Of a DNA stretch of 64,000 nt, positions 1 to 64,000 are shown piece after piece. The translations under genes and the position numbers were made by a program. Positions within the stretch are counted from its first letter, which is position 1. Each line of letters begins with the position of its first letter. The notes below the pieces were generated by a model, which searched no databases, was not told the DNA's origin, and saw only the letters and a list, made by a program, of their open reading frames with translations. Where the stretch lies: contig NZ_JACJFN010000003.1 of assembly GCF_014164785.1 (NCBI RefSeq), forward strand, positions 434,001 through 498,000, in the 5' to 3' direction. This DNA is from Aquipseudomonas guryensis. Lineage in GTDB: Bacteria > Pseudomonadota > Gammaproteobacteria > Pseudomonadales > Pseudomonadaceae.

Positions 1-1
1 C

Positions 2-289
2 CTGCCCAACCCCTACTGGAAGCCCGACCTGCGTGAGATGTCCGGACTACAGGCACCGGTGGCCGAGTACCTGGCCGCACAAGCGGATGTCGAGGAGATG
101 TACCAGGACATCCATGCCTACCTGCACAAGTGGCTACCGCGTTTCGCCGCCAGCAACCGCGCCTATGTGACCATCGCCATCGGCTGTACCGGCGGCCACC
201 ATCGCTCCGTGTACCTGGCCAATCGCCTGGGCGAAGCGCTCAAACCCACCTTGAAGAATGTCCAGGTCCGCCACCGCGACCTGGGTTAA
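2..289 (+). CDS. rapZ: RapZ C-terminal part (truncated by window edge)
   Basis: Only the last 95 codons are present; the reading frame is open from base 2 and stops with TAA. The visible part carries the RapZ/YvcJ C-terminal signature [15 protein letters not shown] and the downstream VRHRDLG tail. RapZ is a nucleotide-binding protein; in E. coli it is the adaptor that delivers the sRNA GlmZ to RNase E. The N-terminal Walker A domain lies outside the window. It sits 14 bp before ptsO, the usual proteobacterial arrangement of the nitrogen-PTS locus, so the two are probably co-transcribed. Family assignment is firm; the regulatory role in this organism is inferred. Confidence 0.9.
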
Positions 290-303
290 GGACTGCCCAC
301 GCA

Positions 304-576
304 ATGCCTGCCTGCGAAATCACCATCATCAACAAACTCGGCCTGCATGCCCGTGCGGCGGCCAAGTTCGTCGGCGTGGCGACGCGCTTTCCCTGCCAGG
401 TGCGGGTCGGCCGCAGTGCCGAGAGTCTGATCGACGGCAAGAGCATCATGGCCGTGATGATGCTCGCGGCCGGCAAGGGCACCAACCTGTACCTGCATAG
501 CGAAGGCGAACAGGATGATGACGCCCTGAACGCCCTGATCGAACTGATCAACAACAAGTTCGACGAAGGCGAATAA
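304..576 (+). CDS. ptsO: Phosphocarrier NPr of the nitrogen PTS
   Basis: A 90-residue HPr-fold protein. The phosphorylated histidine is His15 in KLGLHARAAAKF, and the region of the regulatory serine reads GKSIMAVMMLAA. NPr takes phosphate from PtsP (EI-Ntr) and passes it to PtsN (EIIA-Ntr), a cytoplasmic relay that regulates carbon, nitrogen and potassium balance rather than transporting sugar. The ATG at 304 was chosen because it begins the HPr fold directly; the same frame stays open upstream inside rapZ without homology. It lies just after rapZ and ends 15 bp before a strong hairpin terminator, so it is the last gene of its operon. Confidence 0.95.
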   Translation: MPACEITIINKLGLHARAAAKFVGVATRFPCQVRVGRSAESLIDGKSIMAVMMLAAGKGTNLYLHSEGEQDDDALNALIELINNKFDEGE

Positions 577-591
577 CCCGCCTACCAAATA

Positions 592-627
592 AAAAGGGGC
601 TGTCCGGCAAACCGGACAGCCCCTTTT
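592..627 (+). terminator. Intrinsic terminator after ptsO
   Basis: A long perfect stem, AAAAGGGGCTGTCCGG, with loop CAAA and matching arm ending CCCCTTTT. It has A-rich and T-rich flanks on both sides, so it can act in both directions. It would end rapZ-ptsO transcripts on the plus strand and pmbA transcripts, which stop at 643, on the minus strand. Confidence 0.85.
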
Positions 628-642
628 GCATGGTGCGGTGTC

Positions 643-1989
643 TTAGCTGCCAGCGACGGTCATCTTCTCTATGAGCACCGAGCCAGTACGGATATTGCCG
701 CGCAGCTCCAGGTCATTACCGACCGCGACTATCTGGCGGAACATGTCGCGCAGATTGCCGGCGATGGTCACTTCCTGCACCGGGAACTGGATCTCGCCGT
801 TCTCCACCCAGAAGCCGGCGGCGCCGCGCGAATAGTCGCCGGTGACCATGTTCAGGCCATGCCCCATCAGTTCGGTCACCAGCAGGCCGCGGCCCATGCG
901 GCGCAACAGGGCTTTCTGGTCCTCGTCACCGTGACTGACGAACAGGTTGTGTACGCCACCGGAGTTGGCCGTGCTGGGCAAGCCCAGCTTGCGCCCGGAA
1001 TAGGTGCCGAGGATGTAAGAGACCAGCTCACCACCGGCAACGAAAGGCTTGGCATAGGTCGCCAGGCCGTCGCCATCGAAGGTCGCGCTGCCCATGGCCC
1101 GCGGGATATGCGGGCGCTCGTCGAGGTTGAGCCAGGTAGGAAACAGCTGCTGGCCCAGGGTGCCTTCGAGGAAGGACGACTTGCGGTACAGGTTGCCGCC
1201 GGAAATCGCCGCCAGGAAACTACCGAACAGGCCAGTGGCCAGCTCGGCAGCGAACAGCACCGGCACCTCGCAGGTCGGCACCGGCCGCGCACCCAGACGG
1301 GCCGCGGTACGCGCGGCCGCATGCCGACCGATCTGCGCCGGGTCGGCGAGCAGCTCACCCTGGCGATTGACGTCGTACCAGTAGTCGCGCTGCATCTGCC
1401 CTTCACCTTCGGCGATCATCACGCAGCTGAGGCTGTGGCGGGTGCTGGCATAACCACCGACGAAACCATGGCTGTTGCCGTAGACCCGGCAGCCCTGGTG
1501 GGTATTGAGGGTGGTGCCATCGGCATTGCTGATCCGCGGATCGGCAGCGAACGCGGCCTCCTCGCAGGTCAGGGCCAGTTCGACGGCGCGCTCGGGCGCC
1601 AGCGCCCAGGAATGGTAGAGATCCAGGTCGGGAAACTCGCGGGCCATCAGGGCCGCATCGGCGAGGCCGGCGCATTCGTCCTCGGAGGCATGCTGGGCAA
1701 TGGCCAGGGCCGCCGCCACGGTTTCGCGAATGGCCGCATCGCCGCTCGCCGAAGTACTGGCCGAGCCCTTGCGCTGACCAACGTAGAGGGTGATGCCAAA
1801 ACCCTGGTCGCGGTTGAACTCGACCGTTTCCACCTCGCCCTGACGCACCGTGGTCGACAAGCCCTGTTCCATCGACACCGCCACTTCACAGGCACTGGCG
1901 CCCTGGCGCCGGGCCTCGGCGATTATCTGTTCGACCTGCGCCTGCAAGGCCGGCAACGCCTGCGGGCCCACCACTTCTGCTGCACTCAT
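643..1989 (-). CDS. pmbA: TldE/PmbA metalloprotease subunit
   Basis: A 448-residue protein, matching the roughly 450 residues of E. coli PmbA (TldE). TldE pairs with TldD in a cytoplasmic zinc protease that matures microcin B17 and degrades the antitoxin CcdA. TldE lacks the zinc-binding HExxxH, and none is seen here. Family landmarks include NRDQGFGITLYVGQRKGSAS near the N-terminus and GLLVTELMGHGLNMVTGDYS near the C-terminus. The start at 1989 (MSAAEVVG) is preceded by TTGGAGCGAGTT, a good Shine-Dalgarno; the upstream in-frame ATG at 2022 has no such site. It is divergent from darP, and its partner tldD lies 0.8 kb away. Confidence 0.93.
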   Translation of the reverse strand: MSAAEVVGPQALPALQAQVEQIIAEARRQGASACEVAVSMEQGLSTTVRQGEVETVEFNRDQGFGITLYVGQRKGSASTSASGDAAIRETVAAALAIAQHASEDECAGLADAALMAREFPDLDLYHSWALAPERAVELALTCEEAAFAADPRISNADGTTLNTHQGCRVYGNSHGFVGGYASTRHSLSCVMIAEGEGQMQRDYWYDVNRQGELLADPAQIGRHAAARTAARLGARPVPTCEVPVLFAAELATGLFGSFLAAISGGNLYRKSSFLEGTLGQQLFPTWLNLDERPHIPRAMGSATFDGDGLATYAKPFVAGGELVSYILGTYSGRKLGLPSTANSGGVHNLFVSHGDEDQKALLRRMGRGLLVTELMGHGLNMVTGDYSRGAAGFWVENGEIQFPVQEVTIAGNLRDMFRQIVAVGNDLELRGNIRTGSVLIEKMTVAGS

Positions 1990-2068
1990 AACTCGCTCCA
2001 AAACTGCAAACTGACAGCCCACCCGGCAAGCACTGCGCTTACGGTTTGAGGCTTGCCGCTACCCTTGC

Positions 2069-2077
2069 TGCTATCAT
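2069..2077 (+). promoter_or_regulatory. Possible extended -10 promoter for darP
   Basis: TGCTATCAT fits an extended -10 element (TGn-TATAAT) and lies 27 bp before the darP start. No good -35 is present at 16-18 bp, which is tolerable for extended -10 promoters. Prediction by eye only. Confidence 0.35.
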
Positions 2078-2104
2078 GGCGGCGTTTCCATCCGGACCGC
2101 CCCC

Positions 2105-2626
2105 ATGGCTGATTCATACGACGAAGACTTCTCTGGCGAGAAGAGCAAAACCCAGATCAAGCGCGAACTGCATGCCCTGCAGGAGCTTGGTCAACGCCTG
2201 ACCACCCTCAAGCCCGACATCCAGGCCAAGTTGCCGCTCACCGATGGTCTGCGCAAGGCCCTGGCCGAAGCCCCGAAGCACACGGCCAACGCGGCAAAGA
2301 AACGCCACGTGCAGTTCATCGGCAAGCTCATGCGCGACCAGGACATCGACGGCATCCTCGCCCTGATCGACCAGGTCGACAGTTCCACCCGCGAATACAA
2401 CGAGCGTTTCCACGCCCTGGAACGCTGGCGTGATCGCCTGATCGGCGGCGACGACACCACCCTGGAAAGCTTCGTCGGCGAATTCCCGGAAGCCGACCGC
2501 CAACACCTGCGCGGCCTGATCCGTCATGCCCAGCACGAAGCGGCGCGAAACAAACCGCCAGCCGCTGCACGCAAAATCTTCAAATACATCCGCGAACTGG
2601 ACGAAACCCAGCGCGGCCTGCGTTAA
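2105..2626 (+). CDS. darP: Ribosome assembly factor DarP (YjgA family)
   Basis: A 173-residue, highly charged, mostly helical protein of the YjgA/DUF615 family. Visible family blocks are [18 protein letters not shown] at the N-terminus and [13 protein letters not shown] at the C-terminus. In E. coli it associates with late 50S precursors and helps peptidyl-transferase-centre maturation. It is transcribed alone, divergently from pmbA, and is followed by a MITE-like element rather than another plus-strand gene. The conserved neighbourhood of pmbA and tldD is typical of proteobacteria. Confidence 0.92.
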
Positions 2627-2652
2627 ACCTCTATGCCGGCAGGGTTGGCCGC

Positions 2653-2798
2653 TAGCAGGCCGTTGAAAAACTACCTGCGTTGCCATCGCGGCGTTAAAAA
2701 CAGGCTCAAAATGCTCATTTACAGCTCGTAAACTGCGCTTTTTCGCCTGTTTTTGCCTTGCGCTGGCGGCCTCGCCAAAGTTTTTCAACAGCCTGCTA
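2653..2798. mobile_element. MITE-like element with 20-bp terminal inverted repeats
   Basis: The 146-bp segment begins TAGCAGGCCGTTGAAAAACT and ends with the reverse complement of that sequence, with one mismatch (C/T). Inside, GTTAAAAACAGGC and GCCTGTTTTTGCC form a second inverted pair around a central TTTAC-AGCTC-GTAAA dyad, so the whole element can fold as one long hairpin. It encodes no protein. It fills almost all of the space between the converging darP and tldD genes. Its form is that of a non-autonomous element mobilised by a transposase elsewhere; I cannot name the parent insertion sequence. Confidence 0.65.
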
Positions 2799-2820
2799 CG
2801 CGCTCAACCCTGCCCACTCC

Positions 2821-4263
2821 TCAGCCGCCCGTCCCGCCCACGGTAATCGCATCGATCTTCAGGGTCGGCTGGCCGACGCCCACCGGCACCGACTGACCGT
2901 CCTTGCCGCAGGTACCGACGCCGCTGTCCAGGGCCAGGTCGTTGCCGACCATCGACACCTTGCTCATCGCCTCCGGGCCGTTGCCGATCAGGGTCGCGCC
3001 CTTGACCGGCGCGGTGATCTTGCCGTCCTCGATCAGGTAGGCCTCGCTGGTGGAAAACACGAACTTGCCACTGGTGATATCCACCTGACCGCCGCCGAGG
3101 TTGGCGCAGTAGATGCCCTTCTTCACCGAACGGATGATTTCTTCCGGGTCGCTCTCGCCGGCCAGCATGTAGGTGTTGGTCATGCGCGGCATCGGCAGGT
3201 GAGCGTAGGATTCGCGGCGACCGTTGCCGGTGCGCGCCGCACCCATCAGGCGAGCATTCAGCTTGTCCTGCATGTAGCCCTTGAGCACGCCGTTTTCGAT
3301 CAGCGTGGTGCAGTGGGTTGGCGTACCTTCGTCGTCGACGCTGAGCGAGCCACGACGGCCGGCCAGGGTGCCGTCATCGACGATGGTGCACAGGCTGGAG
3401 GCGACCTTCTCGCCGATCTTGCCGCTGTAGGCCGAACTGCCCTTGCGGTTGAAGTCGCCCTCCAGGCCATGGCCGACCGCCTCATGCAGCAGCACGCCAG
3501 ACCAGCCAGCCCCCATCACCACCGGGAAAGTACCGGCCGGAGCGGGCTGCGCTTCGAGGTTGACCAGCGCCTGGCGCAGCGCCTCGCGGGCATAGCCCAT
3601 GGCGCGATCTTCTTCCAGAAAATAGCGGTAGTCGGTGCGGCCACCGCCACCATGGCCGCCGCGCTCGCGGCGGCCGTTCTGCTCGACGATCACGCTGACG
3701 TTGAAGCGCACCAGCGGACGGATATCCGCGCCCAGGCTGCCATCACTGGCCGCGATCAGGATGCGATCCCAGACCCCGGAGAGGCTGACGGTGACCTGCT
3801 GGATGCGGGGATCGAGGGCACGGGTGGCCTGGTCGATGCGCTTGAGCAGTTCGACCTTTTCCGCCCGCCCCAGCACGTCCAGCGGATTGCCCGGCGCATA
3901 CAGCGCGGTCACCTGCGGACTGCTGAAAGCCTGCACGCTGCCCTGCTGACCGGCGCGCGAGATCGAGCGAGCCGCCCGGGCGGCCTGGCTGAGGGCATCG
4001 GCGGTGATCGCATTGCTGTAAGCAAAGCCGGTTTTCTCGCCGGACTGGGCGCGCACGCCGACGCCCTGGTCGAGGTTGAAGCTGCCTTCCTTGACGATAC
4101 CGTCCTCCAGCACCCAGCTCTCGGATATCTGGCTCTGGAAATACAGGTCGGCGGCATCGATGCCGGGGCCGGCCAGCTCGCCGAGGATACTCGGCAGCTG
4201 CTCGATGCTCAGGCCGCCGGGAGTCAGCAGGTGCTCGCTGACCGATAGCAATGTCTCGCTCAT
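2821..4263 (-). CDS. tldD: TldD metalloprotease subunit
   Basis: 480 residues, full length for TldD (E. coli 481). The zinc-binding HExxxH motif is visible as [11 protein letters not shown], followed by a glycine-rich region and [16 protein letters not shown] near the C-terminus. It forms the active subunit of the TldD/TldE protease with the product of pmbA nearby. The start ATG overlaps the stop of the upstream nitrilase-family gene by 4 bp (ATGA), so the two are translationally coupled as the last genes of the mre-to-tldD cluster. Its 3' end runs into the MITE-like element. Confidence 0.95.
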
Positions 4264-5114
4264 AACTTCTCCGTAGGCGCCGGCCCTGGAACGGCCGGGG
4301 CAAAAAATCGTCGGTGGCTGGCCACCGGCATGCGCAGGCGGATCTGCGCCTGCTCGGCAACATCCGGCGTGGCCAGCAAGACCGCTTCGCCTGTGGGCTG
4401 CTCGGCCAGCGGCCGGCCCCAGGGGTCGATGATGGCTGAATGGCCGAAGGTCTCGCGGCCGCCCGGATGGCTACCACCCTGCCCGGCCGCCAGCACATAG
4501 CACTGGGTCTCGATGGCCCGGGCGCGCAGTAGCACCTGCCAATGCGCCGCGCCCGTCACCGCCGTAAATGCAGCTGGCGCGCTGATCAGCTCGGCACCCG
4601 CTTGCCGCAACAGGCTGTAAAGCTCAGGGAAACGCAGGTCGTAGCAGACCGTCAGGCCGAGGCGGCCCACCGGGGTATCGGCCACCACGACCTGGCTGCC
4701 AAAGGCATAGTCGTCCGACTCGCGATAGCGGCCACGGCTGTCGGCCACATCGACGTCGAACAGGTGCAATTTGTCGTAGCGTGCCACGCGCTGCCCTTGG
4801 GCATCGAGCAGCAGCGAGCAGGCATGGGCCTTGGAGTTTGGCTGACCATCGGGTGGCAGCGGAATGGTACCGGCCACAATCCACAGCTGCAGGTCGCGGG
4901 CGGTCTGTTTCAGCCAGGGCAGGATCGGCCCGTAGCCATCGGCCTCGGCACGCCCAAGGGCGGCCAGATCACGCCGGCCCATGGCGGCGAAATTCTCCGG
5001 CAGCACGGCGAGGCGCGCACCGCCAGCGGCGGCCTGCTCGAGCAGACCGCGGGCGGCGGCGAGGTTGGCCAGCACATCGTCCTGGCTGACCATCTGAATC
5101 ACGGCAAGCGACAT
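4260..5114 (-). CDS. Carbon-nitrogen hydrolase (Nit/omega-amidase-like)
   Basis: 284 residues with the nitrilase-superfamily Glu-Lys-Cys triad: Glu in [12 protein letters not shown], Lys in [11 protein letters not shown] and Cys in [11 protein letters not shown]. The family hydrolyses C-N bonds of small amides; this branch (Nit1/YbeM-like) is often linked to deaminated-glutathione or omega-amide repair. The substrate cannot be read from sequence. It overlaps tldD by 4 bp and lies 55 bp after yhdP, a conserved Pseudomonas order. The start ATG at 5114 begins the fold directly ([13 protein letters not shown]). Confidence 0.85.
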
Positions 5115-5169
5115 GAAGACTACCGACGGGGTGATGACTGCATGCTACTCCAAGTACGGGCAGCGAACT

Positions 5170-8100
5170 TCATCGGGTTTTTTCAAAAGGTTTGTCGAAG
5201 GTGATGGCCGGGTTCTGCCAGGGCCCCTTGACGCTGTATTGCACGCTGGCGAAACGCGCCACGCGATCACCCAGCAGCTTGTCGACCACGAACAGCGCAC
5301 CGCCCACCGCCGGTGCGCCGACGATCAGCGCAGCCAGTGGCAGGTTGTTGGTGACCGGCAGGGTCACCAGTAGCTTGGCATCGATCTGGTCGCGCGCCAT
5401 GTCCAGAGTGCCATTCAGTTCCAGACCGCTGGACGGCCCCTCCATCTTGATCGGCTCGCGGGTGACGAACACCCCATCGGTGGCCACCAGCAGGCCCTTG
5501 AGCTTGTCATAACTGAGGCCCTTGCCGAGCAGATCGGAGAAGTCCAGGCGCAGGCGGCGACTGATCGAGTTGAAATTGAGCAAACCGAACACCCGCAGCG
5601 CCGATGCCGAGCCCTTGACCTCGACAAACTGGCCCTTACGCAAGCTGGCATCCATGCGACCACTGAAACGCTTGAGACTGAGCCAGGCCGGCGAGCCAGG
5701 CCAGCGGCCATCGACATCCAGACGGAAGCGTTCGCTGGTGACAGTCGGAGCAAAATTCCAGGCCAGCAGTACGTCGGCCAGGTTCTTGCCCTCCATGCGT
5801 CCCTTGTACCAACTACTGCTGGCGCCCGGCGCGCCCTCCCAGCCCGCAGCGCCATTGACCTGCAAGCCCTTGAGCTGCAGCGACAGCTCATTGAAACGCA
5901 CCCCCTGGGCTGTCGGGCGCGCTTTCAACGACCAGGCGCCGAGCAGCTGATCGCCCTGCAATACACGGGCGATGCGCACATCCAGGGCCGGGAACTGCCG
6001 CGGATCGACCGCTGCCAGGGCGTCCGGCTTGTCTATCACGGTCGAGCTCGGCGGCTCGGCCGGGGGAAAGCTCAGGCGAGCCAGGTTGACGTCGATTGGC
6101 GCGCCGGTGGCATCCGGCAGGTTGATCTGCCCCTCCAGCAGCGCGCTGGCCAGGTCGAGCTGCCAACCCTGACCGCTGCGCGCCAGCTTGACCGCAAGAT
6201 TATCGACCTGGGTACCGAAGCCACTGAAGCGATCGACCTGCAAGTCGGCGCCACGCAGGAATTGCAAGTTGCCGGTCGCGCCCGGCGTACCGCCATACTG
6301 CTTGCCCAGCGTTTGCCAGGCGGACCAGTCCAGCTCACTGAGGCGCCCGGCAACGCGCAAGCCTGGAGCAGCGGGCAGGCTGGCCGCGCCACCACCCAGG
6401 CGCAGCTCGCCGCGCCCCTGCAACACCTGCCCCGGTGCCGCGGCAAAGGCCAGACTGGCCTGTCCGGCGTAATCCAGCCAGTAACGCCGCTCATTGCCCT
6501 GCAGGGTCATGCGCCAGACCGCTTCGCGACTATCGCCGGCGACCTTGCCGAAAGGTGCCGGCAGGTCGATGGCCAGGCCCTTGAGGTTGGAGCTGATACG
6601 CAACTGGCTGTCGGCACCGTCCAGGCTCAGGCTCAGGGCATAGGGCAGCTGGCCACTCAGCGGCAGTGCCTGGGTCACGCCCAGCCAGTTGCTCAGGGTC
6701 GCTAGTTGCACCTGGCCGTTGGCCTCGATCCGCGTGCGCGCCTTGCCCCGCGCGCCACTGGCAATCGCCCGCCCGCGCAGTGCATGACCCAGGGCCTGGG
6801 CACGAATGTCCGGGGCACTCAGGCCGGTGGCCGTATCGAAACGGAAGGCACCCTTGATCTGGCTCAGATCCAGCGCCGGCGTGCTCAGTTGCAGGCGCGC
6901 ACCCTCAGTGGCGAAATCCACCTGCACCCTGGGCGGCTGGCCTTGCGCCAGGGGAATGTCGAGCTTGAGCTTGCCGCTCAACGGTCCTTCACCGCGCCAG
7001 CCGGTAAAGGTATCTGCGGTACCCAGCGGCGCCTCCTGGAGAATCTTCAGGGCATCCACCACGCTGCTCTGCACCTGCCCCTGCACGTCCAGGCGTGGCA
7101 CCCGCCCCGGCCCGACCTGCGGAATATCAACGCTGACCGCCGTAAGCCGGCTATCCAGCAGACGCCCTTCCGGGACCCGCACGCGCACGCCACTGTCCTC
7201 GATCAGCACCTCGCCACGCGCCTCGCGCAGCACCGGCCAGCCTGGCTGGAAGGCCAGTTCGGCATCATGCACGCGGAAATACAGGCTGATGCTGCGCGCG
7301 GCGGCATCGGCGCCCTTGAGCAGTGAGCCCTGGTATTGGAAATAGCCCTCATCGACCTTGCCGGCACGAATGGCAGTATTCAACCACTCGCTGAGCTTGG
7401 TGCTCATGCCTGGGGAACGGGTCGGCAGGTACTTGCCGGTGAACTGCGCATCGCCATTGCGAATGCCCACGCGCAGATCCATATAGTCTTCTTCGGCCGG
7501 GTCCTTGCGCAGGCGCACGAGGAAGTCACCGGCCACTGCACCCTCCTCGCCCACCACCTGCAGATAGGGGCTGCGCAGGGTCAACCCGGCGCTATCGTAA
7601 TGCCAGAGCAACTGCGCGCCAGCCGTGCGATAACGCCACATGGCCGGAAACAGCTGATCGAAATGCAGGCCGAAGTTCTCGCTGGCCAGGCGGCCGTCGC
7701 CATCGGTGAGATTGCCGCTGACGCTACCGCTGGCATTCTCCACCGCCGGAATGCCACGCCACGGGCTGATACCGACCTGCGCCAGGTTCAGTGAATACTG
7801 CAGGCGATCGGCACTCGTCAGCTGCGGACGATAGGTCAGCTGGATATTGCTCAGCACCCCCTGCGGGCGCAGGGCCTGCAACGCCTCGGCCGCCTGTTCG
7901 GGCAGCGGCGCCAGGGCGCTCACCACCGGGCCGAGCGGGGCCAGATCGAGACGGTCGGCGCTCAGCGTCCATTGCGCCTCGCGCCCCTCTGTCGCGCTCT
8001 GCTGGCGCAGCGCCAGCTGTACCTCGCCCCAGCGGGTCTCGCCCAGGCTCAAGGCCAGGGAGTCGAGCAGCAGGTCGAAACCAGTTTCCGTGCGGGTGAA

Positions 8101-9003
8101 AAAGGCGCTCAGCGCCAAGTCCTGCACCTTGACCGCCTTGCGCTGGGCATAGCCGCCGCTCAGTTCGGGGGCATGCAGGCGCGCCACGGCGCGTTGCACC
8201 TGGCCGTCGTGCCAGTCCAGCCAGAATTCGCCACCAGCCTGCAGTTTTTCCAGGCGCCAGGCCTGCGTCAGGCCTTTCGGCAGCCAGCGCGCCCAATCAC
8301 TCTGCGGCAGGCTGAGGTACAACTCGGCCTGGCTGTTCTGCCACTCCGTGGGCTGCAGGCGGGTACGCAGGCGCAGGGCCAGCGGCTGGCCATCGGGCAG
8401 CAGCAGACGAGCGTCGATGCGCTGGCGCTGCACGCCGCTGCGCAGGGTCAGGTTGGCGTAGGTGAAGCTCAGGGGGGGCTGCTCGAAGGGTTCGAGGGTC
8501 AGCTGGCTGTCCAGCAGCGACAGGGTGCTGATGCGCTGCAGGCCCTGCAGGAGCTGTTGCGGATCGGCTTTCTGCGCACCCGCGGTACGCACTGGCAGGC
8601 CCTCGACGCTCCAGGCGCCCTGCTCATCCTCGCGCAGACTGAGCTGCAGGCCATCCAGTTCTAGGTTGGCGATATGCAACTGCCGGCTCAGCAGACTCTG
8701 CAGCACATCGGGCACCACCCGCACCTGATCCAGACGAATACTGCTAGTGCCACTGCCCAGCTGCACATCGTGGGCAAACAGCAGCGGTGCCAGGCCACTC
8801 CAGCGCCCTTCCAGGCTGCCGATGCTCAGCGGCATGCCGAGCGCGGTCTGGGCCTTGCTCTGCACCTCGTCGCGGTACTCGGCCACCAACGGTATCAGTT
8901 CGCGGCCAAGGCTGGCGTACAGCGCTGCCAGCACCAGACCCAGGGCGCAGAGCCCGAGGGCCGTGCGCAACAGGGAAACAAGCAGGCGCGCCAGCCGACT
9001 CAT
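5170..9003 (-). CDS. yhdP: YhdP family AsmA-like envelope protein
   Basis: A 1277-residue protein with one N-terminal membrane anchor (about residues 10-30, LLRTALGLCALGLVLAALYA) and a very long periplasmic beta-rich region. The AsmA-like C-terminal region, with FNSISRRLRLDFSDL and PVTNNLPLAALIVGAPAVGG, is diagnostic of the YhdP/TIGR02099 family. E. coli YhdP, with TamB and YdbH, is thought to bridge the periplasm and carry phospholipids to the outer membrane. It lies 30 bp downstream of rng in the same direction, so it belongs to the mre-maf-rng-yhdP cluster. Length and architecture are as expected. Confidence 0.9.
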   Translation of the reverse strand: MSRLARLLVSLLRTALGLCALGLVLAALYASLGRELIPLVAEYRDEVQSKAQTALGMPLSIGSLEGRWSGLAPLLFAHDVQLGSGTSSIRLDQVRVVPDVLQSLLSRQLHIANLELDGLQLSLREDEQGAWSVEGLPVRTAGAQKADPQQLLQGLQRISTLSLLDSQLTLEPFEQPPLSFTYANLTLRSGVQRQRIDARLLLPDGQPLALRLRTRLQPTEWQNSQAELYLSLPQSDWARWLPKGLTQAWRLEKLQAGGEFWLDWHDGQVQRAVARLHAPELSGGYAQRKAVKVQDLALSAFFTRTETGFDLLLDSLALSLGETRWGEVQLALRQQSATEGREAQWTLSADRLDLAPLGPVVSALAPLPEQAAEALQALRPQGVLSNIQLTYRPQLTSADRLQYSLNLAQVGISPWRGIPAVENASGSVSGNLTDGDGRLASENFGLHFDQLFPAMWRYRTAGAQLLWHYDSAGLTLRSPYLQVVGEEGAVAGDFLVRLRKDPAEEDYMDLRVGIRNGDAQFTGKYLPTRSPGMSTKLSEWLNTAIRAGKVDEGYFQYQGSLLKGADAAARSISLYFRVHDAELAFQPGWPVLREARGEVLIEDSGVRVRVPEGRLLDSRLTAVSVDIPQVGPGRVPRLDVQGQVQSSVVDALKILQEAPLGTADTFTGWRGEGPLSGKLKLDIPLAQGQPPRVQVDFATEGARLQLSTPALDLSQIKGAFRFDTATGLSAPDIRAQALGHALRGRAIASGARGKARTRIEANGQVQLATLSNWLGVTQALPLSGQLPYALSLSLDGADSQLRISSNLKGLAIDLPAPFGKVAGDSREAVWRMTLQGNERRYWLDYAGQASLAFAAAPGQVLQGRGELRLGGGAASLPAAPGLRVAGRLSELDWSAWQTLGKQYGGTPGATGNLQFLRGADLQVDRFSGFGTQVDNLAVKLARSGQGWQLDLASALLEGQINLPDATGAPIDVNLARLSFPPAEPPSSTVIDKPDALAAVDPRQFPALDVRIARVLQGDQLLGAWSLKARPTAQGVRFNELSLQLKGLQVNGAAGWEGAPGASSSWYKGRMEGKNLADVLLAWNFAPTVTSERFRLDVDGRWPGSPAWLSLKRFSGRMDASLRKGQFVEVKGSASALRVFGLLNFNSISRRLRLDFSDLLGKGLSYDKLKGLLVATDGVFVTREPIKMEGPSSGLELNGTLDMARDQIDAKLLVTLPVTNNLPLAALIVGAPAVGGALFVVDKLLGDRVARFASVQYSVKGPWQNPAITFDKPFEKTR

Positions 9004-9033
9004 GCAGGACTATCCAGGCGGATTCGGGTCATT

Positions 9034-10491
9034 TCAGAGCAGCACCACATCGTATTGCTCCTGGGAGTACATGCTTTCTACCTGGAACTTGATGGTGCGG
9101 CCGATAAAGGCTTCGAGATCGGCAACATTGGCCGACTCCTCGTCGAGCAGGCAGTCGACCACTTTCTGGTTGGCCAGTACCCGGTAACCCTCGGCCTGGT
9201 AGGCGCGCGCCTCGCGGAGGATCTCGCGGAAGATCTCGTAGCAGATGGTTTCCGGGGTCTTCAGCTTGCCACGCCCCTGACAATTGCTGCAGGACTCACA
9301 CAGCACCTGTTCAAGGCTCTCGCGGGTGCGCTTGCGGGTCATTTGCACCAGGCCCAGCTCGGTAATGCCGATGATGTTGGTCTTGGCGTGGTCACGCTCC
9401 AGCTGCTTTTCCAGGGTACGCAGCACCTGGCGCTGGTGCTCTTCATCTTCCATGTCGATGAAGTCGATGATGATGATTCCGCCGATGTTGCGCAGGCGCA
9501 GCTGGCGGGCAATCGCGGTGGCGGCCTCGAGATTGGTCTTGAAGATGGTCTCTTCGAGGGTGCGATGGCCGACGAAGGCCCCGGTGTTGACGTCGATGGT
9601 GGTCATCGCCTCGGCCGGGTCGACCACCAGGTAACCGCCGGACTTGAGCGGTACCTTGCGTTCCAGGGCACGCTGGATCTCGTCCTCGACGCCGTACAGG
9701 TCGAAGATCGGTCGCTCGCCCGGGTAGTGTTCCAGGCGATCGGATATCTCCGGCATCAGCTCATCGACGAACTGGGTGATCTTCTGGAAGGTCTCGCGCG
9801 AGTCGATGCGGATCTTTTCGATCTTCGGATTGACCAGGTCGCGCAGGGTACGCAGGGCCAGGGACAGGTCCTCGTAGATCACCGAAGGCGTCTTGGCGCT
9901 CTGCATCTGCCCGGCGACCTGCTCCCACAAACGGCGCAGGTAGCGGATATCGGCGAGGATCTCGTCGGCGCTGGCCCCCTCGGCGGCAGTGCGCAGGATA
10001 AAACCGCCGGCTTCCTCGATGCCCTCGGCCGCCACACAGTCGGTGACCACCTGCTTGAGGCGCTCGCGCTCGGCCTCTTCCTCAATCTTCAGCGAGATGC
10101 CGACATGCGCAGTGCGCGGCATATACACCAGGTAGCGCGAAGGAATCGATAGATGGGTGGTCAGCCGCGCGCCCTTGGTGCCGATCGGATCCTTGGTCAC
10201 CTGCACCACCAGGCTCTGCCCCTCGTGCACCAGGGCGCTGATGCTTTCCACCGCGCTGCCTTCACGGGTGGATATCTCGGCCGCATGAATGAAGGCCGCG
10301 CGATCCAGGCCGATGTCGATAAAGGCCGCCTGCATGCCTGGCAGCACGCGCACCACCTTGCCCTTATAGATGTTGCCGACAATGCCGCGGCGCTGGGTGC
10401 GCTCGACATGCACTTCCTGCAGCACACCGTTTTCCACCACCGCCACGCGCGATTCCATCGGCGTGATGTTGATCAGGATCTCTTCGCTCAT
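9034..10491 (-). CDS. rng: Ribonuclease G
   Basis: 485 residues. It has an N-terminal S1-like domain (RGIVGNIYKGKVVRVLPGMQ), the RNase E/G catalytic core with acidic residues in TTIDVNTGAFVG and IIIIDFIDM, and the zinc-link cysteines in CESCSNC. RNase G is a 5'-end-sensing endoribonuclease that matures the 16S rRNA 5' end and turns over selected mRNAs. The start MSEEILIN at 10491 was preferred to the in-frame ATG at 10500 because it matches the family N-terminus. It follows maf by 60 bp, as in other gammaproteobacteria. Confidence 0.94.
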   Translation of the reverse strand: MSEEILINITPMESRVAVVENGVLQEVHVERTQRRGIVGNIYKGKVVRVLPGMQAAFIDIGLDRAAFIHAAEISTREGSAVESISALVHEGQSLVVQVTKDPIGTKGARLTTHLSIPSRYLVYMPRTAHVGISLKIEEEAERERLKQVVTDCVAAEGIEEAGGFILRTAAEGASADEILADIRYLRRLWEQVAGQMQSAKTPSVIYEDLSLALRTLRDLVNPKIEKIRIDSRETFQKITQFVDELMPEISDRLEHYPGERPIFDLYGVEDEIQRALERKVPLKSGGYLVVDPAEAMTTIDVNTGAFVGHRTLEETIFKTNLEAATAIARQLRLRNIGGIIIIDFIDMEDEEHQRQVLRTLEKQLERDHAKTNIIGITELGLVQMTRKRTRESLEQVLCESCSNCQGRGKLKTPETICYEIFREILREARAYQAEGYRVLANQKVVDCLLDEESANVADLEAFIGRTIKFQVESMYSQEQYDVVLL

Positions 10492-10551
10492 GCATCCCAC
10501 TCTGCGCGATGAAGCTGCCGGCCATGGGCCACATGCCGAACCGGCAGCTTC

Positions 10552-11151
10552 TTAACTGTTGACCGGCAGTGGCTGCCAGCACGGAATTGCGAATTCGTTG
10601 AGTAACTGTGCGGTCTCGCACAAGGGCAAACCGACCACCGCCGAGTAACTGCCCTGCACCTGGCTGACGAACACCGCCGCCAAGCCTTGAATACCATAAC
10701 CGCCTGCTTTGTCGCAGGGCTCCCCGGTGGCCCAGTAGGCCTCAGCCTCGCCAGGCCGCAGGGCACGGAAACTGACCCGACTGGTCACTACCTGCACGGC
10801 ACTGCGCGCAGGGCTGACCAGCGCCACGGCGGTCAGCACCTGGTGCTCGCGCCCGGACAGAGCCGCCAGCATAGCCAGCGCCTCGGCGCGATCCTGCGGC
10901 TTGCCGAGGATCTGCCCGTCGAGCACCACGGCGGTATCCGCCCCCAGCACCACAGCATCGCCGCAATCGCCCAGGCTGGCCAGCCCGGCGCGCGCTTTAT
11001 CCAGCGCCAGGCGCTCTACATAGCCAGGTGCAGCCTCGCCAGGCAATGCGGTTTCATCGATAGAGGCGCTTAACGTGACGAAGGGCACACCGATCTGCGC
11101 CAGCAGTTCGCGGCGTCGCGGGGAACCTGAGGCCAGGTAGAGGGTGGCCAT
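10552..11151 (-). CDS. maf: Maf nucleotide pyrophosphatase (dTTP/UTP type)
   Basis: 199 residues beginning [17 protein letters not shown], the Maf signature with its S-x-R-R motif. Further family blocks are [18 protein letters not shown] and [10 protein letters not shown]. The YhdE subgroup hydrolyses dTTP, UTP and modified nucleotides as a house-cleaning enzyme and has been linked to control of cell division. The start at 11151 has GGGAG eight bases upstream; the open frame extends 29 codons further up without homology and would overlap mreD. It lies between mreD and rng in the standard order. Confidence 0.92.
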
Positions 11152-11206
11152 GCAGACATCTCCCTGTCGAGGAATGGCAGTCGTCGGCACAGCGGCCGAC
11201 GCCGAT

Positions 11207-11695
11207 TCAGTGAACGCCGAAGCGCTGTTGCAGCCCACGCAGGATGGCGAACACCCAGGGCCAGAGCAAGGCGCTGACCAGCGCCGGGAAGACGAATTCG
11301 AGGGTCGGCTGGCGGTTGCCGGTCAGCGCATTCAGCCACAGATGCACCAGCTGGGCCAGACCGAACACCACCAGCAGCACCAGACTCTGCTGCCACATGG
11401 GGAACATGCGCAAACGCCGCTGCAGCGACAGCACGAGGAACACGATCAGGGTCAGGACCAGGGCATTGAGCCCCAGCAGCGAGCCATTCAGCACATCGGC
11501 CAGCAGACCGAAGACCCAGGCCGAGACCATACCCAGGCGGTGTGGCACGGAAAGCGCCCAGTAGGAGAGAAACAGCGCCAGCCACAGCGGGCGGCCGATG
11601 GCCATGAAATCCGGCATGGGCGCCACGCTGAGCAACAGGGCAAACGCCAGGCTGGCCCAGATTACCCAACCGTGAGCGGAACGTGTCGCCACCAT
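11207..11695 (-). CDS. mreD: Rod shape-determining protein MreD
   Basis: 162 residues, almost entirely hydrophobic, with about five predicted membrane segments and charged short loops, the normal size and form of MreD. MreD is the inner-membrane component of the elongasome that works with MreC, MreB, RodA and PBP2. Its ATG shares one base with the mreC stop (TGATG), indicating translational coupling. Sequence conservation in MreD is low, so context contributes to the call. Confidence 0.93.
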
Positions 11696-12708
11696 CAGTT
11701 GGCCTCCTGACTATCGGCTGGCGCTACTGGCGAAGCGGCTTCCACCGCAGGCAGCGCTGGAGCTGGCGTCACCGCTGGCGCGTCTGGCGCTGCCGGTGTG
11801 GGCGTTGCTGCCTCAGGCACGGCCGGCGCCTGGCTATCGGCTTGCTGCTGGGCCTCGGCGGCAGCGGTGGCGCGTTCTTCAGCGCTGCGCCGATCGACAT
11901 CCACCAGCAGCATGTGGCGACTGCGATTCAGCGCCGCAGTCGGCACAGCCCGCACGATGGCGAATGGTTGGCCGGAGTCGTGAATCACTTCGCTGACCAT
12001 GGCAACCGGGTAACCAGCCGGGAAACGCTGGCCCATGCCGGAGCTGACCAGCAGATCACCCACCTTGATGTCGGCGGTATCAGCCACATGGCGCAATTCC
12101 AGACGCTCCGGGTTACCGCTGCCGGCGGCAATGGCGCGCAGGCCATTGCGATTGACCTGCACCGGAATGCTGTGACTGGTATCGGTGAGCAGCAGCACCC
12201 GCGCCGCGTAAGGCATGACCTCGACCACCTGGCCCATCAGGCCACGGGCGTCGAGCACCGGCTGGCCGAGGAACACGCCGTCCTGCTCGCCCTTGTCGAT
12301 CAGGATGCGATGGGTGAAGGGGTTAGGGTCAATGCCGATCAGCTCGGTGGCAATCACCTTTTCCTCCACCAAAGCGGAAGAGTTGAGCAGCTCGCGCAGG
12401 CGCACGTTCTGCTCGGTCAGAGCGGCGAGCTTCTGCACCCGGCGCTGCAGCAGGAGCATTTCTGCTTTGAGCTTCTCGTTCTCGGCAACCAGTTCGTTGC
12501 GACTGCTGAGCTCCTGGGTCGCCGCTTCCCACAGGGTCACCGGCAGGCGGCCGACCCAGAACACCGGCTCGACCAGCAAGCCCAGCTGCGCCCGCAACGG
12601 CTTGAGGACGGTGAAGCGCGCATCCACCACCATCAGCACAGCCGACAGCACGACCAGCACAAGCAGTCGTACGCCCAGCGATGGACCTTTGGCGAATAGC
12701 GGTTTGAT
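11695..12708 (-). CDS. mreC: Cell shape-determining protein MreC, apparent ATC start
   Basis: With the start placed at 12708 the protein has 337 residues: a cytoplasmic stub IKPLFAKGPSLGVRL, one membrane helix, a coiled coil (about residues 70-105) and the beta-domain with ILIDKGEQDGVFLGQPV. It ends in a Pro/Ala-rich tail. MreC forms periplasmic filaments that activate PBP2/RodA. The stub aligns with E. coli MKPIFSRGPSLQIRL, putting codon 1 at an ATC that follows AGGGG by 7 bases. No ATG, GTG or TTG occurs in frame between the upstream TGA and this point. The first usual start, GTG at 12660, would cut into the membrane helix. Confidence 0.85.
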   Translation of the reverse strand: MKPLFAKGPSLGVRLLVLVVLSAVLMVVDARFTVLKPLRAQLGLLVEPVFWVGRLPVTLWEAATQELSSRNELVAENEKLKAEMLLLQRRVQKLAALTEQNVRLRELLNSSALVEEKVIATELIGIDPNPFTHRILIDKGEQDGVFLGQPVLDARGLMGQVVEVMPYAARVLLLTDTSHSIPVQVNRNGLRAIAAGSGNPERLELRHVADTADIKVGDLLVSSGMGQRFPAGYPVAMVSEVIHDSGQPFAIVRAVPTAALNRSRHMLLVDVDRRSAEERATAAAEAQQQADSQAPAVPEAATPTPAAPDAPAVTPAPALPAVEAASPVAPADSQEAN

Positions 12709-12846
12709 GGCGAATCCCCTAGAACCTGTTGATGACCGACATCGCGTCGATCATGCCGCATGGATACAGCCTGCTGCGCAGTCTAGCGCCCCAACTGGGG
12801 TGACAGGGCTGACGCGGCGCACACACCCATACCGCACAAAATCGAA

Positions 12847-12870
12847 AGCCGGAAGAACAGGCTTCCGGCT
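12847..12870 (-). terminator. Hairpin between mreB and mreC
   Basis: AGCCGGAAG and CTTCCGGCT pair around a 6-base loop. On the minus strand the hairpin lies 20 bp after the mreB stop and is followed by TTCGATTTTG, a weak T-tract. It would partly end mreB transcripts and lower mreCD expression, a common arrangement. Attenuator strength is inferred. Confidence 0.5.
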
Positions 12871-12889
12871 TCGGCTCACGTCGTCAGGA

Positions 12890-14435
<1,546 letters not shown>

Positions 14436-14451
14436 AAGGAAAGGGTTTCCC

Positions 14452-15903
14452 ATGCATCAACTGACCCTCGCAGAGATCGCCCAAGGCCTCGCCGGCAAGC
14501 AGTTCTCTTCCGAAGAGTTGACCCGCGCCCTGCTGACGCGCATCCAGCAGCTCGACCCGCAGCTCAACAGCTTCATCAGCATCACCGAAGACCTGGCGCT
14601 GGAACAAGCCAAGGCCGCTGACGCCCGCCGCGCCGCCGGCGAGAACGGTGCCCTGCTCGGCGCACCGATCGGCCACAAGGACCTGTTCTGCACCCAGAAC
14701 ATCCTCACCAGCTGCGGCTCGAAAATCCTCAGCGGCTTCAAGGCCCCTTACAACGCCACCGTGGTCGAGAAGCTCGCCGCAGCCGGCACTGTGACCCTGG
14801 GCAAGCTGAACATGGACGAGTTCGCCATGGGCTCGGCCAACGAATCCAGCCATTACGGCGCGGTGAAGAACCCCTGGGACCTGACCCGCGTACCGGGCGG
14901 TTCCTCTGGCGGCTCCGCTGCAGCCGTCGCCGCCCGCCTGCTGCCGGCCGCCACCGGCACCGACACCGGCGGCTCGATCCGTCAGCCCGCCGCGCTGACC
15001 AACCTCACCGGGATCAAGCCGACCTACGGTCGCGTCTCGCGCTGGGGCATGATCGCCTACGCCTCCAGCCTCGACCAGGGTGGCCCGCTGGCGCGCACCG
15101 CCGAGGACTGTGCACTGCTGCTCGGCGGCATGGCCGGTTTCGACGCCAAGGACTCAACCTGCGTCGATCAGCCGGCAGATGACTACCTGGCCGCGCTGAA
15201 CCAGCCGCTCGCCGGTCTGCGTATCGGTCTGCCGAAGGAATACTTCGGTACCGGCCTCGACAGCCGCATCGCCGACAAAGTGCTGGCCGTGGTTGAAGAG
15301 CTGAAAAAGCTCGGCGCCACCGTCAAGGACATCAGCCTGCCGAACATGCAGCACGCCATCCCGGCCTACTACGTGATCGCCCCGGCAGAAGCCAGCTCCA
15401 ACCTGTCGCGTTTCGACGGCGTACGCTTCGGCTACCGCTGCGAGAACCCGGTCAATCTCGAAGACCTGTATAAGCGCTCGCGCGGTGAAGGCTTCGGCGC
15501 GGAAGTGAAGCGCCGCATCATGGTCGGCACCTACGCGCTGTCCGCCGGTTACTACGACGCCTACTACCTGAAGGCACAGAAAATCCGCCGCCTGATCAAG
15601 AACGACTTCGTCGCCGCTTTCAACGACGTCGACGTGATCCTCGGCCCAACCACGCCGAACCTGGCCTGGAAGATCGGCGCGAAGAACAACGACCCGGTCG
15701 CCGAATACCTGGAAGACATCTACACCATCACCGCCAACCTGGCCGGTATCCCCGGCCTGTCCATGCCCGCCGGCTTCGTCGACGGTCTGCCGGTTGGCGT
15801 GCAACTGCTTGCGCCCTACTTCCAGGAAGGTCGCCTGCTGAATGTCGCCCATCAGTACCAACAGGTCACTGACTGGCACAAACAAGCACCGACCGGCTTC
15901 TGA
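14452..15903 (+). CDS. gatA: Asp/Glu-tRNA amidotransferase subunit A
   Basis: 483 residues of the amidase-signature family. The Ser-cisSer-Lys triad is visible: Lys76 in [11 protein letters not shown], Ser151 in [14 protein letters not shown] and Ser175 in [13 protein letters not shown]. GatA releases ammonia from glutamine, which tunnels to GatB. The start [13 protein letters not shown] at 14452 follows AAAGGAAAGGGTTTCCC; the longer open frame overlapping gatC is a shadow. It is 11 bp before gatB, clearly one operon. Confidence 0.97.
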
Positions 15904-15914
15904 GGACAGTACAT

Positions 15915-17363
15915 ATGCAATGGGAAACCGTGATCGGGCTGGAAATCCACGCCCAGCTCAGCACCCAATCGAAGATCTTCTCGGCCAGCGCCACCACCTT
16001 CGGCGCCGAGCCCAACACCCAGGCCAGCCTGGTTGACCTCGGCATGCCCGGCACCCTGCCGGTGCTCAACGCCGAAGCGGTACGTATGGCCTGCAAGTTC
16101 GGCCTGGCGATCGACGCGCATATCGCGCCGCAGAACATCTTTGCCCGTAAGAACTACTTCTACCCGGACCTGCCCAAGGGCTACCAGACCAGCCAGATGG
16201 ATCACCCCATCGTCGGCAAGGGCTTCCTCGACATCACCCTGGAAGACGGCACCACCAAGCGCATCGGCATCACCCGCGCGCACCTGGAAGAAGACGCCGG
16301 CAAGAGCCTGCACGAAGACTTCCACGGCATGAGCGGCATCGACCTGAACCGCGCCGGCACGCCGCTGCTGGAAATCGTTTCCGAGCCGGACATCCGCTCG
16401 GCCAAGGAAGCGGTGGCCTACGTCAAGGCGATCCACGCCCTGGTGCGCTACCTGGGCATCTGCGACGGCAACATGGCCGAAGGTTCGCTGCGCTGCGACT
16501 GCAACGTCTCGGTGCGGCCGAAAGGCCAGGCCGAGTTCGGCACCCGCGCCGAGATCAAGAACGTAAACTCGTTCCGCTTCATCGAAAAAGCCATCAACCA
16601 CGAAGTGCAACGGCAGATCGAACTGATCGAAGACGGTGGCAAGGTGGTGCAGGAAACCCGCCTGTACGACCCGAACAAGGACCAGACGCGTTCCATGCGC
16701 AGCAAGGAGGAAGCCAACGACTACCGTTACTTCCCCTGCCCCGACCTGCTGCCGGTGGTGATCGAGCAGAGCTTCCTCGACGAAGTGCGCGCCAGCCTGC
16801 CGGAGCTGCCGGTGCAGAAGCGCGAGCGCTTCGAGGCGCAGTTCGGCCTGTCCGCATACGACGCCACGGTGCTGGCCGCCAGCCGCGAACTGGCCGACTA
16901 CTTCGAGGCGGTCAACGCCGTGTGTGGCGATGCCAAGCTGGCCGCCAACTGGGTGATGGGCGAGTTATCCAGCCTGCTCAACAAGGACAACCTGGAGATC
17001 GAGCAATCGCCGGTCTCCGCCGCGCAACTGGGCGGCATGATCCTGCGCATCAAGGACAACACCATCAGCGGCAAGATCGCCAAGATGGTGTTTGAGGCGC
17101 TGGCCGCTGGTGAAGGCGCGAGCGCCGATGAAGTGATCGAGAAGAAAGGCCTCAAGCAGGTCACCGACTCCGGCGCCATCGAAAGCATGCTGGACGAAGT
17201 GCTGGCGGCCAATGCCGAGCAGGTCGAACAGTACCGCGCCAGCGACGAAGCCAAGCGCGGCAAGATGTTCGGCTTCTTCGTCGGCCAGGCGATGAAGGCC
17301 TCGAAAGGCAAGGCAAACCCGGGCCAGGTCAACGAGCTGTTGAAGAAGAAGCTCGAAGGCTGA
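15915..17363 (+). CDS. gatB: Asp/Glu-tRNA amidotransferase subunit B
   Basis: 482 residues starting [15 protein letters not shown], preceded by GAGGACAGTACAT. The GatB catalytic cradle ([31 protein letters not shown]) activates the tRNA-bound carboxylate with ATP and adds ammonia delivered from GatA. The C-terminal helical YqeY-like tail binds tRNA ([16 protein letters not shown]). It ends the operon, 20 bp before a strong hairpin. Confidence 0.97.
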
Positions 17364-17383
17364 GGCCTCACCGCAGTAAACAC

Positions 17384-17405
17384 GACGCCGGGCTTGCCCG
17401 GCGTC
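17384..17405 (+). terminator. Hairpin terminator after gatB
   Basis: GACGCCGGGC and GCCCGGCGTC form a perfect 10-bp stem with a 2-base loop 20 bp past the gatB stop. The following ATTGCATTC is only weakly T-rich. Confidence 0.6.
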
Positions 17406-17426
17406 ATTGCATTCGCAGGATGCTGA

Positions 17427-17473
17427 GACGCAGAGCGTCCCGGGATCGGTTTCCACGCAGGAGCGTGGGAACC
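17427..17473. repeat. Double-hairpin repeat (REP-like)
   Basis: Two adjacent dyads: GACGC-AGA-GCGTC (17427-17439) and GGTTTCCACGC / GCGTGGGAACC (17448-17473, one mismatch). The combination is one I recognise from intergenic repeats in several Pseudomonas and related genomes. It lies in the leader of the small lipoprotein gene and may be extragenic clutter rather than regulation. Confidence 0.45.
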
Positions 17474-17503
17474 ATCGATCATCCACCCGCTAACGGAGTC
17501 GCC

Positions 17504-17875
17504 ATGCGTATCGCTTTCGCCCTGCTCGCCACCTTGCTGCTCAGCGCCTGCGCCAGCCAGGGCACAGTCGACCCGCAGGGTTACCGCGCCGAAGGCCAGG
17601 CTTCCTGGTATGGCGCCCAGCACCACGGCCGCAAGACCGCCAGCGGCGAGCGCTTCGACCAGCACGCGCTGACCGCCGCCCATCGCCAACTGCCTTTCGG
17701 CACACGGGTACAGGTCACCAACCTGCGCAACGGCAAGCGCGTGGTGGTTCGCATCAATGATCGCGGACCTTACTCGCGTGGACGCCTGATCGACGTGTCG
17801 AAAGCCGCCGCCGAACAGCTCGACATGCTCAACAGTGGCATAGCACCGGTACGCATCGAAACCCTGCGCGATTGA
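17504..17875 (+). CDS. Small RlpA-like lipoprotein (double-psi beta-barrel)
   Basis: 123 residues: a lipoprotein signal with lipobox LLSAC, then a double-psi beta-barrel with [38 protein letters not shown] and the catalytic-type [16 protein letters not shown]. RlpA proteins are septal lytic transglycosylases that cut glycan strands lacking stem peptides. This one has only the barrel and no C-terminal SPOR domain, so it is not the septum-targeted RlpA itself and may be a paralogue. Start ATG at 17504 gives the signal peptide; the longer frame from 17420 runs through the repeat. Confidence 0.85.
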
Positions 17876-17948
17876 AACAAGGCGCTACAGCCTCTGGCAT
17901 TGCCCAGCCGGATGAATAAGCTATGCCGATCTTTTCTGGAGCCTGACC

Positions 17949-19034
17949 ATGACCCTGATGACCCTCGTCTATTTGATCGCCGGTCTGGTACTGCTGGTCG
18001 CCGGTGCCGAGGTGCTGGTACGCGGCGCTGCCAAACTGGCCGCCCAGTTCGGTATCCCACCGCTGATCATCGGCCTCACCGTGGTGGCTTTCGGTACCAG
18101 CGCACCGGAAACCGCCGTCAGCGTGCAAGCTGCTCTGGATGGCAAGGGTGATCTGGCTATCGGTAACGTGGTCGGCAGCAACATCGCCAACGTGCTGTTC
18201 ATCCTCGGCCTTACCGCACTGATCGCGCCGCTGCTGGTATCGCGCCAGCTAATCCGCCTGGACGTGCCGATCATGATCGGTGCCAGCCTGGTGACCTATG
18301 CCCTGGCCTATGACGGCAGCCTCAGCCGCCTGGACGGCGCCCTGTTGCTCGCCGGCATCCTGGCCTACACCGGTTTCCTGATCATCAGCAGCCGTCGCGA
18401 GAAAAAAGCCGAAGGCGGCGACGAGTTCGAAGATGAATACGGCCTCAACGAGCCCGCCAAACCCTATGCCTGGGCCATCAACCTGGGGCTGATCATCGCC
18501 GGCCTGGTGCTGCTGGTCAGCGGATCCAACTTCCTGGTTGAAGGCGCCGTGCAACTGGCTCGCGCCCTGGGCATGTCAGAACTGGTGATCGGCCTGACGG
18601 TGGTTGCCGTCGGCACCTCGCTGCCGGAGCTGGCCACCTCGGTAATGGCCGCCATCAAAGGCGAGCGCGATATTGCCGTAGGCAACATCGTCGGCAGCAA
18701 CATCTTCAACCTGCTCTGTGTACTCGGCCTGGCCTCGCTGGTGTCGCCAGCCGCCATCCCGGTAGCGGCCAACGCCCTGGCCTTCGACTTCCCGGTGATG
18801 ATCGCCGTGGCCGTGGCCTGCCTGCCGATCTTCTTTAACGGTTACTCGATCAACCGTTGGGAGGGTGCGCTGTTCATCATCTACTACGCCATCTACACCA
18901 CCTACCTGATCGTCCACAGCAGCGGTGCACCCTGGCTGGATGCCTTCCAGCAAGCCATGCAGACTTTCGTTCTGCCGCTGACCGCCGTGACCCTGGCGGT
19001 GATCGGTGCCCGCGCCTGGCATCGCCAGCGCTGA
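17949..19034 (+). CDS. Calcium/sodium antiporter (YrbG/CaCA family)
   Basis: 361 residues with about ten membrane segments. The two inverted alpha-repeats are visible: VAFGTSAPETAVSVQAAL with GNVVGSNIANVLFILG in the first half, and VAVGTSLPELATSVMAAI with GNIVGSNIFNLLCVLG in the second. These G-T-S-x-P-E and G-N-x-x-G-S-N blocks form the ion-binding site of Ca2+/cation exchangers. A hydrophilic loop of about 40 residues (SSRREKKAEGGDEFEDEYG) separates the halves. Expected role: export of Ca2+ against Na+ or H+. Next gene begins 16 bp later. Confidence 0.9.
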   Translation: MTLMTLVYLIAGLVLLVAGAEVLVRGAAKLAAQFGIPPLIIGLTVVAFGTSAPETAVSVQAALDGKGDLAIGNVVGSNIANVLFILGLTALIAPLLVSRQLIRLDVPIMIGASLVTYALAYDGSLSRLDGALLLAGILAYTGFLIISSRREKKAEGGDEFEDEYGLNEPAKPYAWAINLGLIIAGLVLLVSGSNFLVEGAVQLARALGMSELVIGLTVVAVGTSLPELATSVMAAIKGERDIAVGNIVGSNIFNLLCVLGLASLVSPAAIPVAANALAFDFPVMIAVAVACLPIFFNGYSINRWEGALFIIYYAIYTTYLIVHSSGAPWLDAFQQAMQTFVLPLTAVTLAVIGARAWHRQR

Positions 19035-19050
19035 ATCAAGGAGATAGCCG

Positions 19051-19428
19051 ATGAGCCAGGAAAAACCCAGCGGCCTGCAGGTGCGCCGCGAAGTGATGGG
19101 CGATGCCTTCGTCGACCGCGCCCTGGGTAACGCCACCGCGTTCACCCAGCCGCTGCAGGACTTCGTCAATGAACATGCCTGGGGTGGTGTGTGGAACCGC
19201 GAAGGGCTGGACCGCAAGACCCGCAGCCTGATCACCCTGGCCGCGCTGACCGCGCTGAAATGCCCGCAGGAGCTCAAAGGCCATGTGCGCGGCGCCCTGA
19301 ACAACGGCTGCACAGTCGAGGAAATCCGCGAAGCGCTGCTGCACTGCGCGGTATATGCCGGCGTGCCGGCGGCGATCGACGCCTTTCGTGCGGCCCAGGA
19401 AGTGATTGAGGAACAGGGCAAGGCCTGA
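19051..19428 (+). CDS. Carboxymuconolactone decarboxylase family protein
   Basis: 125 residues of the CMD/AhpD-like alpha-helical family, with GVWNREGLDRKTRSLITLAAL and the end block LLHCAVYAGVPAAIDAFR, which resembles gamma-carboxymuconolactone decarboxylase PcaC. No other protocatechuate genes are nearby, so a catabolic role is not supported by context; many such stand-alone proteins have unknown roles. Only one cysteine lies in the HC motif, so the CxxC redox site of AhpD is absent. Probably co-transcribed with the antiporter. Confidence 0.8.
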   Translation: MSQEKPSGLQVRREVMGDAFVDRALGNATAFTQPLQDFVNEHAWGGVWNREGLDRKTRSLITLAALTALKCPQELKGHVRGALNNGCTVEEIREALLHCAVYAGVPAAIDAFRAAQEVIEEQGKA

Positions 19429-19518
19429 ATCGCGCTCGCGCAAGCCGTTGCCACCCCCTAGACTGACCGGGGTTGAACCCGGCCATGGATGCGGCCTGCA
19501 TGCCGACATGAGCGCGAG

Positions 19519-20367
19519 ATGAAACGACTGAAAGTGCTGCTGTTTAGCCTGACCTGCATGACTGCTACCGCGCAGGCCGAAAGCATCATCTGGCTGGGAG
19601 CGGAATTCCCGCCCATGTACATATCCCAAGGCCCCCACGCCAATCAGGGCTACATGAATGCCCTGTTCAGCTATCTGCAACAGGCGCTGCCGCAGCACAA
19701 TTTCAGCGAGTCGGTCGCCCCCTGGCCACGGGTGATGCACATGGCCGAGCAAGGTGGCCCCTACTGCCTGCTGGCCGCCTTCAAGACCCCAGAGCGCGAA
19801 GCCTTTCTGCGCTTCAGCAAGCCCTATGGCCATTTGCTACCACTGGGCCTGGTCGTCAGCCAGGAACAGACGGCCCTGGTCGCGCCCTACCTCGATACCG
19901 CCGGACGCATCGATCTCGAACGCCTGCTCAAGAACCCGCAGATACGCCCCGGCATTGCCAGTGGCCGCAGTTATGGCAGCCTGATCGACACCCTGCTGCA
20001 GTCTGTCCAGGGCACCGAGCAAAGCAGTTTTGCCAGGGTTTACCAGGGCGAATCCACCAGTGCCCTGTTCAACATGCTCGACCGCCGGCGCATCGACTAC
20101 ACCTTCAGCTATCCCAGCGAAATGGTCTATTTCACCGCCAGCCACCAGCACCTGCGCTTCTACCCCATCGCCGGCAATGAACAACTGTTACCAGGCCGAC
20201 TCAGCTGCACACGCAGCCCGCAGACTGACCGGGTATTTGCCGAACTCAACCAGATCCTGAGCGGTACGGGGCATCAGGCAGTGTTCAAGGCCGCTTACGA
20301 GCGCTGGCTACCCGATTACCTGCTGGAGCCCTACCGTGCCCAGCTTGCCCAACTGCCGGCCGAGTAA
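19519..20367 (+). CDS. Periplasmic solute-binding-like protein (TIGR02285-like)
   Basis: 282 residues with a clear signal peptide (KVLLFSLTCMTATAQA, cleavage before ES) followed by a type-2 periplasmic-binding fold: LGAEFPPMYIS, NQGYMNALFSYLQQALP, ASGRSYGSLIDTLLQ and RIDYTFSYPSEMVYF. It resembles orphan extracellular solute-binding family 3 proteins that have no transporter genes beside them, as is the case here. Ligand unknown. The start at 19519 gives the signal peptide; the frame upstream to 19489 is non-homologous. Its own promoter is likely, because 90 bp separate it from the previous gene. Confidence 0.7.
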   Translation: MKRLKVLLFSLTCMTATAQAESIIWLGAEFPPMYISQGPHANQGYMNALFSYLQQALPQHNFSESVAPWPRVMHMAEQGGPYCLLAAFKTPEREAFLRFSKPYGHLLPLGLVVSQEQTALVAPYLDTAGRIDLERLLKNPQIRPGIASGRSYGSLIDTLLQSVQGTEQSSFARVYQGESTSALFNMLDRRRIDYTFSYPSEMVYFTASHQHLRFYPIAGNEQLLPGRLSCTRSPQTDRVFAELNQILSGTGHQAVFKAAYERWLPDYLLEPYRAQLAQLPAE

Positions 20368-20557
20368 CGGCGCGCCACCCGCGCACCCACGCAACCTGAC
20401 GACTCGGTCAAGCGTGATGCAGCGCACAAACCCCTCGAAATTCTTTTGCGCCACCCCATCGCCAGGAAGGCCGGCGAGCGCATAATCCGCACCGCGATTG
20501 CCACCGGCGTCGCTCCCGTGGACGCAAGGTCCGCACCTCCATGTTGCAGGGATGCAT

Positions 20558-23500
20558 ATGCTCGCTTCGATCAAGTCGGCTTGCCGCCGCATTTTCGCTA
20601 TTTTCGCTTTCATCATCCTCGGCATCCTGCGCCTGGCGCGCTGGCTGCTGGGCGCCCTGGTGGGCAGCTGGCAGCCACCGTTGTGGCTGCGCAAGCTGTG
20701 GCAGGGCCTGTGCACCTGCGGTCGCTGGCTGCGCGCGCGGCCCAAGCAGACGGCCGCAGCCCTAGCGCTGCTGGCCCTGCTCGGTGGCGCTGGCGCCTAT
20801 GCCTGGCACTGGTACAAGAACCTGCCGGTGCCCTACAGCGTGGCCTACTCGGTGGAAGCTCCGGCGCTGACCGACTACACCCAGGAAACGCCCGTCATCG
20901 CCCCTCTGCGCATCGACTTCCGCGACTCGGCGGCGCCTCTGGAAGCCATCGGCAAACCGGTGCACCAGGGCATCGAACTGCAGCCGGCGATCAAGGGCGT
21001 TTGGCACTGGGCCAGTGATCGCGCCCTGGTGTTCACCCCGGCCGGCGATTGGCCGATTGCCCAGGACTACAAGGTGATCATGGCCGAGGAAGGTCTGCTG
21101 GCCGACGGCGTGCTGCTTGAGCAGTACGAGCAACGCCTGCGCACCCAGGCCTTCGACGCAGAAGTCAGCAGCCGCGAGCTGTACCAGGACCCGGTCGTGC
21201 CGAGCCTGAAGAAACTGGTGAGCACCATCCGCTTCACCCACCCGGTGGATCAGCAATCCTTCCGCGAGCGGGTCGCCATCAACCTCGACCGTGGTCTGGA
21301 ATACCGTGACAAGGATGTGCCGCCGAACCCGGAAATCAGCTTCAGCAAGAACAGCCTGCAGGCCTATGTGCATTCCGCGCCGCTGGCCACCCCGCTGGAA
21401 AGCAGCAGCGTGAGCCTGGTCGTAGACAAGGGCATCCAGGCGCGCGACGGTGGCAACGCCACCCTGCAGCAACTGCACACCTCGGCCACCATACCCGGCC
21501 GCTATCGCCTGACCTTCAGCGCCAGCAACGTCCAGTTCGTCGACAACGACCGCGGCGAGCCGGAGCCGGTGCTGATGTTCAGCAGCTCCAGCGCTGTGGC
21601 CGACGAGGCCATCGCCAAGCAGGTGCAGGCCTGGCTGCTGCCCGAGCGCACGCCACAAGGCAGCGAGTACTGGGACGATTACCAGGTCGACGAGAAGACC
21701 CTGGCCAAGGCCGAGCGCCTGCTGCTGACCCACATCCCCAGCATTGAGCCGCTGAACAGCCTGCACGCCTTCAAGTTCAAGGCCGCACCGGGGCGCTTCC
21801 TTTATGTGAAGGTGGCGGCCAAGGTCGAGGCGGTCGGTGGCTACCTGGCCAAGGACCCGACCTACAGCCTGCTGCAGATGCCCAAGTACCCGCGCGCCCT
21901 GGCCTTCCTTTCTGAAGGCGCCCTGCTCAGCCTGAATGGCGAGAAGCAGCTGGGCATCCTCGGGCGCGGCGTGCCTGGCGCCCAGGTGGAGATATCGCGC
22001 CTGCTGCCCAACCAACTGCATCACCTGGTTGACCAGAACTACGGCAGCTTCGCTCGCCCGGAGATCAGCAACAGCTACTTCGACCGCCTGGTCGAGCGCA
22101 TGGCAGTCAAGCTGCCGCTGGATGCCAGCGACCCGGCCAAGACCCAGTACAGCCATGTCGACCTGGCGCCCTACCTGAATGCCGACGGTGGCCGGCGCGG
22201 CATTTTCGTGATCAAGCTCAGCTCCGAGGATGATCCGAGCCAGGACACCTTCGACTATTACTACGACGACAACCCGACCCGCGACCTGCGCTTCGTGGTG
22301 GTCACTGACCTCGGCATCATCGCCAAGCGCAGCAGCAATGGCAGCCACGACATCTTCGTCCAGTCGCTCAGCCAGGGCGGCGCGGTGGCCGGCGCGGAAG
22401 TCGAGATCATCGGCCGCAACGGCCTGCCGGTGGCCACGGCCTACACCGACCTCAACGGTCAGGCACATTTCGCCAAGCTCGACGAACTGCGCCGCGAAAA
22501 GACCCCGCTGATGTACGTGGTCAACCACGGCAACGACCAGTCGTTCCTTCCAGTGGCGCGCAGCCAGCATCGCCTCGACCTGTCGCGCTTCGACGTCGGC
22601 GGCCAGTACGAGGCCGGCGAGCCGGATCGTCTCGGCGCCTACCTGTTCAGCGACCGCGGCCTGTACCGTCCGGGCGAGATCGCGCACCTGGGCATGATCG
22701 TCCGCACTGCCAACTGGAGTGGCCAGCTGCAAGGCCTGCCGGTCGAGCTGGACGTGCGTGACCCGCGCGGCCAGAGCGTGCTGCGCCAGCAGCTGAAGCT
22801 GTCCAGCAGCGGTTTCGAGAGCCTCGACTTCCACAGCAGCGAAGCAGCGCCGGCCGGCACCTACACCGCCAGCCTCAGCCTGATTGACGAGGAAAATCGG
22901 CGCACCGAACTGGGCAGCGTCGACTTCAAGGTGCGCGACTTCGAGCCGGACCGCATGAAGGTCACGGCTACCCTGGCCAAGACGCCGGTCAAGGGCTGGA
23001 TCGCCCCCGAGCAGGTCGAGGCCAAGGTCAAGGCCATGCACCTGTTCGGCGCGCCGGCCTCGGCGCGGCGGGTCACCGCCGAGATGACCCTGTCGCCGGC
23101 CTATGCCGCCTTCGACGGCTATGCCGACTACCGCTTCCGCCTGAACAATTCGCTCAGCGAAAGCAGCACAGAGGAACTGCCGGAAGCGCAGACCGACGAC
23201 AACGGCGAGACCCTGCTCGACCTCAAGCTGGAGCGCTATGCCGCTAGCACCTACCGCTTCAGCCTGCTGGCGCGGGTGTTCGAGGCCGAGGGCGGACGCA
23301 ACGTCGCCGCGCAGAGCAGCCTGATGGTGTCTGCCGCGCCCTGGCTGGTCGGGGTCAAGAGCGTCGACTCGCTGAGTTACGTGAGCAAGGGCGCCAAGCG
23401 CGAGATCGAGTGGCTGGCTATCGGCCCGGACCTCAAGCCGCTGGCGGTGGACGGTCTGTCTACCGAGCTGGTCGAGCACCGCTACGTGTCGGTACTGGTC

Positions 23501-26407
23501 AAACAGTCCAACGGCACCTACAAGTACCAGTCGCGAATCAAGAACATCCCGCTCGGTAGCCAAACGCTGGCGATTGCCGCCGCCGGCAGCAAGCAGACGC
23601 TCAACACCAGCGAACCCGGCGACTACACCCTGACCCTCAAGGCCGCCGATGGCACGCCGCTGAACCAGGTCGACTACAGCGTCGCCGGCCAGGGCAACGC
23701 CAGCCGCTCGCTGGAACGCAACGCCGAACTGCAGCTGCGCCTGGATAAGGACAGCTACGCCCAGGGCGGCGAGATCGAGATCAGCATCCGCGCCCCCTAC
23801 ACCGGCGCCGGGCTGATCACCATCGAGCGTGACAAGGTCTACGCCCACCAGTGGTTCAAGGCCGACAGCACCAGCAGCGTGCAGCGCATCCGCCTGCCCG
23901 CCGAGCTGGAAGGCAACGCCTACGTCAACGTGCAGTTCGTCCGCGACAGCGCCTCGCCCGAGGTCTACATGAGCCCGCTGTCCTATGGCGCCGCGGCCTT
24001 CCGTATCGACCTCGATGCACGGCGCATCCCGCTGCAACTGGAGGCCGCCGAGCATATCGAGCCGGGGCAGACCCTGGATATCAATGTGCGCAGCGACCGC
24101 CCAGGCCGCGCGGTGATCTACGCGGTGGACGAAGGCATCCTGCAAGTGGCGCGCTACAAAGCGCCGGACCCGCTGGCGCAGTTCTTCCAGAAACGTGCCC
24201 TGGAAGTGGAAACCAGCCAAATCCTCGACCTGCTGCTGCCCGAATTCAGTCGCCTGCTGCAGGCCGCAGCGGTCGGCGGTGACGGCGAAGACCTGCTCGG
24301 CGCCCACCTCAACCCGTTCAAGCGCAAGCGCAAGCCGCCAGTGGCCTACTGGTCCGGCCTGGTCGACCTGCAGGCCGGCGACAACCGCTTCAGCTACCCG
24401 GTGCCGGACTACTTCAACGGCAAGCTGCACCTATTCGCCGTGGCGGTGGACGACGCGCGCATCGGCGTAGTCGAGGGCGCCACCGAGGTACGCGGGCCGC
24501 TGGTGATCACCCCCAACGTGCCGGCCTTCGTCGCCCCGGGCGATGTGTTCAAGGTCAGCGCCGGGGTGTTCAGCAACCTGGAGCAACCGGCCACGGTCAA
24601 GGTCAGCGTGGAAACCAGCGCCGACCTCAAGGTGCAGGCCATCAGCCAGGCCGAGCTGCAACTGGCGCCGCGCAAGGAAGGCGTGGTGGAGATCGACCTG
24701 CTGGCTCTGGAAGCCCTCGGCTCGGCCGATCTCAACTTTGTCGCCACCCTGCCCGACGGCAAGCGCGTGCAGATCGGTGAAACCACCTCGGTGCGCCCGC
24801 TGGTGGAGCGCCGCGTGGCGCTGACCCTGGGCCGCACTGAGGACTCCAGCGGCGAAGTGCAGATCAGCCGCGACCTCTACCCGCAGCTGCGCAACGTGCG
24901 CTTCGGCGCCGCCGGCTCGCCGCTGGTGTGGGCCGACGGCCTGCAGAGCTACCTGGCCGACTACGGCTACAGCTGCACCGAGCAACTGGTGTCCAAGGCA
25001 ATGCCGGCGCTGGTCTGGGGTAGCTCGGCGGCCGGTGTCGACCAGGCCGCCCTGCCAGCCTTCGACAACGCGGTGCGCATCCTGCGTTCGCGGCAGAACC
25101 TGGAAGGCGGCTTCGGCCTGTGGGCGGCCAACCCGCAGGTGGTGCCGTTCGCCAGCCTGTACGCCAGCGACTTCCTGATCGAAGCCAAGGAACGCAACTA
25201 CCCGGTACCGGGCGACCTACTCAACCGCGCCAACGCCTACCTGTCGCAAGTGGCCAACGGCCCCAGCGAAGGCCTCAGCGAGCTGCGCGACCGCGCCTAC
25301 GCCGCCTACCTGCTGACGCGCCAGGGCGTGGTCACCAGTGGCGCCCTGGCCGATATCCGCGAACGCTACGAGACCTACCACAGTAAGAACTGGCAACAGG
25401 ACATCGGCGCCGCATACCTGGCCGCCAGCTACAAACTGCTCAAGCAGGACAAGCAGGCCGACAAGCTGTTCGCCGAGCAGCAGTGGCGCACCCTGGAGAA
25501 GAACTGGAGCAGCTACGGCCTGTACTACGACCCGCTGGTACACGACGCCGAGCACCTGCGCCTGCTCAGCAAGCACTTCCCAGGCGAGCTGGACGAAGTG
25601 CCGGTGAAACTGCTCGACAGCCTCGGTGAACGCCTCAGCGAACAGCGCTACAACTCGCTGTCCGCCGCCCTGCTGCTGCGCGCCCTGGACAGCTATGGCG
25701 AGCGCGCCGAAGTCGGCCTCAACCTCAAGGTCAGTGCCTGGCTGGGCAAGCAGGGCGAGCAGCCGCTGGAACTGAGCGGCAAGCCGCCGATCAGCGAGGT
25801 GCCGATCGCGGCGAAGATGCTCCTTCTGCGCAAGGACGGCGACGCGCCGGTGTTCTACATGCTCAGCGAAGCCGGCTACGACCGCGGCGCGCCGAACAAG
25901 GTGATTGCCGACGGCCTGGAAGTGACCCATGAGTACACCGATCTGGATGGCGAACCCGTGGACCAGGTCAAAGTCGGCGACGAGTTCTTCGTGCGACTGC
26001 GCCTGCGCGCCAAGGACTTCGACCAGGTGCAGCAGGTGGCCGTGGTCGACCTGCTGCCGGGCGGCACCGAGCCGGTGTACAACCAGCCGGCCGTGGTGAC
26101 CGCAAGCAGCGACGAGGAGTCGTCCGAGGAGGAGTACAGCGAGGAAGGCGAGTACGCAGAACCGAGCTGGCAGCCGCCGGTCGGTGAAAGCGCGCTGAGC
26201 GACTGGAACCCGGACTTCGCCGACGTGCGCGACGACCGCGTGGTGCTCTACGGCACCGTTTACCGCGACGCTGCCACCTTCGTCTACCGCGTACGCGCCA
26301 CCAACGCCGGCACCTTCGGCACGCCGCCGGCCTACGCCGAAGGCATGTACGACACCAGCCAGCAGGCGCGTGGCAAAGCGGGCAAGCTGACCATCGTCAA
26401 ACCCTGA
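20558..26407 (+). CDS. Giant alpha-2-macroglobulin family protein
   Basis: 1949 residues. Two hydrophobic segments (about 12-38 and 63-82) anchor it in the inner membrane; there is no lipobox, unlike E. coli YfhM. MG2-type repeats follow, including a region with LSDRGLYRPGEIAHLG. The thioester-type CxEQ motif is CTEQ at Cys1473 (YGYSCTEQLVSKAMP), followed by the alpha-helical thioester domain and a C-terminal MG10-like domain with an acidic insert rich in Glu/Ser. Bacterial macroglobulins trap invading proteases in the periplasm and pair with PBP1C, encoded 0.35 kb downstream. The start at 20558 has AGGG six bases upstream; in-frame ATGs at 20498 and 20552 lack a better site. Confidence 0.9.
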   Translation: MLASIKSACRRIFAIFAFIILGILRLARWLLGALVGSWQPPLWLRKLWQGLCTCGRWLRARPKQTAAALALLALLGGAGAYAWHWYKNLPVPYSVAYSVEAPALTDYTQETPVIAPLRIDFRDSAAPLEAIGKPVHQGIELQPAIKGVWHWASDRALVFTPAGDWPIAQDYKVIMAEEGLLADGVLLEQYEQRLRTQAFDAEVSSRELYQDPVVPSLKKLVSTIRFTHPVDQQSFRERVAINLDRGLEYRDKDVPPNPEISFSKNSLQAYVHSAPLATPLESSSVSLVVDKGIQARDGGNATLQQLHTSATIPGRYRLTFSASNVQFVDNDRGEPEPVLMFSSSSAVADEAIAKQVQAWLLPERTPQGSEYWDDYQVDEKTLAKAERLLLTHIPSIEPLNSLHAFKFKAAPGRFLYVKVAAKVEAVGGYLAKDPTYSLLQMPKYPRALAFLSEGALLSLNGEKQLGILGRGVPGAQVEISRLLPNQLHHLVDQNYGSFARPEISNSYFDRLVERMAVKLPLDASDPAKTQYSHVDLAPYLNADGGRRGIFVIKLSSEDDPSQDTFDYYYDDNPTRDLRFVVVTDLGIIAKRSSNGSHDIFVQSLSQGGAVAGAEVEIIGRNGLPVATAYTDLNGQAHFAKLDELRREKTPLMYVVNHGNDQSFLPVARSQHRLDLSRFDVGGQYEAGEPDRLGAYLFSDRGLYRPGEIAHLGMIVRTANWSGQLQGLPVELDVRDPRGQSVLRQQLKLSSSGFESLDFHSSEAAPAGTYTASLSLIDEENRRTELGSVDFKVRDFEPDRMKVTATLAKTPVKGWIAPEQVEAKVKAMHLFGAPASARRVTAEMTLSPAYAAFDGYADYRFRLNNSLSESSTEELPEAQTDDNGETLLDLKLERYAASTYRFSLLARVFEAEGGRNVAAQSSLMVSAAPWLVGVKSVDSLSYVSKGAKREIEWLAIGPDLKPLAVDGLSTELVEHRYVSVLVKQSNGTYKYQSRIKNIPLGSQTLAIAAAGSKQTLNTSEPGDYTLTLKAADGTPLNQVDYSVAGQGNASRSLERNAELQLRLDKDSYAQGGEIEISIRAPYTGAGLITIERDKVYAHQWFKADSTSSVQRIRLPAELEGNAYVNVQFVRDSASPEVYMSPLSYGAAAFRIDLDARRIPLQLEAAEHIEPGQTLDINVRSDRPGRAVIYAVDEGILQVARYKAPDPLAQFFQKRALEVETSQILDLLLPEFSRLLQAAAVGGDGEDLLGAHLNPFKRKRKPPVAYWSGLVDLQAGDNRFSYPVPDYFNGKLHLFAVAVDDARIGVVEGATEVRGPLVITPNVPAFVAPGDVFKVSAGVFSNLEQPATVKVSVETSADLKVQAISQAELQLAPRKEGVVEIDLLALEALGSADLNFVATLPDGKRVQIGETTSVRPLVERRVALTLGRTEDSSGEVQISRDLYPQLRNVRFGAAGSPLVWADGLQSYLADYGYSCTEQLVSKAMPALVWGSSAAGVDQAALPAFDNAVRILRSRQNLEGGFGLWAANPQVVPFASLYASDFLIEAKERNYPVPGDLLNRANAYLSQVANGPSEGLSELRDRAYAAYLLTRQGVVTSGALADIRERYETYHSKNWQQDIGAAYLAASYKLLKQDKQADKLFAEQQWRTLEKNWSSYGLYYDPLVHDAEHLRLLSKHFPGELDEVPVKLLDSLGERLSEQRYNSLSAALLLRALDSYGERAEVGLNLKVSAWLGKQGEQPLELSGKPPISEVPIAAKMLLLRKDGDAPVFYMLSEAGYDRGAPNKVIADGLEVTHEYTDLDGEPVDQVKVGDEFFVRLRLRAKDFDQVQQVAVVDLLPGGTEPVYNQPAVVTASSDEESSEEEYSEEGEYAEPSWQPPVGESALSDWNPDFADVRDDRVVLYGTVYRDAATFVYRVRATNAGTFGTPPAYAEGMYDTSQQARGKAGKLTIVKP

Positions 26408-26413
26408 TGGCAT

Positions 26414-26443
26414 GCCCCGCCGCCCGGTGCGGCGGGGCTTCCT
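26414..26443 (+). terminator. Terminator between the macroglobulin gene and the small secreted protein
   Basis: GCCCCGCCGC-CCGGT-GCGGCGGGGC, a perfect 10-bp GC stem, then TTCCTT, starting 7 bp after the macroglobulin stop. It should cut most transcripts here, so the downstream small gene and pbpC are probably expressed at a lower level or from their own promoter. Confidence 0.7.
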
Positions 26444-26464
26444 TCACCTCTGCCAGGAGCGCCC

Positions 26465-26746
26465 ATGCGTAGATTCATGCCTTACCTGCTGCTCGCTCTG
26501 ACCCTGCCCGTCGCGGCCGGCTCGCCCCAACCGCTGCCGGAGGATCTCGCCGCCTTTATCCAGGACTATGAGAACTGCGAGCATTTCAGCGGCGAGGAAC
26601 CCTACGATGAAGAACGCCGCGCTTTTCTAAACGAGCAGATCGAGCAATCCTGCACAGACCTTGAAACGCAGCGCCGCGCACTGAGCCAGCGCTATGCTGG
26701 GCAAGCTGAGCTGTTACAGCACCTGCACGACCACCCTCCGCTCTGA
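26465..26746 (+). CDS. Small secreted protein of unknown function
   Basis: 93 residues with a signal peptide (RFMPYLLLALTLPVAAGS) and a mature region of about 73 residues that is acidic and helical. It holds two cysteines, in YENCEHFSGEEPYDEERR and IEQSCTDLETQ, able to form a disulphide. The ORF has a strong AGGAG site and lies between the macroglobulin gene and pbpC, 5 bp before the latter, so it is probably co-translated with pbpC. I do not recognise a named family. A periplasmic accessory to PBP1C or the macroglobulin is a reasonable guess from position only. Confidence 0.75.
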   Translation: MRRFMPYLLLALTLPVAAGSPQPLPEDLAAFIQDYENCEHFSGEEPYDEERRAFLNEQIEQSCTDLETQRRALSQRYAGQAELLQHLHDHPPL

Positions 26747-26751
26747 ACCCC

Positions 26752-29076
26752 ATGATTCCCGCCACCCTAGCGCCACGTCGCTGGCAACGCATCGCCTGCT
26801 GGCTGCTGGCTGCCGGCCTGCTGCTCCTGGCCATGCGCCTGTGGCCGCACGCACCGCTGCGCGAGGCGGCGCCTTTGTCGCGTCTGGTGCTGGCGGAAAA
26901 TGGCGAACTGCTGCGCCTGACCCTGGCCAGCGATGGCCAGTACCGTCTGTGGCTGCCGCTGGAGCGCATCGCCCCGGCGATGATCGATGCCCTGCTGCTC
27001 AAGGAAGACCGCAACTTCTACCGTCACCCCGGCGTCGACCCGACGGCGCTGCTGCGCGCCACCCTGGCCACCTACGGCGGTGGCATGCGCCAGGGCGGCT
27101 CGACCCTGAGCATGCAGCTGGCGCGGCGGCTGTATGGCCTCAACTCGCGGCAGATCCCCGGCAAGCTGCAGCAGATCGCCCTGGCCCTGTGGCTGGAGGC
27201 GCGGCACAGCAAGCATGACATCCTCGAGGCCTACCTCAACCTGGCGCCCATGGGCGGCAATATCGAGGGGGTCGAGGCGGCCAGCCGCATCTACTTCGCC
27301 AAGTCCGCCGAGCAGCTGTCGCTCAGCGAGGCCCTGGCCCTGGCGGTGATCCCCCAGCAGCCGGGGCGCGGCCAGTTCGGCCCGTCGCTGCAGAAGGCGC
27401 GCCTGCAACTGATGGCGCAGTGGCGCAGCGAGCACGCCGACGACCCGCGCAATGACGGCCTGCTCGACCTGCCGCTGCAGGCACGCACCCGCCAGCAGCT
27501 GCCTTTTCGCGCGCCGCACCTGAGCGAACAGCTGCTGGCCAGCCACAACGCTGCCGAGTTGCACAGCACCCTCGACCTGCGCCTGCAGACTCGCCTGGAA
27601 AAACTCATCGAGCAGTTCGTCAGCGACCACCGCCGCCAGGGCGTGCGCAACGCCACGGCGATCCTGGTGGACAGCCGCGACCAGGCGGTGAAGGCGCTGG
27701 TCGGCTCGGCCGACTACTTCGATGCGGGCATCCATGGCCAGGTCAACGGCGTGCAGTCGCGGCGCTCGCCGGGCTCGACGCTGAAACCGCTGCTCTATGC
27801 CCTGGCTATGGACCAGGGACTGATCCAACCGATGAGCATCATCAAGGACGCGCCCAGTGCTTTCGGTGCCTTCCAGCCGGAGAACTTCGACGGCAAGTTC
27901 GCCGGCCCGTTGACTGCCCAGGATGCGCTGATCCGTAGCCGCAACGTACCCGCGGTGTGGCTGGCCAGCCAGCTCGATAAGCCATCGCTGCACGGCCTGC
28001 TGCAGCGCGCCGGCATCCAGCGCCTGCGCGCGGAAGAGTTCTACGGCCTGGCCCTGGCCCTCGGCGGCGGCGAGATGACCCCGGCAGAGCTGGCCAAGCT
28101 TTACCTGCTGCTGGCCGGCGACGGCCGCCTACGGCCACTGCGCTGGACCCGCGAAGACCGCAGCGAGCCGGGCGCGCAACTGCTGTCGCCGCAGGCAGCC
28201 TTCATGGTGCGCGACATGCTCCGGCATAACCCACGCCCGGACGGCCTGCCCGCCGATGCACGCGGGCGCAACTGGCCGGTGGCGTGGAAGACCGGCACCT
28301 CCTGGGGTTTCCACGATGCCTGGAGCGCCGGGCTGGTCGGCCCCTACGTGCTGATAGTGTGGGTCGGCAACTTCGACGCCACGGCCAACCCGGCCTTCGT
28401 CGGCATCAAGACCGCCGCGCCGCTGTTCTTCCGCATCGCCGATGCCCTGCCGCTGGCCCTGCCCGAGGTAAAGGCGACCGTCGACCGGCCACCGCCGGGG
28501 CTGACGCGGGTCGAAGTCTGCGCCGCCTCCGGCGAGCTGCCCAACCGCTGGTGCCCGCAGACCCGCAAGACCTGGTACATCCCCGGCGTATCACCGATTC
28601 GCGTGTCCGACCTGCACCGCCCGGTGATGATCGACCGCCTGACCGGCAAGACCGCCTGCCCGCCGTTCGACCCGGCGACCAGCGAACTGCAGGTCTTCGA
28701 ATTCTGGCCGTCCGAGCTGCAGCGCCTGTTCACCGCCGCCGGCCTGCCGCGGCGGACACCGCCGGACGCCCAGCGCGACTGCCAGGTGCAGGCGGCGGTC
28801 AATCTGCAGGAAGTGCCGCGCATCACCTCACCGCTGACCCAGGTCACTTACAGCCTGCGCCTGTCACAACCGCAGGAGAGCATCGCCCTGAGCGCCAACG
28901 CCGCCAGCGACGCGCGCCGGCTGTACTGGTTCGCCGACCACACATTGATCGGCCAGGGCACGCCGCAAAGCGCCCTGCAGTGGCGCCCCGAGCGCTCCGG
29001 GCAGTACCAGATCCGCGTCAGCGACGACCAGGGCCGTAGCGCCAGCCGCGCCTTGCGGGTGGAGTTCCTGCCGTAG
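26752..29076 (+). CDS. pbpC: Penicillin-binding protein 1C
   Basis: 774 residues: a membrane anchor (about 12-30), a GT51 glycosyltransferase with Glu85 in LLKEDRNFYRHPGVD and GGSTLSMQLARRLYG, a transpeptidase with Ser342-x-x-Lys345 (SPGSTLKP), SRN and KTGTS motifs, and a C-terminal BiPBP_C domain. PBP1C synthesises peptidoglycan and in many proteobacteria is encoded next to the alpha-2-macroglobulin, possibly to repair wall breaches while the macroglobulin traps proteases. No strong Shine-Dalgarno precedes the ATG; coupling to the small upstream gene is likely. Confidence 0.95.
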   Translation: MIPATLAPRRWQRIACWLLAAGLLLLAMRLWPHAPLREAAPLSRLVLAENGELLRLTLASDGQYRLWLPLERIAPAMIDALLLKEDRNFYRHPGVDPTALLRATLATYGGGMRQGGSTLSMQLARRLYGLNSRQIPGKLQQIALALWLEARHSKHDILEAYLNLAPMGGNIEGVEAASRIYFAKSAEQLSLSEALALAVIPQQPGRGQFGPSLQKARLQLMAQWRSEHADDPRNDGLLDLPLQARTRQQLPFRAPHLSEQLLASHNAAELHSTLDLRLQTRLEKLIEQFVSDHRRQGVRNATAILVDSRDQAVKALVGSADYFDAGIHGQVNGVQSRRSPGSTLKPLLYALAMDQGLIQPMSIIKDAPSAFGAFQPENFDGKFAGPLTAQDALIRSRNVPAVWLASQLDKPSLHGLLQRAGIQRLRAEEFYGLALALGGGEMTPAELAKLYLLLAGDGRLRPLRWTREDRSEPGAQLLSPQAAFMVRDMLRHNPRPDGLPADARGRNWPVAWKTGTSWGFHDAWSAGLVGPYVLIVWVGNFDATANPAFVGIKTAAPLFFRIADALPLALPEVKATVDRPPPGLTRVEVCAASGELPNRWCPQTRKTWYIPGVSPIRVSDLHRPVMIDRLTGKTACPPFDPATSELQVFEFWPSELQRLFTAAGLPRRTPPDAQRDCQVQAAVNLQEVPRITSPLTQVTYSLRLSQPQESIALSANAASDARRLYWFADHTLIGQGTPQSALQWRPERSGQYQIRVSDDQGRSASRALRVEFLP

Positions 29077-29088
29077 GTTGCGATTCAC

Positions 29089-29154
29089 GTAGCCCGGATG
29101 CAATCCGGGAGGGCGATATGCCGAAGGATCGTCCCCGGATTGCATCCGGGCTAC
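29089..29154. repeat. Inverted repeat GTAGCCCGGATGCAATCCGGG
   Basis: A 21-bp arm and its exact reverse complement are separated by 24 bp, so the unit can fold as one hairpin. A second copy of the same family lies at 34918-34978. It is an extragenic repeat common in Pseudomonas-type genomes, here just after pbpC. Confidence 0.7.
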
Positions 29155-29162
29155 GGCCGTTT

Positions 29163-29190
29163 GCCCCTCTCCCACTGGTGGGATAGGGGC
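29163..29190. terminator. Bidirectional hairpin between pbpC and the AEC transporter
   Basis: GCCCCTCTCCCAC and GTGGGATAGGGGC pair with one mismatch around a 2-base loop, lying between the 3' ends of the converging pbpC and transporter genes. No long T-run; termination is inferred from position. Confidence 0.45.
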
Positions 29191-29214
29191 GTTACCGCAC
29201 TCCGCGACGGACGC

Positions 29215-30156
29215 CTATATCCAGCCGCCCCACTGCAGCAGGAACAAGCCGATATTGGTGCTGAGCACCGCCGCCAGGGTGGTGATGACGATGATCGACG
29301 CCGCCAGCTCGTGGTTGCCGCCGCTGGCCTTGGCCATGACGAAACTGGCCGCTGCCGTGGGGCTGGCGAAGTACAGGAAGAGGATGCCCAATTCGGCATT
29401 GCGAAAGCCGCAGAGGAAGGCGCCGAGGGTGGCCAGCAGCGGCAGCCAGAGCATCTTCCACAGGCTGGCGCTGAGGGCCAGGCCACTGCCCTGGCGCAGC
29501 GAGGCCAGCGACAGGGTGCCGCCGATGCAGATCAGCGCCAGTGGCAGGGTCATGCTGGCGAAGTAGTCGCCGGAGGTGAGCAGCCAGGCGGGCAGTTTGA
29601 CCTGCCAGTAGGCGAACGGGATCGCCGCCAGCACGCCGAGGATCAGCGGGTTGCGCAGGATGCTCTTGCTGATGCTCCACACATCGGCCTTGGCCTGCGG
29701 GCTGTAGATGGCCAGGACGATGGCCGACAGGCTGTTGTAGGAAAGGATCACCACGCCGCCGAGGATGCCGCCCAGCGACAGGCCATAGTCGCCATACAGG
29801 CTGGTGGCCAGGGCCAGGCCGACGATGCCGTTGTTGCCGCGAAAGGCGCCCTGGGTGTACACGCCGCGTTCCTCGCGCGGGATGCGCAGGATCGCCCAGC
29901 CCCAGACCAGCAGAAAGCCCAGCAGCGTGGCCAGCAGGAAGTAGCCGAGCAGCGCCGGCTGCAGGGCAGTGCTGAGGTCGGCATGCAGGATGGCGAGGAA
30001 CAGCATGACCGGCATGGTGCCCTTGAATACCAGGGCCGAGGCGGTATCGATGAAACGCGCGTCGATCCAGCCCAAGCGCTTGAGGCCAACGCCGAGAAAC
30101 AACATGGCAAACACCGGGGCGGTGACGGCGAGGGTCTGCTGGACAACGGCGAGCAT
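29215..30156 (-). CDS. AEC family transporter
   Basis: 313 residues with ten predicted membrane helices in two five-helix halves, the auxin efflux carrier family fold. Visible landmarks are APVFAMLFLGVGLKRLGW at the N-terminus, FRGNNGIVGLALATSLYG and the helix-breaking LPLALICIGGTLSL. Members move organic anions or unknown solutes; substrate cannot be predicted. The start at 30156 (MLAVVQQ) is preferred, with GGGG nine bases upstream; the frame continues to 30198 without homology. It stands alone between pbpC and roxR. Confidence 0.85.
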   Translation of the reverse strand: MLAVVQQTLAVTAPVFAMLFLGVGLKRLGWIDARFIDTASALVFKGTMPVMLFLAILHADLSTALQPALLGYFLLATLLGFLLVWGWAILRIPREERGVYTQGAFRGNNGIVGLALATSLYGDYGLSLGGILGGVVILSYNSLSAIVLAIYSPQAKADVWSISKSILRNPLILGVLAAIPFAYWQVKLPAWLLTSGDYFASMTLPLALICIGGTLSLASLRQGSGLALSASLWKMLWLPLLATLGAFLCGFRNAELGILFLYFASPTAAASFVMAKASGGNHELAASIIVITTLAAVLSTNIGLFLLQWGGWI

Positions 30157-30246
30157 GGCGGGCCCCGACTGACTGCTTAGGGCGCTAATGATAACCAAGC
30201 GGACAGGAAAAAGGCTTTCACCAGGCTTTCAACCAGGCAGAAACCC

Positions 30247-30316
30247 GTAGGAGCCAGCTTGCTGGCGATCCGTACACACAAGGCGCAGCGCTGATCGCCA
30301 GCAAGCTGGCTCCTAC
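30247..30316. repeat. REPIN copy 1 (GTAGGAGCCAGC arm)
   Basis: GTAGGAGCCAGCTTGC continues with TGGCGATC, and its reverse complement follows after about 22 bp. Head-to-head REP pairs of this type (REPINs) are dispersed by RAYT transposases in Pseudomonas. It lies between the AEC gene and roxR. Confidence 0.8.
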
Positions 30317-30335
30317 AGACGTTGGCGCGACTCGC

Positions 30336-30896
30336 TCAGCGGCGTACCGGACGCTTCTGCAACTTGCGTTGCAGGGTACGCCGGTGCATGCCCAGGGCGC
30401 GGGCGGTGGCAGAGATATTGCCCTCGTGCTCGGCCAGCACGCGCTGGATGTGCTCCCACTGCAGGCGGTCCACCGACATCGGGTTTTCCGGCACCAGGGT
30501 GTCCAGGTCGGCATGCTTGGACAGCAGCGCGGTCAGCACGTCGTCGGCGTCGGCCGGCTTGCACAGGTAGTTGGTGGCGCCGCGCTTGATCGCCTCCACG
30601 GCGGTGGCGATGCTCGAGTAACCGGTGAGGATCACCACGCGCATTTCCGGGTCCAGTTCCAGCAGCTTGGGCAGCAGCACCAGGCCGGAGTCACCTTCCA
30701 TCTTCAGGTCAACCACCGCGTAGTCGGGCAGGTCTTCCTTGGCCAGGGCCAGGCCTTCCTCGGCCGAGTTGGCCACGCTGACGCGTAGGCCGCGACGATC
30801 CATGGCCCGCGCCATGACGCGGGTGAAGGTGGCGTCGTCGTCTACCAGCAGCAGGTGCGGCTGCTCTTCGCCGTCGATCAGTTGCTCGTCACTCAT
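30336..30896 (-). CDS. roxR: RoxR redox-responsive regulator (RegA/PrrA/ActR family)
   Basis: 186 residues. Receiver domain with Asp63 in PDYAVVDLKMEGDSG, the conserved proline-rich linker VPENPMSVDRLQWEH, and a Fis-type helix-turn-helix at the end, EGNISATARALGMHRRTLQR. RegA-type regulators answer to a redox-sensing kinase and control respiratory oxidases; in P. aeruginosa RoxR controls the cyanide-insensitive oxidase. The start at 30896 has GGAG six bases upstream and overlaps the roxS stop by 8 bp; the ATG at 30902 sits directly on the Shine-Dalgarno and was rejected. Confidence 0.95.
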   Translation of the reverse strand: MSDEQLIDGEEQPHLLLVDDDATFTRVMARAMDRRGLRVSVANSAEEGLALAKEDLPDYAVVDLKMEGDSGLVLLPKLLELDPEMRVVILTGYSSIATAVEAIKRGATNYLCKPADADDVLTALLSKHADLDTLVPENPMSVDRLQWEHIQRVLAEHEGNISATARALGMHRRTLQRKLQKRPVRR

Positions 30897-32166
30897 GTTC
30901 ATCTCCGGGGGCCAGTCTGGGCAGACGCAGTTCCGTCAGCGTACCGCCATCTTCATGGTTGTAGAGTTTTACCGACCCGCCGGCCCGCGTCACGCTGGCC
31001 TGGCTGAGGAACAGGCCGAGGCCGAAGCCCTTGCCCTTGGTGGTAAAGAAAGGTTTGCCGATCTGCTCGGCGATCGCCAACGGTACGCCGGCGCCGTGAT
31101 CGCGGATGCTCAGGACGATCCACAGATGATCCCAGTCGAGGCGGATATCCAGCTTGTCCGGGCAGGCATCGGCGGCATTGTTCAGCAGGTTGAGCAGCGC
31201 CTGGGTCAAGTCGGCCGGCGGCGCCAGGCGTGGCACGGCGCCACGCCCCAGAGGCTGGAAGCGGTAGGTGGCTTCCGGGCGCATCAGGTGCCAGCGGTTG
31301 AGGGTGGTCTCCAGCCACTGCACGGCGGTCTGTTCGAACACCGCCTGGCGACGGTCGGCCTCGGCGGCACGCACCAGCTGCTGCAGGGTTTCCTTGCACA
31401 GCTTGACCTGCTCCTGGAGCAGCGCCAGGTCGTCCTGCAGGGCCGGCTTGTCGCGGTATTCCTGGCGCAGTTCCTTGATCAGCACGCTCATGGTCGCCAG
31501 CGGCGTGCCCAGCTCATGGGCGGCGCCGGCGGCCTGGGTGGCCACGGCGAGCAACTGCTGATCGCGCATGCCCTCCTCGCGGCGCAGCGCCTGCAGCTCG
31601 TCCTGGCTGCGCAGGGCGCCGGCCATCTTGACCACGAAGAAGGTGATGAAGGCCGCCGACAGGGCGAAGTTCATCCACATGCCGAACAGGTGCAGGCTGA
31701 TCAGCATGGCCTCGTGCTGCACATTGTTCAGGTGCAGCGGGTGGTACCAGATCAGCAACGCGGTGTAGCCGCTCAAGGCCAGGCCGCTAAGGACCATGGA
31801 GTAGAACCACGGCAGGGTCGCCGCAGCGATGGTCAGCGGCACCAGGTAATAGGAAACGAAGGGGTTGGTCGAGCCACCGGAGAAATACAGCAGCAGGCTG
31901 TGTACGACCAGGTCACAGGCCAGCTGGGTGGCGTACTCAAGTTCGGTCACCGGCCACGGTCCGCGCAGACGCAGGGCAGTGAATAGACAAAGGCACAAGG
32001 AAATACCGAGCACGATGCTCAGCGGCAACCAGGGCAGCGGCAGCAGATCGGACAGGTAGGCGATGCCCACCGAGCCGGCCTGGGCAGACAGCACCAGCAT
32101 GCGGATCAGGGTCAGGCGCCAGAGATTCTGGCGGCTGGCGGAGAGCAGTTGAACGGGTGCGTACAT
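30889..32166 (-). CDS. roxS: RoxS redox sensor histidine kinase (RegB/PrrB family)
   Basis: 425 residues: six membrane helices in the first 185 residues, the RegB quinone-site motif GGSTNPF at 97-103, a dimerisation helix with His217 in AAGAAHELGTPLATM, a cysteine at 257 (VKLCKETL) at the position of the RegB redox cysteine, and an ATPase domain with DHGAGVP and GFGLGLFL. It senses the ubiquinone pool or a linked redox signal and phosphorylates RoxR, whose gene it overlaps. Start at 32166 (MYAPVQLLS) is preferred over 32208. Confidence 0.94.
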   Translation of the reverse strand: MYAPVQLLSASRQNLWRLTLIRMLVLSAQAGSVGIAYLSDLLPLPWLPLSIVLGISLCLCLFTALRLRGPWPVTELEYATQLACDLVVHSLLLYFSGGSTNPFVSYYLVPLTIAAATLPWFYSMVLSGLALSGYTALLIWYHPLHLNNVQHEAMLISLHLFGMWMNFALSAAFITFFVVKMAGALRSQDELQALRREEGMRDQQLLAVATQAAGAAHELGTPLATMSVLIKELRQEYRDKPALQDDLALLQEQVKLCKETLQQLVRAAEADRRQAVFEQTAVQWLETTLNRWHLMRPEATYRFQPLGRGAVPRLAPPADLTQALLNLLNNAADACPDKLDIRLDWDHLWIVLSIRDHGAGVPLAIAEQIGKPFFTTKGKGFGLGLFLSQASVTRAGGSVKLYNHEDGGTLTELRLPRLAPGDEHE

Positions 32167-32332
32167 GGTGGCTCCGGCGGACTGCGGCGAGTATAACCAG
32201 AGGCCCATGCCGGCCGCCTGCCTGCGGCAACTCGCCGCAGCCAGGCAAACAGAAAAAACAGCGAACCAGAACTAACCCGAACAGTCAGATAGTTCCGTCT
32301 ACCCCTAGGACAATTACTCGCAAGGAGTCTCT

Positions 32333-33046
32333 ATGCATACGCTCAACCGCCTCGCCGCCACCGTGGTATTCGGTGTCATCGCCCTGACCAGCCTGTCGAC
32401 CCTGGCTGACGAGGCCCGCTACAACCAGATCGCCCTGCGCGCCGAAGTCGGCCAGGAAGTGGCCCACGACCGCATGTACGTGACCCTCTACAGCGAGGCG
32501 CAGGACAAGGACCCGGGCAAACTGGCCGCCGCCATCACCACCACCCTGAACAAGGCTGTCGAGCAGGCACGCAAGGTCAAGGACGTCAGCGTCAGCCTGG
32601 GCAACCGCAACAGCTACCCGGTGTACGAGGAAGAAGGTACCAAGATCAGCGCCTGGCGCGAACGCGCCGAAGTACGCCTGGAAAGCGCCGACTTCGCCAG
32701 CCTGGCGCAACTCAGTGCCGACCTGCTCGGCGAGCTGAAGATGGCCGAGATGAATTTCGCCGTGGCCGATGCCACGCGCCAGCAGAGCGAAGATGCGCTG
32801 ATCAAGGAAGCCGTCGCCGCCTTCAAGGCCCGCGCCCAGCTGGCCACCGAAGCGCTCGGCGGTTCGGGCTACAAGCTGGTCAGCCTCAACCTCAACAGTG
32901 GCGGCTTCCAGCCAGTGATGCCGATGCGCGCCATGGCCATGGACAGCGGCAGCTTCAGCAAGAGTGCGCCGGCGCCGCAGATCGAGGCCGGCAGCAGCAA
33001 GGTGAGCATGGCGGCCGATGGGGTAATCGAGGTACAGATGCCCTGA
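32333..33046 (+). CDS. SIMPL domain periplasmic protein (DUF541)
   Basis: 237 residues: a signal peptide (LNRLAATVVFGVIALTSLSTLA, cleavage before DEA) and a SIMPL/DUF541 domain with YNQIALRAEVGQEVAHD, RKVKDVSVSLGNRNSYPV and ATEALGGSGYKLVSLNL. The family includes periplasmic BP26/OMP28 and YggE; some form ring oligomers and protect from oxidative stress, but the function is not settled. It is divergent from roxS, the same pairing as in P. aeruginosa, so a common redox-linked role is possible. RBS CAAGGAG is present. Confidence 0.85.
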   Translation: MHTLNRLAATVVFGVIALTSLSTLADEARYNQIALRAEVGQEVAHDRMYVTLYSEAQDKDPGKLAAAITTTLNKAVEQARKVKDVSVSLGNRNSYPVYEEEGTKISAWRERAEVRLESADFASLAQLSADLLGELKMAEMNFAVADATRQQSEDALIKEAVAAFKARAQLATEALGGSGYKLVSLNLNSGGFQPVMPMRAMAMDSGSFSKSAPAPQIEAGSSKVSMAADGVIEVQMP

Positions 33047-33135
33047 GTCCGTGCATCCGCCGTTACCTGCGGTTACTCCGTGGGTAGCGGCCAGCCAGGG
33101 CAACCACCGCCCGACTTGTACAAATGCGACACCGA

Positions 33136-33163
33136 CTTACAGCTTCCCCCCGTCTTCTACACT
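33136..33163 (+). promoter_or_regulatory. Candidate promoter for dppA
   Basis: CTTACA, a 16-base spacer and TACACT lie about 105 bp before the dppA start. The match to sigma-70 boxes is fair. Prediction by eye. Confidence 0.35.
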
Positions 33164-33268
33164 GATCTCGGCTTAACGTTGTTGCCCGGCATATGCCGTG
33201 CATAGTTTCGCGCAAGGTACCCACAAGGTGCCCCTCACGATGACAACCACAACAAACCTGAGGTCAAC

Positions 33269-34870
33269 ATGCGTAAAAACGCCGTCATCCAGACCCTTCT
33301 TGCCGCTGGGCTGATCGCCAGCGCGCCCTTCGCCAGCGCCGCCAGCAACCTGGTGTTCTGCTCCGAAGGCAGCCCCGCCGGCTTCGACCCCGGTCAGTAC
33401 ACCACCGGCACCGACTTCGATGCCGCCGCGGAAACCATGTTCAACCGCCTGACCCAGTTCGAGCGAGGCGGTACCGCGGTAGTCCCCGGCCTGGCCGAGA
33501 AGTGGGATATCGCCGCCGACGGCCTCAGCTACACCTTCCACCTGCGTCCGGGCGTGAAGTTCCACAGCACCGAGTACTTCAAGCCGACTCGCGAATTCAA
33601 CGCCGACGACGTGCTGTTCACCTTCCAGCGCATGCTCGACAAGGAACATCCGTTCCGTAAGGCCTACCCCGCCGAATTCCCCTACTTCACCGACATGGGC
33701 ATGGACGCCAACATCGCCAAGCTGGAAAAGCTCGACGACATGACGGTCAAGTTCAGCCTGAACAACGTCGACGCGGCCTTTATCCAGAACCTGGCGATGA
33801 GCTTCGCCTCGATCCAGTCCGCCGAGTACGCCGACCAGCTGCTCAAGGCCGGCCAGGCCGCCGACATAAACCAGAAGCCGATCGGCACCGGGCCGTTCGT
33901 GTTCAAGCGCTACCAGAAGGACGCGCAGATCCGCTTCACCGGCAACAAGGACTACTGGCTGCCGGAAGACGTGAAGATCGATAACCTGATCTTCGCCATC
34001 AACACCGATGCCTCGGTGCGCATGCAGAAGCTCAAGGCCGGCGAATGCCAGATCACCCTCTTCCCGCGCCCGGCTGACCTCGAGTCGCTGAAGAAAGACC
34101 CGAACCTGGCCATGCCCGAGCAGGCGGGCTTCAACCTCGGCTACATCGCCTACAACGTCACCCACAAGCCGTTCGACCAGCTCGAAGTGCGCCAGGCGCT
34201 GGACATGGCGGTGAACAAGCAGGCAATCATCGACGCCGTCTACCAGGGCGCCGGCCAGTTGGCGGTGAACGGCATGCCGCCGACCCAGTGGTCCTACGAC
34301 GAGACTGTCAAGGACCCGGCCTTCGACCCGGAGAAGGCCAAGGCCCTGCTCAAGGCGGCCGGCGTCGCCGAGGGCACCGAGATCACCCTGTGGGCCATGC
34401 CGGTGCAGCGCCCGTACAACCCCAACGCCAAGCTGATGGCCGAGATGCTCCAGGCCGACTGGGCCAAGGTCGGCATCAAGGCCAAGATCGTCAGCTACGA
34501 GTGGGGCGAGTACCTCAAGCGCGCCAAGGGCGGCGAGCATGACGCCATGCTGATCGGCTGGAGTGGCGACAACGGTGATCCGGACAACTGGCTGGGCACC
34601 CTCTACGGCTGCGACGCGGTGGACGGCAACAACTTCTCCAAATGGTGCGACGCCTCCTACGACAAGCTGGTTCAGGCGGCCAAGCGCACCACCGATGTGG
34701 CCGAACGCACCGCCCTGTACAAGCAGGCCCAGCATATCCTCAAGGCCCAAGTGCCGATCACCCCGATCGCTCACTCCACCGTGTATCAACCGATGCGCAA
34801 GAACGTGCAGGACTTCAAGATCAGCCCGTTCGCGCTCAACTCCTTCTACGGCGTGGGCGTCGGCAAGTAA
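33269..34870 (+). CDS. dppA: Dipeptide ABC transporter substrate-binding protein
   Basis: 533 residues with a signal peptide (NAVIQTLLAAGLIASAPFASA) and a family-5 binding fold: LVFCSEGSPAGFDPGQYTTG at the N-terminus, YTFHLRPGVKFH, and the GWSGDNGDPDNWL block that binds the peptide backbone. It captures dipeptides in the periplasm for DppBCDF. It is the only binding-protein gene of this cluster, whereas P. aeruginosa has several. A GC hairpin and a repeat separate it from dppB, which would let it be made in excess over the permease. Confidence 0.94.
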   Translation: MRKNAVIQTLLAAGLIASAPFASAASNLVFCSEGSPAGFDPGQYTTGTDFDAAAETMFNRLTQFERGGTAVVPGLAEKWDIAADGLSYTFHLRPGVKFHSTEYFKPTREFNADDVLFTFQRMLDKEHPFRKAYPAEFPYFTDMGMDANIAKLEKLDDMTVKFSLNNVDAAFIQNLAMSFASIQSAEYADQLLKAGQAADINQKPIGTGPFVFKRYQKDAQIRFTGNKDYWLPEDVKIDNLIFAINTDASVRMQKLKAGECQITLFPRPADLESLKKDPNLAMPEQAGFNLGYIAYNVTHKPFDQLEVRQALDMAVNKQAIIDAVYQGAGQLAVNGMPPTQWSYDETVKDPAFDPEKAKALLKAAGVAEGTEITLWAMPVQRPYNPNAKLMAEMLQADWAKVGIKAKIVSYEWGEYLKRAKGGEHDAMLIGWSGDNGDPDNWLGTLYGCDAVDGNNFSKWCDASYDKLVQAAKRTTDVAERTALYKQAQHILKAQVPITPIAHSTVYQPMRKNVQDFKISPFALNSFYGVGVGK

Positions 34871-34879
34871 GCCGGTCAC

Positions 34880-34900
34880 CGGGCGGCCACGCGCCGCCCG
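34880..34900 (+). terminator. Hairpin after dppA
   Basis: CGGGCGGC-CACGC-GCCGCCCG, an 8-bp GC stem 10 bp after the dppA stop, followed by GACTCATTCTG. Likely partial terminator giving more dppA than dppB-F message. Confidence 0.55.
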
Positions 34901-34917
34901 GACTCATTCTGCAGCCT

Positions 34918-34978
34918 GTAGCCCGGATGCAATCCGGGGGCACAGCACCCACATAACCCCGGATTCCATCCGGGCTAC
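34918..34978. repeat. Inverted repeat GTAGCCCGGATGCAATCCGGG, second copy
   Basis: Same family as 29089-29154: left arm GTAGCCCGGATGCAATCCGG, right arm its complement with one changed base (GGATTCCATCC). It sits in the dppA-dppB spacer. Confidence 0.7.
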
Positions 34979-35014
34979 CGGCTCAACCGATATTCGCTGC
35001 GCCAAGGAAAACTG

Positions 35015-35089
35015 ATGCGTCGAGGGCTGCTGTCACTCATCCTCTGCCTACACCTCGGCGCAAAACCTGCTCGCTCCTACAAAGCATGA
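35015..35089 (+). CDS. Possible 24-codon peptide or gene remnant
   Basis: ATG preceded by AAGGAAAACTG, a good Shine-Dalgarno, opens a 24-residue frame, MRRGLLSLILCLHLGAKP followed by ARSYKA, resembling the start of a signal peptide. The end of the frame lies in CGCTCCTAC, a fragment like a REPIN arm. In P. aeruginosa a porin and further binding proteins occur in this area, so it may be the stump of a lost secreted-protein gene. It could equally be chance. Confidence 0.2.
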   Translation: MRRGLLSLILCLHLGAKPARSYKA

Positions 35090-35149
35090 CCATGGCTTTA
35101 ACCAACGCCCCACAAGGGCAAACCCGATGATGCGGAGTACCCCAACGCA

Positions 35150-36160
35150 ATGTTGTCGTTCATAGCCAGACGCCTGGGGCTGCTTATCCCCACCTTCTTC
35201 GGCGTCACCCTGCTGACCTTCGCCCTGATCCGCCTGATCCCCGGCGACCCGGTGGAAGTGATGATGGGCGAACGCCGGGTCGACCCCGAGATGCACGCCG
35301 AAGCCATGCACCGCCTCGGCCTGGACAAGCCCCTGCCGGCGCAGTACCTGGATTACATCAGCCAGCTGGCCCAGGGCGATCTGGGCCAGTCACTGCGCAC
35401 CCGCGAAGGCGTGTGGGACGAGTTCCTCACCCTGTTCCCGGCGACCCTGGAGCTGTCCCTGGCCGCCCTGCTGTTCGCCGGCACGCTGGGCCTGATCGCC
35501 GGGGTGATCGCCGCGCTCAAGCGTGGCTCGCTGTTCGACCATGGGGTGATGGGCATTTCCCTGGCCGGCTACTCCATGCCGATCTTCTGGTGGGGCCTGC
35601 TGCTGATCATGTTCTTCTCCGTATACCTGGGCTGGACCCCGGTGTCCGGGCGCATCGACCTGCTCTACGACATCACCCCGGTCACCGGCTTCATGCTCAT
35701 CGACACCCTGCTCAGCGACGAAGAAGGCGCCTTCGTCGATGCCCTCCAGCACCTGATCCTTCCCGCCATCGTACTCGGCACCATTCCCCTGGCGGTGATC
35801 GCGCGAATGACCCGCTCGGCGATGCTCGAAGTGCTGCGCGAGGACTACGTGCGCACCGCCCGCGCCAAGGGCCTGTCACCGGCGCGCGTAGTGTTCGTGC
35901 ATGGCCTGCGTAATGCGCTGATCCCGGTACTCACGGTGTTCGGCCTGCAGGTCGGCGCCCTGCTCGCCGGCGCGGTGCTGACCGAGACCATCTTCTCCTG
36001 GCCGGGCATCGGCAAGTGGCTGATCGAGGCCATCGGCGCCCGCGACTACCCGGTGGTGCAGAACGGCATCCTGCTGATCGCCTGCCTGGTGATTTTGGTC
36101 AACTTCGTCGTGGACATCCTCTACGGCCTGGTTAACCCGCGCATTCGCCACCAACGTTAA
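35150..36160 (+). CDS. dppB: Dipeptide ABC transporter permease DppB
   Basis: 336 residues, starting MLSFIARRLGLLIPTFFGVT, with six membrane helices and the binding-protein-dependent permease EAA loop RTARAKGLSPARVVFVHGLRNALIPV that contacts the ATPases. It forms the inner-membrane channel with DppC. dppC starts 13 bp later. Confidence 0.95.
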   Translation: MLSFIARRLGLLIPTFFGVTLLTFALIRLIPGDPVEVMMGERRVDPEMHAEAMHRLGLDKPLPAQYLDYISQLAQGDLGQSLRTREGVWDEFLTLFPATLELSLAALLFAGTLGLIAGVIAALKRGSLFDHGVMGISLAGYSMPIFWWGLLLIMFFSVYLGWTPVSGRIDLLYDITPVTGFMLIDTLLSDEEGAFVDALQHLILPAIVLGTIPLAVIARMTRSAMLEVLREDYVRTARAKGLSPARVVFVHGLRNALIPVLTVFGLQVGALLAGAVLTETIFSWPGIGKWLIEAIGARDYPVVQNGILLIACLVILVNFVVDILYGLVNPRIRHQR

Positions 36161-36172
36161 GGAGGCCCGGAC

Positions 36173-37084
36173 ATGAGCCAACCCACCGCACTGCCCGGCG
36201 TCGACCAGGCCTTGCTTTACCCCTCGCCGCTGAAGGAATTCTGGCAAGCCTTCGCCCACAACAAGGGCGCCGTCGGCGGCCTGCTGTTCATGCTGCTGAT
36301 CGTGTTCTGCGCGCTGTTCGCGCCCTGGGTCGCGCCGCATGATCCCAGCGAACAGTTCCGCGATTTCCTGCTGACCCCACCGGCGTGGCTGGAAGGCGGC
36401 CAGGCGCAATTCCTCCTCGGCACCGACGAACTGGGCCGCGACCTGCTCTCGCGGCTGATCCACGGCGCACGCCTATCACTGCTGATCGGCCTGGCCTCGG
36501 TGCTGCTATCACTGATCCCGGGCATACTCATGGGCCTGACAGCAGGCTTCTTCCCGCGCCTGCTCGGGCCCTCGATCATGCGCTTGATGGACGTGATGCT
36601 GGCCCTGCCCTCGCTGCTGCTGGCGGTAGCCATCGTCGCCATCCTCGGCCCTGGCCTGATCAACACGGTGATCGCCATCGCCGTGGTCTCGCTGCCGTCC
36701 TACGTACGCCTGACCCGCGCCGCGGTGATGGGCGAGCTGGGCCGCGACTACGTCACCGCCGCGCAATTGGCCGGCGCCGGCACCCTGCGCCTGATGTTCG
36801 TCACGGTGCTGCCCAACTGCATGGCGCCGCTGATCGTGCAGGCCACCCTGAGCTTCTCCTCGGCCATTCTCGATGCCGCTGCGCTGGGCTTTCTCGGCCT
36901 CGGCGTGCAACCGCCGACACCCGAGTGGGGCACCATGCTGGCCTCCGCCCGCGACTACATCGAGCGCGCCTGGTGGGTGGTCTCGCTGCCGGGCCTGACC
37001 ATCCTGCTCAGCGTGCTGGCAATCAACCTGATGGGCGACGGGCTGCGCGATGCGCTCGACCCGAAACTGAAAAATGCGCAGTAA
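36173..37084 (+). CDS. dppC: Dipeptide ABC transporter permease DppC
   Basis: 303 residues. The N-terminal OppC_N segment ([22 protein letters not shown]) is followed by five helices and the EAA loop [23 protein letters not shown]. Partner of DppB. The start is preceded by AAGGAGGCCCGGAC. Overlap and spacing with dppB and dppD show one operon. Confidence 0.95.
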
Positions 37085-37094
37085 GGAGCCCGGC

Positions 37095-38068
<974 letters not shown>

Positions 38069-38069
<1 letters not shown>

Positions 38070-39040
38070 TGAGCATTGTACTGACGGCCCGCGACCTCAC
38101 CCGCCACTACGAAATTTCCCACGGCCTGTTCAAGCCCGCCGCCCTGGTGCGCGCCCTGAATGGCGTGTCCTTCGATCTGGCCGCCGGCAAGACCCTGGCG
38201 GTGGTCGGCGAGTCTGGTTGCGGCAAGTCGACCCTGGCCCGCGCCCTGACCCTGATCGAGCAGCCCAGTTCCGGCTCCCTGCAGATCGCCGGGCAGGAGG
38301 TAACCGGCGCCGACAAGGCCCAGCGCCAGCAGCTGCGCCGCGACGTGCAGATGGTGTTTCAGAACCCCTACGCCTCGCTCAACCCGCGGCAGAAGATCGG
38401 CGACCAGTTGGCCGAACCGCTGCAGATCAATACCAAACTGAATCGGGCCGAGCGCCGCGAGCGGGTGCAAGCGATGATGCAGCAGGTCGGCCTGCGCCCC
38501 GAGCATTACCAGCGCTACCCGCACATGTTCTCCGGCGGCCAACGCCAGCGTATCGCCCTGGCCCGGGCGATGATGCTTAACCCCAAGGTGCTGGTGGCGG
38601 ACGAGCCGACTTCGGCGCTGGACGTGTCGATCCAGGCCCAGGTGCTCAACCTGTTTATGGACTTACAAGAACAGTACGAGACCGGCTATGTGTTCATCTC
38701 GCACAACCTCTCGGTGGTGCGGCATGTCGCCGACGATGTGCTGGTGATGTACCTCGGCCGTCCGGTGGAGATGGGCCCCAGCACGGAGATCTATGCGCGG
38801 CCGCTGCACCCTTATACCCAGGCGCTGCTATCGGCCACGCCGACCATTCATCCGGCCCCGAGCAAGCCGAAGATCAAGATAGTCGGCGAGTTGCCCAACC
38901 CGCTCGATCCGCCGCCCGGCTGCGCCTTCCACCAGCGCTGCCCGCATGCCAGCGCGCGCTGCCAGCAGGAGGTACCACAACTGCGCCTGCTCGAAGCGAG
39001 GCAGGTGGCCTGCCACCACGCAGAAGTTATCAACAGCTGA
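38069..39040 (+). CDS. dppF: Dipeptide ABC transporter ATP-binding protein DppF
   Basis: 323 residues with Walker A GESGCGKST, signature FSGGQRQRI, Walker B VLVADEPTSALD and an oligo_HPY C-terminal domain (GCAFHQRCPHASARC). It forms the ATPase heterodimer with DppD and powers import. Its ATG shares bases with the dppD stop (TGATG), so translation is coupled. Last gene of the dpp operon. Confidence 0.95.
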
Positions 39041-39085
39041 GTCGTCGGGCCTGCCGGGCAGTCAACTACCCGGCCCGGCGCCAGG

Positions 39086-40231
39086 CTATTGCATGCGCTC
39101 GACCGGCAGGGCCTTGCCGTCTTGGACACGGGTGAGAAAGATCGCATCGGAACCCTGATGGTTGGTCGGCGAGAACTCGACCTTGAAGCCGCCGACGTCC
39201 GCGCGGAGGAACTCCAGGGCATTGATCAGGTTTGCCCGCGTCGGCTGGCTACCGGCCAGGCGCAGAGCCTCGACGAACACCGCCGCACCGACATAGCCCT
39301 CGAGCGAGGCATAGCCGACATCGGCGGGGGCGATGTCGGCCCGATAATCCCGCACTAGCGCCTGCGAGGCATCGTGTGGCGAGGGCATGACCTGACTGAT
39401 ATAGACCCCATCTGCATCGGTGCCCGCTGCGGCGATGAAGTCCTCGGTGCCGATAAATGACACCGTGAAAAAACGCGCCTTAATACCCAAAGCCTTGGCC
39501 TGCTTGATGGACGCAGCCAACTGTTTATAGGTACCGACAAAGAAAATGGCTTCGGGCTCCGCCTTGCGCAGGGACTCGACAGCCGCAGCAACCTCTAGGG
39601 AGTTGCGCTGGATGCGCGCCTCAGCCTGGACATGCAGGCCGCGCTTGAACAAGGCCCCGACCAGCCCGCTCTTGACCGTCTCACCGAAGGAGTCGTCCTG
39701 CATCAGCAGCGCGACGCTATTGATGCCTAGATCATCGGTCATGCGCTCGACCATCTCCTCGGTTTCGTCGAAATAGGAGGCGCGCACATTGAACACCCAT
39801 TTGTGTACCGGCGCGCGCAACACCTCCGCACCGGTAAAGGGGAACAGGTAAGGAATCTCGGCCCGCAAGGCGATGGGCATGGCCGCTCTTGAAGTGGGGG
39901 TACCGACATAACCGAGCAGTGCAAAGACCTCGCCCGATTCGGTCAGCTCACGGGTCATGGCCGCCGTGCGCGCCGGCTCGTAGCCATCGTCCCGGCTAAC
40001 CAGGACTATGCGCCGGCCATTGACCCCACCGGCCGCATTGACCCGAGTGAAATAGACTTCAGCGCCGGCCTTCATGCCAGAACCCAAGCCTGCAGCGGGA
40101 CCGCTCAGGGCATTGACCATGCCCACCCGCACCGCTTGCGCACTGATGCCGGGCTCGGCCTGGACGGCAGCCACAGGCGAGAACCCCCAGATCATTGTGG
40201 TCAATAAGCAGAACAACGTGCGGAACGTCAT
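39086..40231 (-). CDS. Orphan LivK-type ABC substrate-binding protein
   Basis: 381 residues: a signal peptide (LFCLLTTMIWGFSPVAAVQA) then a type-1 periplasmic-binding fold (Peripla_BP_6) with VGMVNALSGPAAGLGSGMKAGAEVYF, NAAGGVNGRRIVLVSRDDGYEP and GYASLEGYVGAAVFVEAL. Such proteins normally bind branched-chain amino acids, amides or aromatic acids for ABC importers, but no permease or ATPase lies beside it. It could serve a distant transporter or present a ligand to a sensor. Start at 40231 follows GGAGTTTCG; the open frame runs on to 40495 without homology. Convergent with dppF. Confidence 0.8.
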   Translation of the reverse strand: MTFRTLFCLLTTMIWGFSPVAAVQAEPGISAQAVRVGMVNALSGPAAGLGSGMKAGAEVYFTRVNAAGGVNGRRIVLVSRDDGYEPARTAAMTRELTESGEVFALLGYVGTPTSRAAMPIALRAEIPYLFPFTGAEVLRAPVHKWVFNVRASYFDETEEMVERMTDDLGINSVALLMQDDSFGETVKSGLVGALFKRGLHVQAEARIQRNSLEVAAAVESLRKAEPEAIFFVGTYKQLAASIKQAKALGIKARFFTVSFIGTEDFIAAAGTDADGVYISQVMPSPHDASQALVRDYRADIAPADVGYASLEGYVGAAVFVEALRLAGSQPTRANLINALEFLRADVGGFKVEFSPTNHQGSDAIFLTRVQDGKALPVERMQ

Positions 40232-40712
40232 CGAAACTCCATGATCGATTGCGTATGGACTCTCACTGCAGGTGCACAGCACCGCGATCCATTTCTTTAT
40301 TGAAGCAGCTATGCGGACGTTGAGGTCGTCTGTTGGCAAAGCCTGACGCAAGCCAAACCGCCCGCCGGCTGCCCAGCATAGCCAGTCGCTCTGCCGGCCA
40401 ATATCCCGATTTCTAAGGAGCCTACTTGGCACAAGCAATACCATAGTAACTGTGCGGATAATATCCGTGCCTCCTGCGACAAGACGCCAACCCACAGAGC
40501 AATCGAATTAATCGATAAAATATCCCCCTTGCAAACTCTCCAAATCCGCCCTGAAAAGCCAGATTAACGACCTGAAAGCCTTATGCAGAGCGGCCTCCGA
40601 GCACTATCACGCTGATCGATATCGACCATCGGCAGCATCAAGTTCTATATCGAATTCTTATCCGTAACATGGGCCCCGTACTCACCTTCCAGCCCGAAAA
40701 CGGAGCCCCAAC
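40232..40712. other. 481-bp spacer between divergent genes
   Basis: Holds the leader and a candidate promoter for the LivK-type protein (minus strand) and the leader of the repeat protein (plus strand, Shine-Dalgarno ACGGAGCCCCAAC). I see no ORF with coding character, no tRNA and no long repeat. Confidence 0.6.
40410..40438 (-). promoter_or_regulatory. Candidate promoter for the LivK-type gene
   Basis: On the minus strand TTGCTT, a 17-base spacer and TAGAAA form fair sigma-70 boxes about 180 bp upstream of the start. Prediction by eye. Confidence 0.35.
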
Positions 40713-41171
40713 ATGAAAAAGCAAATCCTCGCCGCCCTGTTCCTCTCCACCCTCAGCATCAGCGCTTTCAGCTTCGCTGCCGATGGTGCCGACCGCATTG
40801 CTGGCAACCGCATCGCCGCTGACGGCGCCGAGCGTACTGGCAGCAAGCACATCGCCGCTGACGGCGCGGACCGTGCTGGCAGCAACCGCATCGCCGCCGA
40901 TGGTGCCGACCGTACTGCTGGCAACCACATCGCCGCCGACGGCACTGATCGTACTGGCAACAACCGCATCGCCGCCGATGGCGCCGAGCGTACTGGCAGC
41001 AACCGCATCGCTGCCGATGGCGCCGACCGCACTGGTGGCAACCGCATCGCCGCCGACGGTGCCGACCGCACTGGCAGCAACCGCATCGCCGCTGACGGCG
41101 CCGATCGTAATGCTGGCAACCGCATCGCCGCCGACGGTGCCGAGCACAGCGCAGTCGCTCGTATCAGCTGA
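40713..41171 (+). CDS. Secreted protein made of ten 13-residue tandem repeats
   Basis: 152 residues: a 22-residue signal peptide (KKQILAALFLSTLSISAFSFA) followed by exactly ten repeats of 13 residues, with nothing left over. Consensus A-D-G-A-(D/E)-R-T-G-S-N-(R/H)-I-A; units begin at codons 23, 36, 49 and so on. Each unit carries two acids and two bases, so the mature chain is nearly neutral. Only the last unit (ADGAEHSAVARIS) decays. The mature protein has no cysteine or aromatic residue. Similar small Ala/Asp/Arg-rich secreted proteins occur in Pseudomonas, sometimes under the uninformative name phage infection protein; I cannot give a function. Good RBS and a strong terminator make it a complete single-gene unit. 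Confidence 0.85.
   Translation: MKKQILAALFLSTLSISAFSFAADGADRIAGNRIAADGAERTGSKHIAADGADRAGSNRIAADGADRTAGNHIAADGTDRTGNNRIAADGAERTGSNRIAADGADRTGGNRIAADGADRTGSNRIAADGADRNAGNRIAADGAEHSAVARIS
40779..41168 (+). repeat. Ten tandem 39-bp coding repeats
   Basis: Ten in-frame 39-bp units, each encoding one 13-residue repeat. Units differ mostly at third positions (GCC GAT GGT versus GCT GAC GGC), so the protein repeat is kept while the DNA drifts. Because 39 is a multiple of three, several other frames also stay open here; they are shadows. Confidence 0.92.
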
Positions 41172-41233
41172 GAACCGTACCTCCCCCGCAACCAGAGGCG
41201 GCAATCTAAGATGTCTGCATACCTCGACCGGCT

Positions 41234-41265
41234 GAAGGCGCCTTTTATGGCGCCTTCGCTTTTTT
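41234..41265 (+). terminator. Intrinsic terminator of the repeat-protein gene
   Basis: GAAGGCGCC-TTTTAT-GGCGCCTTC followed by GCTTTTTT: a perfect 9-bp stem with T-run, 62 bp after the stop codon. Confidence 0.9.
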
Positions 41266-41317
41266 GCGCAGAATTCCCGCGGCCCGCCCTCATCGAGATG
41301 CCGGTGACCGCAAGCAC

Positions 41318-42238
41318 TCAACGGCCAAAAAATCGGTAGAACTCGCGTAGCTCCGCCTGGGCATCACTGACACTCACCGGCGTGAAGCGCACGGTCTGCA
41401 GGGCCGGACTCTGGGCCAGGCGCCACAGATCCAGCGGATGCAGCCAGCCAAGAATGGGGTAGCCACCCATGGTCTGATGATCGGCCTGCAGGATGATCGG
41501 CTGACCATCCGGCGGTACCTGGATCGCCCCACGGTTCACCCCCAGCGACCATTGCCGGGACGGTGCCTGCAGCGGCTCGCCCTGCAGACGCATGCCCATG
41601 CGGTCGGATTGCGCGCTGAGCTGCCAACCCTGCTCGAAGAACGCCTGCAACTGCTCCTCGGCAAACTCCACGGCATCGCCGCCGGTAATAACCCGCAGCA
41701 ATGGCGTACCCCGGTAATTTGGCTGATAGGGCCAGGGCACACTTGCCGCACCGGGCAAGTGCGCGGTCGCACAGGGCAGCAGATCGCCGACCCGCAGCTT
41801 GCCGCCCTGCCCATCCAGGCCGCCGAGGCCTTCGCGGCTCTGCGCGCTGACACTGCCCAGCACCGCCGGCGCCTGAAAACCACCGGCCACCGCCAGGTAG
41901 GCGCGCTGACCACTGCGGGCAAAACCCAGACGCAGGCATTGCCCGGCACGCAGCGGGAACCGCGACCAGCCTGGCAGTGGCTGACCCTCGACGCTGGCCG
42001 GCAGGTCCGCGCCGGTCAGCGCCAGCCAGGTGTCCACCTCGCTGCGCAACTGCACATCGCCGAGGGCGATCTCCAGCAGCGGTGTGCCCCAGGGATTGCC
42101 CAGCAGGTGATTGGCCCAAGCCGCAGCATGCCCATCCAGCGCGCCGCTCGGCGACACCCCGAGGTGCTGCCAGCCGCGCCTTCCGGCGTCCTGCAACAGG
42201 CTGAGCGGCCCGGGTTTGAGCACGCGCAGGCCATTCAT
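41318..42238 (-). CDS. pxpC: 5-oxoprolinase subunit PxpC (KipA family)
   Basis: 306 residues of the biotin-dependent-carboxylase-like/AHS2 family: LKPGPLSLLQDAGRRGWQHLGVSPSGALD at the N-terminus, then a cyclophilin-like beta domain. With PxpB and PxpA it forms the ATP-dependent 5-oxoprolinase that opens pyroglutamate to glutamate. Start overlaps the pxpB stop by 4 bp (ATGA). Last gene of pxpABC. Confidence 0.93.
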   Translation of the reverse strand: MNGLRVLKPGPLSLLQDAGRRGWQHLGVSPSGALDGHAAAWANHLLGNPWGTPLLEIALGDVQLRSEVDTWLALTGADLPASVEGQPLPGWSRFPLRAGQCLRLGFARSGQRAYLAVAGGFQAPAVLGSVSAQSREGLGGLDGQGGKLRVGDLLPCATAHLPGAASVPWPYQPNYRGTPLLRVITGGDAVEFAEEQLQAFFEQGWQLSAQSDRMGMRLQGEPLQAPSRQWSLGVNRGAIQVPPDGQPIILQADHQTMGGYPILGWLHPLDLWRLAQSPALQTVRFTPVSVSDAQAELREFYRFFGR

Positions 42239-42912
42239 GAGCGGCCGCCCGCCGCGCGAAAGGCCGCCTCGTCGATGGGCAGGAAACGCACCCTGTCACC
42301 GAGCAACAGCGGGCACGGCGGGGTGCGCCGGACATCGAAAAACGCCCACGGACACAGGCCGAGCAGGTGCCAGCCGCCTGGCGAAGCCTGCGGATAGACG
42401 GCCGTCTGCCGTTCGGCGATAGCCAGGCTGCCCGCCGGTACATGGAGGCGCGGTGTAGCCCGGCGCGGCAGCGCCAGGCGCTCGTGCAGCTCGCCAAGGT
42501 AGGCAAACCCGGGGGCAAAACCGATGGCACCGACCCGGTACTCGGTGCTGCTGTGCAGCTCGATCACCTGCGCCACGCTCAGACTGCAGGCCGCAGCGAC
42601 CTCTGGCAGGTCGGCCCCGGCATACCAGACAGGGATTTCATGCAGGCGGCCCGGCTGCACGCTCAGCGGTTCGGCCAGCCAGCGCTCCAGCAGAGGAGTG
42701 AGCCGGGCGGCGAGGTCCAGGTGATCGGTGCGGCACAGATCGTAGTGCAGCAGTAGGCTGGTCCAGCCCGGCACCAGGTCGGTCAGCAGCTCGCCCAGCT
42801 CGGCACGAATCGCCTCGGCAAGCATTGCCAGACGCTGCGGCAACTGTGCGTCCGGCCGATCGGCCAGCACCAGCAACAGCGCTTCGGCACCGGCCGGTTC
42901 GAGGCGGATCAT
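42235..42912 (-). CDS. pxpB: 5-oxoprolinase subunit PxpB (KipI family)
   Basis: 225 residues of the KipI/AHS1 family, with [14 protein letters not shown], the [18 protein letters not shown] loop and [17 protein letters not shown]. It couples ATP use to ring opening together with PxpC. Overlaps both neighbours by 4 bp, so the three subunits are translationally coupled. Confidence 0.93.
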
Positions 42913-43655
42913 GCGGCGTCCAGCTGCGCTCGCAAACGCCGCAATACGGCTAGCGACTCGGCGTTGTCGCCATGTACACAGAGGCTGTCGGCGCGCAACT
43001 GCAACGGCCGGCCATCGATATCGGCGAATGGCTCGCCACGGGCAATGGCCAGGGCCTGCTGGAGAATGCGCTCGGCATCCTGATGCACCGCACCGGCCAG
43101 GCGCCGTGGCGCCAATTGACCATCGGCCAGATAGGCGCGGTCGGCGAAGGCCTCGAAATGCAGTGGTACATCGGCGGCAGCAGCCAGCTCCAGTTCACGA
43201 CGGTTGTCGGCCAGGGCCAGCACCATCAACGGCAGGCCCTTGCGATAGCGGGCACAGGCTTCCAGCACGGCGGCGAACAGGGCGTCGTCGCGCACCAGGT
43301 CGTTGTACAGCGCACCATGCGGCTTGACGTAGGCGACCTGAGCGCCTGCCGCGCGGCAGAAGGCATCCAGCGCACCAAGCTGATACAGCACCAGCGCCGT
43401 GACCTCCTCTGCCGAGCAGCTGAGATGACGACGGCCGAAGCCTTGCAGATCGGGATAGGACGGGTGGGCGCCGATGCTCACGCCGTGGCGCACGGCCAGG
43501 GCCACGCTGCGCTGCATGATCAGCGGGTCGCCGGCATGGAAGCCGCAGGCCAGGCTGGCCTGGTCGATCAGCGGCATAGCGTGCTCGTCGTCGCCCATAC
43601 GCCAGACGCCGAAGCTTTCGCCCATGTCGCAGTTGAGGAGGATTTTTCTGTTCAT
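42909..43655 (-). CDS. pxpA: 5-oxoprolinase subunit PxpA (LamB/YcsF family)
   Basis: 248 residues of the LamB/YcsF family with [40 protein letters not shown] and [11 protein letters not shown], the conserved Asp/His cluster of the presumed active site. It acts with PxpBC to detoxify or reuse 5-oxoproline. Start at 43655 gives the family N-terminus [13 protein letters not shown]; the frame continues to 43730 without homology. No strong Shine-Dalgarno is visible. Confidence 0.93.
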
Positions 43656-43730
43656 GCAGGGGTTATGGCCAAAAAAACGCAGGCGTGCAACCGCAGAGTA
43701 CGTCCGGCTGACTCCTACAACTGCAGGCAA

Positions 43731-43756
43731 ACAAAAGCCCGCGCGGGGCGGGCTTT
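43731..43756 (-). terminator. Terminator after speC
   Basis: On the minus strand AAAGCCCGC-CCCGC-GCGGGCTTT followed by TGTTTG, starting 17 bp after the speC stop. Good stem, modest T-run. Confidence 0.75.
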
Positions 43757-43773
43757 GTTCTTCGCACCTGGCT

Positions 43774-44937
43774 TTACAGGTAGAAGGACTTCAGCGGCGG
43801 GAAGCCATTGAACTCAACCGCACTGTAGCTGGTGGTGTAGGCACCGGTGGACAGCCAGTACAAGCGGTCACCAATGGCAAGGTTCAGCGGCAGACCATAC
43901 TTGTAGTTCTCATACATGATGTCGGCGCTGTCGCAGGTCGGGCCGGCGATCACCACTTCCTCCATCTCACCTTTCTTTTCGGTGTAGATGGGGAACTTGA
44001 TCGACTCGTCCATGGTTTCGATCAGGCCGCTGAACTTGCCCACATCGACATATACCCAGCGCTCCACGGCGGTACGCGATTTACGCGCGACCAGCACCAC
44101 TTCGCTGACCAGGATGCCGGCGTTGGCGATCAACGAACGGCCAGGCTCCAGGATGATTTCCGGCAGGTCGTCGCCGAAGTCTTCCTTGAGGAAGCGGATG
44201 ATTTCCTCGGCGTAGGTTTCCAGGCTGTTGGTACGGGTGATGTAGTTGGCCGGGAAGCCACCGCCCATGTTGATCAGCTTGAGCTCGATGCCGTCTTCTT
44301 CTTTCAGGCGCTCGAAGATCACCTTGACCTTGGCAATCGCGGCGTCCCATACCGAGATGTCGCGCTGCTGCGAGCCAACGTGGAAGGACAGACCGTAAGG
44401 CACCAGACCCAGGTCACGGGCAAGGATCAGCAGGTCCATGGCCATGTCGGTCTGGCAGCCGAACTTGCGCGACAGCGGCCAGTCAGCCGTGGTCGAGCCT
44501 TCGGTGAGGATGCGCACATAGACTTTCGCGCCCGGTGCGGCCTTGGCGATGTTGCGCAGGTCGGCTTCCGAGTCGGTGGCAAACAGACGTACGCCCTTCT
44601 CGTAGAAGTAGCGAATGTCCTTGGATTTCTTGATGGTGTTGCCGTAGCTGATGCGATCCGGACCGACACCGGTGGCCAGCACCTTGTCCAGCTCGTAGAT
44701 CGAGGCGATGTCGAAGCTCGAACCCTTGTCGCGCAGCAGCTCGATGATCTCGGTAGCAGGGTTGGCCTTGACCGCGTAGTACACCTTGGCGAATTCAAAG
44801 CCGGCGCGCAGGTCGTCATAGGCTTGGGCAATGATCGCGGTATCGATCACCACGAACGGGGTTTCTTGCTTGTCGGCGAACGCCTTCATCTTCTGGAAGG
44901 TTTCGCGCGGGTAGTAGTCTTCGACCTTGATCGACAT
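43774..44937 (-). CDS. speC: Ornithine decarboxylase (fold-III, SpeC type)
   Basis: 387 residues of the PLP-dependent alanine-racemase-fold decarboxylases. Lys57 in VYYAVKANP forms the Schiff base, the histidine in LSFHVGSQQ stacks on the ring, MGGGFPANY and [11 protein letters not shown] bind phosphate, and the cysteine in GPTCDSAD is catalytic. It makes putrescine from ornithine; some members also accept lysine. Size equals P. aeruginosa SpeC. Start follows TTTGGAGTCCCTGC. It has a long leader of its own and stands alone between pxpA and prfC. Confidence 0.93.
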
Positions 44938-45525
44938 GCAGGGACTCCAAATGGGTAAAGCACAGGTAATAGTGCTAACGAGGGATTGCTCCTGTGACAG
45001 AGCTGCGAACGCCTAATCCGTTTCCCCACTTTGGTTCGCCTACTTCCCAAGGCATGTCGCCGATGATTACCCCTACGGGCAACCTCTCGTCGTCAGTACT
45101 TGAGCCGGATGGATCGTTTCCAGCATGAGCGTTCGGGCGCGAACTTTAGGACCATGGGGGCCTGAGATCAATCAAAAATTGCCGCTGTTTTGCACCCAGT
45201 TGTCGCCTGCCTGATTGACTGTTTTTAATCCGCAACAAAACGTCCGGAATGCTGCACAAAACAGGCTGCCAGACCGCATGCCACCGGGAGTGGAGGCATC
45301 AGCATCGACCTCTAATCTGACAGACAGAAGACAGGCCCTGCGGTTCCCGCCAGCAGCGCAGCAACGCAGGGAGGAGCAGTGTCAGTGGCGCACCTTGGGA
45401 CCGCCGGCCACAGCGTCGGACTACCGGGCCTGATTGCGCTGACGTTTCCCGCTATAATCGCGCGCTTTTCCGGGCGCCCGGCCAAGGCCACGCACCCGCA
45501 ACCGTTTCCAGCCAGGCACGCATCC
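44938..45525. other. 588-bp spacer between divergent speC and prfC
   Basis: The speC-proximal half is a long possible leader. It includes AGCAC-N8-GTGCT (44960-44977) and GCTC-N8-GAGC (44988-45003) dyads close to the start codon, read on the minus strand. The prfC-proximal part holds a sigma-70 promoter at 45430-45458. No ORF with coding character or tRNA is seen. Confidence 0.55.
45430..45458 (+). promoter_or_regulatory. Promoter for prfC
   Basis: CTGATT, a 17-base spacer and a perfect TATAAT lie 67 bp before the prfC start. The -10 box is the best one in the window. Confidence 0.6.
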
Positions 45526-47109
45526 ATGACCACCCAGGCCATCGAAGTCGGCAAACGCCGCACATTCGCGATCATTTCCCACCCCGACGCCGGTAAGACC
45601 ACCATTACCGAGAAGCTGCTGCTGATGGGCAAGGCGATTGCCGTGGCCGGTACGGTGAAGTCGCGCAAGTCCGACCGCCATGCGACGTCCGACTGGATGG
45701 AAATGGAGAAGCAGCGCGGTATCTCCATCACCACCTCGGTGATGCAGTTCCCCTACCGCGAGCACATGATCAACCTGCTCGACACCCCCGGCCACGAAGA
45801 CTTCTCGGAAGACACCTACCGTACTCTGACTGCGGTGGACAGCGCGCTGATGGTGCTCGACGGCGGCAAGGGCGTTGAGCCACGTACCATTGCCCTGATG
45901 GACGTGTGTCGCCTGCGTGACACCCCCATCGTCAGCTTCATCAACAAGCTCGACCGCGACATCCGCGACCCGATCGAACTGCTCGACGAGATTGAGGCGG
46001 TACTGAAGATCAAGGCCGCCCCCATCACCTGGCCGATCGGTTGCTACCGCGACTTCAAGGGCGTGTACCACCTGGCTGGCGACTACATCATCGTCTACAC
46101 CCCGGGCCACGGCCACGAGCGCACCGAAACCAAGATCATCCAGCACCTCGACTCGGACGAAGCCCGCGCCCACCTGGGTGACGAGTACGAGCGTTTCCTC
46201 GAGCAGTTGGAACTGGTGCAGGGCGCCTGCCACGAGTTCGACCAGGACGAGTTCATGAACGGCCAGCTGACCCCGGTATTCTTCGGCACCGCCCTGGGCA
46301 ACTTCGGCGTCGACCATGTGCTCGACGCGGTGGTCGACTGGGCACCGAAGCCGCTGGCGCGTGTAGCCAACGAGCGCACCGTGCAGCCGACCGAGGAAAA
46401 GTTCAGCGGTTTTGTGTTCAAGATCCAGGCGAACATGGACCCCAAGCACCGCGACCGCATCGCCTTCATGCGCATCTGCTCCGGCAAATACAGCCAGGGC
46501 ATGAAGATGCGCCACGTGCGCCTGGGCAAGGATGTGCGCGTCGGCGACGCCCTGACCTTCTTCTCCAGCGAGCGTGAGATGCTGGTCGAGGCCTATGCCG
46601 GCGACATCATCGGCCTGCACAACCACGGCACCATCCAGATCGGCGACACCTTCACGGAAGGCGAGGCCCTGGGCTTCACCGGCATCCCGCACTTCGCCCC
46701 GGAACTGTTCCGCCGCGTGCGCCTGAAAGACCCGCTGAAATCCAAGCAGCTGCGCCAGGGCCTGCAGCAGCTGGCCGAGGAAGGCGCGACCCAGGTGTTC
46801 TTCCCCGAGCGCAGCAACGACATCATCCTCGGCGCCGTCGGCGTACTGCAGTTCGACGTGGTCGCCAGCCGCCTGAAGGAGGAATACAAGGTCGAGTGCT
46901 CCTACGAGCCTATCACCGTCTGGTCAGCGCGCTGGATCGACTGCAGCGACAAGAAGAAGCTCGAGGAATTCTCCAACAAGGCGGTGGAAAACCTCGCCCT
47001 GGATGGCGGCGGCCACCTCACCTACCTGGCACCGACCCGGGTCAACCTGGCGCTGATGGAAGAGCGCTGGCCAGACGTGAAATTCCGCGCCACCCGCGAG
47101 CACCACTAA
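45526..47109 (+). CDS. prfC: Peptide chain release factor 3
   Basis: 527 residues, a translational GTPase: G1 [13 protein letters not shown]3 DTPGHEDF, G4 NKLDRD, followed by beta-barrel domains II and III. RF3 removes RF1/RF2 from the ribosome after peptide release. The start [14 protein letters not shown] at 45526 matches the family; the frame is open from 45379, but those codons overlap the promoter. Single gene; convergent with fmdB. Confidence 0.96.
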
Positions 47110-47143
47110 GCCCTGATCTACAGGGATACGTTGGCACGTCGCG

Positions 47144-47491
47144 TCAGTGACTGATCATCCACGGCCGGCCGGCCGGTTTGCCTTTCATGGCATGCGGGTT
47201 GGCCTTGGTCGGCGCCAGCGGCTTGTTCGGGGTGCAGCAGCCGCAGCCCTTGGGGTGCTTGCGCGTCTGTTTGTATTCGTCGAGCGTCTGTGGCGCGTTG
47301 GCGCTGCGCTCGTTGGCCGCGATGGCGCGGCGCTGGCTGCCGGGCATGGTCGCCAGACCCGGTGCTGAAAGAATCACCCGGCCACTCAGCGTGCCGCAGG
47401 ATGGGCAATCGCAGGGCTGGTCGCGCTCGGCCATCGGCCGCAAGCGGGTGAAATCGCCACAGTCGGCACAGTCGTATTCGTAGATTGGCAT
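47144..47491 (-). CDS. fmdB: FmdB family zinc-ribbon protein
   Basis: 115 residues. The N-terminal MPIYEYDCADCGDFTRLRPM and CDCPSCGTLSGRVILS form the four-cysteine zinc ribbon of FmdB; a second cysteine group, KGCGCCTPNKP, lies near the basic C-terminus. FmdB proteins accompany formamidase genes and were proposed to regulate them, without firm evidence. Start has CAGGAGTCCGTT upstream. It lies 133 bp after fmdA on the same strand. Confidence 0.9.
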   Translation of the reverse strand: MPIYEYDCADCGDFTRLRPMAERDQPCDCPSCGTLSGRVILSAPGLATMPGSQRRAIAANERSANAPQTLDEYKQTRKHPKGCGCCTPNKPLAPTKANPHAMKGKPAGRPWMISH

Positions 47492-47624
47492 AACGGACTC
47501 CTGGGCAGCGGCTCGGCGGCACGTGGCCGCCAAGCTGGTAGTGCGGTGTGACTGGTTCCGAGTGTTCGCCACCCGGGCCGGAATGAACGCCGTCCAAAGC
47601 CCCATCCCCGCCCGGGTAGGGAAC

Positions 47625-48854
47625 TCACTTATCCGGCGCAATCGGCAGGTCGATGCTGCCGTCGAGGTGCTTGATCGGGCCGGAGGCATTGGGGTTAATG
47701 TCGAAGTCGAAGATATCGGTCGGCAGCCACAGCGTGGCGCAGGCGTTGGGCACGTCGACGATGCCGCTGATATGCCCCTGCACCGGCGCCGACCCGAGCA
47801 GCGCATAACCCTGGGCCGGCGAGTAACCGAACTTGGTCAGGTAGTTGATGGCGTTCAGGCAGGCCTGCTTGTAGGCGATGTTGACGTCGAGATAGTGCTG
47901 CTTGCCGGCCTCATCCACCGAAATGCCTTCGAAGATCAGGTAGTTGTTGTAGTGCGGGGTGATCGGACTCGGCTTGAACACCGGGTTCTTGATCCCGTAC
48001 TTGGCCATGCCGCCCTTGATCAGCTCGACCTTCATGTGCACCCAGCCGGCCATTTCGATGGCGCCGCAGAAGGTGATTTCGCCGTCGCCCTGGCTGAAGT
48101 GCAGGTCACCCACCGAGAGGCCGGCGCCGGCGACGTAGACCGGGAAGAATATCTTCGAGCCGCGCGACAGGTCCTTGATGTCGCAGTTGCCGCCATGCTC
48201 GCGCGGTGGCACGGTGCGCGCACCGGTCAGCGCAGCCAGGTCGCGGGCCTCGCCCTTCATCTTGCCCATGTGCGCAGTCGGCGCCATCGGCGGATTGGCC
48301 AGGGCCGGTACGCGGTGCGGGTCGCTGTCGATCAGTTCCTGCTCGCGCTTGTTCCAGTCGGCGAGCATCTTGTGATCCGGCAGGCAGCCGATCAGGCCAG
48401 GGTGAATCAGGCCGGCGAAGTTCACCCCCGGAATGTGCCGGCTGCTGGTGAACATGCCCTTGAAGTCCCAGATGGCTTTCTGCGCCATGGGAAAGTGGTC
48501 GGTGAGAAAACCACCACCGTTCTGCCGCGAGAAGAAGCCGTTGAAGCCCCACTGCGAATCGGCCATGGCGCCGATATCGAGCAGGTCGACCACCAGCAGG
48601 TCACCCGGCTCGGCACCGTGCACGCCGACCGGGCCGGAGAGGTAATGCACGGTGGAAAGATCCACGTCGCGCACATCGCTGGCGTCGTCGTTGTTCTTGA
48701 TCGCGCCGGCGGTCCAGTCGTAGGTTTCGAGGATGAAATCGTCACCCGGCTTGACCCAGCAGGCCATCGGAATATCCGGGTGCCAGCGGTTGTGGATCTG
48801 CTCGTTCTCGGTGGCGGGCTGGTTGAGGTCGACCTTGATCAGCGTTTCGGTCAT
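47625..48854 (-). CDS. fmdA: Formamidase FmdA (acetamidase/formamidase family)
   Basis: 409 residues, the size of Methylophilus FmdA. It contains VKPGDDFILETYDWTAGAI, EPGDLLVVDLLDIG, HGGNCDIKDLSRGSKIFFPV and LHFSQGDGEITFCGAIEMAG, hallmark blocks of the family. It hydrolyses formamide (and more slowly acetamide) to ammonia and the acid in the cytoplasm, a nitrogen-scavenging reaction. Start at 48854 follows AGGAGCTTTGTC. Upstream lies the TACGT-N6-ACGTA dyad shared with urtA, and two hairpins insulate it from the urt operon. Confidence 0.94.
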   Translation of the reverse strand: MTETLIKVDLNQPATENEQIHNRWHPDIPMACWVKPGDDFILETYDWTAGAIKNNDDASDVRDVDLSTVHYLSGPVGVHGAEPGDLLVVDLLDIGAMADSQWGFNGFFSRQNGGGFLTDHFPMAQKAIWDFKGMFTSSRHIPGVNFAGLIHPGLIGCLPDHKMLADWNKREQELIDSDPHRVPALANPPMAPTAHMGKMKGEARDLAALTGARTVPPREHGGNCDIKDLSRGSKIFFPVYVAGAGLSVGDLHFSQGDGEITFCGAIEMAGWVHMKVELIKGGMAKYGIKNPVFKPSPITPHYNNYLIFEGISVDEAGKQHYLDVNIAYKQACLNAINYLTKFGYSPAQGYALLGSAPVQGHISGIVDVPNACATLWLPTDIFDFDINPNASGPIKHLDGSIDLPIAPDK

Positions 48855-48950
48855 GACAAAGCTCCTAGGACCATGGATGGGGGCTTGGGGGCTTGGCGCC
48901 TTGGCGCCGGGGTACGGAGCTAGTCTTGAACGGGCGGAGAAATCGGCAAA

Positions 48951-48966
48951 TACGTCGGATGACGTA
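48951..48966. promoter_or_regulatory. Candidate operator TACGT-N6-ACGTA upstream of fmdA
   Basis: TACGTCGGATGACGTA, a dyad extended by one base on each side to ATACGTC-GGAT-GACGTAT (perfect 7-bp arms). It lies 97 bp before the fmdA start. The same half-sites with the same spacing occur upstream of urtA. The LuxR-type regulator at 57898 is the best candidate to bind it; this is inference. Confidence 0.55.
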
Positions 48967-49080
48967 TGCGGCAAAGTCAGGCACAGCAAGCCTTGCGGGC
49001 ATTTATCGCAGACACGGAAAAACGGCCGGCGCATGCAGAACACGCCAGCCGTAAAACGCGAAACCGACCCTCTCCCCCAG

Positions 49081-49106
49081 CCTCTCTCCCATAAATGGGA
49101 GAGGGG
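49081..49106. terminator. Hairpin of CTCTCCC tracts
   Basis: CTCTCTCCCAT-AA-ATGGGAGAG..., a stem of about 12 bp with one wobble. It stands between the urt operon end and the fmdA promoter and could stop readthrough. Such tracts are also a common extragenic repeat. Confidence 0.45.
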
Positions 49107-49148
49107 GTGCAAAGCGCACTCAGACATGCCCCTCACAACCGAGCAGTC

Positions 49149-49172
49149 CCCTCTCCCTCTTGCGGGAGAGGG
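49149..49172 (-). terminator. Hairpin terminator of the urt operon
   Basis: CCCTCTCCC-TCTTGC-GGGAGAGGG, a perfect 9-bp stem 20 bp past the urtE stop on the minus strand. No T-run follows. Confidence 0.5.
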
Positions 49173-49192
49173 TTAGGGAGAGGGAGAAACAC

Positions 49193-49882
49193 TCACACCG
49201 ACAGGTAGCGACTGATGGTCGCCTCATCGACCTTGTCGCGGGTTTCCTCGACCACGAACTTGCCCTTCTCGATCACCAGGAAACGGTCGGCGATTTCCAG
49301 GGTGAAGGACAGCACCTGCTCGGAGACCACGATGGTCAGATCGCGCAAGTTGCGGATCTCCTTCAGGGTGCGGGCGATGTCCTTGATGATCGAGGGCTGA
49401 ATGCCCTCGGTTGGCTCATCAAGCAGCAGCACCTTGGGGTTGGTAGCCAGCGCACGGGCAATCGCCAACTGTTGCTGCTGGCCGCCAGAGAGGTTGCCGC
49501 CCTTGCGCGAGCGCATGTCAAACAGCACCGGGAACAACGCATAGAGGTCTTCCGGCACCTTACCCTTGGCGGAGGCCGGCAAGCCGGTCTGGATGTTCTC
49601 CAGCACGCTCATGCTGGGGAAGATCATCCGCCCCTGGGGTACGTAGGCGATGCCGCTCTCGACCCGCTGGTGGGTTTCCAGTTTGGAGATGTCGCGACCA
49701 TCCACACTGATCTGCCCGCCCCATTGCGGCAGCACACCCATCAGACTCTTGAACAGGGTGGTCTTGCCCATGCCGTTGCGCCCCATCACCGCAACGATTT
49801 CGCGCTTGGCCACGTTGAGGTTGAGGTCATGGAGGATCTGGCTCTGGCCGTAACCGGAAGCGAGGTTGCTGATCTGGAACAT
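49193..49882 (-). CDS. urtE: Urea/short-chain amide ABC transporter ATPase UrtE
   Basis: 229 residues of the LivF-like branch: Walker A GRNGMGKTTL, signature LSGGQQQQLAIARAL, Walker B VLLLDEPTEGIQPSIIKDI. The DEPTEGIQPSI string is typical of UrtE rather than amino-acid LivF. It powers uptake with UrtD. A REPIN fills most of the 123-bp gap to urtD, so UrtE may be made at a different level from the rest. Next to formamidase, the substrate may be formamide, acetamide or urea. Confidence 0.88.
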   Translation of the reverse strand: MFQISNLASGYGQSQILHDLNLNVAKREIVAVMGRNGMGKTTLFKSLMGVLPQWGGQISVDGRDISKLETHQRVESGIAYVPQGRMIFPSMSVLENIQTGLPASAKGKVPEDLYALFPVLFDMRSRKGGNLSGGQQQQLAIARALATNPKVLLLDEPTEGIQPSIIKDIARTLKEIRNLRDLTIVVSEQVLSFTLEIADRFLVIEKGKFVVEETRDKVDEATISRYLSV

Positions 49883-49914
49883 GGATTACTCCTTGTACGG
49901 CGAAAAATGAACCT

Positions 49915-49981
49915 GTAGGAGCCAGCTTGCTGGCGATCAACGCTCTATCCGTCTGCTGATCGCCAGCAAGCTGGCTCCTAC
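49915..49981. repeat. REPIN copy 2 between urtD and urtE
   Basis: GTAGGAGCCAGCTTGC plus TGGCGATC and the full reverse complement after 19 bp. Inside a polycistronic message this would fold as a strong hairpin. Confidence 0.85.
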
Positions 49982-50005
49982 GCAAAGCATCGGGCACACG
50001 TACCC

Positions 50006-50767
50006 TCAATGCCCCAGGTACACCTCGATGACTTTCGGGTTGCTCTGCACCGCCTCCATGCTGCCTTCGGCCAGCACCTTGCCTTGGTGCAGCACGGTGA
50101 CCTTGTGCGCGATGCTTTTGACGAACTCCATGTCGTGCTCGATCACCAGCACCGAGCGGCCCTGGCTGATGCGTTTGAGCAGCTCGGCGGTCTGCAGGCG
50201 TTCATTGACGCTCATGCCCGCCACCGGTTCGTCGAGCATCAGCAGCGCCGGGTCCTGCATCAGCAACATGCCGATCTCCAGCCACTGTTTCTGCCCGTGC
50301 GAAAGCAGGTCGGCCTGCATATACAGCTGCTCGGCCAGGAGGATTTCCGCGGCCACCTCCTCGACCCGCGCAACCACCTCGGCCGTGCGTTTGAAGAACA
50401 GTGCGCCGAACACCTTGCGGCCCTTGGGGTAGGACATTTCCAGGTTCTCGAACACCGTGAGGTTTTCGTAGATCGACGGGTTCTGGAACTTGCGCCCGAC
50501 GCCGGCGCGGACGATGTCGAACTCGCGCATCTTGGTCAGCTCGCGGTTCTCGAACTGGATGCTGCCGGCGGTGGCTTTGGTCTTGCCGCAGATCAGGTCC
50601 AGTACCGTGGTCTTGCCGGCGCCATTGGGGCCGATCACCACCCGTACTTCGTTGCGGTCGATATACAGGTTGAGGTCGTCCACCGCCTTGAAACCATCGA
50701 ACGACACGCTCAGGCCCTCGATGGCCAGCACCGGTTTGGGCATCTGAAATCCGCTTGGCTGGCTCAT
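50006..50767 (-). CDS. urtD: Urea/short-chain amide ABC transporter ATPase UrtD
   Basis: 253 residues of the LivG-like branch with Walker A GPNGAGKTTV, FQNPSIYENLTVFENLEMS, signature-type LLSHGQKQWLEIGMLLMQDP and Walker B LLMLDEPVAGMS. The LSHGQKQWLEI form replaces the usual LSGGQ, as is normal in UrtD. Start overlaps the urtC stop by 4 bp. Confidence 0.9.
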   Translation of the reverse strand: MSQPSGFQMPKPVLAIEGLSVSFDGFKAVDDLNLYIDRNEVRVVIGPNGAGKTTVLDLICGKTKATAGSIQFENRELTKMREFDIVRAGVGRKFQNPSIYENLTVFENLEMSYPKGRKVFGALFFKRTAEVVARVEEVAAEILLAEQLYMQADLLSHGQKQWLEIGMLLMQDPALLMLDEPVAGMSVNERLQTAELLKRISQGRSVLVIEHDMEFVKSIAHKVTVLHQGKVLAEGSMEAVQSNPKVIEVYLGH

Positions 50768-51936
50768 GGGGTGGTCTCCAGTTCACGGGGTTGGCTAGTG
50801 GCCGCCGGGGTTTCCGCTGTCGGGGCGGGAGCCTTGCTTGGCGCGGGTTTGCGGCTGAGCTTGCCCAGCCATTTGCGTCCGTGGCTTTCCCACAGCCCGG
50901 CCAGGCCGTTGGGGAAGTACATGACCACGGCGATAAACAGCCCGCCCATCAGGTACAGCCACAGCTCGGGGAAGGTTTCGGAAAAGTAGGTCTTGCCGTA
51001 GTTGACCAGCAGGGCGCCATACACCGCGCCGAGCAACGACATGCGCCCGCCGACGGCGGCAAAGATCACCATCTCGATCGACGGCACGATGCCGACGAAG
51101 CTCGGCGACATGAAGCCCACCTGCAAGGCGAACATCGCCCCGCCGATGGCGGAAAACGCGGCGGCTACGCAGAACACGAAGATCTTGAAGCTGGCCACGT
51201 CGTAGCCGGAGAAGCGCACCCGCTCTTCTTTGTCGCGCATGGCCATCAGCAGGCGGCCGAGCTTGGAGGCGAGGATGAAGCGGCCGATCAGGATGCAGCC
51301 GAACAGCAGAAAGGCATTGATGAAGTAGAGGATCATCTTCGAGCTGTCGTCGCGGATATCCCAGCCCATCAGGGTTTTCAGGTCGGTGATGCCGTTGACC
51401 CCGCCGGTCAGGCCCTGCTGGCCGATGATCAGTACGGTGAGAATCAGCGCAATCGCCTGGGTGACGATGGAGAAGTACACGTCACCGACACGGCGTTTGA
51501 ACATCGCCACACCGATCACCAGCGCCAGGATCACCGGCACCGCGATCACCGCCAGCAGGGTGAAGCCGAAGCTGTGGAACGGCTGCCAAAGTAGCGGCAG
51601 TTCGGTGATCTGGTTCCAGTCCATGAAATCCGGAATGCCGGGGGTGGACTGGATCTTGGTGCTTTCCGGGTCGCTGGCTTCGAGCTTGAGGAACATCGCC
51701 ATGCAGTAGCCGCCGAGGCCGAAGAACACGCCCTGGCCAAGGCTGAGAATGCCGCCGTAGCCCCAGCAGAGCACCAGGCCAACGGCGACGAAGGCGTAGG
51801 TCAGGTACTTGCCGACCATGTTTAGGCGAAAGGCATCCAGCGCCAGCGGGAACACCACCAGGATCAATGTGGCCAGCACCGCCAGGCCAATCGCGCCCTG
51901 CTTGCCGCCGAGAAACTTATCGAGTGTCGGGTTCAT
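50764..51936 (-). CDS. urtC: Urea/short-chain amide ABC transporter permease UrtC
   Basis: 390 residues of the LivM-like permease family with about ten membrane helices, LCWGYGGILSLGQGVFFGLGGYCMAMFL and a C-terminal Pro/Ala/Thr-rich tail. The block SDPESTKIQSTPGIPDFMDW is a periplasmic loop seen in UrtC proteins. Pairs with UrtB. Coupled to urtD by ATGA overlap, 11 bp after urtB. Confidence 0.9.
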   Translation of the reverse strand: MNPTLDKFLGGKQGAIGLAVLATLILVVFPLALDAFRLNMVGKYLTYAFVAVGLVLCWGYGGILSLGQGVFFGLGGYCMAMFLKLEASDPESTKIQSTPGIPDFMDWNQITELPLLWQPFHSFGFTLLAVIAVPVILALVIGVAMFKRRVGDVYFSIVTQAIALILTVLIIGQQGLTGGVNGITDLKTLMGWDIRDDSSKMILYFINAFLLFGCILIGRFILASKLGRLLMAMRDKEERVRFSGYDVASFKIFVFCVAAAFSAIGGAMFALQVGFMSPSFVGIVPSIEMVIFAAVGGRMSLLGAVYGALLVNYGKTYFSETFPELWLYLMGGLFIAVVMYFPNGLAGLWESHGRKWLGKLSRKPAPSKAPAPTAETPAATSQPRELETTP

Positions 51937-51947
51937 AGGACGGCTCC

Positions 51948-52865
51948 TTACTTGCGCACCTTGATGGAGAACAGCCCCTGCGGGCGCATCATCAGAATCA
52001 GGATCACCGCAGACAGGGTGAACACCTTGGCCATCGAACCGCTCATGAAGAACTCCATCAGCGACTGCGCCTGGGCGATGCTAAAAGCCGAGGCGATGGT
52101 GCCGAGCAGGCTCGACGCGCCGCCGAAGACCACCACCAGAAAGGTGTCGACGATGTACAGGGATCCGGCGGTCGGGCCGGTCGAGCCGATGGTGGTAAAG
52201 GCCGCGCCCGCCACCCCAGCCACGCCGCAGCCGAGGGCAAAGGTCATGCGGTCGACCTTCTTGGTATTGATCCCCACGGCCCGGCTCATCACCCGGTTCT
52301 GCACCGTGGCACGCACCTGCAAGCCCCAGCGCGAGCGGTAGAGCATGAGGAAGATCATGCCGGTGATCAGCACCGTCAGACCCATGACGAACAGGCCGTT
52401 GCGCGGGATGTCGATGGCCTCGGTGGGGTTCCACGAGCCCATCAGCCACTCGGGCAGGGTGGCGCTGACTTCGCGGGCGCCGAAGATCGAGCGGAAGGCC
52501 TGCTGCATCACCAGCGACAGGCCCCAGGTGGCCAGCAGGGTATCCAGCGGGCGCTGGTAGAGCTTGCTGATCATCGCCCACTCCACCAACCAGCCAATCG
52601 CGCCGGCGATAAAAAACGACAGCACGATGGCGAGAAAAAAGTAGTACGGGCCGAAGAACGGCGCGTATTGCTCGGTCAGCACCGAAACCACAAAAGTGGT
52701 GTAGGCGCCGATGGTGAGAAACTCACCGTGGGCCATGTTGATCACGCCCATCTGGCCGAAGATGATCGCCAGCCCCAGGGCCATCAGCAGCAGCACGCAG
52801 AACACGGACAAACCGTTGAAGCCCTGCATGGCCGCGATGGCACCAAATTCCGATAGCCATTCCAT
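51948..52865 (-). CDS. urtB: Urea/short-chain amide ABC transporter permease UrtB
   Basis: 305 residues of the LivH-like family with about eight helices, including LGLAIIFGQMGVINMAHGEFLTIGAY and VVFGGASSLLGTIAS. Forms the channel with UrtC. The start at 52865 (MEWLSEFGAIAAM) has GGGGA upstream; the longer open frame to 52925 merely translates a REPIN. The REPIN lies in the 101-bp urtA-urtB gap. Confidence 0.9.
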   Translation of the reverse strand: MEWLSEFGAIAAMQGFNGLSVFCVLLLMALGLAIIFGQMGVINMAHGEFLTIGAYTTFVVSVLTEQYAPFFGPYYFFLAIVLSFFIAGAIGWLVEWAMISKLYQRPLDTLLATWGLSLVMQQAFRSIFGAREVSATLPEWLMGSWNPTEAIDIPRNGLFVMGLTVLITGMIFLMLYRSRWGLQVRATVQNRVMSRAVGINTKKVDRMTFALGCGVAGVAGAAFTTIGSTGPTAGSLYIVDTFLVVVFGGASSLLGTIASAFSIAQAQSLMEFFMSGSMAKVFTLSAVILILMMRPQGLFSIKVRK

Positions 52866-52898
52866 GATGATGGTCCCCAGAAGAGAAGAGAAAATCCC

Positions 52899-52950
52899 GT
52901 AGGAGCCGGCGTGCCGGCGATCCATTCATCGCCAGCACGCTGGCTCCTAC
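52899..52950. repeat. REPIN copy 3 between urtA and urtB
   Basis: GTAGGAGCCGGCGTGCCGGC and a complementary arm ending GCTGGCTCCTAC with a short loop; a slightly diverged, shorter version of the other copies. It may protect urtA message and raise it over the permease genes. Confidence 0.8.
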
Positions 52951-52966
52951 AGGTGGTCGACAGCGC

Positions 52967-54199
52967 TTACTGGTAGCCCTTGGGGAAAGGATTCGGTTCG
53001 ATCAGGTCGGACTCGTAAACCACCTTGAACTGGCCGTCAGCCTGCACCTGGCCGATGCGGGTCTTGCTCCACAGGTGATGGTTGTCATGCACCTTGACGT
53101 AGCCTTCCGGCGCGGTGGTCAGCTCGATGCCAGGGGAGGCAGCAGCGACCTTGTCGACATCGAAGCTGCCGGCTTTCTCGACGGCGGCTTTCCACAGCCA
53201 GGGGCCGAGGTAGGCGGCCTGGGTCACGTCACCGATCACTGCATCCTTGCCGTACTTGGCCTTGAAGGCTTCAACGAAGGCGGTGTTGTTCGGGTTGTCG
53301 AGGCTCTGGAAGTACTTCATGGAGGCGTAGAAACCTTCCATGTTCTCGCCGCCAATGCCCAGCAGCTCATCCTCGGTCACCGACAGGGTCAGCAGGTTCT
53401 GCTTGGCGCTGGTCACGCCGGCGGCTTTCATCTGCTTGTAGAAAGCCACGTTGGAGCCACCGACCACGGCGGTGAAGACCACGTCAGGCTTCTTCAGCTT
53501 GACCTTGTTGATCAGCGAGCCGAACTGGGTGTTGCCCAGCGGGTAGTACTCCTCGCCCACCACCTTGCCGCCGAGCACGTTTTCGATGTGCTTGCGCGCG
53601 ATCTTCATCGAGGTGCGCGGCCAGATGTAGTCCGAGCCAATCAGGTAGAAGGTCTTGGCGCCCTTCTCTTTGGCGATCCAGTCGAGGCCGGCGAGGATCT
53701 GCTGGGTGGCTTCCTGGCCGGTGTAGATGACGTTCTTCGACTGCTCCAGGCCCTCATAGAAGGTCGGGTAGTAGAGCAGGCCGTTTTCCTTCTCGAACAC
53801 CGGCAGCACCGCTTTGCGTGAGGCCGAAGTCCAGCAGCCGAACACGGCGGCGACCTTGTCGCCAACCAGCAGCTTCTTGGCTTTTTCCGCGAAGGTTGGC
53901 CAGTCGGAGGCGCCGTCTTCCTGGATGATCTTGATCTGCCGGCCGAGGATGCCGCCGCTGGCGTTGATCTGCTCGATGGACAGGCGCTCGGCCTGGATCG
54001 AACCGGTTTCGGAAATGGCCATGGTGCCGGTGGCCGAGTGCAGCTGACCGACAGTGACTTCGGTGTCAGTGATGGCCAGACCGGTGGTGTTGACCTCGGC
54101 CGCCACGGCCATCTGGCCGAACACGGTGGCCGCCAGCAGCGAGAGTGCCGCAGCACCCAACGCTAGCCGACGAGGGAGAAAGCGAGTCGGTGAATCCAT
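52967..54199 (-). CDS. urtA: Urea/short-chain amide ABC transporter substrate-binding protein UrtA
   Basis: 410 residues with a long signal peptide containing RRLALGAAALSLLAATVFGQMAVAA and a type-1 binding fold: VGQLHSATGTMAISETGSIQ, VFGCWTSASRKAVLPVFEK and LLYYPTFYEGLEQSKNVIYTG, blocks characteristic of UrtA/FmdD rather than LivK. It captures urea or short-chain amides. The start at 54199 has AGGAG seven bases upstream; the ATG at 54205 is too close to that site. First gene of urtABCDE, with the dyad array 119 bp upstream. Confidence 0.9.
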   Translation of the reverse strand: MDSPTRFLPRRLALGAAALSLLAATVFGQMAVAAEVNTTGLAITDTEVTVGQLHSATGTMAISETGSIQAERLSIEQINASGGILGRQIKIIQEDGASDWPTFAEKAKKLLVGDKVAAVFGCWTSASRKAVLPVFEKENGLLYYPTFYEGLEQSKNVIYTGQEATQQILAGLDWIAKEKGAKTFYLIGSDYIWPRTSMKIARKHIENVLGGKVVGEEYYPLGNTQFGSLINKVKLKKPDVVFTAVVGGSNVAFYKQMKAAGVTSAKQNLLTLSVTEDELLGIGGENMEGFYASMKYFQSLDNPNNTAFVEAFKAKYGKDAVIGDVTQAAYLGPWLWKAAVEKAGSFDVDKVAAASPGIELTTAPEGYVKVHDNHHLWSKTRIGQVQADGQFKVVYESDLIEPNPFPKGYQ

Positions 54200-54306
54200 G
54201 GTCATGCTCCTCTGGGTGGTTTTCCTCCCTGGCAGGCCCTGCGGCTGTCAGTTCGGGTCGCCACCAGCATGCGTTTGCCATCGACGCGGGCGGTATACGC
54301 AGGTTG

Positions 54307-54333
54307 ACGTAACGGCATACGTTATCTGACGTA
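54307..54333. promoter_or_regulatory. Three helically phased half-sites upstream of urtA
   Basis: ACGTA (54307), TACGT (54318) and ACGTA (54329) are spaced by exactly 11 bp. The right pair makes TACGTTATCTGACGTA, the same TACGT-N6-ACGTA dyad as upstream of fmdA. The heptamer TGACGTA occurs twice here, 22 bp apart, and once in the fmdA site. Placed between divergent urtA and the kinase gene, it could control both. Confidence 0.55.
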
Positions 54334-54393
54334 CTGCCCAACGCCCCAAGCTGGTGCAAGCTCGCGCCCGCAATCCACCTACCCGCGCTTACC

Positions 54394-54461
54394 GTAGGAG
54401 CCAGCGTGCTGGCGATCCGCATGGCATCTGGCCGCGTGATCGCCAGCCAGCTGGCTCCTAC
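54394..54461. repeat. REPIN copy 4 before the hybrid kinase gene
   Basis: GTAGGAGCCAGCGTGC plus TGGCGATC with a nearly complementary arm after about 20 bp. It lies just upstream of the kinase start and keeps its frame open, which lengthens the apparent ORF. Confidence 0.8.
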
Positions 54462-54524
54462 GGTCGGGGCATGGATGTTGCAGATTCAAACAAGCGTATT
54501 AACGTCGTTCCAGGAGCGTCCTTC

Positions 54525-57500
54525 GTGCAACCAACCGGCACCCAGCGCATCGTCAAGATCCGCCGCGACTACAACAGCTGGGTCGCCGACGAGACCATGG
54601 AAGACTACGCCCTGCGTTTCACGCCCAAGTCGTTTCGCAAGTGGTCGGAGCTGCGCATCGCCAACACCGCCCTGAGCGCGGTGTCGTTTCTCGCCCTGGA
54701 GGCCATCGGCGGCGCCCTGGCGCTGAGCTACGGCTTTACCAACACCCTGTGGGCCATCCTCGCGGTGAGCCTGGTGATCTTCCTCACCGGCCTGCCGATC
54801 AGCTACTACGCCGCGCGCTATGGCGTGGACATGGACCTGCTGACCCGTGGCGCCGGTTTCGGCTATATCGGCTCGACCATCACCTCGCTGATCTACGCCA
54901 GCTTCACCTTCCTGTTCTTCGCCCTTGAGGCGGCGATCATGGCCCTGGCTCTGGAGTTGTACTTCAACATCCCGCTGGCGCTGGCCTATGTCATCTGTTC
55001 GGTGATCGTCATCCCCCTGGTGGCCTACGGCATCACCCTGATCAACCGACTGCAGATGTGGAGCCAGCCGCTGTGGCTGTTCCTGCTGTTTTTGCCCTAC
55101 GTCTTCGTCATCGCCAAGAACCCCGAGGCGTTCAGCGACTGGACCAGCTTCGCCGGGCGTGAGGGCGATGGTGGCGCCTTCAACCTGCTGCACTTTGGCG
55201 CGGCCTGTACCGTGGCCTTGGCACTGGTCACGCAGATTGGCGAACAGGTCGACTACCTGCGCTTTTTGCCGGAAAAAACCCGGCGCAATCGCACCCGCTG
55301 GTGGGCCTCCCTGCTGATGGCCGGGCCGGGCTGGATCATCCCCGGTGCGCTGAAAATGCTCGCCGGGGCCTTCCTGGCCTTTCTCGCCCTGCAGCATGAA
55401 ATCCCTATGGAGCGCGCCGCCGAGCCGACGCAGATGTATCTGGTGGCGTTCAACTATGTGTTCAGCTCGCCGGAGTGGGCGCTGGCGGCCATGGTGCTGT
55501 TCGTCATCGTCAGCCAGGTGAAGATCAACCTGACCAACGCCTACGCCGGCTCGCTGGCCTGGTCGAACTTCTTTGCCCGCGTCACCCACAGCCATCCGGG
55601 GCGCGTGGTGTGGCTGGTGTTCAACGTGGCCATAGCCCTGATCCTGATGGAGCTAGGGGTGTTCCAGGCGATTGAGGAAGTGCTCGGCCTGTATGCCAAT
55701 ATCGCCATCGCCTGGATTGGCGCGGTGGTCGCCGACCTGGTGATCAACAAGCCGCTGGGGCTGTCGCCCAAGCACATCGAATTCAAACGCGCGCACCTTT
55801 ACGACATCAACCCGGTGGGGGTGGGCGCCATGCTGATCGCCTCACTGCTCTCGGTGCTGGCCCACGGCGGCTTGTTCGGCGCCTTTGCCCAGGCCGCCTC
55901 GCCGATCGTTGCGCTGGGTTCGGCACTGCTGCTGGCGCCGCTGATTGCCTGGCTGACCAACGGCCGCTACTACCTGGCGCGCAGCAGCGACCCGCTGTCG
56001 CTCTACCCGCTCGGCGTGACCACCACCGCGCAGTGCGGCCTGTGCAGCAATGCCTTCGAGAGTGAAGATATGGCCTTCTGCCCGGCCTACAGCACGCCCA
56101 TTTGTTCGCTGTGCTGCTCGCTCGATGCGCGCTGTGGCGATGCCTGCAAACCCCGGGCACGGCTGTCCGAGCAGCTCGACGACTTTATCCACTGGCTGTT
56201 TCCGCAGGTCTCGATCCCGCGCCTGCACAGCCGCCTGGCCCAGTATCTGGGTCTGCTGACGGTGCTGGTACTGCTGCTGTTCGTCGCCTTGGCGCTGATT
56301 TATAGCCAGGTGTCCCAGGGGCTGGTGGCGCAATCGCCGCAGGCGCAGGACACCCTCTACCTGGCCTTCCTCAAAGCCTTTATGACGCTCTCGCTGTTTG
56401 CTGCGATTCTCGCCTGGTGGGTAGTGCTGACCCGCGAAAGTCGCCGCGTGGCCCAGGAAGAGTCGGACCGCCAGACGCAACTGCTGATGCAGGAAATCGA
56501 GGCGCACCGCAAAACCGACGAGGCCCTGCAGAAAGCCAAGGAAGCCAGCGAAGCCGCCAACGCGGCCAAGAGTCGCTATGTCACCGGCCTGTCCCACGAG
56601 CTGCGCACGCCGCTCAACAGCATCCTCGGCTACACGCAGATTCTGCAGCGCGACGCCGGCATGCCGGGGCAGCATCAGGACGCCCTGGCCACCATCTTTC
56701 GCAGCAGCTCGCACCTGCTGTCGCTGATTGACGGGCTGCTCGATGTAGCCAAGATCGAGGCCGGCAAGCTCAACCTGGAGCTGACGGAAATCCCCTTCCC
56801 CGAATTTATCCACCAGCTCGAACGCATGTTCACTCCGCAGGCCGAGGAAAAAGGCCTGCGCTTTCGCCTGGAAACCAGCGGACGTATGCCGGCAGTGGTA
56901 CGTGGTGACGAGAAACGCGTGCGGCAGACTCTGATCAACCTGCTCGGCAACGCCGTGCGCTTTACCGACAGCGGCGAAGTCTGTCTGCGCGTCAGCTACC
57001 TGCGCGAAACCGCCAGCTTCGAGATCATCGACACCGGCATCGGCATCGAGCCGGAGCAGATCGAGCGGATCTTCCAGCCGTTCGAGCGCGGCGACCTGAT
57101 GCGCCAGGACAACGGCGTCGGCCTCGGCCTGACCATCACCCGCATGCTCACCTCCTTGATGGGCGGTGAACTGTCGGTCAAAAGCGTGCCGGACCAGGGC
57201 ACCAGCTTCCAGGTGCGGCTGTTCCTCTCCGAGGTGCGCGTGCCGCAGGCCGTGGTGCATGTGGAGCACGACATCATCGGTTATCAGGGCCCGCGCCGGC
57301 TGATCCTGGTGGTGGATGACCATATCGAACATCGCCGCGTATTGGCCGGCATGCTCGAACCGCTGGGTTTCAACATCGCCCAGGCCGCCAGCGGTCAGGA
57401 GGCGATTCGTCAGGCTGCCTTGCTGCACCCCGATCTGATCCTGATGGATCTGTCGATGCCGCAGATGGATGGCTGGGAAACCAGCCGGCTGATTCGCCGC

Positions 57501-57923
57501 AACGCCCAGAGTCAGGCGCCGATCATCGTGATCTCCGCCAACGCCTTTGCCGATGACCGCGAGCGCAGCGTAAGCGCCGACTGCAACGACTACCTGGCCA
57601 AGCCGGTGCACACCCCGGAACTGCTCGAACGCATCCAGAAGCAACTGGATTTGCACTGGCTGCGGCGCACCGCGCCACTGGCTGCCCCGACCCCTGCGGC
57701 CCTGGTACTGCCCAGCGCCAGTGATCTGGATGCACTGCGCGAGCTAGGGGCCATGGGGTACATCCGCGGCATTCAGGAGAAACTCGACGCCATTGATCGG
57801 CTGACACCCGCCAGCAGCAGCTTCACCGCGCCTCTGCGGGCTCTGGTGAAAAGCTACCGCCTGGACGAATTCAACCGCCAACTCAAGGAGGCCGAGCATG
57901 AACGTGCTGACCAGTCCATCTGA
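54525..57923 (+). CDS. NCS1-permease-like hybrid histidine kinase
   Basis: 1132 residues from the GTG at 54525 (AGGAG eight bases upstream); the ATG at 54471 would give 1150 and lacks a well-spaced site. The first 500 residues are about a dozen helices resembling NCS1 purine/cytosine/allantoin permeases (DYNSWVADETMEDYALRF, GFGYIGSTI). Then come eight cysteines at 504-541, two more helices, a coiled coil, HisKA with His691 (LSHELRTPLNSIL), HATPase (DNGVGLGLTITR), a receiver with Asp975 (LILMDLSMP) and a helical tail. A transporter-like sensor for the amide or urea imported by Urt is inferred. It overlaps the next gene by 26 bp. Confidence 0.88.
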   Translation: MQPTGTQRIVKIRRDYNSWVADETMEDYALRFTPKSFRKWSELRIANTALSAVSFLALEAIGGALALSYGFTNTLWAILAVSLVIFLTGLPISYYAARYGVDMDLLTRGAGFGYIGSTITSLIYASFTFLFFALEAAIMALALELYFNIPLALAYVICSVIVIPLVAYGITLINRLQMWSQPLWLFLLFLPYVFVIAKNPEAFSDWTSFAGREGDGGAFNLLHFGAACTVALALVTQIGEQVDYLRFLPEKTRRNRTRWWASLLMAGPGWIIPGALKMLAGAFLAFLALQHEIPMERAAEPTQMYLVAFNYVFSSPEWALAAMVLFVIVSQVKINLTNAYAGSLAWSNFFARVTHSHPGRVVWLVFNVAIALILMELGVFQAIEEVLGLYANIAIAWIGAVVADLVINKPLGLSPKHIEFKRAHLYDINPVGVGAMLIASLLSVLAHGGLFGAFAQAASPIVALGSALLLAPLIAWLTNGRYYLARSSDPLSLYPLGVTTTAQCGLCSNAFESEDMAFCPAYSTPICSLCCSLDARCGDACKPRARLSEQLDDFIHWLFPQVSIPRLHSRLAQYLGLLTVLVLLLFVALALIYSQVSQGLVAQSPQAQDTLYLAFLKAFMTLSLFAAILAWWVVLTRESRRVAQEESDRQTQLLMQEIEAHRKTDEALQKAKEASEAANAAKSRYVTGLSHELRTPLNSILGYTQILQRDAGMPGQHQDALATIFRSSSHLLSLIDGLLDVAKIEAGKLNLELTEIPFPEFIHQLERMFTPQAEEKGLRFRLETSGRMPAVVRGDEKRVRQTLINLLGNAVRFTDSGEVCLRVSYLRETASFEIIDTGIGIEPEQIERIFQPFERGDLMRQDNGVGLGLTITRMLTSLMGGELSVKSVPDQGTSFQVRLFLSEVRVPQAVVHVEHDIIGYQGPRRLILVVDDHIEHRRVLAGMLEPLGFNIAQAASGQEAIRQAALLHPDLILMDLSMPQMDGWETSRLIRRNAQSQAPIIVISANAFADDRERSVSADCNDYLAKPVHTPELLERIQKQLDLHWLRRTAPLAAPTPAALVLPSASDLDALRELGAMGYIRGIQEKLDAIDRLTPASSSFTAPLRALVKSYRLDEFNRQLKEAEHERADQSI

Positions 57924-58596
57924 GAAAACCTCCAGCGCAGCCGAGCGCGGGGTGATCCTGATTGTCGACGACACCCCGGACAACCTGGCCCTGCTTTCCG
58001 ATGCCCTCGATGAAGTGGGCTATATGGTGCTGGTGGCGCTGGATGGCCTGAGCGCGCTGAGCCGCATCCAGCGTCGGCGGCCGGACCTGATTCTGCTCGA
58101 CGCGATGATGCCGGGGCTGGACGGCTTCGAGACCTGCCAACGAATCAAGGCCGATGCCGCCACTGCCGATATTCCGGTGCTGTTCATGACTGCATTGACC
58201 GACAGCGAACACGTGGTCAAAGGCTTCGAGGCCGGCGGCATCGACTACGTGACCAAGCCGATCAACACCGAGGAAGTCCTCGCCCGCGTGGCCTCGCACC
58301 TGCGTACCGCGCGCATCCTGCAAACGGCGCGCGCCGCCAGCCAGGTGCAGCCGCTAACACTCAACGATGAGCCGGCCTACGCCACGCTCTCCGCGCGTTT
58401 TCAGCTCACCGAGCGCGAAGTGGAAGTGCTGCGCTGGGTGGCCTGCGGCAAGACCAACCGCGACATCGGGGACATCCTCGGCCTCAGCCCGCGCACGGTG
58501 AACAAACACCTGGAGCACGTGTACGTGAAGCTAGGCGTGGAAACCCGCACCGCCGCCACCTCGGTCGCGCTATCGGCCATGACCGAGCGAGCGTGA
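57898..58596 (+). CDS. LuxR-type response regulator
   Basis: 232 residues: receiver domain with Asp68 in PDLILLDAMMPGLDGF and Lys in YVTKPINTEEVLARV, then a LuxR/NarL helix-turn-helix, LTEREVEVLRWVACGKTNRDIG and LGLSPRTVNKHLEHVYVKLGVE. It starts inside the end of the kinase gene after AAGGAGGCCGAGC, so it is translated with it and is its likely phosphorylation target. Proposed target sites are the TACGT-N6-ACGTA dyads upstream of fmdA and urtA. Confidence 0.93.
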   Translation: MNVLTSPSEKTSSAAERGVILIVDDTPDNLALLSDALDEVGYMVLVALDGLSALSRIQRRRPDLILLDAMMPGLDGFETCQRIKADAATADIPVLFMTALTDSEHVVKGFEAGGIDYVTKPINTEEVLARVASHLRTARILQTARAASQVQPLTLNDEPAYATLSARFQLTEREVEVLRWVACGKTNRDIGDILGLSPRTVNKHLEHVYVKLGVETRTAATSVALSAMTERA

Positions 58597-58608
58597 AGGT
58601 CCGCACCT

Positions 58609-58676
58609 GTAGGAGCCAGCTTGCTGGCGATCCAGGCCCGTGGAGGCTGCCAGATCGCCAGCAAGCTGGCTCCTAC
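58609..58676. repeat. REPIN copy 5 after the response regulator gene
   Basis: GTAGGAGCCAGCTTGC plus TGGCGATC and its exact complement after 20 bp, starting 12 bp past the stop codon. It could act as a 3' stabilising hairpin. Confidence 0.85.
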
Positions 58677-58812
58677 AAGAACATCAATCCGGCTCCTGCG
58701 CCGGCATACCGACCCTCCGTCCCGACGCACAGCACCCGCCAAACCAATGTGACCAGACGGTCACCTAGCCGCGTCACCCAGAAACCTACCTTTCTGGCCC
58801 CGCCCTTTCACC

Positions 58813-60042
58813 ATGCATCCTTTACGCAAAACCCTGCACAACGAACTGCACGCACGCCCCTCGATCTATTTCCGCGAACCGTCGCACGTCTATCACCTGG
58901 CCTTCGTCGATGCCGAGCAGGCCTGTGATGCACTGATCGAACAACTCGGCCAACTGGCCAGCGAAGTGCTGCCGAGCAACGGCGTGCAGGGCCTGCTGCG
59001 CCTGGGCAACGACACCCTCAAATGGGAACGCCACAGCGAATTCTTCACCCTCACCCTGGTGGTGCCACGTCCACCCCAAGGCGAAGCCTGGCCACCGCTT
59101 CCCGCGCATCTGGCCAGCCTGATCGAAGCCCATCGCCCCGCGCTGATCAGCGCCGTGCAGGTGTTGGTGGAAGCCGAGCGGGACTGGGCCGGCGACGCCA
59201 CCCAGTACGGTTTCAAGGACCCGGCCGGCTCCCATCTGGGCAGCGGCGACGCCACGGCCTGGTCGGACTTTCGCCTCGACGAGCACGGCATCAACCGCCT
59301 GCTGCTGGTCAACCGCCGGCTCAATGCCTACCGCCTGGGGCGCATGATCCGGCGCCTGCTGGAGATCGAGACCTATCGCATGATGGCTTCGCTGACCCTG
59401 CCGGTGGCGCAGCAGGTCAGCCAGCAGTTGAAAGCCTACGACCGCGAGCTGGCCAACCTGTCTGATCGCAATGCCGAAGGCCACGACAGCGCCAAAGTGC
59501 TTTCCGCTGCCATCGCCCAACTGTCGGCACGCATCGTCCGCAGCACCGCCCTCACCCGCCTGCGCTTTGGCGCCGCGGAAGCCTATGCGCAGATCGTCTT
59601 CGAGCGCATTGCCGAACTGCGCGAAAGCCATGTCGACGATTGCCAGCGCCTGGGCGTATTCATCGAGCGGCGCTTCCGCCCGACGGTGCGCTACTGCGCG
59701 GCCACAGACCAACGCCTGGTGCGCCTCGGGCAGAGCGTGGCCAATCTCGGCGACCTGCTGCAGGCACGGGTACAGGTGGAAGTGGAGGAACAGAACTCGG
59801 CCATCTTGCGCAGCCTGAACGCCCGTGCCGATACGCAGATCAGAATCCAGAAGGCGGTCGAGGGCCTCTCGATCATCGCCATCAGCTACTACCTGCTGAG
59901 CCTGTTCAAGCTGCTGTATGAAGGCCTGCACGGCCTCGGCCTGGAGATCCCAGCGAAAACCGCGATGCTCGGCATGGGCCCGCTGGCGCTGCTGACCCTG
60001 TGCGCCATCATGCTGCGCATCCGCCAGGCCCGGGCACACTGA
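58813..60042 (+). CDS. DUF3422 family membrane protein
   Basis: 409 residues. The N-terminus LRKTLHNELHARPSIYFREP and blocks LVVPRPPQGEAWPPLP and IEIE-type coiled stretches identify DUF3422. A coiled coil precedes two C-terminal helices (IIAISYYLLSLFKLLYEGL and MLGMGPLALLTLCAIML). Function unknown; many proteobacteria have one copy. It stands alone, 216 bp after the response regulator gene, with converging neighbours downstream. Confidence 0.85.
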   Translation: MHPLRKTLHNELHARPSIYFREPSHVYHLAFVDAEQACDALIEQLGQLASEVLPSNGVQGLLRLGNDTLKWERHSEFFTLTLVVPRPPQGEAWPPLPAHLASLIEAHRPALISAVQVLVEAERDWAGDATQYGFKDPAGSHLGSGDATAWSDFRLDEHGINRLLLVNRRLNAYRLGRMIRRLLEIETYRMMASLTLPVAQQVSQQLKAYDRELANLSDRNAEGHDSAKVLSAAIAQLSARIVRSTALTRLRFGAAEAYAQIVFERIAELRESHVDDCQRLGVFIERRFRPTVRYCAATDQRLVRLGQSVANLGDLLQARVQVEVEEQNSAILRSLNARADTQIRIQKAVEGLSIIAISYYLLSLFKLLYEGLHGLGLEIPAKTAMLGMGPLALLTLCAIMLRIRQARAH

Positions 60043-60136
60043 CAGCGCCAGCAGACGGCAAAAATCCAGCGGGGGAACAATACCGATCGGCGCCCTCTTG
60101 CCTGCCTAGCCGCAATGCCCTCTAGCCTGAGCGCAT

Positions 60137-60152
60137 CGCGGCTAAAGCCGCG
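60137..60152. terminator. Hairpin between converging genes
   Basis: CGCGGCT-AA-AGCCGCG, a 7-bp GC stem between the 3' ends of the DUF3422 and EAL genes. It could serve both strands; no T-run. Confidence 0.4.
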
Positions 60153-60182
60153 CCGACCGCCACACCTGGCCGTCCGAAGGCT

Positions 60183-61415
60183 CTACTCGACGGCCATGCC
60201 CAGCAGCTGGACGCGTTCGCGGTTGGCCCGCCACCAGGGCAACAGGGCATCACCGGGCATCGGCTTGGCCACGAAGTAACCTTGCGCCTCGCTGCAGCCG
60301 AGGTTACGCAACAACAGCCAGTCCTCGCGGGTTTCCACGCCTTCGGCCACCACATGCAGGTTGAGCTTGCGCGCAATATCCAGGGCGCTCTCCAGGAGGA
60401 TGCGCAGGTGCAGGCTCTGGCTCGCGCCATTGACGAAAGCCCTATCCACCTTCAACTCCGAACAGGGCACGCGCGACAACTGCAGCATGCAGGAGAAGCC
60501 GGTACCGTAGTCGTCCACCGACAGGCCGAAGCCTTTCAGGCGCAGGCGCGCCAGGGTACCCAGGGTGATGCCGAGGTCGACCATGATGGCGCTCTCAGTG
60601 ATTTCCAGAATCACGTGCTGCGTCGGGATGCCGCTGGCCGCGACCCGCTCGATGATTGCATCGGCCAGTTTGGAGTCGGCCAGGGAGCGAGCCGAGACGT
60701 TGATCGAGAAGCTCAGCGGCAGGCCGGCGTCATGCCAGCGCCGACAATGCTGCAAGGACATGTCGAGCATCTGCAGGGTCACTTCGGAAATGTACGGACT
60801 GCGCTCGATCAGCTCGATGAACTGTCCCGGCGCCAGCAAACCGTGCTGCGGATGCTGCCAGCGGATCAGCGCCTCGACGCCCTTGAGCTGGCCATCGAGC
60901 AGACTCACCTTGGGCTGGAAGTAGGCGACAAACTCGCTCTCGCGCAAGGCACGCTGAATGTCCTGCTCGTCCAGCTGCGGCCCAGGCATCTGCGACTCGT
61001 TATGCTCCGCGCGCTGCTGCACGACCGAAAAACGACTCAGGCTGGATGCCAGCTGCTCGAACAACACCGGTTTCTGCAGCACCCCCAGCAAGCGCAAGCC
61101 CAGGCTCTTGCCCATGCTTTCGACCACATTGAGCAACACGCTTTCCCGCGCGCTGGCCACTATCACGGCTGGATCGAGCTGTAGCCGCGCCAGCTCGTGG
61201 AGCACCTCCACACCGTCCATACCGGGCATTTCCAGATCGAGGATGATCGCCTCGATCTGTGGGTTGGTCTTCAGCTGAGCTACCGCATCGAAACCATCAA
61301 CGGCCTGCAACACATTGGGAATGCCCATGTCGCTGCACAGCTCGGCCATGAATTGACGCTGCAGCTCACTGTCATCGATAACCAGCAGGTGCTGGGGCAA
61401 TCTGTTCGGAATCAT
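60183..61415 (-). CDS. Response regulator with EAL phosphodiesterase domain
   Basis: 410 residues: receiver with Asp60 (AIILDLEMPGMDG), a linker of about 30 residues and an EAL domain with E181-A-L. The catalytic set looks complete: INVSARS, EITESA, VDDYGTG, LKVDRAF, VAEGVE and AQGYF. It should hydrolyse cyclic-di-GMP when phosphorylated. It lies 13 bp after cheB, so it is the last gene of the chemosensory operon and would link that pathway to c-di-GMP. Confidence 0.92.
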   Translation of the reverse strand: MIPNRLPQHLLVIDDSELQRQFMAELCSDMGIPNVLQAVDGFDAVAQLKTNPQIEAIILDLEMPGMDGVEVLHELARLQLDPAVIVASARESVLLNVVESMGKSLGLRLLGVLQKPVLFEQLASSLSRFSVVQQRAEHNESQMPGPQLDEQDIQRALRESEFVAYFQPKVSLLDGQLKGVEALIRWQHPQHGLLAPGQFIELIERSPYISEVTLQMLDMSLQHCRRWHDAGLPLSFSINVSARSLADSKLADAIIERVAASGIPTQHVILEITESAIMVDLGITLGTLARLRLKGFGLSVDDYGTGFSCMLQLSRVPCSELKVDRAFVNGASQSLHLRILLESALDIARKLNLHVVAEGVETREDWLLLRNLGCSEAQGYFVAKPMPGDALLPWWRANRERVQLLGMAVE

Positions 61416-61428
61416 TGCAATCGCCTCT

Positions 61429-62493
61429 TCATCGCCAGCTCATCACTACCCTGGGTATCTCATCCAGCGCGATTATCTGATCCACCCCTCCTAACTTGAT
61501 GGCTTCCTTGGGCATACCAAACACCACACAACTCTCCTCGTCCTGGGCAAAGGTCCGGGCGCCGACCTCGTGCAGCTCCTTCAGGCCCCGCGCGCCGTCG
61601 TCGCCCATGCCCGTCATGATTACCGCCAAAGCATTCTTGCCAGCCTGCACCGCAGCAGAGCGGAACAGCACATCGACTGACGGGCGGTGGCGACTGACCA
61701 ACGGCCCATCCTTGACCTCGACCATGTATTGCGCGCCGCTGCGCTTGATCAGCATGTGCTTGCCGCCCGGCGCGATCAGCGCCCGACCCGGCAGCAGACG
61801 GTCACCGTCCTGGGCTTCGCGCACCTCGATGGCACAGAGCGAGTCGAGGCGCTCGGCGAAGCTGCGGGTAAATTTTTCCGGCATGTGCTGGACGATGGCG
61901 ATGGCCGGACTGTTCACCGGCAACTCGCACAGCACCGCTTCCAGCGCCTGGGTGCCACCGGTGGAGGTCCCCAGCAGCACGATCTTCTCGGTGGTGCGCT
62001 GATTCAGCAGGCCGGCACTGCTCGGCAAGTCGACCAGCACATCGGCGCTGTGCTTTTCCTCCTTCTTCAGCGTAGTCGGCAAGCTGGGTTTGACACGCGC
62101 CTTGGCCGCCGTGCGAATGGCGGCGAGCATTTCCTGGGCACTGTCCTTGAGAAAGTCGCGCAGGCCCATGGTCGGTTTGGTGATGACTTCCACGGCCCCA
62201 GCGGACAGTGCCTGCAAGGTGATATCGGCGCCCTTTTCGGTCAGGGTCGAACAGATCACCACCGGCGTCGGCCGGGTCGACATGATCTGGCGCAGGAAGG
62301 TGATGCCATCCATGCGCGGCATTTCCACATCGAGGAGGATCACATCTGGCCAGACGGTCTGCATTTTCTGCATGGCCAGCAGCGGATCCATAGCCGCACC
62401 GACCACTTCGATGTCCTTGTGCGGCGCCAGCAGCTGCTGCATCACCTCGCGCATCACCGCCGAGTCATCGACAATCATCACCTTGATGGTCAT
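61429..62493 (-). CDS. cheB: Chemotaxis methylesterase CheB
   Basis: 354 residues: receiver with Asp55 ([13 protein letters not shown]), linker, and methylesterase with Ser177 (LLGTSTGG), His203 (VQHMPEKF) and the Asp of [11 protein letters not shown]. It removes methyl groups from chemoreceptors when phosphorylated by CheA, and can deamidate glutamines. Its ATG overlaps the cheD stop (TAATG). Confidence 0.96.
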
Positions 62494-62992
62494 TACTGCA
62501 TTTCCTCGAGCGCCTTGATATTCAACGCCCCGCCGCGGCGCACCCAGACTTCACCGGTGGCCAGATCGAAGCGCAGGTAGCGATAGCCATCGCCACCCAG
62601 GTCGCGGCCGACCACCCGCACCCCGGTTTCCGCCACCAGCCTTTCGACAAACTCGATGTTCTGTGCCCCGATCTCCTGACGCATGGATGAACCCGGATTG
62701 TTCAAGCTGCGCGAGCCACCGAACAGCTTGATCTCGGCAGCACTCAGGTTCAGGGCATGCACCCGCGTCTGCTGCTTGAGCCAGATCCAGGCATCGCGGC
62801 CGTAGCGGCCATCCAGGTCGCGGGCGTGCTCGACCACCTGGCGTTTACCCGGCAACTGGAAGTGACACATGCCGCCTTTGCGCACTTCTGGGAACCACAT
62901 AACGATAGAAACGCAGGGGCCCAGCAAGGTTTCCACCCACAGCTCGCCACTGCCGAAATACAGGCCGCCGGGGTTGAGAAAGCGTTTGCGAT

Positions 62993-62996
<4 letters not shown>
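62493..62996 (-). CDS. cheD: Chemoreceptor glutamine deamidase CheD
   Basis: 167 residues. The catalytic triad of CheD is visible as Thr23, Cys28 ([11 protein letters not shown]) and His45 (GGMCHFQLP). It deamidates glutamines in chemoreceptors to glutamates. It overlaps cheR by 4 bp and cheB by one base, so the three are coupled. Confidence 0.95.
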
Positions 62997-63835
<839 letters not shown>

Positions 63836-63842
63836 CACGTAC

Positions 63843-64000
63843 TCACACCGCCGCCTGATGATCGAGGTTACCGACCAGGTCGGCCAGCTCATCGAGCGAC
63901 AGCACCTGGGGGATATCCAGCACGATGACGAACTGCTCGTTCTGCTTGAGGATGCCGGCGATGAAGTCGGCACGGATGCGTGCGCCGAAGGCCGGACGGT
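63843..64000 (-). CDS. cheW: Chemotaxis coupling protein CheW, C-terminal part
   Basis: The last 52 codons are inside the window, ending TGA at 63843. The visible sequence, RPAFGARIRADFIAGIL then KQNEQFVIVLDIPQVLS and a short acidic tail, fits the end of a CheW domain. CheW links receptors to CheA. It is upstream of cheR in the same operon and the rest lies beyond the window. Confidence 0.85.
   Translation of the reverse strand, partial: RPAFGARIRADFIAGILKQNEQFVIVLDIPQVLSLDELADLVGNLDHQAAV

What the first reader, a model, noticed from the sequence alone, without database searches (positions are those of the whole stretch)
40713..41171. Mature secreted protein is exactly ten 13-residue repeats
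After a 22-residue signal peptide the chain is 130 residues = 10 x 13, with no unique N- or C-terminal domain. The unit A-D-G-A-(D/E)-R-x-G-x-N-R-I-A keeps Gly, both acids and both arginines in nearly all copies while codons drift, which argues for selection on the protein. The single gene has its own Shine-Dalgarno and a strong terminator. It could be a fibrous or solenoid surface layer, an ion- or nucleotide-binding array, or a phage/DNA-interacting factor. No function can be assigned.
Basis: partly seen in the sequence, partly recalled or inferred. Interest (0 to 1): 0.75.

Follow-up and report, generated by a model that had tools for sequence, protein, structure and literature searches.

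The report
Exported repeat protein, probably MexT-controlled
This Pseudomonas gene appears to make a small exported protein built only of a repeated 13-residue unit; relatives occur in about half of the Pseudomonadaceae genomes sampled, and its promoter carries a predicted operator of the stress regulator MexT, best known for running a multidrug efflux pump, so it is probably an uncharacterised part of that stress response.

Summary
In detail: a 22-residue signal peptide, then 130 residues dividing exactly into ten 13-mers (the tenth degenerate), with purifying selection between units (pooled dN/dS 0.25, units 1-9).

The gene belongs to a Pseudomonadaceae family without a Pfam or NCBIfam match: 140 of 149 same-genus genomes, 58 of 119 family genomes, no match outside the family in order and class samples. 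Unit length (12, 13, 14, 18, 21) and copy number vary, so "ten times 13" is not conserved.

New result: the promoter carries a full match to the MexT operator, starting 107 nt before the start codon. The genome has three exact matches to the pattern; two precede its two repeat genes. It has a mexS-like/mexT-like/mexE locus. PA4881 of P. aeruginosa, in print a MexT-controlled tandem repeat protein of unknown function, appears to be a relative; that link is inferred.

Best reading: a Sec-exported, possibly disordered repeat chain made in the MexT redox/electrophile stress response. The operator match is strong; activation, export and role are untested.

The parts
40606..40629 (+). predicted MexT operator (nod box) ATCACGCTGATCGATATCGACCAT, full match to ATYA(N7)YGAT(N4)ACYAT
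   Evidence: one of three exact matches in the 4.29-Mb genome (0 for the reversed control pattern); ATYA(N7)YGAT is from PMC11432991, ATCA(N)7CGAT from PMC11144800; the ACYAT extension is recalled and seen in the aligned promoters
40640..40646 (+). AAGTTCT element near the -35 position, conserved in the family
   Evidence: conserved block across family promoters; position
40664..40670 (+). conserved GTAACAT, presumed -10 element
   Evidence: transcription start not mapped
40702..40707 (+). Shine-Dalgarno-like GGAGCC
40713..41171 (+). gene for the exported repeat protein, 152 aa
   Evidence: matches at E <= 0.001 in 140 of 149 same-genus genomes, the own one included
40713..40778 (+). signal peptide, 22 residues (by inspection)
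   Evidence: similar N-termini in relatives
40779..41168 (+). mature chain: ten 13-residue units, the tenth degenerate
41234..41265 (+). terminator-like hairpin and T run
   Evidence: Read from the sequence; no terminator scan was run

Best explanation
The gene is a MexT-regulon effector of the PA4881 kind. Steps: (1) MexT, a redox- and electrophile-responsive LysR activator, binds the nod box at 40606-40629, whose ATCA(N7)CGAT part is centred about 64 nt before the presumed start of transcription (inferred from an exact operator match; binding and start not tested). (2) The single-gene mRNA ends at its own hairpin (from sequence). (3) The precursor is exported by Sec and the signal peptide removed, leaving a 130-residue chain without Cys, Met, Trp, Phe or Tyr and with net charge -2 (from sequence; export not tested). 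(4) The chain stays in the periplasm or leaves the cell and works through its many like units, most likely as a disordered, redox-inert protective polyampholyte for envelope components while MexEF-OprN and XenB deal with the offending compounds (guess). I hold steps 1-3 at about 0.8 and step 4 at about 0.25.
For: Own genome: exactly three sites match ATYA(N7)YGAT(N4)ACYAT and none match the reversed control; two lie in front of the two repeat genes. Among 71 family genes, 31 have a site with at most one mismatch within 160 nt upstream, against 1 of 806 upstream regions of neighbouring ORFs; in the window-type and MKRQ-type groups it is 31 of 37, the box starting mostly 101-110 nt before the start codon. 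The pattern also finds genes like known MexT targets: in G156 an exact box before an ArsR-MFS-OYE gene row resembling pyeRM-xenB, described as MexT-regulated in PMC7950407; in the own genome, with one mismatch, the corresponding ArsR gene and the gap between the mexS-like and mexT-like genes. Own genome: mexS-like oxidoreductase, 305-aa LysR protein and mexE (NF045904, 762 bits, cut-off 714) in a row. In 119 Pseudomonadaceae genomes, 58 of 75 with this MexT have the family and 0 of 44 without. Literature (passages seen): PA4881 is a tandem repeat protein under MexT (PMC3557286), heads the table of genes lost in a mexT deletion (log2 -6.5; PA4882 -2.0; PMC12607905) and falls in parS and parR mutants (PMC3848899). 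The own paralogue resembles both the window protein (E 2e-27) and the second repeat gene of G156 (E 1e-19).
Against: No binding or expression data for this gene or species. Groups C and D of the family (28 of 71 genes) have no site better than two mismatches, and the 6 remaining members have three or more, so MexT control is not family-wide. The 71 genes come from regions that I chose by hand among the best-scoring rows of a capped list, so they lean towards window-like members; 55 remain at under 80% promoter identity. With one mismatch the contrast to the reversed control is weaker: 17 against 3 sites in the own genome, 15 against 4 in G156, and several lie inside genes. Co-occurrence with MexT is confounded by shared descent, 17 MexT-positive genomes lack the family, and I compared the two sets of 119 by the listed handles only. 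E-values between repeat proteins are inflated by the repeats. PA4881 mutants were not more sensitive to hydrogen peroxide on disks (data not shown in PMC3557286). PA2206 also binds the PA4881 promoter. That the G156 pair corresponds to PA4881/PA4882 rests on gene order and recalled PAO1 numbering. Step 4 has no direct support; low AlphaFold2 confidence is only compatible with disorder.
Confidence: 0.6

Rival explanations
1. A folded repeat protein (beta-solenoid or similar) with a specific binding partner in the periplasm or on the surface; MexT merely sets when it is made.
For: In an alignment of 14 members the Ala and Gly of units 3-7 are invariant, more than a plain linker needs; the aligned AlphaFold2 model shows weak periodic strands.
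Against: Mean pLDDT 38.4 with and 37.8 without alignment, all residues under 50, no strands in the second model; unit length shifts between 12, 13 and 14 among relatives, 13 and 14 alternate in the own paralogue, and it is 18 or 21 in G156.
Confidence: 0.25
2. A precursor of secreted peptides: the repeat chain is cut at each unit to release many copies of a short peptide.
For: Near-identical units directly after a signal peptide, with arginine at fixed places in most units.
Against: No neighbour cluster is shared across locus groups that could serve as a common processing enzyme or exporter (largest cluster 19 of 62 loci; neighbours were not annotated by a family search); the two paralogues of the own genome differ in unit length and sequence.
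Confidence: 0.1
3. The site is read by another LysR-type regulator (a MexT paralogue or a PA2206-like protein), not by MexT itself.
For: Many genomes carry further MexT-like proteins at 54-68% identity; PA2206 binds the PA4881 promoter (PMC3557286); groups C and D keep only part of the box.
Against: The own genome has a single MexT-like gene at E <= 1e-90, the box is exact, and near-matches of the same pattern lie before the pyeR-like gene and between the mexS-like and mexT-like genes of the same genome.
Confidence: 0.15
4. The array is a neutral by-product of replication slippage in a minor gene, without a role of its own.
For: Copy number varies widely.
Against: dN/dS about 0.25 between units, matches in 140 of 149 same-genus genomes, conserved promoter across paralogue groups.
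Confidence: 0.05

Closest known systems
PA4881 and PA4882 of Pseudomonas aeruginosa PAO1 (MexT-regulated, uncharacterised)
   Same: Judged from the presumed counterparts in G156: signal-peptide-like start followed by tandem units with the core VA-x-N-G-S; exact MexT box before the first gene. PA4881 is described as a tandem repeat protein under MexT (PMC3557286)
   Different: In G156 the units are 18 and 21 residues with a DRLH segment, the genes form a pair beside a bacterioferritin-like gene (52 bits, below the model's cut-off of 125.55) and end in a short unique tail; the window gene has a 13-residue unit, no tail and other neighbours (by inspection a binding-protein gene and a pxpC-like gene). 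PAO1 itself was not available; the identity is inferred
Hydrophilins and LEA-like repeat proteins (recalled)
   Same: Glycine-rich, low-complexity, repeated, no Cys or Trp, possibly disordered
   Different: Mean hydropathy -0.75 misses the recalled cut-off of -1; exported; no Pfam match
RTX calcium-binding nonapeptide repeats (recalled)
   Same: Short Gly/Asp-rich tandem units in exported proteins
   Different: 13-residue unit without the GGxGxDxxx motif; N-terminal signal peptide rather than a C-terminal type 1 signal; no Pfam match

Membership tests
PA4881-type MexT-regulated tandem-repeat protein | Signal peptide followed directly or after a short linker by tandem units with an A-x-[DN]-G core | tested here: met
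   a 14-member profile finds the P. aeruginosa-like genus g9 with best E 5e-10; paralogue L037 resembles both ends
PA4881-type MexT-regulated tandem-repeat protein | MexT operator upstream | tested here: met
   Exact box at 40606-40629; 3 exact sites in the genome, 0 for the reversed control
PA4881-type MexT-regulated tandem-repeat protein | mexT present in the genome | tested here: met
   L169:5074-5991, 305 aa, between a MexS-like oxidoreductase and mexE; 83% identical to the gene at the like place in G156. The name rests on position; no MexT-named model was among the NCBIfam hits
PA4881-type MexT-regulated tandem-repeat protein | MexT-dependent expression | not testable with these tools
   Needs RNA or reporter data for this species; seen in print for PA4881 and PA4882
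PA4881-type MexT-regulated tandem-repeat protein | Unit of 18 or 21 residues and location beside a bacterioferritin-like gene (as in G156) | tested here: not met
   Unit is 13 residues and the neighbours differ. I do not treat these as defining, but they bar calling the gene a PA4881 orthologue
RTX repeat protein | GGxGxDxxx nonapeptide (motif recalled) | tested here: not met
   Period 13 and no such motif; no Pfam match at E <= 1
Hydrophilin | Glycine above 6% and mean hydropathy below -1 (criteria recalled) | tested here: not met
   Gly 15.4% meets it, hydropathy -0.75 does not
Beta-solenoid or ice-binding repeat protein | Confidently predicted solenoid fold | tested here: inconclusive
   Mean pLDDT 38.4 and 37.8, all residues under 50
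Phage-related protein | Homologues in phage genomes | tested here: not met
   No match at E <= 1e-5 in 50,697 phage records

The most novel reading that the evidence does not exclude
The Pseudomonadaceae have evolved a family of exported repeat chains, nearly free of Cys and Trp, as a main protein output of MexT-type stress circuits, with paralogue groups handed over to different MexT-like regulators, so that the 'pump' regulon is really an envelope-protection regulon in which the pump is one arm and the repeat chains are a second, physical arm.
Probability: 0.2. Interest if true: 0.75.

Novelty: new variant of a known kind. Interest (0 to 1): 0.55.

Why it matters
MexT is best known for the MexEF-OprN pump, yet the gene heading the table of those lost in a mexT deletion in one RNA-seq study is PA4881, a tandem repeat protein of unknown role. 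This window suggests that such proteins belong to a family present in about half of the Pseudomonadaceae genomes sampled (58 of 119), and that in two of its groups the MexT operator can be recognised by sequence alone (31 of 37 genes). That makes an open question (what does MexT do besides the pump?) directly testable in harmless laboratory pseudomonads.

Tried and rejected
Searches that gave nothing: Pfam at E <= 1; NCBIfam, two hits far below their cut-offs; phage records. Plasmid records gave two: a P. asturiensis plasmid copy and a Leptospira noguchii stretch. The latter has a 13-residue period too (unit AAEETQRHGSLRI in the frame printed), but in-frame stops stand directly before the array and I saw no start codon or signal peptide; I took it as convergence or chance, which is not proven.

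Conserved-neighbour approach: clusters follow locus groups (largest 19 of 62 loci, by inspection a dicarboxylate-transport locus), and among the 40 clusters printed I saw no partner shared by most groups. My neighbour ORFs were picked by a crude length and codon-position rule, have over-extended starts and were not annotated. A promoter-core pattern with up to three mismatches found only the two family genes in the own genome, both exact because the pattern was made from them; the reversed control gave three hits.

Structure: two AlphaFold2 jobs, both uninformative; fold searches were therefore not run.

Literature leads not confirmed: C0J56_00080 of P. fluorescens 2P24 and AL066_13550 of P. 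fluorescens In5, up 32-fold with Rhizoctonia solani, are called 'phage infection protein', but I have no sequence for them. PA14_64530, up 195-fold with colistin and listed in the MexT regulon, may be the PA14 counterpart of PA4881; that is recalled numbering. PMC7950407 (passages) reports four MexT-regulated genes whose mutants are hypochlorite-sensitive; PA14_64530 and PA4881 do not occur in its main text. No paper was read whole; I saw listings and the passages named.

Errors corrected: the box scan scored 23 of the 24 positions; one search repeats it with all 24, and its counts are the ones used. The unit tally used a motif that fixes Gly at position 4 and restricts positions 1-7, so it is not used as evidence for conservation there. 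Rows dropped: three family ORFs without a recognisable signal peptide, and antisense-frame ORFs removed by a string filter without a count.

Full report
WHAT IS THERE. The ORF at 40713-41171 (+) encodes 152 residues: a 22-residue signal peptide (by inspection) and a 130-residue chain that divides into ten 13-residue units, the last degenerate. The array is the strongest tandem repeat in the window (score 453 at period 39 and 544 at 117, next best 69). Synonymous change between units exceeds non-synonymous change (pooled dN/dS about 0.25 for units 1-9, 0.28 for all ten). The mature chain holds 17 Arg, 1 Lys, 17 Asp, 3 Glu, 15.4% Gly and no Cys, Met, Trp, Phe or Tyr. Among 69 relatives checked, 1 has Cys, 2 have Trp and 13 have Met. 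The ORF on the opposite strand (227 aa) is open because the period is a multiple of three; I do not take it as a gene.

THE FAMILY. A protein search of 149 genomes of the same genus, the own one included, finds a match at E <= 0.001 in 140, a few of them barely. A 14-row profile finds it in 58 of 119 genomes of the family, 10 of 19 genera; in 145 genomes drawn from the order the 4 positives are all in the same family; in 274 drawn from the class only the own genome is positive. From 60 regions that I chose among the best-scoring rows (a capped list), a plasmid record and the window I kept 71 genes with signal peptide and repeat, after dropping three without a recognisable signal peptide. Spacings between units are mostly 13 (457), then 12 (93) and 14 (10); copies counted by a motif run from 4 to 24. 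In an alignment of 14 members the Ala and Gly of units 3-7 are invariant. In 137 distinct 13-mer units, position 12 is Arg in 98 and position 13 Val, Leu, Ile or Phe in 130 (positions 1-7 were restricted by the motif used to pick them). Genes occur singly or in local tandem clusters of up to five. Neighbours differ between locus groups. The own genome has a second member with 13- and 14-residue units at C3:559858, which resembles the window protein (E 2e-27; repeats inflate such values).

THE PROMOTER. Aligning 55 non-redundant upstream regions shows a conserved block: in many of them CGAT-N4-AC-x-AT, then ACTTCT or AAGTTCT, then GNGTARCAT and CCATACC. The first part resembles the nod box of MexT: the literature gives ATYA(N7)YGAT (PMC11432991, passage seen) and ATCA(N)7CGAT from DNase I footprinting (PMC11144800 citing Kim 2019, passage seen). 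The window site ATCA-CGCTGAT-CGAT-ATCG-ACCAT (40606-40629) fits fully. The own genome holds three exact matches to ATYA(N7)YGAT(N4)ACYAT, none for the reversed control: the window gene, its paralogue, and a site before a small ORF (the ACYAT extension is recalled). Over 71 family genes, 31 have at most one mismatch within 160 nt upstream, against 1 of 806 neighbour ORFs. By group: window type 14 of 17, MKRQ type 17 of 20, MKTNKLIFGL type 0 of 15, MKTKLILAL type 0 of 13, others 0 of 6. The two middle groups often keep part of the site near the same place, so a different regulator is possible there. If transcription starts some 6-7 nt after TAACAT, the ATCA(N7)CGAT part is centred near -64, where LysR-type activators usually bind (recalled).

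IS IT MEXT? Three checks. First, the same pattern finds genes like known targets: in the P. aeruginosa-like genome G156 an exact box before an ArsR-MFS-OYE gene row, resembling pyeRM-xenB, which PMC7950407 describes as MexT-regulated; in the own genome, with one mismatch, the corresponding ArsR gene and the gap between the mexS-like and mexT-like genes. In all, 17 sites of the own genome have at most one mismatch, against 3 for the control, and 15 against 4 in G156; several lie inside genes and are probably chance. A further exact site in G156 precedes an OprD-like porin gene. Second, the own genome has a MexS-like oxidoreductase, a 305-aa LysR protein and an RND operon whose adaptor passes the MexE model (762 bits, cut-off 714) in a row; the name MexT rests on position and on 83% identity to the G156 gene in the like place, as no MexT-named model was among the NCBIfam hits. 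Third, over 119 genomes the family occurs in 58 of 75 that have this protein at E <= 1e-90 and in 0 of 44 that do not (shared descent inflates this, and the two sets were matched by their listed handles).

LINK TO THE LITERATURE. G156 has two tandem members, with units of 18 and 21 residues, beside a bacterioferritin-like gene, the first with an exact box. By recalled gene order these are PA4881 and PA4882. PMC3557286 (passages) calls PA4881 a tandem repeat protein under MexT, shows PA2206 binding to its promoter, and reports no increased peroxide sensitivity of the mutant. PMC12607905 (table passages) lists PA4881 first in the mexT deletion (log2 -6.5; PA4882 -2.0). PMC3848899 (table) shows a fall in parS and parR mutants, PMC10848761 (passage) induction by an enynone. 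A mexT mutant could not grow with hypochlorite (PMC7950407).

MECHANISM. Shown: gene, repeat, family, operator match, regulator-like gene present. Inferred: MexT activation, Sec export. Guessed: the chain acts as a disordered, oxidation-poor protective polymer in the envelope. AlphaFold2 gives no fold (mean pLDDT 38.4 and 37.8), which fits disorder but does not prove it. Rivals are a folded binder, a peptide precursor, control by a MexT paralogue, and a neutral array; see the rival list.

NOVELTY. A known but uncharacterised kind (PA4881) with a different unit, seen here as a broad family in which two groups carry a recognisable operator. My ten paper searches (listed in Tried and rejected) did not bring up a description of that family, but the library is partial and two key papers were not held.

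Noticed in passing
L132 (G000:C2:481503-481526, minus strand): The third exact MexT box of the own genome precedes a 34-residue signal-peptide-like ORF followed by a 69-residue ORF; a possible further small MexT target.
   Followed up: partly
Groups C and D of the family, e.g. L043, L045, L057, L068, L072, L076: Promoters keep only part of the nod box, while many genomes hold further MexT-like proteins at 54-68% identity; these groups may answer to MexT paralogues.
   Followed up: no
L063:7588-8508, L074:7391-8323, L088:7722-8693: Members with a different N-terminus and a similar C-terminal tail (SD-x-VAS ... GSYSDQFN), without a close MexT box (three or more mismatches); perhaps a distinct subfamily.
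   Followed up: no
L096 (five genes), L054 and L073 (three each), L038, L045, L052, L065 (two each): Local clusters of whole repeat genes, each with its own promoter-like and terminator-like signals.
   Followed up: partly
L035 (P. asturiensis plasmid pCC1524, 72202-72588): A family member on a plasmid among methyltransferase and glycosyltransferase genes, nearly the same as the copy in L050 apart from one unit.
   Followed up: no
L142 (G156:C1:5232409-5232432): An exact MexT box 160 nt before an OprD-like porin ORF (by inspection) in the P. aeruginosa-like genome.
   Followed up: no
L036 (Leptospira noguchii plasmid p2, 54260-54472): A 39-nt-period array whose reading AAEETQRHGSLRI resembles the family unit, preceded by in-frame stops.
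   Followed up: partly
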